A stretch of 64,000 nucleotides of DNA from an uncultured Pedosphaera sp. (GCA_903918755.1 CAIXFN010000073.1:62001-126000); one strand, 5' to 3'. Shown: positions 1 through 64,000, counted from the first letter of the stretch. Made by a program: numbers and translations. The notes: a model not told the origin generated them from the letters alone.

Positions 1-1
1 G

Positions 2-55
2 GCGTTTGCCGAGCAGGGCGATATGCGGTTGGTGGACTGGGCGAAATTCAAGTGA
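2..55 (+). CDS. 3' end of a truncated upstream CDS (unidentified)
   Basis: An open frame enters from the left edge and ends at a TGA at 53-55, giving a C-terminus reading AFAEQGDMRLVDWAKFK. The gene lies outside the window, so its family cannot be named. It is on the same strand as the following PSD1 gene and about 96 bases upstream of it. The fragment is short enough that it could be chance. Confidence 0.35.
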   Translation, partial: AFAEQGDMRLVDWAKFK

Positions 56-151
56 GGGGGCCAAAACGGAAGTAAATCGCCGGCTGGCCCGGTATCTCCT
101 TTTCGCCCGCCCGCCAATGCGGCATGATCCGTGTGTTCAGGTCACCGGATC

Positions 152-3100
152 ATGCTCCATTGGAAACACAACGTCTGGTTGGCGGTGCTGGGAACGGTTC
201 TCCTGCTGGTAGTGGCCGGCGGGGCCGTGGCCGCCCCTCCGCCTCCGACGGGTGCCGAATTCTTCGAAAACCGCATCCGGCCGGTGCTGGCGCAGGAATG
301 CTACGAATGCCATCGCACCGGGGGCAAACAAAAGGGGGGATTGGCGTTGGATTCACGGGACGCTTTGCGGCGGGGCGGGGAATCCGGCCCGGCAATCGTT
401 CCGGGTGATCCCGCCAGAAGTCTCCTGCTCCAGGCGATTCGCCATTCGTTGGCCGACCGCCACATGCCCAAGGGGCGCGCTCCGTTGGAACCCGCAGTGA
501 TTGTCGATTTTGCCGAATGGGTGCGCCAGGGCGCCCCCGACCCTCGCGACGCCCCGCCGACCGAGGGCCAGCTGGCGGCGGACACCGATTGGAATGCGGT
601 GATGAAACGGCGGAAAAGTTGGTGGAGTTTTCAACCGCTCCGGAAAACCGACCCCGCTACTCTGGCAACCAAGGCGAACCATCCCGTGGACCGCTTTTTA
701 GCCGTCCGCCAGGCGGCTGCCGGATTGGCGCCGGCCGGGCCGGCCGATCGGGCCACGCTGATTCGCCGGCTGAGTTTTGCCCTCCGCGGTTTGCCCCCGA
801 CTCCTACTGAAGTGGCGGCCTTCGTTCAGGATCCCGACGTCCATGCCTATCAAAAGCTGGTGGACGCCTTCCTGGCCTCGCCGCGGTTTGGCGAGCGCTG
901 GGCCCGGCATTGGATGGATTGGGTGCGCTATGCCGATTCGCACGGCAGCGAGGGGGATCCCCTGATTCCCTACGCCTGGCGGTATCGTGACTATCTGATC
1001 CGCGCTTTGAATGCGGATGTGCCCTACGATCAGTTGGTGCGGGAACATCTGGCCGGGGATTTGTTGCCCCAACCACGTCTGAATGACGAATTGGGTTTGA
1101 ACGAGTCCGCCTTGGGGATTGGCCACTTGCGGATGGTTTTTCACGGGTTCGCCCCCACCGACGCTCTGGATGAGCAGGTGCGCTTTACCGATGATCAAAT
1201 CAGCACGGTCTCCAAGACTTTTCTGGGGCTGACCGTCGGCTGCGCCCGCTGTCACGACCACAAATTTGATCCCATCAGCCAGCGCGATTTTTATGCGTGG
1301 TATGGCATTTTTGTCTCCTGCCCCCCGGCGGCGATCGCCGTGGATGCTCCGAACGCCGCCGATGCCCATTATCATGCGGATTTGGCCCAACAGAAACAAC
1401 GTATCAAGGCATTGCTGGCCGACGCGTGGTCCCGGGATGCCGAGGGGTTGGCGGCGGCCTTGCGTCAACCGGATGAGAAACGGCTGGCAGCGCTGGAGGC
1501 GGCCAAGGACAAAGACTCACTCGGATATCCCTTCTACCTGCTGCGGCATCCCACCGGCCAAACCGAGCCCGCCGCATCCCTGGCGGCCTGGTGGGCAAGT
1601 CAGGTGAGCGGGGCGGAAACCAACCGGACGTATGTCCAGCGCTGGGATCTGACTGACCCCGCGGTTTACGCCAATTGGCGACATGATGGTCCCACCGTGG
1701 CCGGGATCTATCCGGCGGGAGAATTTGCCATTGCGCCGGAAGGCGAGCGCATCCTGACCGGCCTGTATCCGGCGGGGGTTTACTCCCACCTGGTTTCCAG
1801 CCGGGACCGGGGGGTGCTGTTTTCGCCGCGGTATCCGTTAAAAGAGCCCTGCGATCTCTGGTTGCGCATCGCGGGTGACGGCGGGGCAGTGGCGCGTTAC
1901 GTGGTCCAGAGCTATCCCCGGGATGGTACGGTTTTTCCGGTGAACCGTCTGGGAGGCGGACAATGGCGTTGGATGAAATTTGGTTTGGATTATTGGCAGG
2001 GAGATCGGATTCACGTGGAAATCACCACTGCGGCAGATCAACCGGTGCTGGCGGATGTGGAGGCCACGCGCTCGTGGTTTGGCGTCTCCGAGGTGGTATT
2101 GACGCGCGCGGGCGAACCCGCCCCGGGTTCCGGTTGGCCGTTTCGTGGCGCGCTGGGGGCTGCCGGAGAGGAGCATGCCCCCACCAACGCCGTGGAACTG
2201 GCGGAATGTTTTGGCCGGGCCGCCCGGTTGGCGGTGGCCGCCTGGCGCACGGGGACGTTGACCGACGCGCAAGCTTTGTTCCTGGACGCGTTGGCAGGAG
2301 CGGGCTGGCTGCGCAATCAATTGGGCGAACTGCCGGAGCTGGCGCCCCTCATCACCGCCTACCGGACGGAGGCCGGCTTGCTGCGGGTTCCCACCCGGGC
2401 GCAGGGAGTGATCGAAACGGAGCCGGTGGACCAACCTCTTTTCAATCGCGGCAATCACAAACAACCCGGCGCACCCGTGCCGCGCCGGTTTCTGGAGGCT
2501 TTTAATACCGCCCCCTACCCGGCGACCGTCAGCGGCCGGTTGCAATTGGCGGAGGACTTTTTGCGGCCCGATAATCCGCTGACTTCCCGGGTGATTGTGA
2601 ACCGGGTTTGGTTGCATTTGTTTGGCCGGGGAATCGTGGCTACGCCGGATAATTTTGGGCGGATGGGCCAGGAACCGACCAATCCAGAATTGTTGGATTA
2701 CCTGGCCGGCTGGATGATCGAACATGGCTACAGCCTCAAAGGGCTGATCCGTTACCTGGTGATGACGGATGCCTGGCAGCGCTCCAGCGACGTCCCACCC
2801 GGGGCGCGGGAGCAGGACCCGGACAATCTTTTGCTCACGCATTTTAACGTCCGTCGGCTCGAAGCGGAGGCCGTCCGTGATAACTTGCTGGCGGTGAGTG
2901 GTGATCTGCAGGCGGACGAAATGTATGGGCCGCCGGTGCTGGGAGGGGCGACCCGGCGCAGTGTCTACGTGCGGGTGAAACGCAACGATCTCGATCCGTT
3001 CCTGCATGCCTTCGATGCGCCCGCTCCGGCCAGCACGGTGGGCTTGCGGGACGTGACCAATGTGCCGGGGCAATCATTGACCCTGCTCAACGATCCTTTT

Positions 3101-4222
3101 GTGCTCCTCTTGGCGGAGCACTGGGCCGCCAGTGCCGGCCGCGATCCGGAACTGGCGGAGCCGGCCCGGCGAGTGGCGGCGATGTTTGAACGGGCCATCG
3201 GGCGCGGACCCAATGCCAGGGAAGCCTCGCACTTATCAGATTTTCTTGCTGAATCCGCCACGCGCCACGCCCAATCCGAGGCCGCGCGCTCCCGGTTGGA
3301 AACCAACCAGGCACTGGCGACTGCCCGTCTCGCCGCCTTGCGGACCTTGGCGGAGGAGCGCGCCCGGGTGCGGCGGAAGACGTCCGGGGGGGCTCCGGCA
3401 GCGGCCCTGCCGGAGGCCTGCGCCGCCTGGGATTTTCGGAATGGCTTGGTCGAGCAACGGTCCGGATTGGCGGCTCAAACTTATGGGAACGCCAGAATTG
3501 CGGACGGCGCGCTCCTCGTTGACGGGCAAGCGAGTTATCTGGCGGGCGCTCCCCTTGGTCGGACCCTCAAGGCCAAAACCCTGGAGGCCGTGGTGCAATT
3601 GACAGATTTGCAGCAGCAGGGCGGGGGAGTGGTGAGTGTGCAGGACCTGTCCGGTAGTGTATTCGACGCCATCGTCTTTGGCGAACAACAATCCCAGCAT
3701 TGGATGGCGGGAAGCGATGGTTTCCGCCGGACGCAGGACTTTGCGGGAGCTGCGGAATCCGCGGCTAAAGACCAACCCGTCCACCTGGCAATTACGTATG
3801 CGGCAGACGGAATGATCGCGGCATATCGCAACGGCCAACCGTATGGCCAGCCCTATCAGAGCAAGGGGTTGGTCACGTTTGCCGCGGGACAGACGCAAAT
3901 TCTTTTGGGCAACCGGCACGGTCAGCCGGGCGGAAACAAGGACCTGGCCGGCAAGATCTTTCGCGCCCGCGTTTATGATCGCGCCCTGGACGCTACGGAA
4001 ATTGCCACGCTGGCGGCCGCCGAAACCAATGTGCTGACAGAGACGGAACTCCGGGAGGCACTGACGGACACGGAGCGCACCGAACAGGCGGATTTGCAAT
4101 CGCAATTGCTGATTCTTTCCGACCATCTGAAAGCCATGCAGCCAAGATCGGGTTTGTCCTCCGCATGGGCCGATCTGGCCCATGCCCTGTTCAATCTGAA
4201 GGAGTTCATTTACCTTCGTTAA
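152..4222 (+). CDS. PSD1 / DUF1549 / DUF1553 exported cytochrome-like protein with inserted LamG domain
   Basis: Large exported protein of the planctomycete/verrucomicrobial cytochrome C (PSD1) family. I start it at ATG 152 (a GTG seven codons upstream also exists) because this gives a clean signal peptide. A c-type heme motif CYECH lies at about residues 50-54. DUF1549 follows, with the typical RRLSF(A)LRGLPPTP segment and a second CARCHDHKFDP motif near residue 370. DUF1553 covers roughly residues 830-1060 and resumes at the extreme C-terminus, which ends in ALFNLKEFIYLR, the usual family ending. Between these parts is a LamG-like/concanavalin-type domain (about 1100-1290), preceded by a charged helical linker. 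The gene is followed 12 bases later by a DUF1501 gene, its usual genomic partner. The biochemical function of the pair is not established. Confidence 0.92.
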   Translation: MLHWKHNVWLAVLGTVLLLVVAGGAVAAPPPPTGAEFFENRIRPVLAQECYECHRTGGKQKGGLALDSRDALRRGGESGPAIVPGDPARSLLLQAIRHSLADRHMPKGRAPLEPAVIVDFAEWVRQGAPDPRDAPPTEGQLAADTDWNAVMKRRKSWWSFQPLRKTDPATLATKANHPVDRFLAVRQAAAGLAPAGPADRATLIRRLSFALRGLPPTPTEVAAFVQDPDVHAYQKLVDAFLASPRFGERWARHWMDWVRYADSHGSEGDPLIPYAWRYRDYLIRALNADVPYDQLVREHLAGDLLPQPRLNDELGLNESALGIGHLRMVFHGFAPTDALDEQVRFTDDQISTVSKTFLGLTVGCARCHDHKFDPISQRDFYAWYGIFVSCPPAAIAVDAPNAADAHYHADLAQQKQRIKALLADAWSRDAEGLAAALRQPDEKRLAALEAAKDKDSLGYPFYLLRHPTGQTEPAASLAAWWASQVSGAETNRTYVQRWDLTDPAVYANWRHDGPTVAGIYPAGEFAIAPEGERILTGLYPAGVYSHLVSSRDRGVLFSPRYPLKEPCDLWLRIAGDGGAVARYVVQSYPRDGTVFPVNRLGGGQWRWMKFGLDYWQGDRIHVEITTAADQPVLADVEATRSWFGVSEVVLTRAGEPAPGSGWPFRGALGAAGEEHAPTNAVELAECFGRAARLAVAAWRTGTLTDAQALFLDALAGAGWLRNQLGELPELAPLITAYRTEAGLLRVPTRAQGVIETEPVDQPLFNRGNHKQPGAPVPRRFLEAFNTAPYPATVSGRLQLAEDFLRPDNPLTSRVIVNRVWLHLFGRGIVATPDNFGRMGQEPTNPELLDYLAGWMIEHGYSLKGLIRYLVMTDAWQRSSDVPPGAREQDPDNLLLTHFNVRRLEAEAVRDNLLAVSGDLQADEMYGPPVLGGATRRSVYVRVKRNDLDPFLHAFDAPAPASTVGLRDVTNVPGQSLTLLNDPFVLLLAEHWAASAGRDPELAEPARRVAAMFERAIGRGPNAREASHLSDFLAESATRHAQSEAARSRLETNQALATARLAALRTLAEERARVRRKTSGGAPAAALPEACAAWDFRNGLVEQRSGLAAQTYGNARIADGALLVDGQASYLAGAPLGRTLKAKTLEAVVQLTDLQQQGGGVVSVQDLSGSVFDAIVFGEQQSQHWMAGSDGFRRTQDFAGAAESAAKDQPVHLAITYAADGMIAAYRNGQPYGQPYQSKGLVTFAAGQTQILLGNRHGQPGGNKDLAGKIFRARVYDRALDATEIATLAAAETNVLTETELREALTDTERTEQADLQSQLLILSDHLKAMQPRSGLSSAWADLAHALFNLKEFIYLR

Positions 4223-4234
4223 AATGTTTTACCC

Positions 4235-5644
4235 ATGCCTCCCACCCTGAATCGGCGCCAAATGTTGGCGCGTTGTTCGACCGGTTTCGGCTTGCTGGCG
4301 CTCGCCGGGTTGCTGCCCCGCCAGGCCCTCGGCGCGTTGCGGCCCCCGGGGCCGGAGTTCCGGCCGCGGGCAAAGAACGTCATATTTTGTTACATGTCCG
4401 GCGGAGTCTCGCACCTGGATTCTTTCGACCCGAAGCCGTTCCTCAAAAAGCTGGCAGGCCAACCCATGCCAGTGAAAGTGGAGCGGACGATGTTTAACAA
4501 TAATGGCAAAGTTTTTCCCAGTCCGTTCGAGTTCCGTCCAGCCGGGGCCAGTGGGATACCCATCAGTTCGCTCTTTCCGCGGATTGCCGCATCCTGTGCC
4601 GATGAACTGGCCGTGATCCGCTCGATGACCTCCAAAGTGAATGAGCACGCCCAGGGAAATTACTTTTTTCATACCGGCTTTCCGGTCATGGGCTATCCCA
4701 GCGCCGGGGCCTGGGTGAATTATGGACTCGGCACGGAAAATCAGAATTTGCCGGGCTTTGTCGTCCTCCAGGGGGGCGGCGCGGTGGCCCCGCATGGCGG
4801 CGTGGGCTTGTTCAGCAACGGCTTCCTGCCCGCCCAGCATCAGGCCTCCATCATCACGGCCGACGCCCCCGAACCGGTGGCCAACATCACTCCGCGCGAA
4901 GGCGGTTCCATCCAGCGCGGTCGGCTGGATCTGCTCCGGGAACTGGACGCCGATTTTGCCCGGCAGGATCCGCAGGTGGAGGCGGCGGTGCGCAATTACG
5001 AAACCGCTTTTCGAATGCAGGCGGCCGTCCCGGAATTGGTGGATTTGCGGGGGGAATCCGCGGCCACCCGGAAGCTTTACGGCGTGGACGATTCCCATCC
5101 GCAGAAAGCGGCGTACGCGCGGCAATGCCTACTGGCCCGCCGGTTGGTGGAACGCGGCGTGCGCTTTGTGGAACTCAGTTGCCTCTCCGAAAACGGCATT
5201 GGTGCCGGGGGCCCGCCCAATCCCTGGGACCAGCATGGCGATTTGGAGAAGGGCCACGGCGCCATGGCCAATCAGGTGGACCAACCCATCGCAGCGCTCC
5301 TCGTGGATTTACGGCAGCGCGGCTTGCTGGATGAGACCCTGGTCATCTGGGCGGGCGAATTTGGCCGGACGCCCTTCTCGCAGGGCAGCAATGGCCGGGA
5401 TCATAATCCGTACGGATTTTCGATCTGGCTGGCGGGGGGCGGTGTCCGGGGTGGCACGATCTACGGCGAGACGGATGAACTGGGTTATCATGTGGTGGAT
5501 CGCGTGGCCACGGTCTATGACCTCTGGGCTACGGTGTTGCACCTGCTGGGGATGAATCATGAAAGTCTGACCTATCTTTCCGGGGGCCGGAATTTCCGGC
5601 TCACGGACGTTTATGGCAAAGTAATTTCTGAAATCCTGGCTTGA
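4235..5644 (+). CDS. DUF1501 family protein, Tat-exported
   Basis: Typical DUF1501 protein (sulfatase/alkaline-phosphatase-like fold) of about 469 residues. The N-terminus has a twin-arginine-like signal ([12 protein letters not shown], then a hydrophobic stretch ending ALGAL). Characteristic blocks follow: [22 protein letters not shown], then [21 protein letters not shown], and near the C-terminus [13 protein letters not shown] and [21 protein letters not shown]. It lies 12 bases after the PSD1/DUF1549/DUF1553 gene, so the two are almost certainly cotranscribed. In PVC bacteria these two families are repeatedly paired. The substrate is unknown. Confidence 0.93.
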
Positions 5645-5726
5645 GCCCGCGACGTGGGTTGTCACCAGATCGTAACCGGGAATCTCGTTGACCGTCGCAA
5701 TCGCTTCCTGCGACAAATGATACTGC

Positions 5727-7004
5727 TTGAAAATCACCGAAAATTCCCGATCGGACCGCCGGTTCTCCCGCTGCCTGGCCGCCTTCGTGGCGTTGCTGCT
5801 TTTCCCCTTTATTGCGGGAAACGTGGCGGCCGGGGAATCGCCCGCCAGTTCCGCGCAGTTTTTGCTCTTCTCCGATTTGCACTTGGAAGTGGCGGAAGCC
5901 CGGTCCGGGTTTCCTAAGTACGGCGAGGATTCGACCGCCCTGCTGATCCAGTCGGCCCTCGCGGATGCACGCCGGCAATGTCCGCACCCCTTGTTCATTT
6001 TGATTACCGGTGATTTTCTGGATCACCAATATCCCCGTACCGCCGAAATGGCGTGGGCGGCGGAGGAAAAGATCGTGGGCTGGTTCGCCCGGGAGTTTCC
6101 TGGAACCACGGTATTTCCCACGCTGGGAAATAACGACAGTCTGCAACGGCATTATGAGGGGCAATCGGCGGAATTCCTGCGCGGATTTGCCGTGCGCTGG
6201 CAGCCGTTGATCACCAACGCCACCGACGCGGCGAGCTTCCTGGTCAGTTTTCCGACCAATGGTTGCTACCGGGCCGGTTTGCCGGGACTTTCTGGGCGGC
6301 AATTACTGGCGCTGAATATCAGTTACAAGCCGGAGACGAATGCCAACGGCGTGGTGCCCCAGCCCGGCACCGAGCCGGTGCAATGGGCGGCCGCAGAGGT
6401 GGCGGCCGCGGGGGAGCGGTCGGACTTTTGGCTGGCTTACCACGTTCCCCCGGGATTGGATTTCTTCAAACCCAATAAGAAGGGTGGTTACAGGGGTTTG
6501 TGGCAGCCGGACTTTCAAAAGGAACTCCTGCGGCTGACGGTGAATCCGGCCATCAAGGCGACCTTTGCCGGACACACCCACATGGATGAATTCCGGGTCA
6601 TTTACCAGGCTGCCCAACCGGCCGGCTTCATTCACATCATTCCCACCATCAGTCCCCTCCACACGAATGATCCGGCATATCAGATTTGCTCGGTGACGTC
6701 GGCGGGGGAAATCACGGATTGTGAAACCCACCGCCTGGCAAACCTGGAGTCATTGACCAATTCGACAGCCGCCGGTGAGGCGCAATGGGTGACCGAATAT
6801 TCCTTCCGGACGGACTTTGGCCAACCACGCTACGATGCTGCGGGCCTGCATGCGGCGCGGGAGATGATGCGGACCAACGGCCCAGTGCAGGAGCGATTCA
6901 TCCGGCATTTCGCCAGCAGCCGCACCAATGAGAGTTCCGTCACCGCCGCCAATTTTCCAAAATACTGGCCCCTGCTGGGCTTGACCAACGCCCCATCGCG
7001 CTGA
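5727..7004 (+). CDS. exported calcineurin-like metallophosphoesterase
   Basis: Exported metal-dependent phosphoesterase of 425 residues. Metal-ligand motifs in order: FSDLHLE (about residue 48), GDFLDH (about 94), GNNDS (about 136), a His block YHVPPG, and the C-terminal GHTHMDEF. The architecture resembles acid-sphingomyelinase-like phosphodiesterases. The only usable start is TTG at 5727, because an in-frame stop lies three codons upstream and no ATG precedes the signal peptide. The gene ends at 7004, directly abutting the convergent ABC transporter stop at 7005. The natural substrate cannot be told from sequence. Confidence 0.85.
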   Translation: MKITENSRSDRRFSRCLAAFVALLLFPFIAGNVAAGESPASSAQFLLFSDLHLEVAEARSGFPKYGEDSTALLIQSALADARRQCPHPLFILITGDFLDHQYPRTAEMAWAAEEKIVGWFAREFPGTTVFPTLGNNDSLQRHYEGQSAEFLRGFAVRWQPLITNATDAASFLVSFPTNGCYRAGLPGLSGRQLLALNISYKPETNANGVVPQPGTEPVQWAAAEVAAAGERSDFWLAYHVPPGLDFFKPNKKGGYRGLWQPDFQKELLRLTVNPAIKATFAGHTHMDEFRVIYQAAQPAGFIHIIPTISPLHTNDPAYQICSVTSAGEITDCETHRLANLESLTNSTAAGEAQWVTEYSFRTDFGQPRYDAAGLHAAREMMRTNGPVQERFIRHFASSRTNESSVTAANFPKYWPLLGLTNAPSR

Positions 7005-9194
7005 TCACTGGTGGAATTGCAAGTCCCACAGCCGGCGGTAATGCCCGTTTAGCTGCATCAATTCGTGGTGCTTGCCCTTCTCGACAATCTGGCCTTGGTC
7101 GAGAACCACGATGAGATCAGCGCGCTGGGTGGTGGAAAGGCGGTGCGCGATGCAGATGGTGGTCCGGCCTTTCATCAATTCCTCCAGGGCCGCCTGAACG
7201 ATGCGCTCGGATTCGTTGTCGAGGGCACTGGTGGCCTCGTCCAGAATGAGGATGGGCGCGTCCTTCACCACGGCTCGGGCGATGGCCACACGCTGCCGCT
7301 GGCCGCCGGACAACGCCACCCCGCGTTCGCCGATAAGAGTATCGTAGCCCGCGGGTTTCTCCATGGTGAAGTCGTGGGCGTTGGCATGGCGTGCGGCGGC
7401 GGTGATCTCCGCTTCCGTGGCCGCCGGCCGGCCCAGCCCGATATTGCGACGGATGGTGTCGTTGAACAGGATGGTTTCCTGGGTGACGACCGCAATCTGG
7501 CTGCGCAGGTCACGGGCCGATGCTTCCCGGATGTCCAGGCCGCCGATTCGCACCGCACCCTCCCCGGGGTCGTAAAAACGCATGAGCAGATTCGTCAGCG
7601 TGGTCTTGCCGGAGCCGCTGCCGCCGACCAGCGCGATGAGTTGGCCGGCACGGATGGTCAGATTGACGTCGCGCAGGACCGGTTTGTTGCCGTAGCTGAA
7701 GGTGAGGTTTTCGAATTGGATGTCCCGACCGGCAGCCACCAGTGGTTTGGGGTGGGCGGGTTCGCTGATCGCACTGGTCGTGGCCAGCAACTGGAAGGCG
7801 ATTTCCGTCGTGGCCTGGGCCTGCTCCAGTTGACTGTGGAGCCGGAGCAACGCCTTGATGGGCTGGTATAACATGAACACCGCGCCCACGAACTGCAGCA
7901 AATCGCCCGGCGTCATTTTTTCCGCCGGGGAAAAGGCGATGTAAACGAAAAATCCGGCGATCCCCACGGAACCGAAAAATTCCATCAACGGTCCCGGGAT
8001 TTCCGCGGAGCGCAGCACCCGCATTTGGTGGGTGAGCGAGGCGCGGGAGGTGCGGTCGAACTCGGCTCCGACGCTCTCCTCCAGGTTGAAGGCCTTGATG
8101 ATGCGATAGCCCGTAAAGGACTCGTGGATCAATTTGGTTTGCTCCGTGTTTTGCTCGTGCATGGCGCGCGTGGAGCGCCGCACTTTCCGCGCGTAAATCA
8201 CGAAGGGTACCATGGTGAGCGGGAAAACGATCAAGGCCACGAGGCTCAATTTTGGCTGGGCCCAAACCAGCACCATGACGAGGCCGGCAATTGTCATGGG
8301 CTCCTTGATGACCACCACCAGTGAATTGCCGATCATGTTTTGGAGGGAATTGAGCGAATTCAACTGGGACATGAGCATGCCGGTGCTGGTATCCGAAAAG
8401 AAACTGGAGGAGAGCCCCAGCAAATGGCTGAACAACCGGGCGCGCAGATCGTTGATCGCCCGCAGGCAAACCCAATTCATCAAATAAATGTTGAGATAGG
8501 AGAGCAGGCCGCGGAGCAGCATGGATATCGGCACCAAGGCGATGATGAGCACGGTCATTCGCGCGGAGGATCGTACATCCCAATGTTCGGTGGCCAGGAG
8601 GAGGTGATCCGTCAAATGGCGCAAGGGGGCGATTTTGCTCACCTTGGCATTACGTTCCAAATCGCGGGGAAAGGCGTCTTCGAGCAGCCAGCGATTCAAA
8701 CGCACCCGCTGCGATCCGGTGGGATTGGCGGTGAGCAGTTTGTCCGTGGCCGGACGCAGCTTCACTCCGGCGAACCGCGGTGCCGCGTGCAAGGCCGGGT
8801 CCTTGATGACCCGGTTGAGCCCGGCCACCATCACGACCAGCGCTTGGTTGGTATTGCCTTCGCCGAGGGCCAGCTTCGTCAGGTTTTCCCGGTCAGAGGG
8901 GGAGGATTGCTCCCACACATAGGCACTCACCGGGTCGGCGTGCCGCCGGAGTTTTTCGGCCAGGCGGGAAGGATCCGGGATCTCCGCGACCGCCAGCAGT
9001 GGCGAGCCCAGGCTTTGGGAGAAAGTGGGGGCATCCGGTTGGGGGAAGACGGTTTCAATGACCACCTTCACGCTGACAATCAGCATGGAATTGGACAAGC
9101 CGGCCAGGATGCCACAAATCACTCCCAGGATCAGCCGGAGGCGATAAGGGCTCGTCAGCCGCAGGACGGTCTTCCAAAACGCAAAAGTTTTCAC
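7005..9194 (-). CDS. ABC exporter, MsbA-like (fused TMD-NBD) with long TM1-TM2 loop
   Basis: Half-size ABC exporter (729 residues) of the lipid/lipid A flippase type. The C-terminal ATPase domain is complete: Walker A GGSGSGKT (524-531), signature LSGGQ (628-632), Walker B ILILDEA (648-654) and H-loop His684. The membrane domain is unusual. TM1 (about 20-45) is separated from TM2 (about 213-235) by some 165 mainly hydrophilic residues, whereas MsbA has a short loop. Most members are near 580-600 residues, so the extra length is this insertion. The gene follows an alcohol dehydrogenase and a GT9 glycosyltransferase on the same strand, which fits envelope glycan or LPS export. That role is inference. 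Confidence 0.9.
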   Translation of the reverse strand: MKTFAFWKTVLRLTSPYRLRLILGVICGILAGLSNSMLIVSVKVVIETVFPQPDAPTFSQSLGSPLLAVAEIPDPSRLAEKLRRHADPVSAYVWEQSSPSDRENLTKLALGEGNTNQALVVMVAGLNRVIKDPALHAAPRFAGVKLRPATDKLLTANPTGSQRVRLNRWLLEDAFPRDLERNAKVSKIAPLRHLTDHLLLATEHWDVRSSARMTVLIIALVPISMLLRGLLSYLNIYLMNWVCLRAINDLRARLFSHLLGLSSSFFSDTSTGMLMSQLNSLNSLQNMIGNSLVVVIKEPMTIAGLVMVLVWAQPKLSLVALIVFPLTMVPFVIYARKVRRSTRAMHEQNTEQTKLIHESFTGYRIIKAFNLEESVGAEFDRTSRASLTHQMRVLRSAEIPGPLMEFFGSVGIAGFFVYIAFSPAEKMTPGDLLQFVGAVFMLYQPIKALLRLHSQLEQAQATTEIAFQLLATTSAISEPAHPKPLVAAGRDIQFENLTFSYGNKPVLRDVNLTIRAGQLIALVGGSGSGKTTLTNLLMRFYDPGEGAVRIGGLDIREASARDLRSQIAVVTQETILFNDTIRRNIGLGRPAATEAEITAAARHANAHDFTMEKPAGYDTLIGERGVALSGGQRQRVAIARAVVKDAPILILDEATSALDNESERIVQAALEELMKGRTTICIAHRLSTTQRADLIVVLDQGQIVEKGKHHELMQLNGHYRRLWDLQFHQ

Positions 9195-9236
9195 TGGCTG
9201 AACCTTCGGATAATCCCGCCTTGAATGCCAGTCCGA

Positions 9237-10316
9237 TTACGGCTTGGCCGTCAGCCGCGTCGTCACCAATTCAGCCAAGTCGGCCGGCGCCAGGCGATCC
9301 AGGCAGGCCGCCCGGTCCACGGCGCCACAAGGGGACTCGCGATCATCGCCGCAACTGCACGGAGCGATTAGCGCCTGGTGCCGGGGACCCGGCTGCACCC
9401 AGCACTCATAACCCGGTTGGCCGCGAAAATAGGCAATGGTGGGCACTCCCAGGGCGGCGGCCAGATGCACCACCCCGGAATCGGGGCCAAAATGCAGGCG
9501 ACACCGCTGCAGCAAGGCTGCGAGTCGCCCGATGCTCAGGCCGCCCGGGAGCAATTGCAGCCGGGCATCGGGCACCAACTCCCGCAATTGTCGTAACCGC
9601 ACTTTTTCGCGCTCGCCGCCGCCGGCGGAAGCGACCACCACGGTTGCCGGTTGCCAGCGCCAAACCTCTGCCAACAAAGCTTGGTGATGCTCCAACGGCC
9701 ATTCCTTGAGGGCCTTGGCGGAATTGACCGAAAGGTGCATTGCTCCCGCGGGCACCACACCCGCCGCCCATTCGGCGTCGGCGGGTGCCACCTGTAGATC
9801 AAAACGCGGGGACTGGAGCGAAAAACCGCACGCCGCCAAAATCTGCCGCCGTTGCTCAAACACCGGCAGCTTGGGATTCTGCCGCGGCACCCAGTTGGGG
9901 ATGAGCCAGCGATTCCAGAAATGGGAGCGCCCCGCGGCATGGCCCACGCGCCAGCGGGCGCCGCTCAAGCCGGTCAGGATGGTGGCCCGATCCGCGCCGC
10001 TGAAATTGAAGGCACCCTCGAACCGCTCGGCCCGCAAGGCCCGGACCAGTCGCCACTGTTCGCCCAGAGTGCGCCGTTGACGATCGAGGATCAGCGGCCA
10101 CGCGCGGTCCACACAAGGAACCAGCGCGAGCACTTCGGCCCCAACGGGGGCCGAGACGACGTGCAGCCTGGCCTGGGGACATTGCCGTTTAATCTCCCAC
10201 AACACCGGCACCAATTGCACCGTGTCGCCCAGGAACCCCAGGTCCACGACCAAAAGGTTCCGGGCGTCCCGCAATCGGACCGCCGCCCCCGTCAAATCCC
10301 TCCCGTTGCTCATCAT
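9237..10316 (-). CDS. glycosyltransferase family 9 (heptosyltransferase-like)
   Basis: GT9 enzyme of about 359 residues, the family of LPS heptosyltransferases. The N-terminal block reads NLLVVDLGFLGDTVQLVPVLWEI, matching the family's nucleotide-sugar fold start. The C-terminal block has LQRCRLHFGPDSGVVHLAAALGVPTIAYF, the usual donor-binding GxDSG(V/P)xHLA(A) motif. An upstream TTG overlaps the dehydrogenase stop, but the paired ATGs at 10316/10313 are better starts. It lies between an alcohol dehydrogenase and an MsbA-like exporter on one strand, so it may add a sugar to an envelope glycolipid that the exporter moves. The exact donor is unknown. Confidence 0.88.
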   Translation of the reverse strand: MMSNGRDLTGAAVRLRDARNLLVVDLGFLGDTVQLVPVLWEIKRQCPQARLHVVSAPVGAEVLALVPCVDRAWPLILDRQRRTLGEQWRLVRALRAERFEGAFNFSGADRATILTGLSGARWRVGHAAGRSHFWNRWLIPNWVPRQNPKLPVFEQRRQILAACGFSLQSPRFDLQVAPADAEWAAGVVPAGAMHLSVNSAKALKEWPLEHHQALLAEVWRWQPATVVVASAGGGEREKVRLRQLRELVPDARLQLLPGGLSIGRLAALLQRCRLHFGPDSGVVHLAAALGVPTIAYFRGQPGYECWVQPGPRHQALIAPCSCGDDRESPCGAVDRAACLDRLAPADLAELVTTRLTAKP

Positions 10317-10327
10317 CCCGGGGAGGA

Positions 10328-11347
10328 TCAATCCAGATCATTGGTCAGCACCACCCGGTAGCGGGCCTTGCCGGAGCGCAAGTGTTCCAAGGCATCATTG
10401 GCCCGGGACATCGGGAAGGTTTCCGTGGTGGGGCTGATCCCATGACGGGCGCAGAATTGCAACATCGTGTCCACCGTGGCCGGACTGCCGAGCGGCGAGC
10501 CCGAGACGGATTTCTGGCCAACGATGAGCGGAAAGGCGGAAACCGCCAGCGGTTCCAAAACCGCCCCCACGGAGTGCAGGCGGCCGCGGGGCTTCAACGC
10601 CGCGATGTATTGGTTCCAGTCCAGGCTGACGTTGGTGGTGTTCAAGATGAAGTCGAAGCTACCGGCCGCGCCCGCCAGTTCCTGCGGATTCCGGGAATTC
10701 AGCGTGCGATGCGCGCCCAATTGCAGCGCTTCCGTCCGCTTGGCGTCGCTGCTGGTAAACGCCGTGACCTCGCAACCCCAGGCGCGGAGAAACTTCAGCG
10801 CCAGATGGCCGAGTCCGCCAATGCCAATGACGGCCACACGGTCGGTGGGCCGCACGCCGAATTGCACGATGGGATTGAAAACCGTGATCCCGCCGCAAAA
10901 AAGTGGCCCGGCCTTGCTGGCGTCCAGTTCTTCCGGCAGGGGAGACACCCATCTCCAATGCGCGCGCACCCGGTTGGCAAATCCGCCGTGGCGGCCCACG
11001 ATGGTGCCTTCCGCCGTCGGACACAGATTTTGGTCGCCGCCCAGGCATTGCGGGCAGCACCCGCAACTATTGGAATACCAGCCTAGGCCCACCCGGTCGC
11101 CGACCTTCAAGCGCTTCGTGTGTTCGCCCAGCGCGGTGACGCGGCCCACGACCTCGTGACCGGGGACAAATGGATACGTGGTCATGCCCCAATCATTATC
11201 GAGCATCGAGAGATCGCTATGACAGATGCCGCAGCTTTCTACCGCGATGTCCACCTCGCCGCAGCCCAAGGCTCCGGGATCATATTGAAATGGCTGGAGA
11301 GGTTGCTTGGGGCCCGGGGCGGCGAGGGTGAGGGTTTTAGTGTTCAT
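10328..11347 (-). CDS. zinc-dependent alcohol dehydrogenase, NADP type (YahK/Adh-like)
   Basis: Medium-chain dehydrogenase of 339 residues. The catalytic zinc site shows CGICHSDLSM and GHEVVG. The structural zinc lobe shows CGCCPQCLGGDQNLC. The Rossmann motif is GIGGLGHLALKF. The layout matches the cinnamyl alcohol dehydrogenase/YahK group, which reduces a range of aldehydes with NADPH. The frame ends about 12 bases before the ATG of the GT9 gene, suggesting one transcript dehydrogenase-GT9-ABC exporter. The physiological substrate is not evident. The 170 bases upstream, before the divergent GH127 gene at 11518, must hold both promoters. Confidence 0.9.
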   Translation of the reverse strand: MNTKTLTLAAPGPKQPLQPFQYDPGALGCGEVDIAVESCGICHSDLSMLDNDWGMTTYPFVPGHEVVGRVTALGEHTKRLKVGDRVGLGWYSNSCGCCPQCLGGDQNLCPTAEGTIVGRHGGFANRVRAHWRWVSPLPEELDASKAGPLFCGGITVFNPIVQFGVRPTDRVAVIGIGGLGHLALKFLRAWGCEVTAFTSSDAKRTEALQLGAHRTLNSRNPQELAGAAGSFDFILNTTNVSLDWNQYIAALKPRGRLHSVGAVLEPLAVSAFPLIVGQKSVSGSPLGSPATVDTMLQFCARHGISPTTETFPMSRANDALEHLRSGKARYRVVLTNDLD

Positions 11348-11517
11348 GGGATGTGCTTCGGTTTTTGTGCGACTGAGATTCTGCTGCTCGACAGGAATTT
11401 AAACCACCTGATTTTTTGCGCAAGCCGACAACTTGACGATCGTTAAAGCCCCGGCACGGGAGCGCGGGATTATGCTCGCCAAAGTTCCGTCCGGGGGAGT
11501 AGAACCGGCGCATTCCT

Positions 11518-13494
11518 ATGTTCAAGCAATTGGCGGTGGGGCTCATTTTGGTCGTCGGAGGATTGGCGTGCTCCCGCGCGGAGACTTTGCCGGGCCTGCC
11601 CTCGGTTAGCTTTAATTGGGTGCGGAAAGCGGGCCAGTATTCCCCGCTAGCAGCAAAAAACGTCCGGCTGGAAGGCGGCTTTTGGGGGCCGAAAATGCAA
11701 ATTTACCGGGAGCGGACCATCCCGCATTCGTGGAATTACATGGACTACGAATTGCGCTCCCTGCGCAAGGCGGCGGGGGAGCATCCCGACGGCCCGCTCA
11801 ACAATACCTGGGGCGAGGCGAATCTCTATAAGTTGCTGGAAACCGTCGCCCTGTCCCTCGGCGGCCACCCGGATGCCGAATTGGAGCGCAAGGTGGACGG
11901 GATCGTGGAACTAATCGGCCGGGCCCAACGCCCCAATGGTTACGTGCATGCCTTCATCACCAACGAGGGCAAGCCGGAATGGGATCCGGCTTTTCTGGAT
12001 GGCTCCCACGATGGTTATGTTCTCGGGCACCTGATCGAGGCCGCCATCGCCTATGAAGCCAACACGGGCAAACGGGCGTTGCTCGACATAGCAATGCGGG
12101 CGGCGGACGAGGCGTGGGAACATTTTCTTGGCCCGGCGGGAAAGCCCGGCTTTTGCGGTCACGCCGAGCTGGAATTGGCGCTGGTGGAATTAGCCCGGGT
12201 GACGGGCCGCCCGCGCTATCGCGATCTGGCCCTGGCGTTCGTGGAATGGCGCGGTCGTGGGTTGGTAACCCCCTTTAGTGCCACGCCGCGCGCCTATTTC
12301 CAGGATGCGTTGCCCGTGCGCCAGCAGCGGAACCTGGACGGGCATGCGGTGCGGGCCACTTTTTTTGCGTCAGGGGTGGCGGGGTTGGCCTTGGCCCTGG
12401 ATGACGGGGATTTTCGCCTGGCAGCCAACCGGTTCTGGGAGAGCACGACCTGGCGCCGGATGGCGATCACCGGCAGTACCGGGCCCCGGGCGGAGCATGA
12501 GGCGTTTGGGGAGGATTACGAATTGCCCAATAACGGTTACTATGAATCCTGCGCCTCGTGCGGATTGCTGGATTTCGCCCAAAGGATGTTCCTGCTGGAG
12601 GGACGGGGCGAGACCGTGGACGTGCTGGAGCGCGGATTGTATAACGCCGTGCTCCATGGCATTTCCCTGGATGGAACCAATTCCTACTATCAAAACCCAC
12701 TGAGTGATGGGAATCGCGAGCGTTACAATTCCTGGGTTTGCTGTCCACCCAACCTCTCCCGCACTTTGTTCAAGGTCGGGGGTTACGCTTGTGTGGCGGG
12801 CGCGCAAGAGATTTTTCTCAATTTGTATGTGGCGGGAAAATTCGAGGTGCCGCTGACGGGCGGCAGCATGGGACTTCAAGTGGAGACGCAGTACCCCTGG
12901 GATGGCCGGGTGTCGATTCACGTCACCCATTCCCTGCCGGGTCGCATTGCCCTAAATCTCCGCTGGCCGGATTGGTGCGAGTCCGCCACCTTGAGACTCA
13001 ACGGCGAGGACTTCACGTCAATTAAACCGAACGACCGGGGATATATTAGCCTGCAGCGGGCTTGGCAGACCAATGATGTGGTTGAATTCGTGATGGATAT
13101 GCCGGTCCGTCGCCTGGTGGCGCATCCCCTGATCCGGGATTGCGTGGGCAAGGTAGCCCTGCAGCGTGGTCCGGTGGTTTACGGTTTCGAAGGGTTGGAC
13201 AACGGCGGAATGGCCGCGGTGGTGCTGGGGGAGAACCCGCAATTCCGGGTGGAAGACCGGCCGGATCTCTTGGGTGGTGTGCGGGTCGTGACGGGACAGG
13301 ACGCCGCCGGTCACCCGGTCACCGCGATTCCGTTTTATGCCCTCGCCAATCGGGGTAAATCCGTGCAGGAAGTCTGGGTCAGCCAGCCCGGAGCATCCTC
13401 CGGCGATGCCTGGTGGGAGGGGCACCTCTATCGTCCGGCCAGTGAAAAAACGACCACCAAAGCGTCCGTAACCCCGAAGCCGGCCCGCCAGTAG
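11518..13494 (+). CDS. GH127 (DUF1680) beta-L-arabinofuranosidase-like, exported
   Basis: Exported enzyme of 658 residues with an N-terminal signal peptide (to about residue 22). The family's metal/catalytic residues are visible: E343 and C345 in YYESCASC, and C408-C409 in WVCCPPN. These correspond to the Zn-binding Glu/Cys and the nucleophilic Cys described for the Bifidobacterium enzyme HypBA1. The (alpha/alpha)6 barrel is followed by beta-sandwich domains (about 430-650). The expected activity is removal of beta-L-arabinofuranose from plant glycans or glycoproteins, though some GH127 relatives have other specificities. It begins a + strand block with two more glycoside hydrolases. Confidence 0.9.
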   Translation: MFKQLAVGLILVVGGLACSRAETLPGLPSVSFNWVRKAGQYSPLAAKNVRLEGGFWGPKMQIYRERTIPHSWNYMDYELRSLRKAAGEHPDGPLNNTWGEANLYKLLETVALSLGGHPDAELERKVDGIVELIGRAQRPNGYVHAFITNEGKPEWDPAFLDGSHDGYVLGHLIEAAIAYEANTGKRALLDIAMRAADEAWEHFLGPAGKPGFCGHAELELALVELARVTGRPRYRDLALAFVEWRGRGLVTPFSATPRAYFQDALPVRQQRNLDGHAVRATFFASGVAGLALALDDGDFRLAANRFWESTTWRRMAITGSTGPRAEHEAFGEDYELPNNGYYESCASCGLLDFAQRMFLLEGRGETVDVLERGLYNAVLHGISLDGTNSYYQNPLSDGNRERYNSWVCCPPNLSRTLFKVGGYACVAGAQEIFLNLYVAGKFEVPLTGGSMGLQVETQYPWDGRVSIHVTHSLPGRIALNLRWPDWCESATLRLNGEDFTSIKPNDRGYISLQRAWQTNDVVEFVMDMPVRRLVAHPLIRDCVGKVALQRGPVVYGFEGLDNGGMAAVVLGENPQFRVEDRPDLLGGVRVVTGQDAAGHPVTAIPFYALANRGKSVQEVWVSQPGASSGDAWWEGHLYRPASEKTTTKASVTPKPARQ

Positions 13495-13529
13495 CCGTCG
13501 GCCGGGTATGGTAATTAGATTTTAACCAA

Positions 13530-14993
13530 ATGAACCTTCACCGTTTTCGCTGGCTGAGTTGTCTCGCCTGCTTGCTTGCCGGCCCACTTTTAACCAGTGC
13601 CGAGGAACCGTTGGTTTTGCAGTTCGATTTTGCCCGCACCAACGGGCTGATTCGCGCCTTGAACGGAGTGAACAAGGGACCGCTGGCCCCGGGCGGATTG
13701 CTCGATCTTTCCACATCGCAGCGTGAGCTCGGTATTCCCCTCATCCGCTTGCACGATTGCCATTGGCCCAATCCGGATGTGGTGGATATCCACGTGGTGT
13801 TTCCGGATTTCAACGCCGATCCCGGGCGGGCGGAGAGTTATGATTTCCGGTTGACGGACGAATATCTCCAGGCCGTGCGGGCGACGGGGGCGCAAATTGT
13901 TTACCGCTTGGGCGAGAGCATCGAACACACCACCGTCAAGCGATTTGCCCACCCACCCGCCGATGCCGACAAATGGGCCGCCATCGCCCTGGGGGTGATC
14001 CGGCACTACAATGAAGGGTGGGCAAACGGTTTCTACTTCGACATCCGGTACTGGGAAATCTGGAATGAACCGGAGAACCGTCCGGCGATGTGGAGCGGCA
14101 GCGACGCGGACTATTTCCGGCTCTACCGCGCGGCGGCGGGTGCCATCAAGCGCGAGTTTCCCCATTTGCAAGTGGGTGGTCCCGCCGTGGGAGCCAGCGG
14201 TAACTTGACCACCTCCGGTTTCGAACCCACTGATTTTGTGCGGCATTTTTTGGAGCTCTGCCGGACGGAGCATCTGCCCCTGGATTTTTTTTCCTGGCAC
14301 TGCTACACGGATGATCCCTTGGAACTGGTCCGACGCGCCCAGGCCATCCGACGTTTGCTGGATGAAAACGGCTTTGCCCACGCCGAAAGTCACCTCAACG
14401 AGTGGAATTATCTGCCGGATAATAGTTGGGCTCCCCTGGCCCGGGATGCTTCGGCCGACCGGCGGCAAGCGTGCTACGCAGCGATGGCCGGTCCGCCGGG
14501 GGCCGCCTTCCTCACCGCCGCGCTCATCGAACTGCAATCGGCTCCCTTGGACGCCGCCAATTTGTTCCACGGTGAAGCCGGGTCGTTTGGCCTGTTCAAT
14601 GAATTTGGGCGGCCGCAAAAGAATTACTTCGCGCTGCGCGCCTTTGATCTCCTGCGGGATACCCCGCGCGCCGTAACGGTGGTCGGCGGGCGCCCGGGAG
14701 AACTTGCGGCCGCCGCCGGCCTGGATCAGGTCGCCGGTCGTGCCGGGGTGCTGATCAGCAACTTCAGCGAAGCCCGTTCCAAGTGGCGATTGGAGTTCCA
14801 GCATCTCCCCTGGCGCGGACCCACGGTCGTGGAATGCCGCTTTGTGAATGCGGAGAACGACCTGGAGTTGGTGCGCACGGAGATGCTGCTCCCCGGCGAC
14901 CAGGCGCTTCTGCTCCAATTGCCGCGACCTTCCGTGGCGCTTTTGCAACTGCGTCCGGGAGAGACGCCGCCGGAAAACACCGGCGCGAAGTAA
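13530..14993 (+). CDS. GH39-like exported glycoside hydrolase
   Basis: TIM-barrel glycosidase of 487 residues with a signal peptide (cleavage near TSAEE). The motif YWEIWNEPEN near residue 178 holds the presumed acid/base Glu. The block HLNEWNYLPDN near residue 290 holds the probable nucleophile Glu. A small beta-sandwich domain follows at the C-terminus (about 390-480). This is the clan A layout of beta-xylosidase/iduronidase-like GH39 proteins, but substrate cannot be assigned. It starts 35 bases after the GH127 stop, so cotranscription is likely. Confidence 0.78.
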   Translation: MNLHRFRWLSCLACLLAGPLLTSAEEPLVLQFDFARTNGLIRALNGVNKGPLAPGGLLDLSTSQRELGIPLIRLHDCHWPNPDVVDIHVVFPDFNADPGRAESYDFRLTDEYLQAVRATGAQIVYRLGESIEHTTVKRFAHPPADADKWAAIALGVIRHYNEGWANGFYFDIRYWEIWNEPENRPAMWSGSDADYFRLYRAAAGAIKREFPHLQVGGPAVGASGNLTTSGFEPTDFVRHFLELCRTEHLPLDFFSWHCYTDDPLELVRRAQAIRRLLDENGFAHAESHLNEWNYLPDNSWAPLARDASADRRQACYAAMAGPPGAAFLTAALIELQSAPLDAANLFHGEAGSFGLFNEFGRPQKNYFALRAFDLLRDTPRAVTVVGGRPGELAAAAGLDQVAGRAGVLISNFSEARSKWRLEFQHLPWRGPTVVECRFVNAENDLELVRTEMLLPGDQALLLQLPRPSVALLQLRPGETPPENTGAK

Positions 14994-15011
14994 AGCGACC
15001 ATTTCCAACTT

Positions 15012-15040
15012 GCCGCCCCCGGCGGCACCCAATACTTTTT
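15012..15040 (+). terminator. possible weak terminator after GH39-like gene
   Basis: A perfect six-base-pair stem (GCCGCC, loop CCC, GGCGGC at 15012-15026) is followed, after nine bases, by five T residues at 15036-15040. It lies between the GH39-like stop and the PanB-like start. The gap before the T run makes it a poor intrinsic terminator; it may only attenuate. Confidence 0.35.
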
Positions 15041-15044
15041 CCGC

Positions 15045-15857
15045 ATGCTCCGACCGCAGAAAAAATACTCCGTCTACGACCTGCGCCAACTCAAGGGCAA
15101 GAGCTGCCTGACGCATGTGCATGTCAAATCGCCTGAAGAAGCCGCCGCGGCGGAAGCCGCCGGCATTGACCTGATGAGTTGCAGCTTTGACTCGCCGGAA
15201 TCGCAGGCCCGGCTGCCGCTGCTGGTGGCCGCCGCCCCCCGGAGCTTTCTTTCTGGAGCCACGCCCCACGGCCTGGCGACGCAAGAAGAGGCGATTCGTG
15301 TGGGTTTTCGCGCTTTGGAACTGGGGGCGAGTTCGGTTTATTGCTCCGCGAGTCCCTTCATTATCGAGGCCATGGCGCGGGAAGGAATCCCCGTGGTGGG
15401 TCACCTCGGAATGGTACCCCGGCACGCCACGTGGACGAATTTCCGCGCGATCGGCAAAACCGCCGCCGAAGCCCGGCAACTTTACGATCAGATGAAACGC
15501 CTGGAAAGCGCCGGCGCCTACGCTGCGGAATTGGAACTGGTGCCGCATAAACTTGCCGCATTCCTGTGCCGGAAGACTTCCCTGTTACTGATGTCCCTGG
15601 GTTCCGGCGGCGGTTGCGACACCCAGTTCCTTTTCTCCGACGACATCTTGGGCGATTACGACGAACGCCTGCCCCGGCATGCCAAGGCTTACCGGAATTT
15701 CCTCGCGGAATACCAGCGCCTGCAGGCGGAACGCGTGGCGGCCTTCCGCGAATTTGCCGCGGATGTGCAGAGTGGCACCTTTCCCACCGCCAGCCACCTG
15801 GTCGCGATGGAAGAGACGGAATTTAACGCGGCCATCGCGGCGATCGGGGATTTGTGA
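15045..15857 (+). CDS. divergent PanB-like (ketopantoate hydroxymethyltransferase family) protein
   Basis: 270-residue TIM-barrel protein of the PanB/PEP-mutase superfamily. Family landmarks: AGIDLM near residue 39, VVGHLGMVP (117-125, compare HxGLTPQ), AELELVP with Glu164 at the position of the catalytic Glu, and GSGGGCDTQFL (186-196). The segment where PanB normally has VGDSLGM reads SCSFDSPE, so the usual metal-binding Asp context is altered. True PanB makes ketopantoate for coenzyme A. This copy lies between glycoside hydrolases and may be a paralogue with another small aldol substrate. It has no signal peptide, unlike its neighbours, and so is cytoplasmic. Confidence 0.75.
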   Translation: MLRPQKKYSVYDLRQLKGKSCLTHVHVKSPEEAAAAEAAGIDLMSCSFDSPESQARLPLLVAAAPRSFLSGATPHGLATQEEAIRVGFRALELGASSVYCSASPFIIEAMAREGIPVVGHLGMVPRHATWTNFRAIGKTAAEARQLYDQMKRLESAGAYAAELELVPHKLAAFLCRKTSLLLMSLGSGGGCDTQFLFSDDILGDYDERLPRHAKAYRNFLAEYQRLQAERVAAFREFAADVQSGTFPTASHLVAMEETEFNAAIAAIGDL

Positions 15858-15922
15858 ATCCCGGGCCGAGTCGGCCACGGTCTTGCGCGGTTGCCGTTTT
15901 CGGGCGTTTTTCGCCCGGTGCT

Positions 15923-18658
15923 ATGAATATGCGCAGATACCTAACCTTCGCCGGCCTTGTCGTCCTGATTCTGCTCTGCTCTGGCCCGCTCGGCTGGGCC
16001 GACGACGACGTCCGGCGCAAGGTCATTTCTCTGGATGGTCCCTGGCAATTCCAGGTGGACGGCGCCCCTGCCGGAGATTGGCGTCCGGTGGCGTTGCCGG
16101 CCAGCTTCCAGTCGCATGAAGGGACTAATGTTCACGGAGTGGGTTGGTATCGCAAGCAGGTGGCCGGTGGTACCGTCCCGGGGCAAACGGGCCAACGCGT
16201 GCTCCTGCATTTTCAGGCCGCCGCCACGGCAGCGGAGGTGTGGTGGAATGACCAGTCAGTGGGAAAACATCTGGGCGGTTGGACTCCCTTCCGTTGCGAC
16301 GTGACGGATTGGCTCTGGTCCGGGCCGGGCGGTCCGGCGCATGAGATCAAGGTGCGCTTGGATGAAAAAGTGGGTCACAATACCCAGGGTTTTTTGCCCG
16401 CCATCGCCCCCCACTTCGGCGGAATTTGGCAGGACGTTCATTTGTTGGTGGTTCCCGCCACTTACATCGATGATTTGCGCCTCCTGGCCGTGGGAAACCC
16501 CGGTACCGGCCGGTTGGAACTGGAGTTCTCCCTCGCCGGGACGCCGGTGGCCGATCCCCGCACCGTCACGGTGCGCTACCGACTGCGGGGAACCAGGCGC
16601 TGGGTTGCAGCGACCGCCCCGGTCACGCCCGTGATCGAGACGAACCGGGTTGCCGCTGCGGCCGGGCACCCTTTGCGCGTCGAAGTCCCAGTCGCGGATT
16701 TCCAGCTTTGGTCGCCGACTTCCCCCAACCTTTACGAAGTGGAACTCCAAATGCCGGCCACCGCCGGGGGCGACATGGTGACGACTCGCGCCGCTTTTCG
16801 CAGCGTGGCGACTCGCGGGGCGGAACTCCTCTTGAATGGGAAACCCATCAACGTGCGCGGGGTGCTGAACTGGGGGTACGCGCCGCCCCGGTTTGATCCG
16901 AATCCCGGCGAGGCTGCGTTCCGGCGAGAGCTGGAACTGGCGCGCAGCTATGGTTTTAACCTCATGAAATTCTGCCTCTGGATTCCGCCGCCGCGTTACC
17001 TGGAACTGGCGGACGAAGCCGGCTTCCTCGTGTGGGAGGAATATCCCACCTGGCACCCGGACATGACGGGCAAATATTTGGGTGAATTACGTCAGGAATA
17101 TGACGAGTTCTTCGCGGTGGATCGCAACCATCCGGCCGTGATCCTGCGCAGCCTCACGTGCGAGACCGGTTCGCGCGCCGAGCCGTCCGTCCTCCAGGCC
17201 CTGTACGAGCAGGCCCATGCCCGGGTGCCCCGGTCCCTGGTGGAGGATGACTCGAGCTGGATTCAATGGACCCGCTTCACCGATTTTTGGGATGATCATC
17301 CGTACGGCAACAATCACACCTGGGTGAGCACGTTGCATTCGTTGACCGACTATGCCCGTCAGCACGGCACTAAACCGCTGGTCCTGGGGGAAGCCATCAC
17401 TGCGGATACCTGGGTGGACGCCGCGCACTTCCGTCGCCAGTTGCGCGGGGAGCGGCCGTTCTGGGCGCCTGGCATTCTGGATTCCCAACCGCTGTGGTTG
17501 GACCGGATGAAGGCGCTGGCGGGGCCGGAGGGATTGGCGGACTTGGGGCCTGATTCGCTGCACTATGCCTGGCTGATGCGCAAATATCAGTTGGAGACGT
17601 ACCGTCGCGAAGTTCCGTCGGGCGGTAATGTGGTCAGTGTCATCCGGGATTTTCCCAAAGCCTCAATGGGATTGCTGGATTATTCCGGCCGGCCCAAATG
17701 GTCCCCGGCGGACTGGTCCTGGCACGGAGCCACCATGTTGCTGCTGCAAACCGAACAGGATCGCCGGAGCTATTCCAGCGGCGAATCGCTGATTGCCGGG
17801 GTGCTGGTCACTCATTTCGGAGAAACCCCGCTGGAGCACGCGCGCCTGACCTTGACCGTGACCAACCCCGAAGACCATGGCAGTGTGCTGCTGCGGAGTG
17901 AACAATTCCTTCCCGGGCAGAATCCCGGTACCCTCTCCCGTGTGGCGGGGCTCAACCTGGTTCTCCCGGAGGTAACCAAACCAGCGCGGTTGGAGGTGAG
18001 TGCGGTGTTGACGTCGGCCCAGGGAAGTCGCGCGAACACTTGGTCGCTTTGGCTGGTGCCGCGGGCGACCCGAGTTTCCGGGCCGGTTTGGGTGGACGCC
18101 TCGGTTGACCGGGAAACCGCCGCGGAGTTGTTTCCCGGCGCCGCCGCTTGGTCGCCGTCGCAAACGAATGGAATCGTGGTCGCTGCCCGGTTGGGGAGCG
18201 AAATGAGTGCGTTCCTGGGGCAGGGCGGTCGGGTGCTGCTGCTCCCGGACCACGGAACCAACAACTTTACCCTCAAGGATCACTGGTTCCTGCGCGGAGC
18301 CCCCTATCTGCCGGCCTCACCTTTGTTGCGACGGATGCCGCGGGATTTTTTGGTGGAACTCCAGGCCTTCGATCTGGCGGCCAAGGTATTGCCCGATGTC
18401 CCCTATCTCGACTCGATCGACCCCATGCTGATGCTTTGGGACACGCATGACGACGTGGTGGTCAAAACCCACGCGCTCGTGTTCGCCGCGCGGGCTGGGT
18501 CCGGTCGTTTGCTGGTAAGCGCCTTGCGGCATCGCGGAACGGAAAACGCGGCCGGAAAATGGCTCTTGGGTCAGTTGATCGAAATCCTGGCCGGCGAACC
18601 CGCCCCCCGGCACGCCCTGCCGCCGGAGTTTTGGCAGCATGTGGATGCGGGGAAATGA
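15923..18658 (+). CDS. GH2 family exported glycoside hydrolase
   Basis: Exported GH2-type enzyme of about 911 residues. A GTG at 15854 extends the frame, but ATG 15923 (or 15929) begins exactly at the signal peptide MNMRRYLTFAG. It has an N-terminal sugar-binding jelly roll (GPWQFQVDG, VGWYRKQV), an immunoglobulin-like middle domain, and a TIM barrel opening with NGKPINVRGVLNWGYAPP. The presumed acid/base Glu lies in SLTCETGSRAE, where the usual Asn before Glu is Cys. The presumed nucleophile lies in KPLVLGEAITADTW. A long C-terminal extension resembles a glutamine-amidotransferase-like accessory fold. Galactosidase, glucuronidase or another GH2 activity is possible. The cassette array starts just after the stop. 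Confidence 0.85.
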   Translation: MNMRRYLTFAGLVVLILLCSGPLGWADDDVRRKVISLDGPWQFQVDGAPAGDWRPVALPASFQSHEGTNVHGVGWYRKQVAGGTVPGQTGQRVLLHFQAAATAAEVWWNDQSVGKHLGGWTPFRCDVTDWLWSGPGGPAHEIKVRLDEKVGHNTQGFLPAIAPHFGGIWQDVHLLVVPATYIDDLRLLAVGNPGTGRLELEFSLAGTPVADPRTVTVRYRLRGTRRWVAATAPVTPVIETNRVAAAAGHPLRVEVPVADFQLWSPTSPNLYEVELQMPATAGGDMVTTRAAFRSVATRGAELLLNGKPINVRGVLNWGYAPPRFDPNPGEAAFRRELELARSYGFNLMKFCLWIPPPRYLELADEAGFLVWEEYPTWHPDMTGKYLGELRQEYDEFFAVDRNHPAVILRSLTCETGSRAEPSVLQALYEQAHARVPRSLVEDDSSWIQWTRFTDFWDDHPYGNNHTWVSTLHSLTDYARQHGTKPLVLGEAITADTWVDAAHFRRQLRGERPFWAPGILDSQPLWLDRMKALAGPEGLADLGPDSLHYAWLMRKYQLETYRREVPSGGNVVSVIRDFPKASMGLLDYSGRPKWSPADWSWHGATMLLLQTEQDRRSYSSGESLIAGVLVTHFGETPLEHARLTLTVTNPEDHGSVLLRSEQFLPGQNPGTLSRVAGLNLVLPEVTKPARLEVSAVLTSAQGSRANTWSLWLVPRATRVSGPVWVDASVDRETAAELFPGAAAWSPSQTNGIVVAARLGSEMSAFLGQGGRVLLLPDHGTNNFTLKDHWFLRGAPYLPASPLLRRMPRDFLVELQAFDLAAKVLPDVPYLDSIDPMLMLWDTHDDVVVKTHALVFAARAGSGRLLVSALRHRGTENAAGKWLLGQLIEILAGEPAPRHALPPEFWQHVDAGK

Positions 18659-18713
18659 TCGAAAAAATGGTCATTCGATGGTCCTTAAGCATGACTAATG
18701 CAATGTTGCCATC

Positions 18714-18872
18714 GTGACAAAGGCAGCCTTTTTAGTCGTACTTTTGTTTGCAAGCATTTTGGCACTATTGTATCTAACAAATCTATTCGGGCAGCCCGGG
18801 ACTGCCGGCCCAGTTCCATTTCGCGGTTCACGGGGTTGGGTCTCGCTCGCGTTCCTGAGTTCTGAACGTTAG
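18714..18872 (+). CDS. small hydrophobic cassette peptide (52 aa)
   Basis: A GTG-initiated frame of 52 codons starts MTKAAFLVVLLF and continues as one strong transmembrane segment to about residue 23 (LLYLTN). Its last 33 codons run through the attC site and it stops at a TAG formed by the core GTTAGGC. The tail has low complexity and is probably incidental attC sequence. Whether it is expressed is uncertain. It would be the only gene of the first cassette. Confidence 0.35.
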   Translation: MTKAAFLVVLLFASILALLYLTNLFGQPGTAGPVPFRGSRGWVSLAFLSSER

Positions 18873-18874
18873 GC
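18772..18874 (+). repeat. attC-like site 1
   Basis: The left core ATCTAAC (18772-18778) and right core GTTAGGC (18868-18874) flank 89 bases. The end segment CTGAGTTCTGAACGTTAGGC is almost identical to the end of site 4. The next gene starts 14 bases downstream. Confidence 0.75.
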
Positions 18875-18888
18875 GGCATTACATTTTT

Positions 18889-19194
18889 ATGACCAGAGAG
18901 ACTAAGCAGCTTTTGACACGATGGCAGTCACTCGAAAAGGATGGCGGCCTTCAGCGCGTAGTTTTGTTCGGCCGCCTTCTTTGGATGGTCGGTTGTGTGC
19001 TTTGCATTTTTGTCGTGTTCGGCGTGGTTTACCGACTTCATCCAGCTTTGATCGCTGCCGCTGCCGCGGTCATGGGTTGGGTGGTCGCCGAGCGGAACGC
19101 ACTGCGGACGCGCGCGGCACAATGGCCCATTTTCAAGAATTACATTGACTGGAAGCGAGTGCAGGATGATTTGAACGATGACCCTGCCGCCTAA
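18889..19194 (+). CDS. cassette gene: hypothetical two-TM membrane protein
   Basis: 101-residue protein of unknown function. It has a charged N-terminus (about 1-22), two hydrophobic helices (about 27-48 and 52-67) and a basic C-terminal segment AERNALRTRAAQW followed by an aromatic/charged tail. ATG 18889 lies 14 bases after the GTTAGGC core of site 1, and its TAA stop is inside the GCCTAAC core of site 2. The frame therefore fills one cassette exactly. No catalytic motif is visible. No separate promoter is obvious, as is usual for cassettes. Confidence 0.75.
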   Translation: MTRETKQLLTRWQSLEKDGGLQRVVLFGRLLWMVGCVLCIFVVFGVVYRLHPALIAAAAAVMGWVVAERNALRTRAAQWPIFKNYIDWKRVQDDLNDDPAA

Positions 19195-19284
19195 CACTCA
19201 ATTGCAGCAGCGAACGACGGCGGACCGTCACAGTTGCAATCGGCGCGCCTCGTGGACAAGCTCGTCGAGCTTGGGACGTTAGGA
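19189..19284 (+). repeat. attC-like site 2
   Basis: The left core GCCTAAC (19189-19195) overlaps the stop of the preceding gene. The right core GTTAGGA (19278-19284) deviates from GTTRRRY at the last base. The interior contains the pairs ATTGCA/TGCAAT and GACGG/CCGTC, so it can fold. The next gene starts 13 bases later. Confidence 0.72.
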
Positions 19285-19297
19285 CCCACTACGAACC

Positions 19298-19630
19298 ATG
19301 CGATTTCTCCTACTCATGCTCTTTGTCGGACTCGCAAGCTGTTCGTCGTCCGAGCGCCTATCCACGCACCCTGCGGAGGCAACGACACAGGTTCAGCGGT
19401 GGGTTGCAGTTGGCACTTCGGCCACCGATGCGCGGCGCATAATGGAGCAGCATGGATTTACTTGTTCGCTCATCGCTAACGGCACCTTCGGCACACTTCG
19501 TGGCGTCGATTATCTCTATTGTAACCGGCATGATGGCAGCATCATTCAGCAACGTTGGCAGGTCGCACTTCTTTTGGTCGAAGGCAAGGTTTCAGTCGTG
19601 CATGTGACGACTGGATCGGTTGGGCCATGA
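19298..19630 (+). CDS. cassette gene: small hypothetical lipoprotein
   Basis: 110-residue protein with a lipoprotein signal peptide: MRFLLLMLFVGLASC, lipobox Cys at residue 15, then a Ser-rich spacer. The mature part contains TSATDARRIMEQHGFTC and ends in a beta-rich segment (WQVALLLVEGKVSVVHV). The alpha-then-beta pattern recalls small BamE/SmpA-type lipoproteins, but I cannot assign a family. It starts 13 bases after the site 2 core. Its TGA overlaps an ATG of the next frame (ATGA at 19627), and no attC separates it from the following gene, so this cassette seems to carry two genes. Confidence 0.72.
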   Translation: MRFLLLMLFVGLASCSSSERLSTHPAEATTQVQRWVAVGTSATDARRIMEQHGFTCSLIANGTFGTLRGVDYLYCNRHDGSIIQQRWQVALLLVEGKVSVVHVTTGSVGP

Positions 19631-19668
19631 CCCTGTGGCTCAGTTCTATCATAAAGCCCAAAAGCCCC

Positions 19669-20313
19669 ATGCCCGACTACAATTTATCCGCTGGTAACTA
19701 CCCTGGCATGAAGTATTGGACAGAGGCCGACGACGGCAAGTGCTTGGTGATCCGGCCGGGGCGAGTTCCCTGGGGGGCGATACTATTCATGGAGGGGTTT
19801 ATTGGGGGATTGGCTTTTGCCATTCTTTGGCCGGTGTGGCATTACGCCCCTCTAGACCGCTCGTTGTTCACCATGATGTGTTTTCCAGTGGGTATCGCGG
19901 TATTGGGTTGCTTTCTGGGTCCCCTTGGCCAGATCCGGACAGAGCGTGCGAAGGGGGCCATTCTTACCTACGACCGGGAAAGTGAAATGATAAGGCTGCC
20001 ACGCGAGTGTTTGTCTCTGCGAAAGGCCCAGATCCTGGAGTTTAGGATCCTGCAGGAATGCTCGAAGCCCAGCACCTCCGAGCGGTGGACGCATTCGCTC
20101 CTATCGCGTTCAAAGGCCAGACTTGGGGATGGCGCGCGGGAGTTGCAGGTGGTCTATCGTAATCCCAACGTAAGGAGTGCTACTGTCTTGCGGGTGTCGT
20201 GGAGTAGTCTCTTCGCTGACGTTGTCGCAGCCCTCAAGGCAGCTGGATTTGCGAAGATCAAGTTGGTGGAACAGCAACCGGGCCGGAGCGAGTGGAAAGA
20301 GAGCGAAATATGA
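19669..20313 (+). CDS. cassette gene: hypothetical membrane protein
   Basis: Protein of about 214 residues, second gene of a two-gene cassette. Two hydrophobic helices lie near residues 36-56 and 65-86. They are followed by a soluble, mixed alpha/beta domain with basic patches. No known family recognised. ATG 19669 is used here. ATG 19627, which overlaps the preceding stop as ATGA and would add 14 residues, is equally possible and would imply translational coupling. The stop at 20313 is one base before the left core of attC site 3. Confidence 0.7.
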   Translation: MPDYNLSAGNYPGMKYWTEADDGKCLVIRPGRVPWGAILFMEGFIGGLAFAILWPVWHYAPLDRSLFTMMCFPVGIAVLGCFLGPLGQIRTERAKGAILTYDRESEMIRLPRECLSLRKAQILEFRILQECSKPSTSERWTHSLLSRSKARLGDGARELQVVYRNPNVRSATVLRVSWSSLFADVVAALKAAGFAKIKLVEQQPGRSEWKESEI

Positions 20314-20314
20314 G

Positions 20315-20407
20315 GCTCAACAAAGTAGATAAACCGGACCCGGCGGCGGCGTCTCAATGGCAAGGCCGATATCATCCGCGCCGGGTTCGTGACCTGCAAC
20401 GTTAGGC
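20315..20407 (+). repeat. attC-like site 3
   Basis: The left core GCTCAAC (20315-20321) and right core GTTAGGC (20401-20407) are 93 bases end to end. The inner arms ACCCGGCGGCG and CGCGCCGGGTT are near-complementary, giving a convincing attC-type stem. The next gene starts 15 bases downstream. Confidence 0.77.
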
Positions 20408-20422
20408 AGCAAGCGGGCGCAT

Positions 20423-20788
20423 ATGGACGACGATGACCAAAACAGCAGTCCTGTGAGCAAGATGCTTTCTTCGCTGGAGGAGGCCGCATTCGACTCTGAT
20501 CTGTCAGCCGATGCGGATTCGCCGAGGGATACTTGGTGGTTAAGATGGCTGAAGTTTTCTTCGATTATTGCCGTTGCTGCCATCGTGCTTGGCCTTGGTT
20601 TCCTGTTTGAGGATTATATTGAGCAGTATCACGCTGATGCATTTTATCAGCGAGACATGGCCCAGCGGCGCGTTGAGCGTGACACAATCAGCTCCATGAA
20701 GTTTCGATTTTGGCTGGGAGTGGGTGTGGGCGGTGGATTGGGCATGGTTTACGTCGCCCGCTGTATTGTTAGGAGAGTTGATCCGTGA
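20423..20788 (+). CDS. cassette gene: hypothetical two-TM membrane protein
   Basis: 121-residue protein of unknown function. The N-terminal 38 residues are acidic and Ser-rich. A first helix spans about 45-63 (FSSIIAVAAIVLGLGFLFE). A charged middle (QRDMAQRRVERD) and a second glycine-rich helix (about 97-113, WLGVGVGGGLGMVYVA) follow, then a basic end. The gene starts 15 bases after the core of site 3 and stops seven bases before the core of site 4, so it occupies one cassette. Confidence 0.75.
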   Translation: MDDDDQNSSPVSKMLSSLEEAAFDSDLSADADSPRDTWWLRWLKFSSIIAVAAIVLGLGFLFEDYIEQYHADAFYQRDMAQRRVERDTISSMKFRFWLGVGVGGGLGMVYVARCIVRRVDP

Positions 20789-20795
20789 GATCGCT

Positions 20796-20893
20796 TCCTA
20801 ACAAACACTGTCGCCAAAGCCGGTTGGCCGCTTCAGTTCCGCCTTTGTGGTTGACATTGCCCGTCCGGCGTGGCTGAGTTCTGGACGTTAGGC
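20796..20893 (+). repeat. attC-like site 4
   Basis: The left core TCCTAAC (20796-20802; first base departs from the R consensus) and right core GTTAGGC (20887-20893) are 98 bases apart end to end. The arms TCGCCAAAGCCGG and CCGGCGTGGCTGA pair imperfectly. The last 20 bases nearly match those of site 1. The next gene starts 12 bases downstream. Confidence 0.76.
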
Positions 20894-20905
20894 CGCACTG
20901 CGCGC

Positions 20906-21271
20906 ATGACCATCTCAAAGCCAAATCTGGTTCGGCTGCTGGCGGCGGTCTTCGCCGCAGCGACATCCGCTTGGTTCGTCGTGCTCTACACTCATTTTTC
21001 CAAGTTCCGCTTCGAGTTCGAGCACCAAGGCGCAAATCTCATCGTCATCACCGAGGAGATGGCGGCCTATGGAGCGTGGCTGTTTGCTTTACCTGTCATG
21101 GCGCTGATTGTCGGTTTGTGGCTTTTGCTTGCGCGCCCGGCAGCGGCGACGACATTCGAGGCGATTTTGGCCGTCACGTGGGTTCTTGCTTTCGCCCTCG
21201 CGCTGTTTTGCATTCTGGGTTGGCAGGTCCAGAATGTCCCGACGTTTAGCCACATGGAGTGGCACTACTGA
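20906..21271 (+). CDS. cassette gene: hypothetical three-TM membrane protein
   Basis: 121-residue integral membrane protein with hydrophobic helices at about 9-29, 53-75 and 83-106. A polar loop between helices one and two carries FRFEFEHQGANLIVITEE. No family was recognised. The ATG at 20906 is 12 bases after the site 4 core; a longer in-frame start at 20870 would lie inside attC and is rejected. The stop is followed by a degraded attC-like tract, consistent with an old terminal cassette. Confidence 0.73.
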   Translation: MTISKPNLVRLLAAVFAAATSAWFVVLYTHFSKFRFEFEHQGANLIVITEEMAAYGAWLFALPVMALIVGLWLLLARPAAATTFEAILAVTWVLAFALALFCILGWQVQNVPTFSHMEWHY

Positions 21272-21359
21272 TTGATGAGAGAAGCGCAGCCAGAGTCCGT
21301 GCTGCCAGATCGCCGGTGCCACTCGCCCTCACGTCCGACCGTCAGTTCCGTGCGTAGGC
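21268..21359 (+). repeat. decayed attC-like site 5
   Basis: The end of this tract (CAGTTCCGTGCGTAGGCGG, to about 21361) aligns with the ends of sites 1 and 4 (GAGTTCTGGACGTTAGGCCG) apart from substitutions and loss of one T in the core, CGTAGGC instead of CGTTAGGC. No clear left core remains. It reads as an inactivated attC closing the array. The following 127 bases, to 21486, contain nothing recognised. Confidence 0.45.
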
Positions 21360-21486
21360 GGATGGTGCTGGCCGATCCGCTATCGCGATAAAGGTCGCAA
21401 GTCGGCGGAAGCTCGGCTTTCTCCATGACAAAGCAGATCATGGGAATGCCTTAATTTCCCACATCTTCGCCGATGCCTTGAAAATA

Positions 21487-22671
21487 CTACGGCTTCTCGA
21501 GCGCCTTCGCGGCCGCCAGTTGAAACACCCGGCGTACTTCGCTGGCATCACTGTTCGGGAAGTTGGAGCGTTGGACCATCAGGATGTACGCTCGGCCTTT
21601 CACCGGATCAATCCAGGCCTGGGTGCCCCAGGCACCGCCATGACCAAAGGTGCCGGGGGAAAGCATTTCCGCGACTCCCGGATGGGGAATCCGCAGGATA
21701 CTGGTGGCGATCCCCCAACCATAATTGGTGCCGTAACGGCCAAACGTGTCATTCTGGAAAAAGCCGGTCGGCAGGGTTCCTGTCTGTGGTGTTTGCAGAA
21801 ATTTCATCGCGGCCGGTGTCAGATACTGCCGCCCGTTAAAGGAACCGCCGTTGAGCAGCATCTGGCAGAAGCGGGCATAATCCAGCGCGGTGGAGTAGAG
21901 GCCTCCATTGCCCTGGGGTGGCCGGTCTCTCGGGCCGAAATCCGGACGTGGCGGCACCGGGTCCAATGTCTGGCCATCTTTGCTTTTCGCGTACGCCGTG
22001 GCCAACCGGGAGCGCAACTCCGGCGTGGGGTAGAAAGTCGTGCTCATCATTCCGAGCGGATCGAAGAGCCGTTGTTGGAGGAACGCATCAAACGTCTGGC
22101 CGCTGACCACCTCGACGATGCGGGCGGCGGCATTGATCCCGCTCTGAGTATATTGCCACCGGCTGCCGGGCTCGTATTGCATGGGCGTCGCGAGCCATAT
22201 GGGAACCAGGTCCGCCAGGGTCCGGGCCTTTTGCGCCGCGGGTCCGCTGGCTTCACCCAGCCCGGAGGTATGCGTGAGCATTTGGGCGATCGTGAGGTTG
22301 GCCGGCTTGCCGGACGGGGTTTTAAGATTGGCAAATTCCGGCAGGTATTTCGCGACTGGATCCGCCACATTGAGTTTCCCTTCATCCTGCAACATGAGGA
22401 TCGCGGTCCCCGTCACTGGTTTGGTCATCGACGCAATCCAACAAAGGGTGTCCGGCGTCATCGGTCGACCGCTGGCGATATCGGCGTGTCCTGTGGCTTC
22501 AAGATGCAGGACTTCATTCTTCGTGACGACCATGGTGACCGTGCCAGCGGCTTCATGCTGGTCGATCATGGTTTGCATCGCGGCGCCGATCCCGGGAAGG
22601 GTGGGAGAAGCCGCGGACAGGGAGAGGGCGCTCAAAACGCTCAGACCGAGCAATACGTAGCGGTGGTGCAT
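21487..22671 (-). CDS. serine hydrolase, class C beta-lactamase / EstB family
   Basis: Exported beta-lactamase-fold hydrolase of 394 residues. A signal peptide covers about residues 1-21. The nucleophile motif is SMTK (Ser81, Lys84). A Y-x-S box occurs as WQYTQSG near residue 173, replacing the Y-x-N of true class C lactamases. The third box appears as HGGAWG. These features fit the EstB-like esterase/transpeptidase-related group rather than a resistance enzyme. The substrate is unknown. It is the first conserved gene to the right of the cassette array and is followed on its 5' side by the GH106-like gene, 97 bases away. Confidence 0.85.
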   Translation of the reverse strand: MHHRYVLLGLSVLSALSLSAASPTLPGIGAAMQTMIDQHEAAGTVTMVVTKNEVLHLEATGHADIASGRPMTPDTLCWIASMTKPVTGTAILMLQDEGKLNVADPVAKYLPEFANLKTPSGKPANLTIAQMLTHTSGLGEASGPAAQKARTLADLVPIWLATPMQYEPGSRWQYTQSGINAAARIVEVVSGQTFDAFLQQRLFDPLGMMSTTFYPTPELRSRLATAYAKSKDGQTLDPVPPRPDFGPRDRPPQGNGGLYSTALDYARFCQMLLNGGSFNGRQYLTPAAMKFLQTPQTGTLPTGFFQNDTFGRYGTNYGWGIATSILRIPHPGVAEMLSPGTFGHGGAWGTQAWIDPVKGRAYILMVQRSNFPNSDASEVRRVFQLAAAKALEKP

Positions 22672-22768
22672 GAGGGCATTCTAAACCCTTCGAAAATGCC
22701 GGACAAACAGAATTTGCGGGGTGCCGTATAACCGTGGTTGAGAGCAAGAACGGTCTTTCCCCGTTGGT

Positions 22769-25528
22769 CTACTCCAGGGCGGAACGGAGCCGGACCGGGC
22801 CGAGCAATCCGGAGGGGACCTGTTGATGGACGATCTGCTTTTCCTGAGGCGAAGGAAAGCGCTCCCCATAGGCGGCGCGCAAGGCCGTCAAATCTTCATC
22901 CGGGGTGCCGAGGAAGCGATTAAGGGGCAGGTTGGCCACCGTGATGGAAACGGTATTGGTGCCGGGTTTCAGCCAGTCGGTGATTTCCACTTCGAACGGA
23001 GGAATCCACGCCGCTCCGGCCGGATGGCCGTTCAGGGTGACGTCGGCCACTTCGCGGACAATGCCGAGCTCCAGCCAAGCCTGCTTAGGTAACGGATGTT
23101 GCCAGTCAAAATTCGCGGTATACGTGGCACTACCGGAATAAAACTGTGCTTCTGGCCAGATCGTCCAAGAAGTGAGGTTGGTCAAAACGCGGGATGCCGG
23201 AGCTGGGGCGCCCGTGAACTCCAGGTGCCAAACTGGGGCCAGATCCTCGCTGTGCCACACTGACTCCCGCGCAGGTTGATTGGTGGTAGGTTTGCTAAAG
23301 ACGACAAAGATCGATCCGCGGGGCGGCAGGCTGATGGTCACGCCCTTGCTCCCATCCGGTTGCACCCCTACCGAAACCGCTTGGCGACTGCCATCAAGCG
23401 GATTCCAAAGCGTGGCCGCGGTCTGGTCCGTTCTGAAATCCGCTTGGAGCGATTGGCGTTGCTCCCCGGTGTTGGCCAGAAAGTAGATGTCCAACTCGGG
23501 GGTGCGGCGATGGACAAATCCGATTTCGGCCAGGGGCGATTGAAAGTGGATGTCCGCCGGGAACTCTCGCAGGGCGCTCGCGAGGCTGGATTTTTCATCA
23601 GGTAGGAAAATCACTTTTCCTTTGCCGCAGGTGCGGCTCCAGGATTGCTTTGGCTCGGGTTGATCAGCAAACAACTCGCGCAACAAAGCCAGGGACGCTT
23701 CCGTCGGAACAGAACCGTTGCCGTCGGCATACACCCGCTCGGGCAGCCGCCCGGTGGCAATCACGGTGCCGCCACTGCGGCAGAACGCCGTCAGTTTTTC
23801 CAACGCTTTGGCCTCGATGCCGATCAACCGGGGGAGGATCACGAGGGTGTAATCGCCATCTCCGGCCAGCAGGTGACCGTTCTTCACTTCCGCCAGACGG
23901 TTCACGGCGAAGAAATCAATGCCATCATAATTAAGGCCGTTCGCCAGCAGCCCATGCAACAGATCGGATTCGTGGTGCAAAGCGGTTTGCAAACCGAATT
24001 CATCGGTTTTCTGACCCGAAACGAAATGATCCCGCAAATCAAAGCCCAAGGTCATTTGGTCCACGCTGCCGGTGGCGAATTTGTCCTCCACCGGGAGATA
24101 CACCGCCACCGGCGCCACCGGCCGGCCCTGCCGGAGCAGCCATTGACACCGACTCGTGTAATCCATGAGCTGACGGAACCACGGCCATTGCGGATTGTGC
24201 TGGTTTACCACTGGACCATAATACGGCAGCCAGCCGGGGGCGGGCACGGAGCGCGGGGAATAGGCGAAATCGACTCCCGTCAGGTCATTGACCCCAGCCA
24301 GAAAATGCAAATCACTGGCCAACTTCATGTCGCTCAGACTGTCTCCCAGGCGATTCGGGAGACCCAACCAGGTCCAGGCTTCGGCCCCGATAATTCGCTT
24401 TCCGGTCAAATGCGCGCCCGACGCTGCCAGGCGTGACAGCGAAAACCCCTTCCATTCGTATTGCTCGCCGGTGGGTACATCAATATACGCCGCAGCTGTC
24501 AGGGGATTGGGCGGAGTGCCATAAGCCTCCAATTCCAATTTTACCCCGTGTTGGTGTGCCCAATCGGCGGTGAACTCGGTGAATCGTTCTTCCGTCAATT
24601 CCGCCAGCGTCCGCCAATAATCGAAACGAATGGCCGGGGAACGCGGGGAGTCTTTGTCGAACAGTTCATCCAGGACGGACGTCAACGGATACCCTCTCCG
24701 CCGTTGAAATTCCGCCGGCAGATCCGTTGTCCAATTGGCACCGTAAACTTCCAGGCTGTCGCAGAAGATTGACTCGATTTGCCCGGGCGCGGCGCGCAGC
24801 ATTGGCGCCACCACCGCCTCCAGATAACGCGCTGCTGCCGGCGATTGGTAATGATCCAGCACCAGCCCTTCGCCGCCCAGGGCGGGGCGCTTGACCCGCA
24901 TGCGGGTCGGACCGGTGAGGTAGGCGAAGACGGGTGCTTGCGCATCCGGAGGCCGCAGCAGGCCGATTTGCCGGTCAACCCGGCTCGTCAAATCTTCTTG
25001 TCCCTGTCGGAGGGCGAAAAGTTGTTCGTCCGGCCCCATTTTGGGCACGGTGACCAAGCCGGAAGTCGCGATGGGCAGTGCCACCCGGCGCAGGTGCTGG
25101 GCGGCGTCGGCGGGAGCGACCGACGGCCCGCCGAACGGCCAGCCGGTGCCCCCCGCGACAGAAAACCGAAGATTCATTGCCGCCGCTTTGCGGGCGGCAT
25201 AACCAAACGTGTCCAGAAATTCCGGGGAGAGAAAACGCTGGTTATGCACCGCGGCTCCCTCCGTCGCCACCGGATACATGAAAAAAGTCATTACCCCACC
25301 GACCCCGGCCTCCTGCAAAAGTCCCAGTTGATAATCGATTTCCGGTGGCGTCCACGCGGGACCAAAAACCCGCCAGAACATGCGGGTCCGCACTTCAGCC
25401 GGAGGATGGAGAAATCCTTCGGCGATAGCGGTCTCCGATTCTTCCCTGGCTTGGAGACTGCCCGTGTAAGCGCTGTCGGCAAGAAGCAAACCAGCCAATA
25501 AGGCTCGCAGATAGGAGGTCGCGATCAT
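22769..25528 (-). CDS. GH106-like exported glycoside hydrolase (alpha-L-rhamnosidase family)
   Basis: Exported protein of about 919 residues. The frame extends upstream to 25708, but that would overlap the neighbouring gene, so ATG 25528 with its signal peptide (MIATSYLRALLAGLLL) is used. The N-terminal catalytic region opens with VRTRMFWRVFGPAWTPPEI and contains GGTGWPFGGPSV, typical of the GH106 rhamnosidase-related group. A glutamine-amidotransferase-like region follows (near 590-650). The C-terminal jelly roll carries YTANFDWQHPLPKQAWLELG and NTVSITVANLPLNR. It probably acts with the GH127, GH39-like and GH2 enzymes across the cassette array on a branched plant glycan such as rhamnogalacturonan. 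That joint role is inference. Confidence 0.82.
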   Translation of the reverse strand: MIATSYLRALLAGLLLADSAYTGSLQAREESETAIAEGFLHPPAEVRTRMFWRVFGPAWTPPEIDYQLGLLQEAGVGGVMTFFMYPVATEGAAVHNQRFLSPEFLDTFGYAARKAAAMNLRFSVAGGTGWPFGGPSVAPADAAQHLRRVALPIATSGLVTVPKMGPDEQLFALRQGQEDLTSRVDRQIGLLRPPDAQAPVFAYLTGPTRMRVKRPALGGEGLVLDHYQSPAAARYLEAVVAPMLRAAPGQIESIFCDSLEVYGANWTTDLPAEFQRRRGYPLTSVLDELFDKDSPRSPAIRFDYWRTLAELTEERFTEFTADWAHQHGVKLELEAYGTPPNPLTAAAYIDVPTGEQYEWKGFSLSRLAASGAHLTGKRIIGAEAWTWLGLPNRLGDSLSDMKLASDLHFLAGVNDLTGVDFAYSPRSVPAPGWLPYYGPVVNQHNPQWPWFRQLMDYTSRCQWLLRQGRPVAPVAVYLPVEDKFATGSVDQMTLGFDLRDHFVSGQKTDEFGLQTALHHESDLLHGLLANGLNYDGIDFFAVNRLAEVKNGHLLAGDGDYTLVILPRLIGIEAKALEKLTAFCRSGGTVIATGRLPERVYADGNGSVPTEASLALLRELFADQPEPKQSWSRTCGKGKVIFLPDEKSSLASALREFPADIHFQSPLAEIGFVHRRTPELDIYFLANTGEQRQSLQADFRTDQTAATLWNPLDGSRQAVSVGVQPDGSKGVTISLPPRGSIFVVFSKPTTNQPARESVWHSEDLAPVWHLEFTGAPAPASRVLTNLTSWTIWPEAQFYSGSATYTANFDWQHPLPKQAWLELGIVREVADVTLNGHPAGAAWIPPFEVEITDWLKPGTNTVSITVANLPLNRFLGTPDEDLTALRAAYGERFPSPQEKQIVHQQVPSGLLGPVRLRSALE

Positions 25529-25599
25529 GCTCAACCCTGACCTTGTCCCAAAGATTTGGCGGAGTAAATCAGGAAAGCTGCCGGTACTCGATGGGGGGC

Positions 25600-26583
25600 T
25601 CAGGGTGCGGCACGCCCGCGATAAAATACCTGGGCGGCTCCGGTGCCCAGTGGCTGGCTGAACTCTACGGTTCCGGTGGGGGAATTGGTGGTGAATAGCG
25701 CGGACCACTCGACCAGGTTCGTGGAAGTCTGCAGCTCGTAATTGGCATTGGTAGCGCCGGTGAGCCGGAGTCGCAGAGCCGTCTGGTCGGGTGGCAGGAG
25801 AGTGAGTTGGGGGGCCACCAAGGACCGCGTGTGGAGGGGGAATTCCGTGATCCGGGCCAAGGCAGGAATCCCGGTTCCGTAGCCGGAAGTGCCCGGGAAG
25901 CCGGGTTGCGCGGCGGTAAGGAGCCCCATGAGCTGGCTGTCGGGTGGCAAGGTGTGCGCCGGGATCACGACGGAAGTGGACGACCCGGACAGCGCCCCCG
26001 GTTGCAAAGGAGCGGGCGTGCTAAAGACCGTGTTGCTTCCCCCATCCAGGATCGTGAGTTGCCCGATGACGGCGACCCCGCCGAGGGCGTTCCATTGCAG
26101 GCTGAAATCGGCTGAGCTGTTCACGTCTTGCGCAGCAGGGAGGTTGTTGATCTGGGGTGTTGGCGGGGCGGAAATGAAGTTGAAATTGAGCGAGAGCGAC
26201 TTCAAGCCATCGTGGACAGTCAGGATGGAGAAGTTGTAGCTGGACCCAAAGCTCGAGGAATACAGCGCATCCAAGGCGGCGCTGGTGTTCGTGGCGTCGG
26301 TGAATTGCCACAGCGTTCCGTTGGTTGTGCCTATTAGAGTTCGCGATGGCGTGGTGCCCGGAGGCTTGACCGAGGCGGCGAGGACCAGTCCGTTGCTGGC
26401 TCCCACAACCACGCAGGCGAATCCATAACCATTCGTGGTCAGCAGGGTCGGCGCCCCGTTCGTTGGCTGGACGTAGTTTTGCGACTTGATGACGGTGTAA
26501 TCGCTCACATCAGCGGCGACTCCGGAAAAAGCCGCCAGGATCGCGACGAGGCCCAGCAGGGATAAGCAAAGGCGATGGTTCAT
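25600..26583 (-). CDS. secreted hypothetical protein with verrucomicrobial C-terminal module
   Basis: 327-residue exported protein of unknown function. The start at ATG 26583 is chosen for its signal peptide (MNHRLCLSLLGLVAILAAF); a longer frame to 26715 has no signal. The mature protein is rich in Ser, Thr, Asn and beta-prone segments. It ends with a module containing NANYELQTSTNLVEWSALF and GAAQVFYRG. This type of ending recurs in secreted proteins of this lineage, including the IPT/TIG protein at 57986. The module may be a sorting or binding domain. The gene lies 71 bases upstream of the GH106-like gene on the same strand and may be cotranscribed. Confidence 0.7.
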   Translation of the reverse strand: MNHRLCLSLLGLVAILAAFSGVAADVSDYTVIKSQNYVQPTNGAPTLLTTNGYGFACVVVGASNGLVLAASVKPPGTTPSRTLIGTTNGTLWQFTDATNTSAALDALYSSSFGSSYNFSILTVHDGLKSLSLNFNFISAPPTPQINNLPAAQDVNSSADFSLQWNALGGVAVIGQLTILDGGSNTVFSTPAPLQPGALSGSSTSVVIPAHTLPPDSQLMGLLTAAQPGFPGTSGYGTGIPALARITEFPLHTRSLVAPQLTLLPPDQTALRLRLTGATNANYELQTSTNLVEWSALFTTNSPTGTVEFSQPLGTGAAQVFYRGRAAP

Positions 26584-26614
26584 GACCGACAGAGTGTGGC
26601 AGAATTCCCTGCCC

Positions 26615-26640
26615 GGGGGAAGCGCCGTCCGCTTGCCCCC
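26615..26640 (-). other. strong inverted repeat in the leader of the secreted protein gene
   Basis: GGGGGAAGCG and CGCTTGCCCCC form a 10-base-pair stem with one bulge and a five-base loop. It lies 32-57 bases upstream of ATG 26583. There is no T tract, so it may be an RNA leader structure rather than a terminator. It might also insulate the upstream AHSA1 gene, which ends at 26755. Confidence 0.35.
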
Positions 26641-26754
26641 GTTCAAATCGATGCTCCCATTGTGCCGCCCCGCCGTCAGGCTTGCGGGCGCAGCTAAAGA
26701 TTGCGCGAACACCAAACTGGTGCCTGAGACTCCGCCATTACGCTTCCCAGAACA

Positions 26755-28617
26755 TCAGGCTTTCGCCAGGTATTCTTCCAATTGATCGAACGTTCCCTTC
26801 CAACCCTGGTTGAAGCTGGGGCGCATGGCGTTGAAGTTTTGACGTTCCTCTTCGGTGGCATCCAGCGGAAACCATTTCAGTGTCACCGTGGTCTTGCCCT
26901 CCTGCTCGGTGAAGGTGGTTTCCGTGAGCATTTGCAAAGACCACGCACCGGGGAAGGGCGGACGGGCCGGATTGCCTGCCGCATCGGAAAAGGAATTGGC
27001 CAGGAGGATGCGTTCGGGGGCGGTAATTTCGCGGAAAATCCACAAGCCCCACATTTCCTTTCCATCCGGGGTGCGCATGCAATAGTGAAACTGACCGTCA
27101 ACGCGAAAATCCAATCGGGCCACGGGAATAGTACAGCCCTTGGGCCCGAACCATTCCATGAGCCGTCCCTGCTCCGTCCACGCCTTCCACACCAGGTCGC
27201 GCGTTGCGTTGAAGCTCCGGACGATGGTGAACGCCGGGCACTGGGCTTCGGAAAGTCGTTCGCTCAACCGCATCAAGGTCTGCCGGCCGCCTTCGATGGC
27301 GCCGAATTCGCGGACGACAAAATCGCGTTCCTCCGCGGAGCCGAACACCATCCGGTTCGTCAGTCGCGTTCGGTCGGGCGCCAACTCCTCAAACGTCCAG
27401 GTTGCGGTAAACGATGCCCCCGGTCCCTGTTCCCTTCCGCCGCCGTGAGTATAGACAATTCGTTCCGGTTTCACGATCTCCCGGAAGATGCTTTTGTTGG
27501 GATAATTTGTGCCGTCCGGTCCGCGCATGACATGCTTCCACATGCCGCCCACGCGGAAGTCCATCACTTCAATAGTGGTGCTGAAACCGCGGGGGCCCCA
27601 CCATTTGGCCACGTGCTCCGGATTGGTCATGGCTTCCCAAACCAGTTCGCGTGGGGCTTGAAATTCTCGCGAGATGACAATCTCTCGGTCCGCTGTTCCG
27701 GTTGGTATGTTCGTTGCCAGTTCGCCTTCCACATGGCTCCGCAACAGCGAACCGATGAGTTGGTTCCATCCCGCGACGAAATTCTCCCGGGCAAAGTCCG
27801 GCAAATTGGGGAAGGATTCCAGCCCTGCATGAGTCAATCTCACCCGGGTGCGTTCGCCCTCCGCGAACAATTCAACGCTCACCACGGAGTTCCCCGCATG
27901 CCCGGCATATCGCCAGGAATAAGTGAGGCGCTTCTCCACAATCACATCCATCACCCGACATTGGTGCCGGTAACTGCGGCCGTCCTTCCCACCGGAAAAC
28001 TCGAATTCAAAACCGACCACCGGTTGAAAGTCACTCACCGGGAAGGACCAGCGGCGAATCTGCTCCGCCTGGGTCAGGGCCTGCCACACCCGGTTCACCG
28101 GGGCATTCATAATGCGCTCGACCACCAGGGGGGCCGTGCCCTGCGCCAGGTGCTCGTCCAGTCGTTCGAGACTCATTGTCATCCCCATCTCAAATCCGCC
28201 GATGTAGCGGTCGGCGCCCGGAGTGGTCCGGATCACGCGGGAGCGCAGCACCAGGTCCGTGGTGCCGTCCCGCTCCGTGAGGGTGAGGGTATGGAGGAAT
28301 TCAAAGAGCAGATTCCCCTTTTCATCCAGTGCCCCCGTTGTCAGGACCAGCTTTTCGGGTGGCAGCAGCTCGCGGATTTCCCCGCCCATTGCGAAGTCGG
28401 TGCCGTCGGGGGCGCGCATGACCACGTAGATGCGCCCGCCCGGACAGGCTTCCCATTCGCAAACCGGGTTGGTGAAGCCTTTGGGCCCCCACCAAACGGC
28501 GATTTGCTGGGGATCCGTCCAGGCCCGGAAAACGAGTTCGCGCGGGGCGTTGAATTGACGCGTGATAAGAAATTCCCGGCCGAGTGAATCGCTGCCGGTC
28601 AAGTGGATTGAGCTCAT
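26755..28617 (-). CDS. four-domain AHSA1/SRPBCC protein
   Basis: 620-residue protein made of four consecutive AHSA1-type START/Bet v 1-like domains, at about 13-157, 162-296, 309-456 and 461-617. Domains 1, 3 and 4 each carry the family opening (F-NAPRELVFRAWT, FQAPRELVWEAMT, FNATRDLVWKAWT) and a WWGP/WFGPKG motif. Domain 2 is more divergent (MNAPVNRVWQALT). AHSA1-family proteins in bacteria are normally single-domain, about 140-160 residues, and often paired with an ArsR regulator, as here. The start overlaps the ArsR stop (ATGA at 28617-28614). The bound ligand is unknown; the hydrophobic pocket of the fold suggests a small lipophile. It is cytoplasmic. Confidence 0.88.
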   Translation of the reverse strand: MSSIHLTGSDSLGREFLITRQFNAPRELVFRAWTDPQQIAVWWGPKGFTNPVCEWEACPGGRIYVVMRAPDGTDFAMGGEIRELLPPEKLVLTTGALDEKGNLLFEFLHTLTLTERDGTTDLVLRSRVIRTTPGADRYIGGFEMGMTMSLERLDEHLAQGTAPLVVERIMNAPVNRVWQALTQAEQIRRWSFPVSDFQPVVGFEFEFSGGKDGRSYRHQCRVMDVIVEKRLTYSWRYAGHAGNSVVSVELFAEGERTRVRLTHAGLESFPNLPDFARENFVAGWNQLIGSLLRSHVEGELATNIPTGTADREIVISREFQAPRELVWEAMTNPEHVAKWWGPRGFSTTIEVMDFRVGGMWKHVMRGPDGTNYPNKSIFREIVKPERIVYTHGGGREQGPGASFTATWTFEELAPDRTRLTNRMVFGSAEERDFVVREFGAIEGGRQTLMRLSERLSEAQCPAFTIVRSFNATRDLVWKAWTEQGRLMEWFGPKGCTIPVARLDFRVDGQFHYCMRTPDGKEMWGLWIFREITAPERILLANSFSDAAGNPARPPFPGAWSLQMLTETTFTEQEGKTTVTLKWFPLDATEEERQNFNAMRPSFNQGWKGTFDQLEEYLAKA

Positions 28618-28970
28618 GGCTTGGTTTGGGCTTGCAGTTGTTTGAGGTATTCGTCCAATCGGTCAAAGCTCTCCTCCCAGAACCGGCGATACTCGCCGAT
28701 CCAGTCCTGCGCTTCCTTCATCGGCGCTGCCTCCAGTTTCAAGGAATGCACCCGGCCGCAGCGCGAGCGGCTCACCAGCCCCGCCCGCTCCAACACTCGC
28801 AGATGTTTCGAGATGGCGGGGAGGGACATGGAATGCGGTCGGGCCAGGTCGGTGACGCACCGGTCGCCTTCCGCCAAATGCTCCAGGATCCGGCGGCGCG
28901 TGGGATCGGCCAGCGCGGCGAACGTGCGGTTCAGCATTTTGGAGGAACATTTAACCATCTGGTTAACCAT
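28614..28970 (-). CDS. ArsR/SmtB-family transcriptional repressor
   Basis: 118-residue winged-helix regulator. The helix-turn-helix core reads TFAALADPTRRRILEHLAEGDRCVTDLA followed by SLPAISKHLRVLERAGLVSR. The C-terminal tail WIGEYRRFWEESFDRLDEYL is typical of the ArsR subfamily that accompanies AHSA1 genes; the metal-binding cysteines of true ArsR are absent. ATG 28970 gives an MVNQM start like other members. ATG 28937 (MLNRTF) is an alternative. The gene is translationally coupled to the four-domain AHSA1 gene, which it presumably represses together with itself. Confidence 0.88.
   Translation of the reverse strand: MVNQMVKCSSKMLNRTFAALADPTRRRILEHLAEGDRCVTDLARPHSMSLPAISKHLRVLERAGLVSRSRCGRVHSLKLEAAPMKEAQDWIGEYRRFWEESFDRLDEYLKQLQAQTKP
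28951..28966. promoter_or_regulatory. probable ArsR autoregulatory operator
   Basis: The dyad TTAACCA-TC-TGGTTAA is a perfect 7-bp inverted repeat with a two-base spacer. It overlaps the first codons if translation begins at 28970, or lies just upstream of the alternative start at 28937. Size and symmetry fit a winged-helix dimer site controlling the ArsR-AHSA1 operon. Confidence 0.6.
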
Positions 28971-29046
28971 TAGCGCACGTGGAATTCGACGACAAGAATT
29001 ATTTTTTGGAAAGGTGCCGGTCGGTTTACGCCGCGATTGGCTGCGC

Positions 29047-30576
29047 TCAGATTTCGTAGCCGAGGCCCATCCGCTCCCATTCCCGGGCGACCACGCCCGT
29101 GGCGGCAAACTCATCGAACCAATGCTGCACCCGGCGGCCGATTGCCCCGGTGTCCTGGTGGTGGGTGTATTCGTTAGTCCGTGAATTGTAGGTGTAGTCA
29201 GCGGCCCAGACCCGGTGGTGGGCGGCCAGGGCGGTGATCGCTTCGACGAGCCGGTGGGCTTCCGCATCGGTGGTGGTGGGATGCAACGAAAGGCGGATCC
29301 AGCCGGGCTTGTCGGACTTGTCCCCGAGATCGATCCGGTCGGTGATGGACTTGGAACGTCCGGGAGTCACTTGGAGCAGGAAATGGCCATAGGTACCGGC
29401 ACAGGAACAGCCGCCGCGGGTCTGGATCCCATACCGGTCGTTCAGCAGGCGCACCGCGAGATTGTAATGTAAATGCTCGATGTAGAAGGAAATGATGGCC
29501 AGGCGATCCCGGTGCTGATTGGCCAGAACGTGCAGCCCGGGGATGGCTGCCAGCCGATCCCAGATCAGTTCGACCAGCTCGCGTTCGCGGCGGCGGATGT
29601 TCTCGATGCCCATGGCCTCTTTGAGACGGATGCACAGTGCGGTGCGGATGGCCTGGGTAAACCCCGGGGTGCCGCCATCTTCGCGGGCTTCGATGTCATC
29701 GAAATAGCGGTGCTGCCCCCAGGGATTGGTCCAATCCACCGTACCGCCGCCGGGGTTGTCCGGCACGCGATTGGTGTAAAGCTGCGTGTTGAACACCAGG
29801 ACGCCGCAAGTGCCGGGACCACCCAGGAATTTATGCGGGGAAAAATAGATGGCATCAAGCCCGCCCTCGGGATGGCTGGCGGGGTGCATGTCGATGGCGA
29901 TATACGGGGCACTGGCGGCGAAATCAACGAAGCAGAGGCCACCGGCGCGGTGCATGAGCGTGGCTATTTCATGGTAGGGGGTAAGGATGCCGGTGACGTT
30001 GGAGCAACTCGTGACCGAGGCGATCTTGATGCGTCGGCCGCGGTATTCCGTGAGCAGGGCCGCCAGGTGGTCCAGATCCACCAAGCCATCCGCGTTGGCG
30101 CCAATCACCTGGACATCGGCAACGCTTTCCAGCCAGCTGGTCTGGTTGGAGTGATGTTCCATGTGAGTGATGAACACCACCGGTCGTGCTGCGGGGGGCA
30201 GGGTGACCTGCTCGCGGTACTTTTCATGGACCCGGAGCCCCAGGATGCGTTGGAATTTGTTGATCACCCCGGTCATTCCAGAGCCGTAGCAAATAATCGC
30301 GTCCTGCGGGCCGGCGTGGACGTGATGCTTGATGATATGGAGCGCCTCATGGTAGGCGCGGGTCATGGTCGTGCCCGTTACCGAGGTCTCGGTATGGGTG
30401 TTGCCAATGAACGGGCCAATCTCCTCGCTCATCATTTTTTCGATCGGGCCGAACATCCGTCCGCTGGCCGTCCAGTCGGCATAAAGCAGGCGTTGCGAGC
30501 CGAAGGGGGACTCAAAGTCCTGGTCAACCCCAAGAATATTGGCGCGGAACGGGGCAAAGTGGGCTTCGAGGTTCAT
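29047..30576 (-). CDS. class V aminotransferase (cysteine desulfurase-like, PLP-dependent)
   Basis: 509-residue PLP enzyme of fold type I. The PLP lysine is Lys249 in FSPHKFLGGPGTCG. Other landmarks: YADWTASGRMFGP near residue 32, THMEHHSNQTSWLE near 138, and VDFAASAPY with the cofactor Asp near 218. C-terminal RGGCSCAGTYGHFLLQV holds a Cys pair in the region where SufS/CsdA carry the catalytic Cys. The protein is about 100 residues longer than SufS. The substrate is uncertain; cysteine or selenocysteine desulfuration is possible. It is monocistronic as far as can be seen. Confidence 0.85.
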   Translation of the reverse strand: MNLEAHFAPFRANILGVDQDFESPFGSQRLLYADWTASGRMFGPIEKMMSEEIGPFIGNTHTETSVTGTTMTRAYHEALHIIKHHVHAGPQDAIICYGSGMTGVINKFQRILGLRVHEKYREQVTLPPAARPVVFITHMEHHSNQTSWLESVADVQVIGANADGLVDLDHLAALLTEYRGRRIKIASVTSCSNVTGILTPYHEIATLMHRAGGLCFVDFAASAPYIAIDMHPASHPEGGLDAIYFSPHKFLGGPGTCGVLVFNTQLYTNRVPDNPGGGTVDWTNPWGQHRYFDDIEAREDGGTPGFTQAIRTALCIRLKEAMGIENIRRRERELVELIWDRLAAIPGLHVLANQHRDRLAIISFYIEHLHYNLAVRLLNDRYGIQTRGGCSCAGTYGHFLLQVTPGRSKSITDRIDLGDKSDKPGWIRLSLHPTTTDAEAHRLVEAITALAAHHRVWAADYTYNSRTNEYTHHQDTGAIGRRVQHWFDEFAATGVVAREWERMGLGYEI

Positions 30577-30877
30577 GGCGGCACCGGGATGGACGACTCG
30601 TTAAACGGTTGGGCTTCCGGAGATTCAGGTTGGGATTGGTACCCGCGTGGCTGCGTGGTTGCGATGGAATAAGGCCGGCGACCGGCCGGACCTGGGAAAG
30701 GCAGCGATGTTCATCATGATCGGATCGTTCGGAGCCAGCAGCGCTTCAAAGCTGGTGCTTATTATGGCAGGGATTCCGTCGGGCGCAAATATTCTTGCTC
30801 CGGCGCGGCGGCATCCAGGCCGGGCGAATTCCGGCTTTGGGATTGACTTTGCGGTAAACGCGAAGTAGGAGCACCCT
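30577..30877. other. intergenic region between two divergent genes
   Basis: 301 bases with no convincing gene. Near the right end there is a TTGACT-like -35 (about 30843) and a ribosome-binding site TAGGAG at 30866-30871, seven bases before the histidine kinase ATG. I see no repeat or RNA gene here. Confidence 0.4.
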
Positions 30878-33793
30878 ATGCCTGAGGAATCTCAACTGCC
30901 ACTGCTTCGCTGGACCAAGTTCGCCGCATTCACGGGCGGAGTGATCCTGTTGGGACTGCTCTCCTGGTGGTGGTTCTCCGCGGATGGAGTGGACCGATCC
31001 CGCGTATACCGCATTGATTATGGTAACGATGAGCCATTTCATTTCCGCGACCAGGATGGCGCACCCGCGGGCTTGGCGGTGGACTTGGTGCGCGCGGCGG
31101 CTGCCGCAAAAAACATCCGCTTGGAGTGGGTCGGAGCGGCCGGTGGTAGCGCCCCGCCCAGCCCTTTGCGTGTGCTCGTCACCATCCGCACCAATCTCGC
31201 CAAAAAACTTTATTTGACCCAGCCGTACCTGCAAGGTCAGTCCAGTTTCATCGTCGCCAGCAATTCGCCGTTCCAAAATGTGAGCGAGCTGAATGGAAAA
31301 AGGATCAGCTACGCCAATTACGCGATCCACAAGGAAAACCTCGCACGGGTGTTGCCCACTTGCACGCTGGTCCCCTCCGTGAGCAGGCAGGAAGCCATGG
31401 AAAAGCTCAAAGCCGGCGAGGCGGATGCTGCGTTCATGAGCGATTACGCGATTGCGCCCGCCACTCGCAATGTCGCGGTCCCTTTCCCGGTACGCATTCT
31501 CCCCTCATTGGCGCCGGTCAGTCGCATGGCCCTTGCCGCGCGTCCCGAAGCGGCGCGGGTGGCGGATGTCCTCCGGGATGGGATTCGCGATCTGGCCGTG
31601 GACGGCCGCCTCGAGCGGATTGTCAATCGTTGGGGATTTTTTCCGAATTTGACCACGGATAATCGGGATGAGCTGATCAAGGAAAAGCGCAAGGTCATGG
31701 CCTTGCAGGTCGCCGCCGGCATTTTGCTTTTGCTGGTGGGATTGAGTGGGTGGCTGATTGCCCGGTTACGCGTCGAGAAGGCGCTTGCCCGGACTGCCGA
31801 GCTGAACCAATCCGCCACTCTGGACGCGCTTCCCGCCCACATCGCCTTGTTGGATACGCAAGGCGTTATTATCGCTGTCAACAAATCCTGGCGTAATTTC
31901 GCCCGGGCGAATGTCCGGAACAATCTGGATTTTTGTTTGGGACAAAACTACCTGCAAGTCTGTGAGGAGGCGAAAGGCATCTGTTCCGGGGAGGCCCCGA
32001 TTGCCGCCGCCGGCATTCGTGCGGTGTTGCGGGGCGAGACCGGAGAATTCTCCCTCGAGTATCCCTGCCATTCCCCGGCCGAGCAACGCTGGTTCCGTCT
32101 AATGGTCACCCCGCTCAGTGAAACTGGCCGGAATGGCGTGGTGGTAATGCATATCAACATTACGGAGCGGAAGCTAACCGAATTGGCGCTGCAAGCGAGT
32201 GAGTTGAAAGCGCGCGCGATTGTCGAATCCACCCCCGTCCCCATGGCCTTGAACGACAACCAGCGGCGCATCACTTTCCTCAACCGCGCGTTTGTCAAAA
32301 CCTTTGGTTATACCTTGGAGGATATCCCGACATTGACCGACTGGTGGCCCAAAGCGTATCCGGAGCCCGCCTATCGCAAATGGGTGGCAGATTCCTGGCA
32401 GACTGAATTGGATCGCGCCAGAGAATCCGGCGGCGAGTTTCGCCCCTTGGAATTGCAGGTCAGAGCCAAGGACGGTACGGACCGGGCGGTGTTGGTGGCC
32501 GCTGCTCTTTTGCTGGGCGCGCAGCCGAGCGAGCACCTGGTGGCCCTGATTGACATTACCGAGCGCAAACGCCAGGAATCCGAACGGGAAAAACTTGAAT
32601 TGCAGTTACGGCATGCCCAGAAAATGCAGGCGGTGGGCGTGCTGGCGGGCGGTATTGCCCATGATTTCAACAACATCCTGTGCGCCATCATGAGCAACGC
32701 GTTCCTCGCGGGTTCGGACCTCGACCCGGCGCATCCCGCAAAAGAATGTCTGATGGAAATTCAGCGGGCCGGCACCCGTGCCACCGCGCTCGTCCGGCAA
32801 ATTCTTGCGTTCAGCCGGAACGAAGCCCGCGACCAATTCGCTTTGGATTTGCGGCCCGTGGTCGAAGAGGCGGTCCAATTGCTGCGCTCAACGCTCCCCG
32901 CCGGGGTGGAACTGAACTCCCGGTTTGCCGCCGCGCCCATGGTGCTCGCTGATGCCATGGAAATCCATCGCGCCGTGATCAATCTGGGGACCAATGCCTG
33001 GCAGGCGATGGCGGGTCTTCCCGGCAAAATTCGGCTGGCGGTTGAGGGCGTCATGATTGATGACGACTTTGCGCGCACGCATGCTGATTTGCGGGTCGGT
33101 TATTACGCGCGCTTGACCGTTAGTGACACCGGCCAAGGCATGAGTGCGGAGACATTGGAGCATATCTTTGAGCCGTTTTTCACGACCAAGGAGATCGGGA
33201 AGGGGTCCGGTCTGGGGTTGGCGGTCGTGCATGGTATTATCCGAAGCCACCGGGGGGCGATACTGGTTCAGAGCAAGCCGGGCGAAGGCACCACTTTTGA
33301 GCTCTACTTCCCCGCCGCGCCGATCACCCATACCCTTTCCCCGGGGCCGGCGCCGATCGCCGAGCCGGCCTCCTGCGCGGGGCAAAATCAGAGGATTCTA
33401 TTAGTCGACGATGAAGAGCCGTTGGTCCGGGTCCTGGCCATGTTGCTGGAGCGGCGCCAATTTCGGGTGGCCGGATTCACGCGCGCCGAGACGGCGCTGG
33501 CCGCCTTTCAAGCCACCCCGGACCAGTTTGATCTGGTGATCACTGATTACAACATGCCGGGCTTCAGCGGCCTGGAACTTGCGCGCAAGATTCATCAGCT
33601 CCGCCCTCAGACGCCCGTCTTATTGGCATCCGGGTTCGTGACTGATCAGTTGCGCCGCGAGGCGGAATCAGTGGGAGTCGCTCAAATCATTGGCAAACCG
33701 ATGGGCCCGGATGAACTCCTGCAAATCATTCATCGCTTGAGCATTCCCCAGCAACCGCCGCCTGGGCGAGGCGGGGATTCGCCACTGAAATGA
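30878..33793 (+). CDS. hybrid sensor histidine kinase with periplasmic solute-binding domain (SBP_bac_3-PAS-PAS-HisKA-HATPase-REC)
   Basis: 971-residue membrane sensor. TM1 lies at about 14-33. A periplasmic amino-acid-binding-type domain (SBP_bac_3) covers about 40-265. TM2 lies at about 274-296. Two PAS domains follow (about 308-430 and 440-565). The histidine kinase core has the phospho-acceptor His595 in [11 protein letters not shown] and an ATP domain with DTGQGMS and [12 protein letters not shown]. The C-terminal receiver domain has the phospho-Asp at 890 in VITDYNMPG. The BvgS/EvgS-like layout implies sensing of a small periplasmic ligand. The receiver has no output domain, and no partner regulator lies next to it. 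A good ribosome-binding site supports the start. Confidence 0.92.
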
Positions 33794-33958
33794 CCGGCCG
33801 GTTCCGTTGCCTCCGCGCGGAAGGATCTCCGCCTTCTGCGCGACGCAAAGCCACGCTTGGGCGACGCATTTCAGAATCACCTGCTCTGTGCGGGTGAGGA
33901 GGAAACCGGTTTTCTTATTTTGCTGGGGGCCTGGGCTGATTGGGGGGGACCCTCTCCG

Positions 33959-34912
33959 TCAAGGATGGAGGGGATTCTGATGTTTGCCTGGTTTTCGCAA
34001 GTCGTCCAGGGTCAGGCCCAGGTGCGTGAGGTCCTTGATCGCCGTGGCCCCGATCCTTTGCAGAGCCTCCTGGTAGGCCGCCATTGCCCGGCCGCCGACT
34101 AGCAAAGCAACGTCCGGTGGCAGGGCCTCCCGCAAACGCGTCAACTCTCCTGCCAACCGGGCGTCGTCCTCCGGGTAAATGAGGCTGAGCGCCACCGCGC
34201 GCGCGCGGGTTTGCCGGGCGGCGCCGGCGATTTCCGCCGCCGGCAAACTCGCCCCCAGATAAGTGACGTCCCAGCCCAGGTTGGCGGCCGCGGCGGCGGC
34301 GAGCAGCGCGCCCAGTTCATGAATTTGTCCGGCCGGAGTCGCGACGATGATTCGCGGAGCATCCACCGATGCGCCAAACGATTTAGCCGCCTGTCCCAGG
34401 AAAATGCGGATGACCGCGCTGGCAAAGTGCTCATGCGCGGCGGTGATTGCACCGCTCCGCCACAAGTTGCCGATCGCTTCTGCGAGCGGTGCGATCACCC
34501 GCTGCAGGAGTCCCAGGGCTCCGAGTTTTGTCGCGGCCTCCTGCAGGGATTCGTCCAGCTTGCGCGCATCCAGTGCCTCCACCGACGCCAGGCATTCCTG
34601 GAGGAAATACGCCGCGCCACGGGCCCCGGTCGGGACCTCGGGCCCCGTGGAGACCTCCGCGGGAGCCTCCTTCGCCAGTTGTTGCAGTTCCTCGTCGGAA
34701 AGCTTCGCCACGTGCCCGATCCCGTGGCCATTCCGGGTGAGATCGCGCAACCAGATCAGGCGCTCGACCTGGGCTTCGGAGTAAAGCCGCCGGTTTGTCG
34801 GGGTCCGCTCCGGTTCCACCGCGCCGTACCGCTTTTCCCAAATGCGAATAACATGGGCACTCAGACCGGTGCGCCGGGCGACTATTTTGATCGGGTGGTG
34901 GGCCTTCGACAT
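33959..34912 (-). CDS. CarH/LitR-like B12-binding MerR regulator (putative photoreceptor)
   Basis: 317-residue regulator. A TTG at 34921 adds three residues; ATG 34912 is preferred. The N-terminal MerR-type helix-turn-helix (about 7-60) reads IVARRTGLSAHVIRIWEKRY. A four-helix B12-capping domain (about 95-180) contains W151, then nine residues, then E161-H162: this W-x9-EH pattern is the signature of adenosylcobalamin light sensors of the CarH/LitR group. The C-terminal cobalamin domain has GQIHELG with His198, the presumed lower cobalt ligand; the usual acidic residue two before it is Gln. The residue after the Trp is Arg, where Thermus CarH has, from memory, a His that ligates cobalt after illumination. 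It is divergent from the fasciclin gene and likely its repressor in the dark. Confidence 0.85.
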   Translation of the reverse strand: MSKAHHPIKIVARRTGLSAHVIRIWEKRYGAVEPERTPTNRRLYSEAQVERLIWLRDLTRNGHGIGHVAKLSDEELQQLAKEAPAEVSTGPEVPTGARGAAYFLQECLASVEALDARKLDESLQEAATKLGALGLLQRVIAPLAEAIGNLWRSGAITAAHEHFASAVIRIFLGQAAKSFGASVDAPRIIVATPAGQIHELGALLAAAAAANLGWDVTYLGASLPAAEIAGAARQTRARAVALSLIYPEDDARLAGELTRLREALPPDVALLVGGRAMAAYQEALQRIGATAIKDLTHLGLTLDDLRKPGKHQNPLHP

Positions 34913-35040
34913 AAATCTCAACAGAAGTGTGACAAACCCCTAATGCTTTACAAGGGTAAACGTACCAAAATCCCATTCTCGGGGGCGATGCCATTGTTTT
35001 TGTTCGAATTGTGGTGCGATTCGCGTCTCATGATCACTGG

Positions 35041-35096
35041 AAATAATATGAGACAAACATTTGACAATTATTAAAACATTAGACATGTTATAGACA
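35041..35096 (+). promoter_or_regulatory. candidate CarH-type operator/promoter of the fasciclin gene
   Basis: Four GACA repeats start at 35052, 35063, 35082 and 35093: two pairs with 11-bp spacing, the pairs 30 bp apart. Three read TNGACA, close to the TNTACA-type 11-bp direct repeats reported for CarH operators. The second repeat is TTGACA (35061-35066), a consensus -35. The intergenic region 34913-35267 also contains a TTTAC-N4-GTAAA dyad near 34948, closer to the regulator gene. Confidence 0.5.
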
Positions 35097-35267
35097 TTTT
35101 CAATGCCTTGTGGCGTTAAACCGATTATGAAAATGAAAAGTGCACAGCGGAAGACCAGCGCCAAAGCCGACGGGACCAAAAGAGTGGATTGCCTCTTTGC
35201 CGTCCCGGTGAGCTTTGGGGCGGCCATCCAAGTTCACCATGAAAAAGTTAGAATTACCCCGAAATCT

Positions 35268-35768
35268 ATGAAAAGCATTCGCACCCTCTGCCTGACCCTC
35301 CTGGCAGCAACAGTCCTGAACTCCAGCGTTGTCCTCGCGCAAGACAAACCCGCAGCAAAGAAAAGCGACATCGTGGCCGTGGCCGTTGGTGCCGGCAGTT
35401 TTAACACCCTCATTGCCGCCGTAAAGGCTGCCGGACTCGTGGAAACCTTGCAGGGCCCTGGACCGTTCACCGTGTTTGCCCCGACCGACGAGGCCTTCGC
35501 CAAGTTGCCCAAGGGCACGGTTGAGGATCTCCTCAAGCCGGAAAACAAGGAAAAGCTGGTCGCCATCCTCACTTACCACGTCGTGGCCGGGAAAATCATG
35601 GCCGCCGATGTGAAGACCGCGAAGGTGAAGACCGTCAATGGCAAGGAACTGGACGTCAAGGTCGCCGATGGTGCGGTTACCGTGGACGGCGCGAAGGTCG
35701 TCAAAGTGGACATCGCCGCCAGCAATGGGGTGATCCACGTCATCGACTCCGTCCTCCTGCCCAAGTAA
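35268..35768 (+). CDS. exported fasciclin (FAS1/beta-Ig-H3) domain protein
   Basis: 166-residue exported protein with one FAS1 domain. An upstream in-frame start at 35103 exists, but ATG 35268 begins the signal peptide ([17 protein letters not shown], cleavage near VLAQ). The FAS1 core is plain: [46 protein letters not shown] and the closing [17 protein letters not shown]1 proteins are usually adhesive or surface-associated. A fasciclin protein belongs to the singlet-oxygen (RpoE) response of Rhodobacter. With a CarH-like gene divergent from it, light or photo-oxidative induction is a reasonable inference. A hairpin terminator follows. Confidence 0.9.
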
Positions 35769-35778
35769 CCCTTCTGCA

Positions 35779-35809
35779 ATGGGCGGGGAGCCTTGGGCTC
35801 TCCGCCCAT
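35779..35809 (+). terminator. hairpin after fasciclin gene
   Basis: ATGGGCGGGGAGCC, loop TTG, GGCTCTCCGCCCAT: a 14-base-pair stem with a single G-T wobble, 11 bases after the stop. There is no T tract, so termination efficiency is uncertain, but position and strength suggest an mRNA 3' end. Confidence 0.6.
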
Positions 35810-35859
35810 CCCATCGCGCAAAGAGCTAAATTTCCCGCCCGTTTCCACCATTTTCCCCT

Positions 35860-36054
35860 ATGTTCCAAAAAATTGACTACCCTTTTCTCCTGGCCGCGTT
35901 CGCCAGTTTTCTCGCCAGTGTTGGGCTGTGGTTCCTGCTCAACCACGATTACGGAGCCTATGTGGGACTCTGGGTGCCGAGCATTCTCGCGCTGTGGGTT
36001 GGAGTTCGCGTCGTCCTCCTGGCCGCGGCTTTGGGCAAAAACCACCAAAAGTGA
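35860..36054 (+). CDS. small two-TM membrane protein
   Basis: 64-residue hydrophobic protein with helices at about 8-27 and 34-57 and a basic C-terminus (GKNHQK). It starts 51 bases after the fasciclin-gene hairpin and stops one base before the next start, forming a compact three-gene run with the next small protein and the SDR. Function unknown. Confidence 0.6.
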   Translation: MFQKIDYPFLLAAFASFLASVGLWFLLNHDYGAYVGLWVPSILALWVGVRVVLLAAALGKNHQK

Positions 36055-36055
36055 T

Positions 36056-36262
36056 ATGTCCAGTTACCTCTTTCCCATCTTCGCCTTTGGCTTGGTGATT
36101 ACCGGCATTGTCTTCCTCGGGGTGCAACAGGCGGCGGATCTCGCCAAACAATTGTCGGTGCAACAAAATCGGGAGCGGGCGGAAGCCAAGGAGCGGGCGG
36201 CTCTGCCCTCTCGCGGGAAAACGCCCTTGACGCAACCCCGCCCAACCGCCTCACGGACATGA
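36056..36262 (+). CDS. small single-TM membrane protein with charged tail
   Basis: 68-residue protein: one N-terminal membrane helix (about 4-24, LFPIFAFGLVITGIVFLGV), then a charged, probably helical, Arg/Glu/Lys-rich cytoplasmic tail (QQNRERAEAKERAAL) and a Pro-rich end. Its stop overlaps the SDR start as ATGA (36259-36262), so the two are translationally coupled. No family was recognised. Confidence 0.6.
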   Translation: MSSYLFPIFAFGLVITGIVFLGVQQAADLAKQLSVQQNRERAEAKERAALPSRGKTPLTQPRPTASRT

Positions 36263-37023
36263 CGCAATTCAATCATGTGCCTACCGTGCTCATTTTCGGG
36301 GCCACCGGGGGAATTGGGTCGGCCTTGGCTCGTCAATTGGGCAAACTCGGCTATGGCATGACGCTGGTGGCCCATGGCAGTGATCGGCTTGACGCGCTGG
36401 CCGCTGAACTCCGAGTTCAGTCTTGTGCCCTCGATGCCGCTGATCCGGCTGCGGTTGAGGCCTGTTTCACCCAGGCCATGCACGAGCACGGCGGCATTGA
36501 CGGAGTCGTCAACTGTGTCGGGTCCCTGCTGCTCAAACCCTCCCACACCACCACGGATGACCAATGGCGTGCGGTTATGGCCGCGAACCTCGATTCGTCG
36601 TTCTACATTTTGCGCGCCGCCGCCAGCCGGATGATGCGCAATGGTGGCGGTTCGATTGTCCTATTGGCCTCCGCAGTGGCGCGGCACGGCATGATTAACC
36701 ACGACGCCATTGCCGCCGCCAAAGCCGGCATTGTTGGCCTCGCCCAATCCGCCGCCGCCACCTATGCGCGCCACAATGTCAGGGTTAATTGCGTGGCTCC
36801 CGGTCTCACCCGCACTCCGCTTACCACCTCGCTCACCAACAACCCGGGGGTCTTGAAAGCTTCCGCTGCGCTGCACCCGCTCGGGCGGATCGGGGAGCCC
36901 GATGAAGTGGCCAGCGCTATCCGGTGGTTTCTTGATCCGCAACAATCCTGGGTGACCGGCCAGGTTCTGGCGGTGGATGGCGGTCTCAGTACCGTCCAGG
37001 CCCGGGTGTCTTCAGGATCGTGA
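36259..37023 (+). CDS. SDR-family protein lacking the catalytic Tyr
   Basis: 254-residue Rossmann-fold protein. The nucleotide-binding motif GATGGIGSALA (about 14-24) and the C-terminal GRIGEPDEVASAIRWFL and GQVLAVDGG blocks are standard for FabG-like short-chain dehydrogenases. The catalytic Y-x-x-x-K is, however, changed: the segment reads NHDAIAAAKAG, with Ile at the Tyr position and the Lys kept. A similar IAAAKAG segment seems typical of an SDR subgroup, so this may be a distinct or non-redox subfamily. It is translationally coupled to the small membrane protein upstream. Confidence 0.85.
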   Translation: MTQFNHVPTVLIFGATGGIGSALARQLGKLGYGMTLVAHGSDRLDALAAELRVQSCALDAADPAAVEACFTQAMHEHGGIDGVVNCVGSLLLKPSHTTTDDQWRAVMAANLDSSFYILRAAASRMMRNGGGSIVLLASAVARHGMINHDAIAAAKAGIVGLAQSAAATYARHNVRVNCVAPGLTRTPLTTSLTNNPGVLKASAALHPLGRIGEPDEVASAIRWFLDPQQSWVTGQVLAVDGGLSTVQARVSSGS

Positions 37024-37096
37024 GTGGATCGAAGTTCTGCGCTTTCCCGTACTGCGCTTACCGGTGATCTGGGCGGTTTGGCGGTAAGCCGGCGCT

Positions 37097-37146
37097 CATT
37101 GATGTTCCGATGCTATCTTGACATCAATGGTGAATGAAAGCATCAT
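37097..37146 (+). promoter_or_regulatory. VapBC promoter/operator
   Basis: CATTGATGT (37097-37105) and ACATCAATG (37121-37129) form a perfect 9-bp inverted repeat with a 15-bp spacer. A -35 box TTGACA (37118-37123) overlaps the right arm, and 17 bp later CATCAT (37141-37146) is a fair -10. This fits autorepression by the VapBC complex. Confidence 0.55.
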
Positions 37147-37152
37147 TATGTC

Positions 37153-37380
37153 ATGAGAACGACACTGACTCTGGACGATGACATATTGGAATTGGCTGGT
37201 CATCAGGCCAAGCTGCGTGGCGTTTCACTAGGGAGGGCGGTATCAGATTTGCTGCGCCGCGGGCTGAATGCGTCTACGCCGGCCCAGCACAAGGATGGCC
37301 TCGTGGTTTTTCAGCTGCCGGCGGACTCGCCGAAAGTCACCACCGACGACGTGCGGCGGATTGAATCTGAGGGCGTATGA
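37153..37380 (+). CDS. VapB-type antitoxin
   Basis: 75-residue antitoxin. The N-terminus MRTTLTLDDDILELAGHQAKLRG is a ribbon-helix-helix DNA-binding motif, followed by GRAVSDLLRRGL. The C-terminal half (about 45-75) is the expected flexible toxin-neutralising tail. The stop overlaps the toxin start as ATGA. It should bind the inverted repeat directly upstream. Confidence 0.85.
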   Translation: MRTTLTLDDDILELAGHQAKLRGVSLGRAVSDLLRRGLNASTPAQHKDGLVVFQLPADSPKVTTDDVRRIESEGV

Positions 37381-37817
37381 AGGGCTACTTGCTCGATACC
37401 AACCTGCTCATTGCACTGTTCTGGCCCAGCCATGAGCGGCACGAACTGGCGGTGAAGTGGTTCACGCGTCATCGCGCGAAAGGCTGGGCGACGTGCCCCT
37501 TTACCCAGGCCGGTTTTGTCCGCATTGTCTCGAATCCCGCGTTCTCCCGTGATTCCGTCCAGCCGCGGGAAGCGATCCAGGTGCTTTCCGCCAACACTGC
37601 CGCCGCCGACCACGCCTTCTGGCCTGCTGAATTGTCGTTCGCCGAAGCAGTTGCCTACGCTGGTGTCCGGCTCCTGGGGCATCAACAGACGACGGATGCG
37701 TATCTGCTTGGCCTCGCGATCCGCCGGGGTGGCGTGCTGGCCACGTTGGACCAGCGTATCGCGGCGCTTATCGAACCCAAATCGATCGAACGTAAGTCCT
37801 TGGAAACGATTGGCTGA
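37377..37817 (+). CDS. VapC-type PIN-domain toxin
   Basis: 146-residue PIN-domain ribonuclease. The acidic site starts with LLDTNLLIALFWPSHERHELA (Asp7 and a downstream Glu), and the C-terminal acidic block is TTDAYLLGLAIRRGGVLATLDQ. This fits the toxin of a VapBC module that cleaves RNA when free of antitoxin. It ends 26 bases before the convergent kynureninase stop. Confidence 0.87.
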   Translation: MKGYLLDTNLLIALFWPSHERHELAVKWFTRHRAKGWATCPFTQAGFVRIVSNPAFSRDSVQPREAIQVLSANTAAADHAFWPAELSFAEAVAYAGVRLLGHQQTTDAYLLGLAIRRGGVLATLDQRIAALIEPKSIERKSLETIG

Positions 37818-37843
37818 CGTTGGCTGGATTCCGGCGAAACGTG

Positions 37844-39058
37844 TCAGGTTACCGCGAGTCGCTGGGAAAATCGCGGATCCCGCCATGCCTCCGTCGTGAT
37901 AATTTCCCGCAGGATTTCTCCGGCGCGCCACACATCCTCGTGGCTCAAATACAGTGGTGTCAATCCCATGCGGAGAATGTCCGGATCGCGGAAGTCCCCA
38001 ATCACGCCGCGGGCGATCAGCGCCTGGCAGATGGGATAGGCATTCGGGTGGCGAAAACTAATATGACTACCCCGTTCCATGGCGGCCCGGGGTGTGACGC
38101 ATTCGAGACCGAGTGAATCGCCCGCGGCGGCCAGTATTTCAAACAGCACTGCGCTCTTCGCCCAGACCGTCGGGCGATCAATCTCACGCCACAGGTCGAT
38201 GCCTGCCTCGAGTGCGGCCAGCGCGAGGATCGGCGGAGTGCCAGCCAGCCAGCGCGTGATCCCGGGCGCCGGTGTGTAGGCGTCGGCGAAGGCAAAGGGC
38301 GCGGTGTGCCCCATCCAGCCCGATAGCGGACTCGCTAACCGGGCTTGCCAGCGCGCGGCCACATAGAGGAAGGCGGGCGCCCCGGGGCCGCCGTTGAGAT
38401 ACTTGTAGGTGCAGCCGACGGCGAGGTCGGCCCCGGCCTCGTTCAAATCGACGGGGATTGCGCCCGTCGAATGGCTCAGGTCCCACAGGACCACCGCTCC
38501 CGCCGCATGGGCGGCAGCGGTCAGCGTCTTCAGGTCGAAGCGGGCGCCAGTCTTGTACTGGACCTGGGTGAGCAGCAGCACCGCGGTGTCGCCGTCCAGG
38601 GCTGTGGTGAGGTTGGCTCGCGGAACCGCCTTTAGCCTCGCTCCAGCAACACATCCCAAGGCGCCCTCCGCGATCTGCAAGTCCGTGGGGAAATTGCCCT
38701 GCTCGCTGACAATGGTTCGCCGTGTCGGATGAATCCGCAGCGCGGCCACCAGGAGCTTGAAAAGATTGACGGATGTCGAGTCGGCTACAATCACTTCACC
38801 GGGAGCGGCGCCAATGATGGGCGCAATCCTATCCCCGATGCGCTGAGGCGCCTCAATCCAGCCTTCGTTCCAGCTGCGGATCAGCCGGTTGCCCCACTGG
38901 CGGGTGACGGCGTCGTCCAGCACGTCGGCAGTGGCTCGGGGCAGGGCGCCAAGCGAATTGCCATCGAGATAGATTACGCCCGGCGGCAGCGCGAACCTTT
39001 GCTTCAGGGAAGCGAGGGGATCGGCTTCATCGAGGGCTCGGGTGTCGTCGCTGGTCAC
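37844..39058 (-). CDS. kynU: kynureninase
   Basis: 404-residue PLP enzyme that cleaves L-kynurenine to anthranilate and alanine. Characteristic blocks: YLDGNSLGALP (30-40), NFPTDLQIAEG (122-132), LWDLSHSTGAIPVDL and the PLP lysine Lys219 in YKYLNGGPGAPAFLYV. Length and order match KynU. The start overlaps the stop of the arylformamidase-like gene (ATGA at 39058-39055), giving the order formamidase-kynureninase. No tryptophan dioxygenase is in the window, so N-formylkynurenine would come from elsewhere. Confidence 0.92.
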   Translation of the reverse strand: MTSDDTRALDEADPLASLKQRFALPPGVIYLDGNSLGALPRATADVLDDAVTRQWGNRLIRSWNEGWIEAPQRIGDRIAPIIGAAPGEVIVADSTSVNLFKLLVAALRIHPTRRTIVSEQGNFPTDLQIAEGALGCVAGARLKAVPRANLTTALDGDTAVLLLTQVQYKTGARFDLKTLTAAAHAAGAVVLWDLSHSTGAIPVDLNEAGADLAVGCTYKYLNGGPGAPAFLYVAARWQARLASPLSGWMGHTAPFAFADAYTPAPGITRWLAGTPPILALAALEAGIDLWREIDRPTVWAKSAVLFEILAAAGDSLGLECVTPRAAMERGSHISFRHPNAYPICQALIARGVIGDFRDPDILRMGLTPLYLSHEDVWRAGEILREIITTEAWRDPRFSQRLAVT

Positions 39059-39939
39059 TTGACGAGCGCTTTCTTGATGAGCCGCTTGGCCTCGTGCCAG
39101 GCGGCGGACTCCGGGGCGATGAGTTCGACGTGGCCGGTGTCGGGAATGGTGTGGAGCACGACTTGATCCCCCTTCGCTTTGGCCTTGGCCACGTAATCGA
39201 TCCCCATCCGACCGGGGATGATCTTGTCCTCCCGACCATTCACCAGATCCTGCGCCACGCCCAGCGGGAAAAGGCGCGGAACCGAAGTGTCAACATAGGG
39301 ATCGGCGCGGTCCGTGCCGACCAGTTTTGTGACGACCTCGCAGCCGCAGCCATTGTCGGGGCTGGTCGCGGTCGCCTCCAGGTCCGGCAGCCCGCCGAGA
39401 CTGATGACATGACTAAGGGGCAGGGGATTGGCCGTGTGCAACGGGCTGGTCTTGGGCAGTTTCGGCCGGCCCGCGAGCCAAAGCGCCAGGTGGCCGCCCG
39501 CCGAATGACCGACGGCCACGATCTTCCGAGTGTCGAAATGATATTTGGCCGCCACCGTGGTGAGTTGATCGGTCGCCTTGGCCACGTCGGTGAATGTGCC
39601 GGGATATCCGCCGCCGGCGCGATCGACACCGCGATATTCGATGTTCCACACCGCGATGCCGTCCTGGCGAAGATCCTCGGCGATCCAGTCCATCAGGTGC
39701 CGGTTCGCGATGGCAGTCTGCCAGCAACCGCCATGCACCATTACGACGACGGGGAATTCGCCTTTTCCTTCCGGCACCCAAACATCCACTTTTTGTAGCG
39801 GATCGGTCCCGTAATCGATCGTGGTCGTCGGCTGCGGATGGGGGCGCTTGACCAGGTCCGGCCAGGTCAGAAGTTGGGCGTTGGCGGCAAGGGAAAGTGC
39901 AAACATGGGGAGCAAAATGGTAGCGGCGCGCACATCCAA
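39055..39939 (-). CDS. alpha/beta hydrolase, arylformamidase-like, with signal peptide
   Basis: 294-residue alpha/beta hydrolase. The oxyanion motif HGGCW (69-73) matches the HGGxW of kynurenine formamidases. The nucleophile elbow is GHSAGG (144-149, Ser146). Near the C-terminus, PDTGHVELIAP supplies the catalytic His. Coupling to kynureninase suggests hydrolysis of N-formylkynurenine. The N-terminus (ATILLPMFALSLAANAQ) looks like a signal peptide, so the enzyme may be periplasmic while kynureninase is cytoplasmic. Another esterase substrate cannot be excluded. Confidence 0.82.
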   Translation of the reverse strand: MDVRAATILLPMFALSLAANAQLLTWPDLVKRPHPQPTTTIDYGTDPLQKVDVWVPEGKGEFPVVVMVHGGCWQTAIANRHLMDWIAEDLRQDGIAVWNIEYRGVDRAGGGYPGTFTDVAKATDQLTTVAAKYHFDTRKIVAVGHSAGGHLALWLAGRPKLPKTSPLHTANPLPLSHVISLGGLPDLEATATSPDNGCGCEVVTKLVGTDRADPYVDTSVPRLFPLGVAQDLVNGREDKIIPGRMGIDYVAKAKAKGDQVVLHTIPDTGHVELIAPESAAWHEAKRLIKKALVK

Positions 39940-40083
39940 AGTTAATACCAGCGGGTTGCACCTTCAACCCGAATCCATCCACCAGCCAGGAGCCTCTGGC
40001 CTGAAACTGCCTTAATCACCCAATTAGCCAGTGCCGTCCAGAGGTTGCTTGAACCTCAACTATCGAGGGTGACCGACCAGGCA

Positions 40084-40115
40084 GATAAAAAATAAAATTG
40101 CCGCCCGGAGGCGGC
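40084..40115 (-). terminator. intrinsic terminator of the YHS gene
   Basis: Reading the minus strand: stem GCCGCC, loop TCCG, GGCGGC, immediately followed by AATTTTATTTTTTAT. This is a textbook Rho-independent terminator 60-90 bases after the YHS stop. Confidence 0.85.
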
Positions 40116-40175
40116 TGGCGAATCTGCGGACTGGGGAGCCGGAGTAATTCCCCCCCCCGGCGCCCCGCAGTTGGA

Positions 40176-40637
40176 TTACTTGCTGTGCTTGGCCACGAGT
40201 TCCGGCCAGTTTTTCTTCGCCTTGGCCGCATTGCCGTCGAAATCCGCGTTGAATTTTTTGAGGATGGCTTTGTTCAGGTTGAGGTAAAGCTTCCCGTTGC
40301 GCACCTGCCAGGTGCTGATGTCCACCGGGAACAGGGCCCCGACCGCCACTCCGTAAGCGCAGTAACCGCCGCATTGCGGTGCATATTTCTCGGGCGCCGC
40401 TTCAAACAGCTCCTTGTGCTCCTTGGTGGCGAAAATATACGTCGCACCTTGGTAGCTGACGGAAATCCCGGGATCGCCGTTGACCGGCTTTTTGTCGGTG
40501 AAAAAGGCGACAGTGTCGTAGCCGCCCACCGCGATGTTACTGGCGCCTGAGACGTTGACGAGTTCTGCCGCGGGGGCGGAAAGGGCCAGGGCGAGTGTGG
40601 TGAGGGTGAGGGCAATGAGGTTTTTAATAGTTTTCAT
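40176..40637 (-). CDS. exported YHS-domain protein
   Basis: 153-residue exported protein with a signal peptide (to about APAAE, residue 24). The mature protein contains a YHS-like domain: VGGYDTVAFFTDKKPV, then FATKEHKELFEAAPEKYAPQCGGYCAYGVA, with Cys residues in QCGGYC that may bind metal. This form (YHS domain with a GYDxVAYF start) is widespread, and its role is unknown. It is monocistronic, with its own terminator. Confidence 0.88.
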   Translation of the reverse strand: MKTIKNLIALTLTTLALALSAPAAELVNVSGASNIAVGGYDTVAFFTDKKPVNGDPGISVSYQGATYIFATKEHKELFEAAPEKYAPQCGGYCAYGVAVGALFPVDISTWQVRNGKLYLNLNKAILKKFNADFDGNAAKAKKNWPELVAKHSK

Positions 40638-40946
40638 GATTCGATGTTTTGTTGGTTTGTTTTCTTTGTCGCCTTTTTGGGGCTCGCCAATTGGATGTGG
40701 CGGCAGACTCCTTTCTTACCTTGCCCGGTGAGATTATTTGAGGACCGGCAAATCGATTCAATATCAAGCCGGAGCATCGCCGATATTTGTCGAGAAAAGA
40801 TGGAACACGGCCAAATCCGCGGCCGCATGGTAGCCGATCGGGAACGCCAGTTCCCCGTCCACAGGGAAGCTGGCGGGAATACGCAATTCTAACCTTACCT
40901 CTGGCCAAAATCGGCCGGGTCAGACCCAGAATCCCTAACCAGCGCG
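40638..40946. other. intergenic region upstream of the YHS gene
   Basis: 309 bases holding the leader of the YHS gene (T-rich on the + strand near 40650-40680) and the 3' end of the flavin monooxygenase operon. I see no gene, hairpin with T tract or repeat I can support. Confidence 0.4.
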
Positions 40947-41987
40947 TCAATGGCCATTGAGAACTTTCCGCAATCTTGGAGCTACCTTTGCCCCCAACAA
41001 CTCGATCGCCCGCAGCAACTTCGGGTGCGGCAAGGCCGCCACATCCATCTGAAAGCTGATGCGGGAAATCCCGCCCAGCGCCTCGCTGTGGTTCTGGATT
41101 TTCTCCGCGACTTCATCCGGGTTGCCGACGAGTAAGGCCCCGTGCGGTCCGATCAATGCATCAAAATGAGACCGCGTGACGGGAGGCCAGCCGCGTTCCT
41201 TGCCCACCTTGGTGAAAGCCTGGGCATAACCGGGAAAGAAATCGTCCACCGCTTCCTTGGTCGTCGCCGCCACATAACCCAGCGCATGCACCCCGACTTT
41301 GAGTTGCTCCGGTTTGAAGCCAGCGCGTTTGCCCGTCTCCCGATAGATCTCCACGAGCGGGCGGAAACGTCGCGTCTCCCCGCCGATGATCGCAACCATG
41401 AGTGGCAGTCCCAAAGCACCCGCCCGGGCAAACGATTCGAGGGTCCCACCCACGCCGAGCCAGATGGGCAGCGGGGTTTGCAACGGACGCGGATATACCC
41501 CTTGCCCGGTCAATGGCGCCCGGTGTTTGCCCGACCAGTTCACCCGCTCGTTGGCCCGGATATTCAGCAGCAGTTCCAGTTTCTCCGCGAAGAGCGAATC
41601 GTAATCTTCCAACTGCAAGCCAAATAAGGGGAATGACTCAATGAACGAGCCGCGCCCGACCACCATTTCCGCGCGCCCTTGCGAAAGCAGATCCAGCGTG
41701 GCTAATTCCTGAAACACCCGCACCGGGTCCGCAGCGCTGAGCACCGTTACCGCGCTGGTGAGTCGGATGCGTTGGGTGCGCGTGGCGGCGGCGGCAAGAA
41801 TCACCGGGGGCGCGGAGTCGAGGAAATCCTGCCGATGGTGCTCACCGATGCCGAAGACGTCGAGCCCGGCTTGCTCGGCGTGTTCGATCCGGTCCACCAG
41901 TTGGCGCAGCGCGACTGAAGCAGTGTCCGGAACCCTCGCCGCACCCGGGGTGAAGGCGGTGGCAAAACTGTCGATGCCCACTTGCAT
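40947..41987 (-). CDS. LLM-class flavin-dependent monooxygenase (luciferase-like)
   Basis: 346-residue luciferase-like oxidoreductase, expected to use FMNH2 and oxygen. A TTG at 42044 extends the frame into the upstream gene; ATG 41987 (MQVGIDSFATAF) is preferred. Family blocks: AGLDVFGIGEHHRQDFLDSAPPV, RLTSAVTVLSAADPVRVFQE and GRAEMVVGRGSFIESFPLFG. It is the last gene of the nine-gene minus-strand run and starts 41 bases after the amidohydrolase stop. The substrate is unknown. Confidence 0.9.
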   Translation of the reverse strand: MQVGIDSFATAFTPGAARVPDTASVALRQLVDRIEHAEQAGLDVFGIGEHHRQDFLDSAPPVILAAAATRTQRIRLTSAVTVLSAADPVRVFQELATLDLLSQGRAEMVVGRGSFIESFPLFGLQLEDYDSLFAEKLELLLNIRANERVNWSGKHRAPLTGQGVYPRPLQTPLPIWLGVGGTLESFARAGALGLPLMVAIIGGETRRFRPLVEIYRETGKRAGFKPEQLKVGVHALGYVAATTKEAVDDFFPGYAQAFTKVGKERGWPPVTRSHFDALIGPHGALLVGNPDEVAEKIQNHSEALGGISRISFQMDVAALPHPKLLRAIELLGAKVAPRLRKVLNGH

Positions 41988-42028
41988 TGCTGATGTGGTT
42001 GGCTCGTTCAAAGGCTCGTCCACTTTAA

Positions 42029-43903
42029 TTAGAACGCAAAACAATCACAGCCCAATCCAAAAAATTCCGCGTAGCGCTGGCGCGCGGCTTCGATGCCCAC
42101 CAGCAGTTGGTGCGCGGAGTGGTGGCAGCCTTGCTGGCATTCCTTTGAGTGTTGATGCCCGGGCGCCGGGACGCCGGCGCGGGCGGCTTTGCGAATGTCG
42201 AGCGGCGCCCCGTAACCGCCAAAGACTTTGACGGGCGACCATTCCGGGAGGACGGGAACCGCCGGCGGAGCGTGCGCCGTGAATTCATCCGTCGCGTGGA
42301 CGATCTTCCCGCCAACGATCGTGAGCACGGACTCAATGCTCTTGATTTGCTCTTCCGGCACGGAAAAGTAATCGTCGGTAAGCGCCACCAGGTCAGCCAG
42401 TTGGCCGGGAGCAAGACCACCCTTTTTGCCGTATTCACTCGAAAACCAACTACTGCCCTGGGTGTAGAGCCGCAGTGCTTCCTCGCGACTCAGGCAATTC
42501 TTGTCTGGATACATGGCCACGCCGCCAACGGTTTTACCCGTCGTGAGCCAGTAGAGCGAGACCCACGGATTGTAACTGGCCACCCGGGTTGCGTCGGTGC
42601 CGGCGCCGACGGGAATGCCAAATTCCAACATTTTTCTCACCGGGGGTGTGCGCTCCACCGCCGCCTTGCCATAGCGCTCCATGAAGTATTCGCCTTGGAA
42701 CGCCATGCGATGCTGGACCGCGATCCCACCGCCAAGAGCCTTCACGCGCGCGAGATTTTTGTCAGAGATGGTCTCGCAGTGATCGAAGAACCAGTTCAGT
42801 CCCGTGAACGGAACGTCGCGATTCACTTCTTCAAACACATTCAGGAAGCGCGTGATGCTTTCATCGTAGGTCGCGTGCAATCGAAAAGGCCATCGGTTAG
42901 CGGCGAGCAGCGTGACGACGGTCATGAGATCGGTTTCGAGGGAGGAATTCAGATCCGGGCGAGGTTCCAGGAAATCCTCAAAATCCGCCGCGGAGAAAAC
43001 GAGCATTTCGCCCGCGCCATTGCAACGGTAGAAATCGTCGCCTTTACCCGGCCCGGTCATCTTGAGCCAGCGGGTGAAGTCTTCCATCTCCTGTTTCGGT
43101 TTTTGCGTGAACAGATTGTAAGCGATGCGGAGCGTCATCTCGCCGCGCTTGTGCAGTTCGTCGATGATCGCGTAATCCTCGGGATAATTTTGGAAACCAC
43201 CTCCCGCATCAATGATGCTGGTCAAACCGAGGCGGTTCAACTCGCGCATAAAATGACGCGTGGAATTCAGTTGGTGCTCCGGTGGCAGTTTCGGCCCCTT
43301 GGCCAGCGTGGCGTACAGCAGGTTCGCGTTCGGGCGGGCCAGGAGCAGGCCGGTGGGATTGCCGCGATGATCCCGCTGGATTTCGCCGCCCGGCGGATTG
43401 GCCGTTTCCTTGGTATAGCCCACGGCGCGCAGCGCTGCCCGATTCAGCAAAGCGCGGCAATAGAGATGCAGGATGAAAACCGGTGTCTCGGGCGCGGCGG
43501 CATTGATTTCTTCGAGCGTCGGCATCCGCCGCTCGGCGAATTGAAACTCGCTCCATCCGCCCACGACTCGCACCCACTGGCCCGGCGGGGTGCGTTGCGC
43601 CTGTTCCCGCAGCATTCGCAGTGCGTCCGCGAGCGATGGCACGCCGTCCCAACGTAGCTCCATGTTGTAATTCAATCCGCCGCGAATGACGTGCAAGTGC
43701 GAGTCGTTCAGCCCCGGAATGACGCGGCGGCCTTGGAGGTCGATCACCCGCGTGTGGGGCCCGCGTTCATAAACCTCCGCATCATCCACCCCGATGATCC
43801 CGCCGTCCTTGATGGCGAGGTTGGTGGCTGCCGGATGGCTCCGTTCCAGCGTGGTAATACGGCCGTTGAGGAGAATGAGGTCGGGTATCGTTCGGGCCTT
43901 CAT
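42029..43903 (-). CDS. YtcJ-like amidohydrolase (amidohydrolase 3 family)
   Basis: 624-residue metal-dependent hydrolase. The metal motif HLH occurs in PGLNDSHLHVIRGG (about residues 65-78). The C-terminal Asp region appears as GAGTDATRVASYNPW. The family starts with a small beta-sandwich domain (ILLNGRITTLE) and ends with VALTDDYFSVPEEQI, as in YtcJ/exoenzyme-regulatory AepA homologues. A C-terminal extension of about 60 residues carries several His and Cys (PGHQHSKECQQGCHHSAHQ) and may bind a metal. No signal peptide is visible. It lies 26 bases after the porin. Confidence 0.86.
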   Translation of the reverse strand: MKARTIPDLILLNGRITTLERSHPAATNLAIKDGGIIGVDDAEVYERGPHTRVIDLQGRRVIPGLNDSHLHVIRGGLNYNMELRWDGVPSLADALRMLREQAQRTPPGQWVRVVGGWSEFQFAERRMPTLEEINAAAPETPVFILHLYCRALLNRAALRAVGYTKETANPPGGEIQRDHRGNPTGLLLARPNANLLYATLAKGPKLPPEHQLNSTRHFMRELNRLGLTSIIDAGGGFQNYPEDYAIIDELHKRGEMTLRIAYNLFTQKPKQEMEDFTRWLKMTGPGKGDDFYRCNGAGEMLVFSAADFEDFLEPRPDLNSSLETDLMTVVTLLAANRWPFRLHATYDESITRFLNVFEEVNRDVPFTGLNWFFDHCETISDKNLARVKALGGGIAVQHRMAFQGEYFMERYGKAAVERTPPVRKMLEFGIPVGAGTDATRVASYNPWVSLYWLTTGKTVGGVAMYPDKNCLSREEALRLYTQGSSWFSSEYGKKGGLAPGQLADLVALTDDYFSVPEEQIKSIESVLTIVGGKIVHATDEFTAHAPPAVPVLPEWSPVKVFGGYGAPLDIRKAARAGVPAPGHQHSKECQQGCHHSAHQLLVGIEAARQRYAEFFGLGCDCFAF

Positions 43904-43929
43904 TGTTTGAGCTTTGAGGCTTTGGGGGC

Positions 43930-45318
43930 TTAAAAGCGGTAGGAGATCCAGCTGGAAAAGTAGTTAACATCCTTGGCGGGCGGATTTTCCCGCAGGAAAT
44001 CACCGGCAAAGAAGTGCGCGTAGTTGGCGACCCAGGTCAAATGCCGGCCGAAGCGCCACTCGATCTGCCCTGTGGTCTGCGCGCCGACGTAGTTTGATCC
44101 GCCGCTTAAGCCGGGCCGCACCACACTCTGACCAATGTTATAAATCCCATCCCTGGTGCTCTCGCGCCAGAAAAGATCCAGGTCGGCGTTCAGCGTGATC
44201 TGATGGGTCGGGTGCAATTCGAGTCCGGGGTGGACATCGATGTGATTCTGCGGCCCGATCAGCCCGGTCTCCGCAAAATATCCGCCTTTCGGAAAGAGCG
44301 GGTTGAACGTCTGTAGATCGCGATCATGGGGATCGCGGTCCCCACTGGTTACATCCGCCTTGAATCCTAAACGTGGGGTCCAGGGCGTCCGGTTGAACGT
44401 AAAACCCGTGTCGCTGGCCGCTGTCCAGGCAGCAATGTGGCCCGCGCCAAACTCGCCGAATTGATACACGAACTCGAAATTCCAATCCCACCCCGAGTTC
44501 TTCCCCCAGATCCTTGTGCCAATCGTGTGGCGCCGCTCGCGGGCTGTGCTTTGGGCAAAGGTGGCGGAATCACGATCCAAACCGAAATAATAGAAATCCA
44601 CCTTTCCCCCGGGCACGAAAGACAGGGAGGCGACACCATACATACCCCAGAACTTGGTCCCTGGATCAGGGTCGTCGTCAAACACCCCGGGCTTCAAGCG
44701 AACCGGGCGGGTCACGAAGGCATCGAGTTGCCACCCTTCATAAAGCAGCGTTGCCCGCGCGCCATCAAACGTGCGCCGTAAATTCGGTGAATCACGGATC
44801 GAGACGAGGCGCTGGGACCCGAAAGCCAATTCCTGACGGCCGCTTCTTAATGTTAACGAGGCCTGCTCCGCCAGCGGAACTCGGAGGTCCGCAAAAAGCT
44901 GATGCACATCGAAAACATCGCGATCGGTGGGGCGGGCGCCGCCGTTGCGTCCGGCTTCCAGGCCGCTTTGAAATTCAGTGAAAATCCGGAACCAGGAGCC
45001 AAAATGGGCATCGCCATGCACGAGGAATCGTTGCAGCAAATAGCCATTGTTATCTTGTGGTCCCGCGCCCCAGTTCGAATGGTCGAAATATTCGAATCGT
45101 TCCCGCGCCTCACCGCCGAGGGTGAGCCACGCGGAAGCCTTGGCGTTGAGGGGGATAAATTTGATCGCTTCCAAACAATTTGTCCGCGACGAAGCTTCGC
45201 GCAAGGCCGACCAGTCTTCGTCCTGGGGGGAAAGTCTGAAGGCTGGAACTTCTTCCGCGCATGCTCCCAGACTCACCGTGGCGAGCAGGGTTGTGGCAAT
45301 GATTCGTAACGGATGCAT
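43930..45318 (-). CDS. alginate-export-type outer-membrane porin
   Basis: 462-residue outer-membrane beta-barrel protein. The frame runs up to 45663, but ATG 45318 starts the signal peptide (MHPLRIIATTLLATVSLGA). The body shows LTLGGEARERFEYFDHSNWG and alternating amphipathic strands. It ends ...NYFSSWISYRF, with the C-terminal Phe expected for barrel assembly. The Alginate_exp fold forms uptake or export channels for anionic or other small molecules. It lies between DUF1275 (gap of two bases) and the amidohydrolase, so it may admit the substrate of the operon. Confidence 0.85.
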   Translation of the reverse strand: MHPLRIIATTLLATVSLGACAEEVPAFRLSPQDEDWSALREASSRTNCLEAIKFIPLNAKASAWLTLGGEARERFEYFDHSNWGAGPQDNNGYLLQRFLVHGDAHFGSWFRIFTEFQSGLEAGRNGGARPTDRDVFDVHQLFADLRVPLAEQASLTLRSGRQELAFGSQRLVSIRDSPNLRRTFDGARATLLYEGWQLDAFVTRPVRLKPGVFDDDPDPGTKFWGMYGVASLSFVPGGKVDFYYFGLDRDSATFAQSTARERRHTIGTRIWGKNSGWDWNFEFVYQFGEFGAGHIAAWTAASDTGFTFNRTPWTPRLGFKADVTSGDRDPHDRDLQTFNPLFPKGGYFAETGLIGPQNHIDVHPGLELHPTHQITLNADLDLFWRESTRDGIYNIGQSVVRPGLSGGSNYVGAQTTGQIEWRFGRHLTWVANYAHFFAGDFLRENPPAKDVNYFSSWISYRF

Positions 45319-45320
45319 CT

Positions 45321-46040
45321 TTAAGAGTTTCCTGGCGCCGGTTTTTGGGTTGCGAACAATGTGAGCGATCCGATCGCCAACAGCGGTATTATGGGCGACC
45401 ACATCCGCAGAAAAGCTGCCGACCAGGCTCCCAAAGCCGCCCCGATCAGAAAACCCATCAGGACGTTCGCCGTGCGCCGAAAGCGCGCTCTGATTTCCGG
45501 TGACTGTAATCCCCGGAGCATTGCCAATCCGTCCAAGGTGAATTGGGTGGTATTCCCCGTCATCATCGTGGTCGGCAGGTAGGTCTTGAATCCTTCCCGC
45601 ATCAGCGCATTCTGAATTCCCATGGCCACGACCGCGGTTCCGGCCACCGTAAACAGGACCCAAGGGTCCCTGGGTTGCTGCTGGATTGTCAGGGCCAGCC
45701 CCGTCACCAAAAAGGCCCCGAGCATGAGGGTCTCGGCGCCCAGCAATACCGCCACCACTGACCGACCGTTCCGGTTTGACCAGAACGCCAGGGCCGAGGC
45801 CAGCGCAACCGCAGCCATGAACACCACCAGTAGCGCCAGCCGAATCAGGACCCCGCCGTCAATCCGGCCGGCCAGGGCCGCCCCCGCGAGCACGAGGTTC
45901 CCCGTGATGTGGGAGGTGAAAATGCCCGCCAGGAGGATAAAGCCCGCGGTGTCCACAAATCCCGACACCGCGCTCAGGATGAAGCTGGCCGGACCTTCCG
46001 GCAGTGCGGTCGGGTTCAATTTGGTTTCGGCCGGGTTCAT
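45321..46040 (-). CDS. DUF1275 (YoaK) family membrane protein
   Basis: 239-residue integral membrane protein with about six helices. Family blocks: SAVSGFVDTAGFILLAGIFTSHITGNLVL near the N-terminus, and GIQNALMREGFKTYLPTTMMTGNTTQF in the middle, which is the diagnostic YoaK/DUF1275 segment. The function of the family is unknown. It starts six bases after the DoxX gene's stop and ends two bases before the porin start. Confidence 0.92.
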   Translation of the reverse strand: MNPAETKLNPTALPEGPASFILSAVSGFVDTAGFILLAGIFTSHITGNLVLAGAALAGRIDGGVLIRLALLVVFMAAVALASALAFWSNRNGRSVVAVLLGAETLMLGAFLVTGLALTIQQQPRDPWVLFTVAGTAVVAMGIQNALMREGFKTYLPTTMMTGNTTQFTLDGLAMLRGLQSPEIRARFRRTANVLMGFLIGAALGAWSAAFLRMWSPIIPLLAIGSLTLFATQKPAPGNS

Positions 46041-46046
46041 ATGCGC

Positions 46047-46496
46047 TCAGCCGAAAAAAGCGCGATCCAGGGACCATTTGCCCGGGCCCAATGCCAGGAC
46101 ACAGCTGACCAGCAGCAGATACAAAAGGGCCATCTGGTTGGATTTTTTCAAGACGATGTTGGTATAAACCGCCCCCAACAGTGTGCCGACGATCACGATG
46201 GAGGCGGGTCGCGTGCCCAATCCCAGCACCAATAGCGCCCCGCCCACCAGTTGCGCCGCCGTGGCGAACCACGCATTGACGAGGGGAAACGGGAATCCCG
46301 CGGCTTTGATTTCCTCGACAAACGGCCAATCTGCCCGATCACCTTTGCGCCATTGCAGTCCCTCAAGCAGCTTATGGATTCCGTGATAATATACCAGGAG
46401 CGCCCCGCTGCCGGTATGCAATATCTGGGCCGCAATGGAGGCGGTGACCAACCCATGATGTCCCAAGACAATGGCGGGGATTTCGGCGGCATCCAT
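46047..46496 (-). CDS. DoxX family membrane protein
   Basis: 149-residue four-helix membrane protein of the DoxX/thiosulfate:quinone oxidoreductase-like family. Blocks: ILHTGSGALLVYYHGIHKLLEG near the N-terminus and AAQLVGGALLVLGLGTRPASIVIV in the middle. It ends with a basic region (PGKWSLDRAFFG). DoxX proteins are often found with small-molecule oxidation genes, as here with an FAD monooxygenase 31 bases upstream. The exact partner reaction is unknown. Confidence 0.87.
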   Translation of the reverse strand: MDAAEIPAIVLGHHGLVTASIAAQILHTGSGALLVYYHGIHKLLEGLQWRKGDRADWPFVEEIKAAGFPFPLVNAWFATAAQLVGGALLVLGLGTRPASIVIVGTLLGAVYTNIVLKKSNQMALLYLLLVSCVLALGPGKWSLDRAFFG

Positions 46497-46527
46497 AGTT
46501 ATGGGATTATCACTGTCATGTACGCAT

Positions 46528-48270
46528 TTAGTTTAGCCGCTGGGGATTGAAAACCCGCTTCAGGTAGGCCAGCAGCTCATCGCCGGTTTGAAGCGGCCCC
46601 CGGTAGCCAACATAGTTGTCCGGACGAATCAGGTAGATCACCGGGGCCGTGACGCCGAATTTGGCGTGTGCCTCATGCAGCGCATCCACGAGCACGGAGG
46701 TTCCCGGCGCATAATCCGCCTCACCCATTTGGTGGGCGGCGACCACATGGGCCGCCACCAGCCCGGCGCAATGGTGACTTACTTGCGTGATCAAACTGGA
46801 AAGTGCCTCGCCGTGCTGGCCTTGGTGGGTGCCGGTAAAAAGTAAAAGCGTCCATTCGACGCCGCGCGAAAGATCGCTGAGTCGGATGGTGCGCTTGTCG
46901 GAATTTAATACGACGTGCGCGTCGAGGAATCGCTCTCCGGGCTGGGGGCCGCCGCTGCCGCCGTGATCTTCCGTCAGCGGCGAGTGCGGGTAAGCGATGG
47001 TCAGTTCTTCGAGTGTATTGCGCATGAAGTTCTGCGCGGTATCCGTGCGCATTAGAAACGGGCCAAGGAGCCGCACCGCGCGCTGTTTGATCTCGCTCGG
47101 ATGGAGAATGCCTTTGTAGGCGAGGTCCGTGCCCTTGATCAGCCCTTCGGCGACTGGATGGCGCTCCTGGTTGTAAGTCTCCAACAGCGACGGTTGATAT
47201 TCGGCTCGAATGACGCCCGCCAATTTCCAACCGAGGTTGAAAGCGTCCTGGATTCCCGTGTTCATGCCCTGCCCGCCGATGGGCACATGCACGTGGCCCG
47301 AATCACCCGCGACGAATGCCCGGCCTCCGTCGAATCGGTTCGCGTAGCGATGCGAGGTGCGATAGCGCGCCAGCCATACCGGCTCGGATAGGGTCACTCT
47401 CATCCCGCTCAGCCGCTCGAAGTGACTTTTGATTTCGTCGAGGGTCGGCTCCGCGGAGATGTCTTCCGCCGCGCCCAGGCTTTTCTCGGCCTCCCTCTGC
47501 CCAGCCGTAGGGTGCGTTGTGCCGACGGCATCCGGAATGGAAATGAAAATTCGTGCGAAGCCATTCGGCATCTCGATGGCCATCATGTAGCCGTCGGTGG
47601 TCAGGAATAAATACGACCGTCCGCTGGGCAGATCCCACGCCAGTTTGCAGTCGGCCTGGATGAACTGCTCACCGCTGTAACGTTCGCCTTCAAAGGTGAG
47701 GCCCAGCGTTTTCCTCACGAGGCTCTTGGAACCTTCGCAGCCGACGACGTAGCCCGCGCGTATGATCTCTTCCTTGACCTGCCCCGAGCCTGGCTCGGTG
47801 TGGCGCAGCGTCAGGATGGCGTCGCTGTCATCCAGCTTCATATCCAACGCCTCCGTATTCCATTCGACTTGGACGCCATGCTGGTTCAACGCCCCGTTCA
47901 AGAGATGTTGGGTCCGATTTTGTCCGAGGATCAGCGGATGCGAATAGGGGCCTTCAATGCGGTCAAGATCCCAGTTCCCGATGTGCTTGCCGTAACCATG
48001 CACCACGACTTGGCGCATCGGCTTGGCCTCGGAGAGGGCCGCTGTCATGATGCCCACCTTGGCCAGCGCCTCCTGCGTGCGCACGTGGAGGATCAACGCC
48101 TTGCTGATCTCGCGGATCGCCGGCAGCTTTTCCACGATCCGCGTGTGCACGCCCCGCCGGACCAGTTCGTTCGCGAGCGTGAGGCCCACTGGCCCTGCGC
48201 CGATGATCAGGACTTCAGTGGACGAAACGCACGGTTGCTCTTTCGCGGCGTTGGTTGGATTGGAAGGCAT
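46528..48270 (-). CDS. FAD-dependent aromatic monooxygenase (PHBH/PheA/TetX-like)
   Basis: 580-residue group A flavin monooxygenase. ATG 48270 is chosen; a longer frame to 48378 lacks support. The FAD motif GAGPVGLTLANEL lies near residue 24, the DG-type motif is VGCEGSKSLVRKTLG, and the GD motif appears as AGDSGHVHVPIGGQGMNTGIQDAFNLGWKLAGV. A C-terminal thioredoxin-like domain (about 420-575) is as in phenol hydroxylases. The expected reaction is NAD(P)H-dependent ring hydroxylation of a small aromatic. It is the main catalytic candidate of the operon. Confidence 0.9.
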   Translation of the reverse strand: MPSNPTNAAKEQPCVSSTEVLIIGAGPVGLTLANELVRRGVHTRIVEKLPAIREISKALILHVRTQEALAKVGIMTAALSEAKPMRQVVVHGYGKHIGNWDLDRIEGPYSHPLILGQNRTQHLLNGALNQHGVQVEWNTEALDMKLDDSDAILTLRHTEPGSGQVKEEIIRAGYVVGCEGSKSLVRKTLGLTFEGERYSGEQFIQADCKLAWDLPSGRSYLFLTTDGYMMAIEMPNGFARIFISIPDAVGTTHPTAGQREAEKSLGAAEDISAEPTLDEIKSHFERLSGMRVTLSEPVWLARYRTSHRYANRFDGGRAFVAGDSGHVHVPIGGQGMNTGIQDAFNLGWKLAGVIRAEYQPSLLETYNQERHPVAEGLIKGTDLAYKGILHPSEIKQRAVRLLGPFLMRTDTAQNFMRNTLEELTIAYPHSPLTEDHGGSGGPQPGERFLDAHVVLNSDKRTIRLSDLSRGVEWTLLLFTGTHQGQHGEALSSLITQVSHHCAGLVAAHVVAAHQMGEADYAPGTSVLVDALHEAHAKFGVTAPVIYLIRPDNYVGYRGPLQTGDELLAYLKRVFNPQRLN

Positions 48271-48439
48271 AAGGGTTGGGTTTGCTTGATGCGGGACTCT
48301 GAACATCTTCAGCTTTAAATTCGGCGAATACCTCTTTGGCAACTTCCATTGCCACCAGAGGCTTGGGGAATCCGACAAATGCCGTCACGATGAAGATCAC
48401 CACCGTGTTTTGCATCTCCATGGCGTGCGTCATGCGGTC

Positions 48440-48844
48440 CTACGGTGATGGCGTCTTCGCCCCTGGGTGCATGGGCGTTAGATCAATGTAGATTCGATAA
48501 TCTTCGAGCAGACCGCCATCCCCTGGTGTAACAACGTCCACATACGGCAGCAGCAAACTCTGCCCGGTAGGCAGCTTAAAAGTCACCTCGCCTTGGAACA
48601 CGAGTTTGCCGTTGCCCACCCAAAAATGGATGAGCCGATGGCGTAGCCCTGCGAGGGATGAGAAGAGTCCCTGCACAAATCCTTGAATCGAATCGCGCCC
48701 GGTCATTACCGGCGAACGGCCCAACTGAAAGACGGCATCCGGGGAAAGTAAGTCCACAAACGCCATCGTATTCATGGCTTCGTCCGCCGCGTAGATTTTG
48801 GCGATGAGCGCCCGCGCCTCGCTGTCGGTGTAGGGTGAATTCAT
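48440..48844 (-). CDS. SnoaL/NTF2-like protein
   Basis: 134-residue cone-shaped alpha+beta fold. Blocks: ARALIAKIYAADEAMNTMAFVDLLSPDAVFQLG, then MTGRDSIQGFVQGLF and a beta-rich end. Members act as small isomerases, cyclases or unknown binding proteins. Its ATG overlaps the stop of the isochorismatase-family gene (48841-48844). A gap of 169 bases separates it from the FAD monooxygenase, the widest break in the run and so possibly an internal promoter. Confidence 0.85.
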   Translation of the reverse strand: MNSPYTDSEARALIAKIYAADEAMNTMAFVDLLSPDAVFQLGRSPVMTGRDSIQGFVQGLFSSLAGLRHRLIHFWVGNGKLVFQGEVTFKLPTGQSLLLPYVDVVTPGDGGLLEDYRIYIDLTPMHPGAKTPSP

Positions 48845-49443
48845 CGGAGGACCGGCGGCAGAATTTCGCCAAACAGAACGGGCAGCAGTTTCTCGGCGGC
48901 CGGAGTGCTCCAGTCCTTGACCAATTCCGCGATGACCGTTGGCATCGTGGTCAGCACGACCCCGGCATCGTGCATGCGTAGTCGGGAAGTTTCCTCGGAC
49001 AAATCAAACGGCGAACCGCTGGCGTCCAGGACACACTGCACGGAATAGCCATCGCGGACGGCGTTGATGGTGGGGAAGATCACGCACACATCGGTGGTGA
49101 TCCCGGCCATCACGAGTTGCTTGCGGCCGGTCGCCTCGACGGCGGCCCGGAAATTCAGATCGCTCCAGGCGTCGGCAATTCCGGCACGCTTCACGCGGGC
49201 TTCATAGGCTTTCGGGGCAATCTGCGCGAGTTCTGGCAATAGCGGTCCTTGAATGCGCTCCTCCTGGCTGGACGTGAGCACCAGCGGCATATCGAGGGCG
49301 ACCGCTGTCTTTGCGAGCGCCAGACTGAATCGCTTCACGCGATCAAGTGGCAGATTCTTCACGAGTTGCATGGTGCCGACCTGATGATCAATGAGGATCA
49401 TCGCGGCCTTGGCCGGATCAAACATTTCAAAGGCGGGGTGCAT
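48841..49443 (-). CDS. isochorismatase-family hydrolase (second copy)
   Basis: 200-residue cysteine hydrolase of the isochorismatase fold. Likely catalytic residues are Asp19 in ILIDHQVG, a Lys/Arg near residue 85 and Cys120 in GITTDVCVIF. It is about 25 residues shorter than its upstream neighbour and shares much of the core, so the pair may have arisen by duplication. The substrate is unknown. It overlaps the SnoaL-like gene by four bases. Confidence 0.88.
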   Translation of the reverse strand: MHPAFEMFDPAKAAMILIDHQVGTMQLVKNLPLDRVKRFSLALAKTAVALDMPLVLTSSQEERIQGPLLPELAQIAPKAYEARVKRAGIADAWSDLNFRAAVEATGRKQLVMAGITTDVCVIFPTINAVRDGYSVQCVLDASGSPFDLSEETSRLRMHDAGVVLTTMPTVIAELVKDWSTPAAEKLLPVLFGEILPPVLR

Positions 49444-49496
49444 GGTATTCTGGGGGATGTGTGGTTCCTGTTGGGATTACTTAAAATTCTCTGATT

Positions 49497-50171
49497 TCAA
49501 TGAGCCGCCTTGGCCACGACCTGTGGTTTGACCGCCGACTGCGGGGCCTTGTGAACCATCGTATAGGCGTACTCCACCCCGATCCCGTAGGCGCCGCCCT
49601 GGCCTTTGAGGAGCCCCATGAGGGCGTTATAGTGCTCCTTGTTCTTCCAGTCCCGTTGCCATTCGAGCAGCGCGGCGATTGTTGTAAGGCGCACGGCTCC
49701 CGCTTGCACCATGCGTGAGAGCGCGGCTTCCTGGGCGGCGGGCGAGGTTGCGCCGCAGCAGTCTTCGACGACGTAGATGTTGTAGCCTGCGCCGAGCATT
49801 TCGATCGTCGGCCAGGTCACGCACACTTCGGTCCACAGTCCGGTCATGATGATGTTCTTGCGTCCCGTGGCTTCGATGGCCTGGCGGAAGCCGGCGTCGT
49901 CCCACGAGTTCATCGAAGTGCGCTCCACGACGGGTTGTCCCGGGAAAACGTCCAGCAGTTGCGGCCAGACGTAGCCGGAGAAGCCTTCCGTCTCCACCGC
50001 GGTCAAGACGGAGGGAACGTTGAATTCTTTCGCGACTTTCGCGAGCAGCGTCACGTTGTTGATGAGCGTGGCGCGGTCGGCGTTCGCCACGCCGAAGAGC
50101 ATCTGTGGCTGGTGGTCAATGAAGACGATGGCGCTATCCTGGGGCGTATAGAGTTTGTGATAGGGGTTCAT
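49497..50171 (-). CDS. isochorismatase-family hydrolase (YcaC-like)
   Basis: 224-residue cysteine hydrolase. Asp19 in FIDHQPQ, Arg84 in VVERTSMNSWDD and Cys117 in WTEVCVTWPT match the Asp/Arg/Cys triad described for YcaC proteins. The C-terminal extension of about 30 residues is YcaC-like. YcaC enzymes have unknown natural substrates. It is the first gene of the nine-gene run and lies 53 bases before the second isochorismatase. Its start faces the divergent GAF-kinase gene across 240 bases. Confidence 0.9.
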   Translation of the reverse strand: MNPYHKLYTPQDSAIVFIDHQPQMLFGVANADRATLINNVTLLAKVAKEFNVPSVLTAVETEGFSGYVWPQLLDVFPGQPVVERTSMNSWDDAGFRQAIEATGRKNIIMTGLWTEVCVTWPTIEMLGAGYNIYVVEDCCGATSPAAQEAALSRMVQAGAVRLTTIAALLEWQRDWKNKEHYNALMGLLKGQGGAYGIGVEYAYTMVHKAPQSAVKPQVVAKAAH

Positions 50172-50258
50172 GGCGGTTTCCTTTTTGGTGCTATGATTTC
50201 GCTGTCAAAGTCACCCGGCGAAATTAGTTTGTCTGCGGGTTTTCACAACGGGGCGGAT

Positions 50259-50287
50259 GGGAGGGGTGTTGCTCCCCCATATGGGAG
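50259..50287. promoter_or_regulatory. GGGAG/CTCCC half-site array in the divergent region
   Basis: Half-sites GGGAG (50259-50263), CTCCC (50272-50276) and GGGAG (50283-50287) form overlapping inverted repeats. The central core CCCATATGGG (50276-50285) is a perfect 10-bp palindrome. The array lies in the 240-bp region between the YcaC-like gene and the GAF kinase gene, a natural place for the NarL-type regulator to bind. Binding is inference. Confidence 0.45.
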
Positions 50288-50411
50288 AGGCGATGAGAGT
50301 TGCTGGAGGCGGGCCGGCAATTTAGACTTTTTGATTGATACGACTCTATTCAGCAATAGGAATTTGCCGGTAGCTTGCAAAATTCAGCTGTTGAGTGACG
50401 ATTCGCAGGAT

Positions 50412-53400
50412 ATGATTCCGAACATGGAAGACCGTCAAACCGCTAGGCAGGTCACGCAACTCCTCAAAGCCAGCCAGGCCTTGGAATCCTGCATTGCGGC
50501 GCTTGCGCGTGAACCTGCTTTGGACAAATTTGTGCCCATTGTGCTGCGGGTTGCGGCGGAAACGTTTGGCGCTGTCAGTTGTGCCTATTTCGAAAACGAT
50601 GAGGAGGAGATAATTTATCTCCGCTACGTTTATGTGGGGGGACGGGTCATCACACCGTTGGAATGGCCCCTGTTGGACGAAACAACCTACGGCGTCCTGA
50701 AACGGCTGGCCCAGGGCTTTACTGTGCCCGTGGAACACCTCGGGGTGCACCCCATCCGCCGGGACTCCTCGGTCGTTTTGGATCATCGGACGGCGACGGC
50801 CTCGCCCGAGTTGCACGCTTTTGCCTTGAGCGTGAACTGGGAATTAGAACTGAATGTGCCCTTGCTCGTGGGGGGAAGAACCGTGGGCGCGTTTGATATT
50901 TTCAAAAGTGGCACGGGGCGTTTTTCTGCGGCCGACATTTCGCTGGCGGAATCACTGGCCAAACAAATTGCGCTGGCGATGCAAGTCAGCCAGATCGCGG
51001 TTCGCGAGCGAGAAATGGCCATCGCCCGGGAGCGGGAGCAAGCCGCTCAACAGCGGGCTGAAGAATTGGAACGGATGGCGCGTGCCTTGCAGGAAACCAT
51101 TGATTCATTCGGCCGGATCACCGACTTGGATGAGCTGGTGCCCGTGGTGCTGCAGATCGTGGCCCGGACGCTTGGCGCGATCTCTTGCTCGGTATTCGAG
51201 CACAAGTCTGACGTGGTGTTCCTCAAGTTCTGGTTCGTGGATGGTCGGGTGTTGCTTCCGCAGGAATTGCTGGCGGTCGATGCGCAGAAGTTTGGCCTCA
51301 TTCGGCGGCTTGCCACCGGATTCACCGTGCCGGATAACTATCTGGGAACTAAAGTTCAGCAACGCACGCGGGCGGTGGTGGTGGATCACCACGCCGGCAC
51401 GCCGGTGCCGGAATTCGACGCTTTTGCCCGCAACCTTGGCTGGGATTTGGAACTCAATGTGCCGATCGTCTCTGGCAGTCGTGCGATCGGGGCATTGTGC
51501 GTCTACCGGAGCAAGGTGGCGGGAGCCTACACCCCGCAGGAGATCCGCTTCGCCGAGTCGCTCTCTGCGCAGCTTGCGATGGCCATGCTGGCCAAGGATC
51601 TCGCGGCCCAGGCGCAGGAACGCGCCATCGAAACCGTCGTCGCTCGCGAGCGCGAGCGCGCCGCCCGTCATCGTGCGGCGGAACTCGCGCGGGCCAACGC
51701 CACCGTGTCGCGAAGTCTCGCCGCCGTCTCGCAGTCCACGGACTTCGATGACACGCTGGAGAAGGTGTTTCTCGAAATCGTCGCCGCTGCCGCTGCCTCG
51801 GCTGGCCAGCTATTTTTGTATGACGCGCGGGCGAACACACTGGCGACCATTGTGTGGACGGATGAAAGGGGGCACGGGCGCGGCTTCTGCCCCAATTCCC
51901 CTCCGTTGCTGCAAACCGCATTCGACGCCGATGTCACGCCGGCCTTCCGCCTTTGCTTGGAGTGTAAAGAGATCTTCGGCATTAACATCAAAGACCTTAC
52001 CTCCGTGCAAGCGGCCCTGATGTGGCCGGGCACCACGGAATGGCATCTGGCGCGCGGTCGCGAGTCCGCCTGCGCCATACCGGTCCTGGTTGGGCAGCGC
52101 CCCGTCGGCGTAATTGGACTTGCCTGGAAGGATCAGTTTTCTTTTTCAACGGAACAGCGGGAACTGCTTTTCGCCCTCACCAACCAGGCGGCCATGGTAA
52201 TGCAGTTGCGTGAACTGGCGGATTCCCAGAGTGCCGCGGCCATCTCCCACGAACGCGAGCAGGCGGCGCAGGAGCGCGCGGGGGAACTGGCCAAGGCCAA
52301 CTGGATTTTGCGCCGGGTGAACGAACGTTTGTCTACGGAGACAAACTATCGCTCCGTCCTGGGACTACTGCTGGCTGAGCTTTCCCTAATCGTGGGCAAC
52401 ATTAGCGGTGGGATCTTTACGTTTGACGCGAACACTTACCTGTTGCGTTTTGTCCTGGGCATTGAGGATGGGCAAATTGTCGATGAGTTGGTTGGGCACC
52501 CCCATGGCCATGCCGAGAAACCGGCGGACGCCCGGGTGTTTCTTGGCTGGACCGACCTGACGACGAGACCCGCACAGGAATTCATCAAAATGACCCCGGG
52601 CAACCCTGCGCACCCCAGCAACGAATGGCATTCCGCCCGCCGCCACCGCCTGCTGGTACGGACCCCGCTGATTGCCAACGAGGAGCCGGTCGGTACGCTT
52701 TGCCTGGCCTTTACGAATGATGGGCCGCTGAGCCCCTTAAAACTGGAATTGTGCAACGCCGTCGCCCAGCAGGCAACGCTGGCGCTGCAACTCGCTCGCC
52801 TTTCCGATCAAGCCCGCGACGCCGATGTCGCCCGCGAACGCGAGACCACGATTCTCCAGGAGCGGGCGCGTTTCGCCGGTCAGATTCACGACACGCTCGC
52901 GCAGGGTTTCACGGGCACGTTGCTGCACCTTGAAGCGTTGCGCGTGCGGGTTGCCCGCGGCGAACGCGTGACCGTTGACGAGTTGCAGAGTGTGCGCAAG
53001 ATCGCCGCGCTCGGCCTCGCTGAAGCGCGCCGGTCCGCCCTCGCCATTCGCCCGCTTGCGCTCGATGGGCGTGATCTGTCTACCGCCCTGCAACAACTCA
53101 CGGAACGTGCTGCCGTGCCCGGTGTTTTGAATTGTCGCTGGTTATTGAGCGGCATTCCGCGCCCGCTCCCGCCCGCCACGGAGGAAGCCCTGTTGAACAG
53201 CGCGCATGAAGCGGTGAGCAATGCCATCCGCCATGGCGAAGCCAATAACATCCAGATCACCCTCGTGTTCGATTCCGAGAGCGTCACCTTGCTCGTGCGG
53301 GATGATGGCATCGGATTCGACACCTCGGATTCACGCCAACGAGGCCATACCTTTGGCTTGCGTTCCATGCGCGAGCGCGCTGCCGCCGTGCAAGGGGAAT

Positions 53401-53462
53401 TCACCGTCGTCTCCAAACCCGGCGATGGCACTACCGTAACCATTTACATCCACACCGCATGA
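50412..53462 (+). CDS. soluble four-GAF NarL-type histidine kinase
   Basis: 1016-residue cytoplasmic sensor with no membrane segment. The frame could extend to 49935, but that would run into the divergent operon; ATG 50412 (or 50424) is preferred. Four GAF domains lie at about 30-190, 220-390, 430-610 and 635-800. The first two are clearly similar (FAVSCAYFEND versus GAISCSVFEHK, both with LGxx(V/L)xP-type ends). Helical linkers separate them. The kinase core is HisKA_3 with His826 in FAGQIHDTLAQGFTG, and HATPase_c has HEAVSNAIRHG and DDGIGFDTSD. GAF domains may bind a small aromatic ligand. It is coupled to the response regulator by ATGA. Confidence 0.9.
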   Translation: MIPNMEDRQTARQVTQLLKASQALESCIAALAREPALDKFVPIVLRVAAETFGAVSCAYFENDEEEIIYLRYVYVGGRVITPLEWPLLDETTYGVLKRLAQGFTVPVEHLGVHPIRRDSSVVLDHRTATASPELHAFALSVNWELELNVPLLVGGRTVGAFDIFKSGTGRFSAADISLAESLAKQIALAMQVSQIAVREREMAIAREREQAAQQRAEELERMARALQETIDSFGRITDLDELVPVVLQIVARTLGAISCSVFEHKSDVVFLKFWFVDGRVLLPQELLAVDAQKFGLIRRLATGFTVPDNYLGTKVQQRTRAVVVDHHAGTPVPEFDAFARNLGWDLELNVPIVSGSRAIGALCVYRSKVAGAYTPQEIRFAESLSAQLAMAMLAKDLAAQAQERAIETVVARERERAARHRAAELARANATVSRSLAAVSQSTDFDDTLEKVFLEIVAAAAASAGQLFLYDARANTLATIVWTDERGHGRGFCPNSPPLLQTAFDADVTPAFRLCLECKEIFGINIKDLTSVQAALMWPGTTEWHLARGRESACAIPVLVGQRPVGVIGLAWKDQFSFSTEQRELLFALTNQAAMVMQLRELADSQSAAAISHEREQAAQERAGELAKANWILRRVNERLSTETNYRSVLGLLLAELSLIVGNISGGIFTFDANTYLLRFVLGIEDGQIVDELVGHPHGHAEKPADARVFLGWTDLTTRPAQEFIKMTPGNPAHPSNEWHSARRHRLLVRTPLIANEEPVGTLCLAFTNDGPLSPLKLELCNAVAQQATLALQLARLSDQARDADVARERETTILQERARFAGQIHDTLAQGFTGTLLHLEALRVRVARGERVTVDELQSVRKIAALGLAEARRSALAIRPLALDGRDLSTALQQLTERAAVPGVLNCRWLLSGIPRPLPPATEEALLNSAHEAVSNAIRHGEANNIQITLVFDSESVTLLVRDDGIGFDTSDSRQRGHTFGLRSMRERAAAVQGEFTVVSKPGDGTTVTIYIHTA

Positions 53463-54142
53463 AAAAAACTCCTGTCTCAAACAAAAAGTTGTCGGCGATG
53501 GCCGCCACCCGGAAACGTGCCGAGGCTGTCGAAATAACCATTGTCCTTGCCGATGATCATCACGTTGTCCGCCAGGGTATGGCTGCCATTATCGCCACCG
53601 AGCCCGGCCTCCGCGTCATCGGTGAAGCCTGCGACGGGGAGCAGGCCCTTGCCCTTTGTGCCAAATTAAAGCCGGATGTGCTGGTGCTCGATCTGCGGAT
53701 GCCGGTGCTCGACGGGTTTGAGGTCGTGAAACGCCTCATCGCGGTCGACCCCGCCGCCTGTATCCTGGTGATGACTACTTACGATACGGACGAGGACATC
53801 TGGCGCTGCCTGCGCGCCGGGGCGAAGGGTTACCTCCTCAAGGACGCCAGCCAACCTGAAATCATCACTGCGATCCGGACCGTCGCGCGCGGTGAATCCT
53901 TCACCACTCCGCTGCTCGCGGTGAAACTCGCCCAACGCGCCGCCGCCCCGGAACTGAGTCCGCGCGAAAGCGAAGTCTTGCAACTCCTTGCCGGGGGCAA
54001 GACCAATAAGGAAATCGCCGCCGCCCTGAATGTCGAGGCTGGCACCATCAAAACCCACCTGAAATCCCTCTTCACGAAACTCGGCGCCACGACGCGCACC
54101 GAAGCCGCCAAAATTGCCCGGCAGAGAGGTTTGGTTGGTTAG
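53459..54142 (+). CDS. NarL/LuxR-family response regulator
   Basis: 227-residue regulator. The receiver domain (about 25-145) opens ITIVLADDHHVVRQGMAAII; the phospho-Asp is 78 in VLVLDLRMP. The LuxR-type helix-turn-helix (about 160-225) reads LSPRESEVLQLLAGGKTNKEIAAALNVEAGTIKTHLKSLFTKLG. It overlaps the GAF kinase stop by four bases (ATGA), so kinase and regulator are made together. The likely targets are its own promoter and the divergent nine-gene operon. It starts with a Lys-rich, presumably disordered, 20-residue tail. Confidence 0.93.
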   Translation: MKKTPVSNKKLSAMAATRKRAEAVEITIVLADDHHVVRQGMAAIIATEPGLRVIGEACDGEQALALCAKLKPDVLVLDLRMPVLDGFEVVKRLIAVDPAACILVMTTYDTDEDIWRCLRAGAKGYLLKDASQPEIITAIRTVARGESFTTPLLAVKLAQRAAAPELSPRESEVLQLLAGGKTNKEIAAALNVEAGTIKTHLKSLFTKLGATTRTEAAKIARQRGLVG

Positions 54143-54292
54143 GAAATAGCGCCGCACCGCTTGCCGGTGAGTTAGCTCTCCGGTATTCGGTCGGGGCGCT
54201 GTCTGGCTGATGTTCGCCCCCGATTTTGCCAGCAAAGACTTGGGAATGCCGCTCCTGGCAGCCGCCTTCCGCTGCGGTCGCGTCAGGTTCTC

Positions 54293-55510
54293 CTATTGCC
54301 GGGACGGGGCGGAAAGGCCTGCGCCCGCGGCGGCGATCAGGTCGGCCACGAGGCCGGTTCCCTCATAAACACTGCCCAGCTTCTCTCCCGCACGGTTTGA
54401 AAATGCAGCGGCGGCCACTCCGCGTTCTGGGAGAAATGAAATCTGCAAAGTATACCCATTCACCGCCCCGGGCCGCTCAAATACCAGCTCGTCGCCCGGA
54501 AGCGAAAGTTGCTTACGGATGAAACTGCTCCGATAGGCGTATCCTCCAAATCCCTGAAAACCACCGAATTGACTGCCCCCCAGGACAATCTTCCTGCCGG
54601 CGGGCTGCGTCACCATGAACTTCATCCACTGCACTAGATCTTCGGGCGTCGCAAGCACTCCCGCGGCCCCGCCATAAATCCCCATGTTGAAACGATCAAG
54701 GCGCGTCTCCTTGCCCCCTTCAACGGCATAGCAATCCACGAAAGGGGTTTTGGCGGAATTCCAAGGGGCGAGCAGCGAGTGTCGCATCCCGGCCGGTCCG
54801 AACACGTGATTCTGCAACAGCTTGGCAAGGGTTTGCCCGGATGCGCGTTCCGCCACCGCCTGCAGTATCAGGAAATCGGCGTTATTGTAGTCATACTTTG
54901 TCCCGGCGGGTGCGGCGACCTCATTGCCGATAATCCCCAGGATCCGGGACTGCAAGGGCCGCCAGGACTCATCGAAAGTCTGGTAAATCCGGCTGACACC
55001 GTTCGTATCCTCGCCGAGTGCCTTGTCCATGTTGCGCAGTCCGCTCGTATGCGTCAGCAATTGCCGGAGGGTGATGTTCTCCGCAAATGGGGGTATCCAG
55101 GGAAGTTGCGTTTTGAGTGTTCCGTCGCGCGCGAGCTTGCCTTCGTCAATCAGGTCAAAAACGATCTCGGCCGTCATCGCCTTCGTCACGCTGCAAATCG
55201 GCAGAGGCGTGTTCTTCCGAATCGCGAACTCTTTGGCGCTTGCGGAGCTGCGCACTTCGAAGAAGCGGGTTCTGTTTCCAACGACCACCATGGCGCCCCC
55301 CGAAAACCCTTTCGCGACCGCTGCCTCCCAAGCCTTTTGCAGCGGGTCAGGCTGGCGCGGCGTTGCCGTGCTGCACCCCAGGCCTAGCACGGAAAGGATG
55401 CCATTGAATAGCAGCAGGAGCGCAACGGATCTGAAGGTGGTTTTTGTGCGCCCGCTGGCGCTGGGCGCTCGGCGGGTGACGGAGAATTGGTTTTCGGGAT
55501 CACCCAGCAC
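54293..55510 (-). CDS. serine hydrolase lipoprotein (beta-lactamase/DD-peptidase fold)
   Basis: 405-residue protein with a lipoprotein signal (hydrophobic 28-44, lipobox LGLGC, Cys46). The nucleophile motif is SVTK (Ser107, Lys110) and the second box is YNN in TKYDYNNADF, the canonical Y-x-N of class C/DD-peptidases. The third box is not obvious. It resembles D-Ala-D-Ala carboxypeptidase-like hydrolases anchored in the envelope. Unlike the one at 21487, it retains Y-x-N. It is convergent with the response regulator gene, 150 bases apart. Confidence 0.85.
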   Translation of the reverse strand: MLGDPENQFSVTRRAPSASGRTKTTFRSVALLLLFNGILSVLGLGCSTATPRQPDPLQKAWEAAVAKGFSGGAMVVVGNRTRFFEVRSSASAKEFAIRKNTPLPICSVTKAMTAEIVFDLIDEGKLARDGTLKTQLPWIPPFAENITLRQLLTHTSGLRNMDKALGEDTNGVSRIYQTFDESWRPLQSRILGIIGNEVAAPAGTKYDYNNADFLILQAVAERASGQTLAKLLQNHVFGPAGMRHSLLAPWNSAKTPFVDCYAVEGGKETRLDRFNMGIYGGAAGVLATPEDLVQWMKFMVTQPAGRKIVLGGSQFGGFQGFGGYAYRSSFIRKQLSLPGDELVFERPGAVNGYTLQISFLPERGVAAAAFSNRAGEKLGSVYEGTGLVADLIAAAGAGLSAPSRQ

Positions 55511-55632
55511 GAAATGACGGTAGCGGCTCCGGGAAGCGGCGTCAACCTGCTGTCATCGCCCATTCCGATACGGATTGGCGCGAGGGAGGGCCTCGGCTGC
55601 CTTCCGTAAGTGGCCGCTGCGGGCTGGCCGGA

Positions 55633-56826
55633 CTATAAAATTTCACGCAGACCCGGAACTTTGAGCGCCACCGCGGCCATCGCATAGGAGACGATCAGTC
55701 CGCTGCCGGTCAACCAGAGCGTGCCCGCCCAGGGAGTCAAATGCCAGGGCTGTAACCCGAGGGCTAATGCCACGAGAATGGGCGTGTGCAGCACGTAAAC
55801 GGCGAAAGCATGTGTGGCCAGCCAGTGGGTCGTGTGATTGCGAAATGCGGCCAGCCGGGAGAATAGGTAAAGCAGGCCCAGTCCCAGGGCGGGCCCCGTG
55901 GTCTGTTCCCAGAACGCCAACCCAAATGCCTGCCAATGCCAGCCGCCGGCATACGGCATGATTTTCGGTCCTGGGGGACCTCCGAAATAGATTAACGTCG
56001 ACAAGAGAATCGGCCCGCCCACTAGTCCGGCGATGCCGGCCCACTTCGCCAGGGGCGAGTCCGCCAGGGACGAAAGCCAGCCGTGCCGTGCGGCCAGGAC
56101 GCCCGCTCCAAATCCCGCGATGTATTGCGCAAAGAAGCAAAGTTGGAAGTTCATGAAATCCGTTCCCACCGGAAAGATGAGGCGCGCGACAAACGTGGCC
56201 GTGACTAAACCGACGCAAAGCAGGAGAAAATGCCTTGCCTTGGGTGCTGGCCGGGGTTTGTCCACCCCAGCAGGACTGCCCCGGAATCGGGCAAATACGA
56301 GGCTGAAAATCAGCAGAGCGAAGGCAAACCAGAGCGGTCCATTGGCCGACAGGAAGGATTCGCTCAAAATGTGCTTCTGGTAGAGGCCGAGGAGTTGGGG
56401 GATGTTCTCCACCCTTGGGTGTCCGAGGATTTCCCACACCGTCAGTGGCCAAATGACCAACATGAAGAAAAGTGTCGGCAGGCCAAGGCGCATCCCCCGT
56501 TCACGTATGAAAACCCTGACTCCTTTTCTCACGATCGACTTTTCCGCGAAGTACCCGGCAATGAAAAAGAGCAATCCCATGAAAAACGATTGCAAATGCG
56601 CCTGCCAGAGAATGAACGGGATTTTCTCTTTGAGGCTCGGTTCCGGCGCCAGGGTGATGAACCAGTCGCCCACATGGCTGTAGGTGACACAGGCGTGCAT
56701 ATTCACCACCAGAAAGATCATCGCTGTGCGCAGGTTATCCACCCAGTCGAGACGCGGGTTGGGAATCCCGTTTTGCATTGACTCCGCGGACAGATTCAAC
56801 GCCCTGGTTAGTTCGGTGTGCATCAT
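55633..56826 (-). CDS. acyltransferase 3 family membrane protein (MdoC/OpgC-like)
   Basis: About 397-residue integral membrane protein with some ten helices. The start is set at ATG 56826 or 56823, before RLDWVDNLRTAMIFLVVNMHACVTY, the family's opening with the active-site His (about residue 38-40). Other blocks: FFMGLLFFIAGYFAEKS and LATHAFAVYVLHTPILVA near the end. These enzymes acylate extracytoplasmic sugars or lipids, for example succinylation of osmoregulated glucans. The acceptor is unknown. A frame continuing upstream to 57321 is not supported. Confidence 0.88.
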   Translation of the reverse strand: MMHTELTRALNLSAESMQNGIPNPRLDWVDNLRTAMIFLVVNMHACVTYSHVGDWFITLAPEPSLKEKIPFILWQAHLQSFFMGLLFFIAGYFAEKSIVRKGVRVFIRERGMRLGLPTLFFMLVIWPLTVWEILGHPRVENIPQLLGLYQKHILSESFLSANGPLWFAFALLIFSLVFARFRGSPAGVDKPRPAPKARHFLLLCVGLVTATFVARLIFPVGTDFMNFQLCFFAQYIAGFGAGVLAARHGWLSSLADSPLAKWAGIAGLVGGPILLSTLIYFGGPPGPKIMPYAGGWHWQAFGLAFWEQTTGPALGLGLLYLFSRLAAFRNHTTHWLATHAFAVYVLHTPILVALALGLQPWHLTPWAGTLWLTGSGLIVSYAMAAVALKVPGLREIL

Positions 56827-57302
56827 CGTCTCGACAGTATCTCGCACGTTTGGGAAAAGCCCTGTCACCCGACCATCAAAAGGCGGCTCATCGCGGGCGG
56901 ATAAACCCTGATAATGCGAGGTCAAAGATTCCTCCTGTTTGCTTTTCCAATCAAGGGATTTTCGCGGGGAATTTTGCCGGGATTCTTGGTTAATAACCAA
57001 TGCCGCCTTCTTGGTGCAACCTGGCTGGGCTGATCCCTGATTCGGCGAGCGCTTCGTTCTCACGCTGGTAGCTTGATTTCCGCTTCGTCTTCGCGGCCCA
57101 GTTTGGTGGCCGACGCGGTCGAAGATGATCCGGTTGACAGGCAGAGAAGCAATTTCGTTCTTGGCGCTTGGCAGGATCATTGGGCGGTGGTTTACTTCGA
57201 GAATACCGGCTGCCGCGCGCGCTTTAACAAAGCCATTTCCCTGGCGACAGCTCTTTCCACCCGGATCGCTGGGTAGAAACGTTGCCACAAGAACCAAAAA
57301 TA
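56827..57302. other. intergenic region between two divergent genes
   Basis: 476 bases, largely GC-rich, with open frames on both strands but no recognisable protein, RNA, repeat or terminator. It must carry the promoters of the acyltransferase and the DHFR-like gene. Confidence 0.4.
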
Positions 57303-57989
57303 ATGGCAAACACAGAGTCAACGGTGACGATTCACATGGCCGCGAGCCTTGACGGCTTCATCGCGCGGAAGGACGGGAGCGTCGATTGGCTCGAAACTGC
57401 CGACGAATTCGCCGACGGCGAAACGATGGACCCCGGATTCGTCGAGGCCTTCCTCAAATCGATCGATTGCTACGTCATGGGTTCCCGCACCTACGAGACC
57501 GCATTGAGTTTTGAAGGCAAGGGATTCGGGTGGGCCTATGGCGACAAACCCGTTTTCGTCCTCACGAGTCGCCACTTGCCGCGAACCCGGGATACCGTCG
57601 GCTTTCACGCTGGCGACCTGGGGCAGTTCGTGAATGAGCGTTTGCGACCGGCGTTTCGCAGCATTTGGTTTGTGGGCGGTGGCCGACTTTGTGGCGACTG
57701 CCTTCGTCTAGGGCTGGCCGACGAAGTGCGTTATTCGGTCCTGCCGGTCTTGATTGGGGAGGGGATCCGTTTCTTCGAGCAGCTTGACCAGGATGTCGCC
57801 CTTCACCTGTTGGAGGTCAAGGGCTATCAGAGCGGCACGGTGGCGCTTCGTTACGAGGTGCGTAAGGAAATGAAACGGCTTGGTCAGGCGCCAGAGCCAG
57901 TCGCCCCAGGCGATCGTGGTCCAACTGGAGATTCTGCAAAAAGTGCGGATGAAATCCCTGCCTCAATTCCGAAAGGGCATCAATCCTAA
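57303..57989 (+). CDS. DHFR/RibD C-terminal domain reductase
   Basis: 228-residue protein. The start is ATG 57303; an upstream TTG frame is ignored. The motif IHMAASLDGFIARKDGSVDWL is the family opening. CYVMGSRTYETALSF and IWFVGGGRLCGDCLRLGLADEVRYSVLPVLIGEG are the NADPH-binding and closing blocks. It resembles YyaP/YwjB-type DHFR-like reductases rather than true FolA. The last 45 residues are a low-complexity tail. The substrate is unknown. It overlaps the convergent secreted-protein gene by four bases. Confidence 0.88.
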   Translation: MANTESTVTIHMAASLDGFIARKDGSVDWLETADEFADGETMDPGFVEAFLKSIDCYVMGSRTYETALSFEGKGFGWAYGDKPVFVLTSRHLPRTRDTVGFHAGDLGQFVNERLRPAFRSIWFVGGGRLCGDCLRLGLADEVRYSVLPVLIGEGIRFFEQLDQDVALHLLEVKGYQSGTVALRYEVRKEMKRLGQAPEPVAPGDRGPTGDSAKSADEIPASIPKGHQS

Positions 57990-59578
57990 GGAACCTGCAG
58001 GCTGAAGAAGCGCCGCGGAAAACTCCCGAGGCTGTTCGTGATGGCGAAATTGCCTTTGGAATCAAAGGTGCCGTTCGTGAAGATGGACCAATTAGTTCGG
58101 GCCGTGAACAGGTTGGTGGCGGTTAGCACGTGATAAGTGCCACCTGCCCCGCTGTTGTTGGTGCCCTGCCAAATGAGGTTTCCGTTGCGCAGGGTGGCGG
58201 ATTGGATGGTGGGGGCTGCTGGTACGAAGGTAAAGCGGTCGGCCGCTGTCAGCGCGGAAGTTCCGTAACCGAAGATGGGCGCTGTCAGGTTGGCCCCGGG
58301 CCGGCTCGCGCTGTCATTTTTATTAAACCCCGACTGGACTTTCACATCCACGGTACCGGAACCCGCTGGCACGGTGGCCAATATCTGGGTGTCGCTCACC
58401 ACATTCACCGCGGTGGCGTTGGTATTGCCGAAGAGAACCGATAGATGCCCAGCCGCGCCGGAAAAATTTTGTCCAGTGATGGTGAAACTGCTATTGGTAG
58501 GTCCCTGGCTGGCGCTTAGTCCGGTCACCACGGGAGTGAGACTCACTACCTCGAAGTCTCCAGCGGTCAGCCCCCGGAGTTTATTGACATCGGTCATGTC
58601 CCAGACGAGTTGGAGATTGTTGCTGGCATCCACGGAGCCCGAAGCTCCGGAAACAAACATGGCGCTGCCAATATCCGCGACGATCAGGCCATATTGCTGC
58701 ATGCCCCGCGCGATGATCTGCGATTGCGGTCCCAGCGCGGCAATTTTATTGCTTACGGCCGTGGTGTTTTTCAAGCGCAATCGACCGCCCATGGGAATTG
58801 TGTTCGCCGTGGCTGTAGCGAAACCACTGTGGGAGGCTGGAAATATATAATGCGAATTTATGACGCTCGAAGGAAAGGTTACCCGCAAGGCGTGGTTGAT
58901 GACGCCCTGGCCTCCCTGCGCAATCGGCAGTCCTTCATCCGGACGGGCCAACCCCGTGAGGATGGGCAGCCCGGCGGCGTCCGCAGAGGTATAGCCGAGA
59001 GTGCGAAAATGGTTCGTGTTGAAATTCCAGAAGGTTTCCTGGTCGGCGTGCCATTTATGGTCGGTGCTGGTGATGTCGGTGGGGCGGGAGGCCATCCACA
59101 ATTCATAACCAACATTGTTATCGATATCCCAGATCAGGAGGTGGGAATCGTTCCGCCCGCCCGGACCCGGACCGTGGAGGTTGGGCCCGTTCTGGTAATC
59201 TCCCTCGATGACGGCATTGGGGGGGATCGGCACCGGAACGATGTCGCTTTCATCGGGATAAGCGTCGATGATAACACTGACCTTGGCGGTGCTGTTACCG
59301 TGGACCACGTTGAAGGGGATGCCGTAGAGGGTGTTGGTTCCGTTGGCGACACTGTCAGTGTACCAATCGGGCCAAACCTTCTGATTAGCGCCGATGTTGG
59401 TGATGATGGCGGCTGAATTAGTTGCCACCGGGGCTTTGCTGATGTCCTGATTCCAGGGGCTATTCGTGGGAAAAAGCTGGGAACCCAACAAGGAAGCCAG
59501 ACTGGAGCAAACCGGCGAGAATGCCACGCCTGCCAGCAAGAAAGCCTTATGTTTCTGGGTTGGCCTGATTTTTTTCAT
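57986..59578 (-). CDS. secreted IPT/TIG-domain protein with verrucomicrobial C-terminal module
   Basis: 530-residue exported protein. ATG 59578 (MKKIRPTQKHKAFLLAGVAF) starts the signal peptide; an in-frame start nine codons upstream is less likely. An N-terminal domain of unknown function starts with QLFPTNSPWNQDIS and holds two WD-type blocks. An IPT/TIG Ig-like domain (about 355-455) has TGLSASQGPTNSSFTITGQNFSG. The last 60 residues (TYHVLTATNLF, NWSIFTNGTFDSKG, RRFFSLQVP) match the C-terminal module style of the secreted protein at 25600. It is probably surface-associated. The substrate or partner is unknown. Confidence 0.82.
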   Translation of the reverse strand: MKKIRPTQKHKAFLLAGVAFSPVCSSLASLLGSQLFPTNSPWNQDISKAPVATNSAAIITNIGANQKVWPDWYTDSVANGTNTLYGIPFNVVHGNSTAKVSVIIDAYPDESDIVPVPIPPNAVIEGDYQNGPNLHGPGPGGRNDSHLLIWDIDNNVGYELWMASRPTDITSTDHKWHADQETFWNFNTNHFRTLGYTSADAAGLPILTGLARPDEGLPIAQGGQGVINHALRVTFPSSVINSHYIFPASHSGFATATANTIPMGGRLRLKNTTAVSNKIAALGPQSQIIARGMQQYGLIVADIGSAMFVSGASGSVDASNNLQLVWDMTDVNKLRGLTAGDFEVVSLTPVVTGLSASQGPTNSSFTITGQNFSGAAGHLSVLFGNTNATAVNVVSDTQILATVPAGSGTVDVKVQSGFNKNDSASRPGANLTAPIFGYGTSALTAADRFTFVPAAPTIQSATLRNGNLIWQGTNNSGAGGTYHVLTATNLFTARTNWSIFTNGTFDSKGNFAITNSLGSFPRRFFSLQVP

Positions 59579-59694
59579 TGGGAAAACTTCCGCCCTGCTA
59601 TTCATACTTTATTTGGTACTAGCGGCAAGCTCATTTCCTGCATTAGCGAAAAAGGCGCCACCCACCCAGGCGAACTTACGGATCAGTGACACCC

Positions 59695-60792
59695 TCAGCG
59701 TGCTGCCGGGGGAATGGTCCACAGCGGCTGGCCGGTTTCTCTTTCTGCCGCCGGGCCGGAGACAAAGGGCGCTACCATTCCCGACAGGATCTGCACATCA
59801 AAGATCTCTTCCAAGCCGGCGGTAAACTTCAAATCGGCGGCGAGGCCACCGGTGCGCAGGTCGACCACGCACAGTCCGCACTGGAGTCGCTCCCGGTCCG
59901 CCACCACCGGGACGCCTTCCAGCGTCGGCCGGGCTTGGGAAAGGCCAATAAACGCATAGTCCCCGTGGATGGCCAGGCCCCGGGCAATCCCGGGAACCGG
60001 GGCCAAGGCAGTAATCTTTCCATTAGCCGGGTCGGCCATCGCCAACTCGCCGGTTCCCGAATTCAGAAAGAGCAGTTTGCCTCCCGCCACGCGGGGAGAA
60101 TGCGGTAGCGAAAGCCCGCGTGCCACCACCTGGCCACCCGGCACTTCGATCAGGCAGCCCCCATTGTGCTTCACCACGCGCCACCCGGCCGGTGTGTCCG
60201 TTTCCGCCAGGGCCGATACGTAAAGCGGTTGACCGTTGACCACCGCTAGTCCATTGAGATGGCAACGATCCTCCGGGCGCAGGGCGGAGATGAACGATGG
60301 TCGCCAGCGTGGCGCAAAACTGTAGTAGGGATGCAACGAGCAGAGGCAGGAAAAGCGGGTGTTAACAATCCAGAACTCGCTGCCCACCTCCCGGGAACCT
60401 GACCCCGTGGGGTTGATCCACGCCGCTTCGTGCGCGTGCAGGTCATCGGTGAAGTGCGAGCTACGCGCCAGGAAGCAGGCATCGTGTTGTCCCGGCGGTT
60501 GTAGTTTGGCGGCGATATCCGGGGCATCCCGCAGGAACCAAATTTCCTTGCGTGCGCAAATCGCAATGGTGCCCGGTTTGACCGCGATGCCCATGGCGCG
60601 ATCGAACTGATGAAAGGATAGCATCAACCGTCCCTGCGGCGCCGAAAGCACCACCAGATGACCGGTTTGGTACGTGGAAAGCAGAACGGACAAGCGCAGT
60701 CGGCGAAGCAGTGCCGGCAGGCTCTCCGAATGCGCACACCGGATATCGCGAGTGTCGCTGGACGGTTCGGATGCTCTGATTGTCGGCGCCAT
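59695..60792 (-). CDS. TIGR03032-family (DUF4915) protein
   Basis: 365-residue protein, predicted beta-propeller-like. Family blocks: LLSTYQTGHLVVLSA near residue 38, FHQFDRAMGIAV, WIVNTRFSCLCSLHPYYSFAPRWRPSFIS and HLNGLAVVNGQPLYVSALAETDTPAGWR. No signal peptide is visible. Members occur near exopolysaccharide or sulfotransferase genes; no function is established. It lies about 116 bases upstream of the TIG protein gene's start on the same strand. Confidence 0.83.
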   Translation of the reverse strand: MAPTIRASEPSSDTRDIRCAHSESLPALLRRLRLSVLLSTYQTGHLVVLSAPQGRLMLSFHQFDRAMGIAVKPGTIAICARKEIWFLRDAPDIAAKLQPPGQHDACFLARSSHFTDDLHAHEAAWINPTGSGSREVGSEFWIVNTRFSCLCSLHPYYSFAPRWRPSFISALRPEDRCHLNGLAVVNGQPLYVSALAETDTPAGWRVVKHNGGCLIEVPGGQVVARGLSLPHSPRVAGGKLLFLNSGTGELAMADPANGKITALAPVPGIARGLAIHGDYAFIGLSQARPTLEGVPVVADRERLQCGLCVVDLRTGGLAADLKFTAGLEEIFDVQILSGMVAPFVSGPAAERETGQPLWTIPPAAR

Positions 60793-60885
60793 CCCCGCTT
60801 AGTAGCAGGGTCTCACCAGCCGGGTCAACCGTCATCGAAAACCATCGGGTCATCGGCCATTCAAACTGCGGTCGATCGAGTTGAA

Positions 60886-61629
60886 TCATTTCGGGCCAAA
60901 GGTGAATTGATACGCGAGGTAACCTTGAAAATCCGTCGGTCCGTCAAGCGAGCGTCCAACGGAGAAAAGTAAATGCTGATGCTTCGTGAAATCGATGACC
61001 GTGCCGAGGTTGAATGCTGTTTCGTCGCGCCCGCCGGTTTGTTTCGTGGTGCGATGGTAGATTTCACCGCCGAGCGAAAAGTCTTTCGTAACCTGCTTCT
61101 GCACGACTGCGCCAACGAAGCCATAGTTTTCATTGCCCGCACCTGGATTGATGCCGTAACCGCCGCCACCATAAATTGTCCAATCGCCAAAACTCTTTTG
61201 CGCCCATAACGGCAGAAATGCCTGAACCTGACCACCGCCAAGTCCTTCCGATTTGCTGCCGGTCGGCACTTCCAGCAACGGGAAAATACCGAATTGTGGC
61301 ATTTTCTCCGTTTCCGGGATGAAACGGATTTTCACGCCGAGTTCGGTGTCACCATAACCATGATGGGCGCTGCCGATTTGCGGGGCGTCATAAGCCAGCG
61401 GCGCAATCAGGTGCAATTGCACATTCGTAATCAGGCCGTAATTGATCTCCAAATGCGGTGCCGTTCCGGACCAGTCGCCGGCGGTTTTTGTGTGTTGCGA
61501 AGCGAGATACAATTCCCAATGTTGGTAATCCACCGGCGCGGGATCATCCGTCACAAACGGTGGACCGGCCTGGGCAGTAATCGAGCCAGCCATGAACAAA
61601 GCCAACGTGCCCATGGCGGAGATTTTCAT
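60886..61629 (-). CDS. outer-membrane beta-barrel protein (transporter-like)
   Basis: 247-residue exported protein. ATG 61629 begins the signal peptide (MKISAMGTLALFMAGSIT, cleavage near AQAGP). The mature protein shows strongly alternating amphipathic strands (YGDTELGVKIRFIPE, GDWTIYGGGGYGIN, DFSLGGEIYHRT) and ends QGYLAYQFTFGPK. This matches small MetA-pathway/phenol-degradation-type outer-membrane channel proteins. Substrate unknown. It is followed on the same strand by the HEXXH protein and the Sel1-C39 protein upstream. Confidence 0.75.
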   Translation of the reverse strand: MKISAMGTLALFMAGSITAQAGPPFVTDDPAPVDYQHWELYLASQHTKTAGDWSGTAPHLEINYGLITNVQLHLIAPLAYDAPQIGSAHHGYGDTELGVKIRFIPETEKMPQFGIFPLLEVPTGSKSEGLGGGQVQAFLPLWAQKSFGDWTIYGGGGYGINPGAGNENYGFVGAVVQKQVTKDFSLGGEIYHRTTKQTGGRDETAFNLGTVIDFTKHQHLLFSVGRSLDGPTDFQGYLAYQFTFGPK

Positions 61630-61729
61630 GGTGCTACCATAATGTACCGAAAATGTTCCGCAACCCAGGTCGATTGGTTTTTGGTCAGGGGGGTTGTTTG
61701 AAATCCCTGACGGTGGGAGAGCGCTCGGT

Positions 61730-62473
61730 TTACGGTGCAGGTTTGGCTTTTGTCGGCGCGACCCCGGGCAGCGCACCCCAGATATCGGTCAGCAGCGCAA
61801 AGATTTCCGGCTCCTCTTGTTTCAACTCGCCGGTGACGAACGGGTAGAAATCATTGGAACCGAAATAGCATTCGGTCATTTCGGCGAAGAACTCCATCTG
61901 ATCCGTCCGCCCGTAGTGCTCCCGCTTTTGACCGGAGGTTGTCAGGACGGATTTATATTTCCCGCTGTCGCAAAACCGCTTCCACGCAGCGATCACCCGG
62001 GGATCTTCAAATCCAATCGTCTGATCATGAAAACCATGCGCGAGTTCGTGCAATACGACCCACGGCATGCGGAGGTTTTCCGCCGGGGAAAGGAAATCCT
62101 CCAGCGCGGGAATATGAACGCATTTCGCGAGTTTCTCGCTGTAGCCACGCTCCTTCAACCAGCCGGCATCGGGATGATATTGCATGACCCGGAGATCGCC
62201 GTAGTTCAGATCCAGTTCAATGGTGATTTCGCGCAGCTTGGCGAGCGACTTCTCCGGCACGACGATGGTGATCGCGACGAGCCGCGCCGTGAGCAGTTTC
62301 AGCGCCCGTTCGCCCATCGCCGTGTTGTCGCCATTCAGCAGGCGATCATCCACGCGCACGTTCCAGCCTTCAATATGGCGGGTGGTGTGAGCCGTGGGGA
62401 GTGGTGCTTTTTCCGTCGCGAAAGCGCCGATGCACAAGAAGCAGGCGAAGAGGGTAATGAGGGTGGTTTTCAT
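61730..62473 (-). CDS. exported HEXXH putative metallopeptidase
   Basis: 247-residue exported protein with a signal peptide (to about GAFAT, residue 20). The zinc motif is HELAH (142-146), with an acidic third ligand candidate Glu198 in QMEFFAEMTECYFG, a gluzincin-like arrangement. The zinc helix is preceded by MPWVVL and followed by FHDQTIGFEDPRVI. I do not recognise a named family with certainty. It lies between the outer-membrane protein and the Sel1-C39 fusion, with no obvious partner. Confidence 0.72.
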   Translation of the reverse strand: MKTTLITLFACFLCIGAFATEKAPLPTAHTTRHIEGWNVRVDDRLLNGDNTAMGERALKLLTARLVAITIVVPEKSLAKLREITIELDLNYGDLRVMQYHPDAGWLKERGYSEKLAKCVHIPALEDFLSPAENLRMPWVVLHELAHGFHDQTIGFEDPRVIAAWKRFCDSGKYKSVLTTSGQKREHYGRTDQMEFFAEMTECYFGSNDFYPFVTGELKQEEPEIFALLTDIWGALPGVAPTKAKPAP

Positions 62474-62563
62474 TTATTCGGTGTTTGGCCAGCAGGCGAG
62501 CATGGGTTTCAACTGCGGAACGGAAACGTGGTTTGGGGCGGGGCGTGATCCAGGCATTCTGCG

Positions 62564-63877
62564 TCAGGGAGTGTCGATGACGATGGCCGGCCGGGATAGC
62601 ACGCCATTGGAAAGTTCGCCGTAATGGTCCGACCGCCAATAGTGTTTTAAATCTTTGGCGGTAATGAGTTGCAGGCCGGGCGTGGCAATCGCCGGATTGC
62701 AGAGAATATACAGATTCTCCGCGGCAATATAGCCTGCGACCCCGAGCGTATGACCGGCCTCGCCACCCGGGTATTGGGGGCCGATGTATTTGAAATCAAT
62801 GACCACGGGGCGGCCAGCATCCAGTTCCGAACGAAGGAAAGCAGTGGCTTGGTCGAACCCTGCCTCATCCGGTGTGAAAGTGACCAGTTTCCAGCGCAGG
62901 CCGATTTTCCCCGCCGCCTTCAGCAGGTCACCCCAATCCGTGCCGGTCCCAAGCGGTGAGGGGCAAAGGTGTTTGAAATCCCAGGCCCCGAGCTTGGCCC
63001 CTTGAAAGCGGGCCAGCGCGGTGCAGGCCGTGGCGCCACAGTTGTTGTAACCTTGGTGGACGTGGGGCACATCAATCAACGCAAACTTCCCGGGTTCCGC
63101 TTTCCGCTGCCGGTGGTCGATGAGTCGCAATAGGTCCGCTCCCTGCTGCGCGGCCATGCTGTCGGCAGGCTGTTCCGGGTTGCCGGTGGGGCCCACGGGC
63201 TTGAGGTGCGACACCTTGGTCCAGTTGGCACGGGCAGCGACAATTTCCCCGGCTTGGAACTGTAGTTCACCCAAAACCACCAGACCGGACGGATCATTCA
63301 GTTCGGCCGCTCGCGTTGCGAGCTTGCGGGCTTCCCCCGGGTCTGGCGCGACCCCTTCGCCGGCAAGATACACCATGGCCGCGGTCACGGCCGCCCGGCC
63401 ATGGCCCTTCATCGCCGCTTGTTTCCAAGTTTCCAGCGCCTTCGGAATGTCCTGGGCCACGCCCTGCGCGCCGAAATAACATTGACCGAGATTCCACGCG
63501 GCCGTGGCCGATTCCCCCGCCGCGGCGCGAAAGTAACCGAAGGCAATCTCCGGACTGCGGGGGATGCCGTTCCCGCTGAGAAATGCATGGCCCACGAAAT
63601 CCATGGCCGCCGCATCCCCGTGATCGGCGGCCAGGTGCGCCCAGCGCATCGCCTCCTGGTAATCCCGCTCGACACCTTTGCCGTCGCGGTAGCGCACCGC
63701 CAGGGAGAGTTGCGCACGGAGGTCGCCTTGGGTCGCCTTCGCGATCAAATCTGTCATTAACGGAGTGTCGCCAGCCCGCACGAGCTGGGTTGCCATCAGG
63801 AAAGCCAGGAACAGCAGTCGGGTGCCCGGTCGGTGCCTCGCGTTTGGCCGATGTTCTGTCCGGGGCTGCCCGGCCAT
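62564..63877 (-). CDS. Sel1-repeat / C39-like cysteine protease fusion, exported
   Basis: 437-residue exported protein. A frame extends to 63979, but ATG 63877 gives the better signal peptide (RPGTRLLFLAFLMAT, cleavage near VRAGD). The N-terminal half (about 42-230) has at least four Sel1/TPR-like repeats (ARYRDGKG, GHAFLSGNGI, GQCYFGAQGVA, AMVYLAGEGVA). The C-terminal half is a C39-type papain-like domain with the Cys box QGYNNCGATACTAL (Cys280), His376 in GEAGHTLGV and Asn394 in LCNPA. It may process exported peptides while the Sel1 repeats hold a partner. The substrate is unknown. Confidence 0.8.
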   Translation of the reverse strand: MAGQPRTEHRPNARHRPGTRLLFLAFLMATQLVRAGDTPLMTDLIAKATQGDLRAQLSLAVRYRDGKGVERDYQEAMRWAHLAADHGDAAAMDFVGHAFLSGNGIPRSPEIAFGYFRAAAGESATAAWNLGQCYFGAQGVAQDIPKALETWKQAAMKGHGRAAVTAAMVYLAGEGVAPDPGEARKLATRAAELNDPSGLVVLGELQFQAGEIVAARANWTKVSHLKPVGPTGNPEQPADSMAAQQGADLLRLIDHRQRKAEPGKFALIDVPHVHQGYNNCGATACTALARFQGAKLGAWDFKHLCPSPLGTGTDWGDLLKAAGKIGLRWKLVTFTPDEAGFDQATAFLRSELDAGRPVVIDFKYIGPQYPGGEAGHTLGVAGYIAAENLYILCNPAIATPGLQLITAKDLKHYWRSDHYGELSNGVLSRPAIVIDTP

Positions 63878-64000
63878 GATTCGCCCTGAGCTCCGGCTTT
63901 TTGCCACTGCTTCCGCCAGTCGGCCGGGAAGGTGGCCCTTTCGAATGAGAATTAGGCGCATTTTCATTGTCAGCATCACTTCATCGCTTGTTGGTCACTT

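Follow-up and report, generated by a model that had tools for sequence, protein, structure and literature searches.

Integron cassettes are usually promoterless, and the integrase IntI excises and inserts them at the folded bottom strands of attC sites. Arrays of such cassettes without an integrase are called CALINs; they are common, and three origins have been listed for them, namely off-target insertion, loss of intI and rearrangement (PMC8618304). CALINs at several loci have been reported in Xanthomonas (PMC12444791). In a published survey the gamma-Proteobacteria held 93% of complete integrons (PMC9024848), and the Verrucomicrobiota are merely named among the integron-bearing phyla (PMC8618304). 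CALINs and Verrucomicrobiota integrons are already described, and the array analysed here adds one more case. It lies in a window of 64,000 nucleotides (64 kb) from an uncultured Pedosphaera sp., within contig C73 (180 kb) of a 7.19-Mb genome in 118 contigs. Like a CALIN, it has tandem attC sites less than 4 kb apart in one orientation, short ORFs and no intI nearby; it differs from known CALINs in its Verrucomicrobiota host, in an attC type of 93-108 nt that is found order-wide, and in the presence of several clusters in one genome. Sedentary chromosomal integrons of the kind seen in Xanthomonas and Vibrio have a counterpart on contig C93 of the same genome, which carries IntI, an attI-like core and a homogeneous attC array, whereas the window array has neither intI nor attI and the IntIs of the order are separate from the nearest Pseudomonadota IntIs. 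As in Xanthomonas (PMC12444791), decayed intI copies and CALINs occur at other loci of the genome. Insertion at attG sites would also scatter cassettes over chromosomal sites in trans, but neither an empty site nor a clean junction that would prove it was found at the window array.

The array is 2.5 kb long, reads from left to right and has over 80 kb of its contig on either side. To describe it we used two covariance models, R1, built from nine aligned attC of contig C93 alone, and R2, built from 61 attC elsewhere in the genome with the window sites left out. The features are listed below with their scores under these models, for which the E-values are rough.

15929-18658, plus strand: left neighbour, GH2-family glycoside hydrolase gene (Pfam PF02837, PF02836, PF00703)
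18659-18771, plus strand: left edge, about 113 bp past the GH2 stop, with a truncated ORF (GTG at 18714) that has one hydrophobic segment and runs into attC site 1
18772-18874, plus strand: attC site 1, ATCTAAC/GTTAGGC, 103 nt; R1 19.9 bits; R2 36.6 bits, E 2.3e-7
18889-19194, plus strand: cassette 1 gene, 101 aa, predicted membrane protein, no family
19189-19284, plus strand: attC site 2, GCCTAAC/GTTAGGA, 96 nt; R1 26.1 bits; R2 53.9 bits, E 5.2e-12
19298-19630, plus strand: cassette 2 gene a, 110-aa lipoprotein with lipobox LASC
19669-20313, plus strand: cassette 2 gene b, 214 aa, two hydrophobic segments
20315-20407, plus strand: attC site 3, GCTCAAC/GTTAGGC, 93 nt; R1 20.2 bits; R2 28.5 bits, E 3.4e-5
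20423-20788, plus strand: cassette 3 gene, 121 aa, predicted membrane protein, no family
20796-20893, plus strand: attC site 4, TCCTAAC/GTTAGGC, 98 nt; R1 51.7 bits, E 4.2e-11; R2 48.7 bits
20906-21271, plus strand: cassette 4 gene, 121 aa, predicted multi-pass membrane protein, no family
21272-21359, plus strand: possible decayed fifth attC, marginal, ending GCGTAGGC
21487-22671, minus strand: right neighbour, beta-lactamase-family serine hydrolase gene (Pfam PF00144)
22769-25708, minus strand: GH106 alpha-L-rhamnosidase-like gene (Pfam PF17132)

We conclude that this is very probably a CALIN, made up of four attC, four cassettes with genes and a stub left by one more, between the GH2 and serine hydrolase genes. 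An earlier, sequence-only reading had named four sites with these core boxes at 93-103 bases, and all four are present at the positions given. AAC and GTTAGG occur in every one (4/4), and the boxes follow RYYYAAC/GTTRRRY apart from the outermost core base in two sites, which is off by one base each (GTTAGGA and TCCTAAC). The sites occupy one strand over 2.2 kb, so that at least two attC lie less than 4 kb apart. Both of our own covariance models recovered the four sites. In the 64-kb window, R1 returned exactly these four up to E 10, in one orientation throughout and with no others, its best score being at site 4. R2 placed them at E 5e-12 to 3.4e-5, the next best match in the window being no better than E 0.14. 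A point against the assignment is the low R1 score of sites 1 and 3, which this independent model puts at about 20 bits. The gene arrangement bears out the same reading, which had the genes beginning 12-15 bases after a core and finishing at the following one: we measured 14, 13, 15 and 12 bases, and the stops fall at the next R'' box or a few bases from it.

The fold described by the models is that of attC, with an R stem, an unpaired central spacer, an L stem and two extrahelical bases. Compensatory change was seen at 9 of 22 pairs among the nine C93 sites of R1 and at 18 of 22 among the 61 sites of the R2 set, and the covariation score of these 61 was reached by none of 500 shuffles. We also ran R1 on 80 public loci that surround IntI genes related to that of C93, most of them from Pseudomonadota, where it gave 35 matches at E<=0.001; all 35 were on the IntI strand and 34 of them lay upstream of IntI, a placement which indicates that R1 recognises ordinary attC. 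Sites of this type also adjoin intI in relatives of the same order. The window attC are homologous in sequence and fold to the attC of the C93 integron in the same genome. Folding of single window sites never gave a z-score below -1 against shuffles; since such folds are indistinguishable from those of shuffles, folding alone is uninformative here. An Rfam scan of the 64-kb window gave no match.

The window array is decayed by comparison with C93. The proportion of stem pairs still intact is 74% in the window sites versus 95-96% in the C93 and C79 arrays, and the window cores are intact. Upstream of the first attC there is only about 60 bp of truncated ORF and not a full cassette; this ORF is probably what remains, at the 3' end, of a cassette since lost, and the covariance models gave no attC signal at 18659-18771. 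At the right edge, the fifth-site candidate scored 30 in local alignment versus a shuffle maximum of 29, and it had no significant covariance-model score. A further candidate, a decayed attC between the lipoprotein and 214-aa genes (match to CTGTGGCTCAG at about 19633), was not clearly above shuffles and was rejected. GC content is 56% in the array versus 60% in the window, and 54-58% across the array versus 60-65% in the left flank.

The cassette products had been described as unknown membrane proteins and a lipoprotein, and this agrees with what we found: small predicted membrane proteins and one lipoprotein, with no recognised family among the five. The second cassette holds two ORFs, for the lipoprotein and the 214-aa protein, a point absent from the earlier description. 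Nothing convincing came from defence-system models run against the cassette products, or from PDB sequence searches with the 214-aa protein and a lipoprotein profile. A single-sequence structure prediction for the 214-aa protein was poor (mean pLDDT 46) and was not used. Comparison of the window's cassette proteins with the other attC arrays examined gave no relatives. The suggestion that the array stores envelope functions is speculative, and many products of the genome's other cassettes look like soluble proteins.

We then considered whether the same genes stand in syntenic position in distant relatives, which had been named as a sign of ordinary chromosomal genes. Both cassette genes that we tested are distributed patchily. 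Of 319 other genomes of the order, 4 have relatives of the 214-aa protein (39-49% identity), in no case adjoining an R2-type attC, and 8 have relatives of the lipoprotein, which also has a second copy in its own genome. The lipoprotein has a relative in a cassette elsewhere, and the relatives of the 214-aa protein do not lie in recognisable cassettes. In G604, a genome from another family of the order, the lipoprotein relative sits within an attC-bounded cassette; a clear attC (GCCTAAC...GTTAGGC), interrupted by two N, follows 4 bases after its end. In G640, a GTTAGGC core lies just upstream of the relative, and the model scores it weakly (E 0.03). Within the window's own genus, the family is in addition an ordinary chromosomal gene with a conserved neighbour (C16; G001:C100). 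Taken together with the cassette in G604, this means that the family occurs in both settings.

The description of the array as lacking an integrase stands for its contig and fails for its genome. The family model TIGR02249 found no IntI on the whole of C73, tblastn of the window and its flanks (80 kb) revealed no trace of intI, and a complete integron, with intI and attI adjoining the array, is absent from the window. In the genome as a whole, TIGR02249 matched C93, C95, C46 and others, with only C93 above the cut-off; since intI genes stand on other contigs (C93, C95 and C46), the lack is local. On C93, intI is on the minus strand, followed by two GTTAGGC attI-like cores and then by about 11 attC that read away from intI. 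This intI (C93:40001-60000, local 2183-3007) encodes 274 residues without the C-terminal catalytic part, and the array beside it is intact. C95 carries the C-terminal half of an intI with a normal end, cut by the contig end and 97% identical to the C93 copy over 65 shared residues. An IntI fragment at the start of contig C46 (C46:1-20000, 6-301) has model residues of about 9-69 joined to 221-260, an internal deletion. A separate observation concerns G000:C11:39273-41679, where three tyrosine-recombinase genes stand in a row on the same strand, one with a stop inside the match; these look like a recombinase trio element.

A wider search for attC, also proposed earlier, was productive. About 65 attC-like sites in about 14 clusters of at least two were found by model search, a count that comes from a sequence search plus examined contig stretches and whose weakest matches (25-30 bits) may include false ones. 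Five clusters, on C101, C104, C82, C34 and C73, are CALINs, each separated from the nearest contig end by more than 10 kb and with no IntI nearby; those on C101, C104, C82 and C34 are so deep inside their contigs that they are not assembly splits. The arrays on C79, C92 and C9 are at contig ends and may come from a second integron broken by assembly. Seven well-preserved attC stand at the start of C79 (617-4224), and this array possibly belongs with the C95 intI, from which assembly would have split it.

How the window array arose can be framed by several readings, of which off-target deposition carries about even weight with us. An IntI encoded elsewhere would have inserted cassettes at a secondary, attG-like site, and more would have joined at the first attC. 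In its favour, IntI is encoded at two or more loci of the genome and the attC clusters number about 14, five of which lie well inside contigs with no IntI nearby; no IntI remnant was found in the searched C73 flanks, and insertion at attG is described in literature cited in PMC12444791. However, the left end is a truncated cassette stub rather than a clean TTRRRY boundary, and the right end has no clear attC. A tentative second reading, to which we give appreciable but lesser credence, is that a complete integron formerly stood at the locus, or that a piece of one was moved there by rearrangement, and that intI has since been lost. CALINs are usually read as degraded integrons (PMC9024848), the IntI genes of this genome are decaying (truncation on C93, internal deletion on C46) and the stems of the array are eroded; this reading has to contend with the lack of any intI remnant by tblastn in the window and 80 kb of flank or by the family model on all of C73.

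It is very improbable that the genes are ordinary chromosomal ones, set apart by a dispersed repeat with a mere likeness to attC. The occurrence of the lipoprotein family as a normal gene in the genus would fit such a repeat, but the same repeats adjoin IntI in the expected place and orientation in this genome, in the order and in Pseudomonadota, their covariation is strong and has the attC-specific fold, and the genes all start 12-15 bases past a core. Equally hard to credit is an assembly artefact that misplaced part of a complete integron, for which the fragmentation of the genome into 118 contigs and the contig-end arrays on C79, C92 and C9 would speak, since the array is far from both ends of its contig and shows more decay in its sites than the intact arrays do.

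Under the reading of the locus as a CALIN, its cassettes would have been captured by an IntI of this lineage and would have reached the locus by off-target insertion in trans, which we slightly prefer, or by rearrangement away from an integron, with decay presumably following arrival. Comparison of the gene order GH2, serine hydrolase, GH106 with relatives was possible in part. Among 115 sampled relatives the GH106 gene had no counterpart at E<=1e-80, the GH2 gene was present in two with other neighbours, and no empty-site relative lacking the array was found via these two genes. Without Pc or a local IntI, the cassettes are left with read-through for expression and with IntI in trans. If they are expressed, transcription probably runs on into them from GH2, which lies upstream in the same direction. 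The stretch separating GH2 from the array showed no terminator-like site, and its one promoter-like match did not exceed chance, which makes GH2 read-through the most likely source. Excision or reshuffling would depend wholly on an IntI supplied in trans, and the eroded stems would probably make it less efficient.

Beyond this genome, R1-type attC were present in 46 of 58 genomes of the order at E<=0.01, and IntI exceeded the curated cut-off in 18 of the same 58, the sample being the window's own genome and 57 relatives. R2-type attC occurred in at least 46 of 378 genomes of the phylum, a lower bound because a stricter cut-off was used and few candidates were scored. Limisphaerales and subdivision 3 records stand among the nearest relatives of the C93 IntI, which supports the phylum well and the order name tentatively. 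A tree of 96 IntI proteins separated 22 Verrucomicrobiota rows from 74 Pseudomonadota rows by a branch with SH-aLRT 100; two of the Verrucomicrobiota rows have the same sequence, the Pseudomonadota rows were picked for likeness to the C93 IntI and several branches are long, so that this unrooted tree shows separation and not age. Whether the order is a major under-described integron lineage, with IntI and 93-108 nt attC diverged from those of Pseudomonadota and with decaying clusters deposited off the integron, is in our estimate evenly balanced. A literature search reaching few subscription papers found no earlier description of the order-wide frequency of attC or IntI. If the order-wide prevalence is true, members of this abundant group, which is known mostly through metagenomes, would commonly gain genes by cassette capture, and a single genome with so many scattered clusters would provide a natural case for studying CALIN formation by off-target insertion versus integron break-up. 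In a phylum sample, IntI exceeded the curated cut-off in 109 of 388 genomes, several with two to five copies. On the C93 contig, two ORFs that read into attC (C93:40001-60000, 5648-5833 and 7660-7848) gain the recurring tail NHALQRTA, and similar tails in protein databases may flag cassettes.
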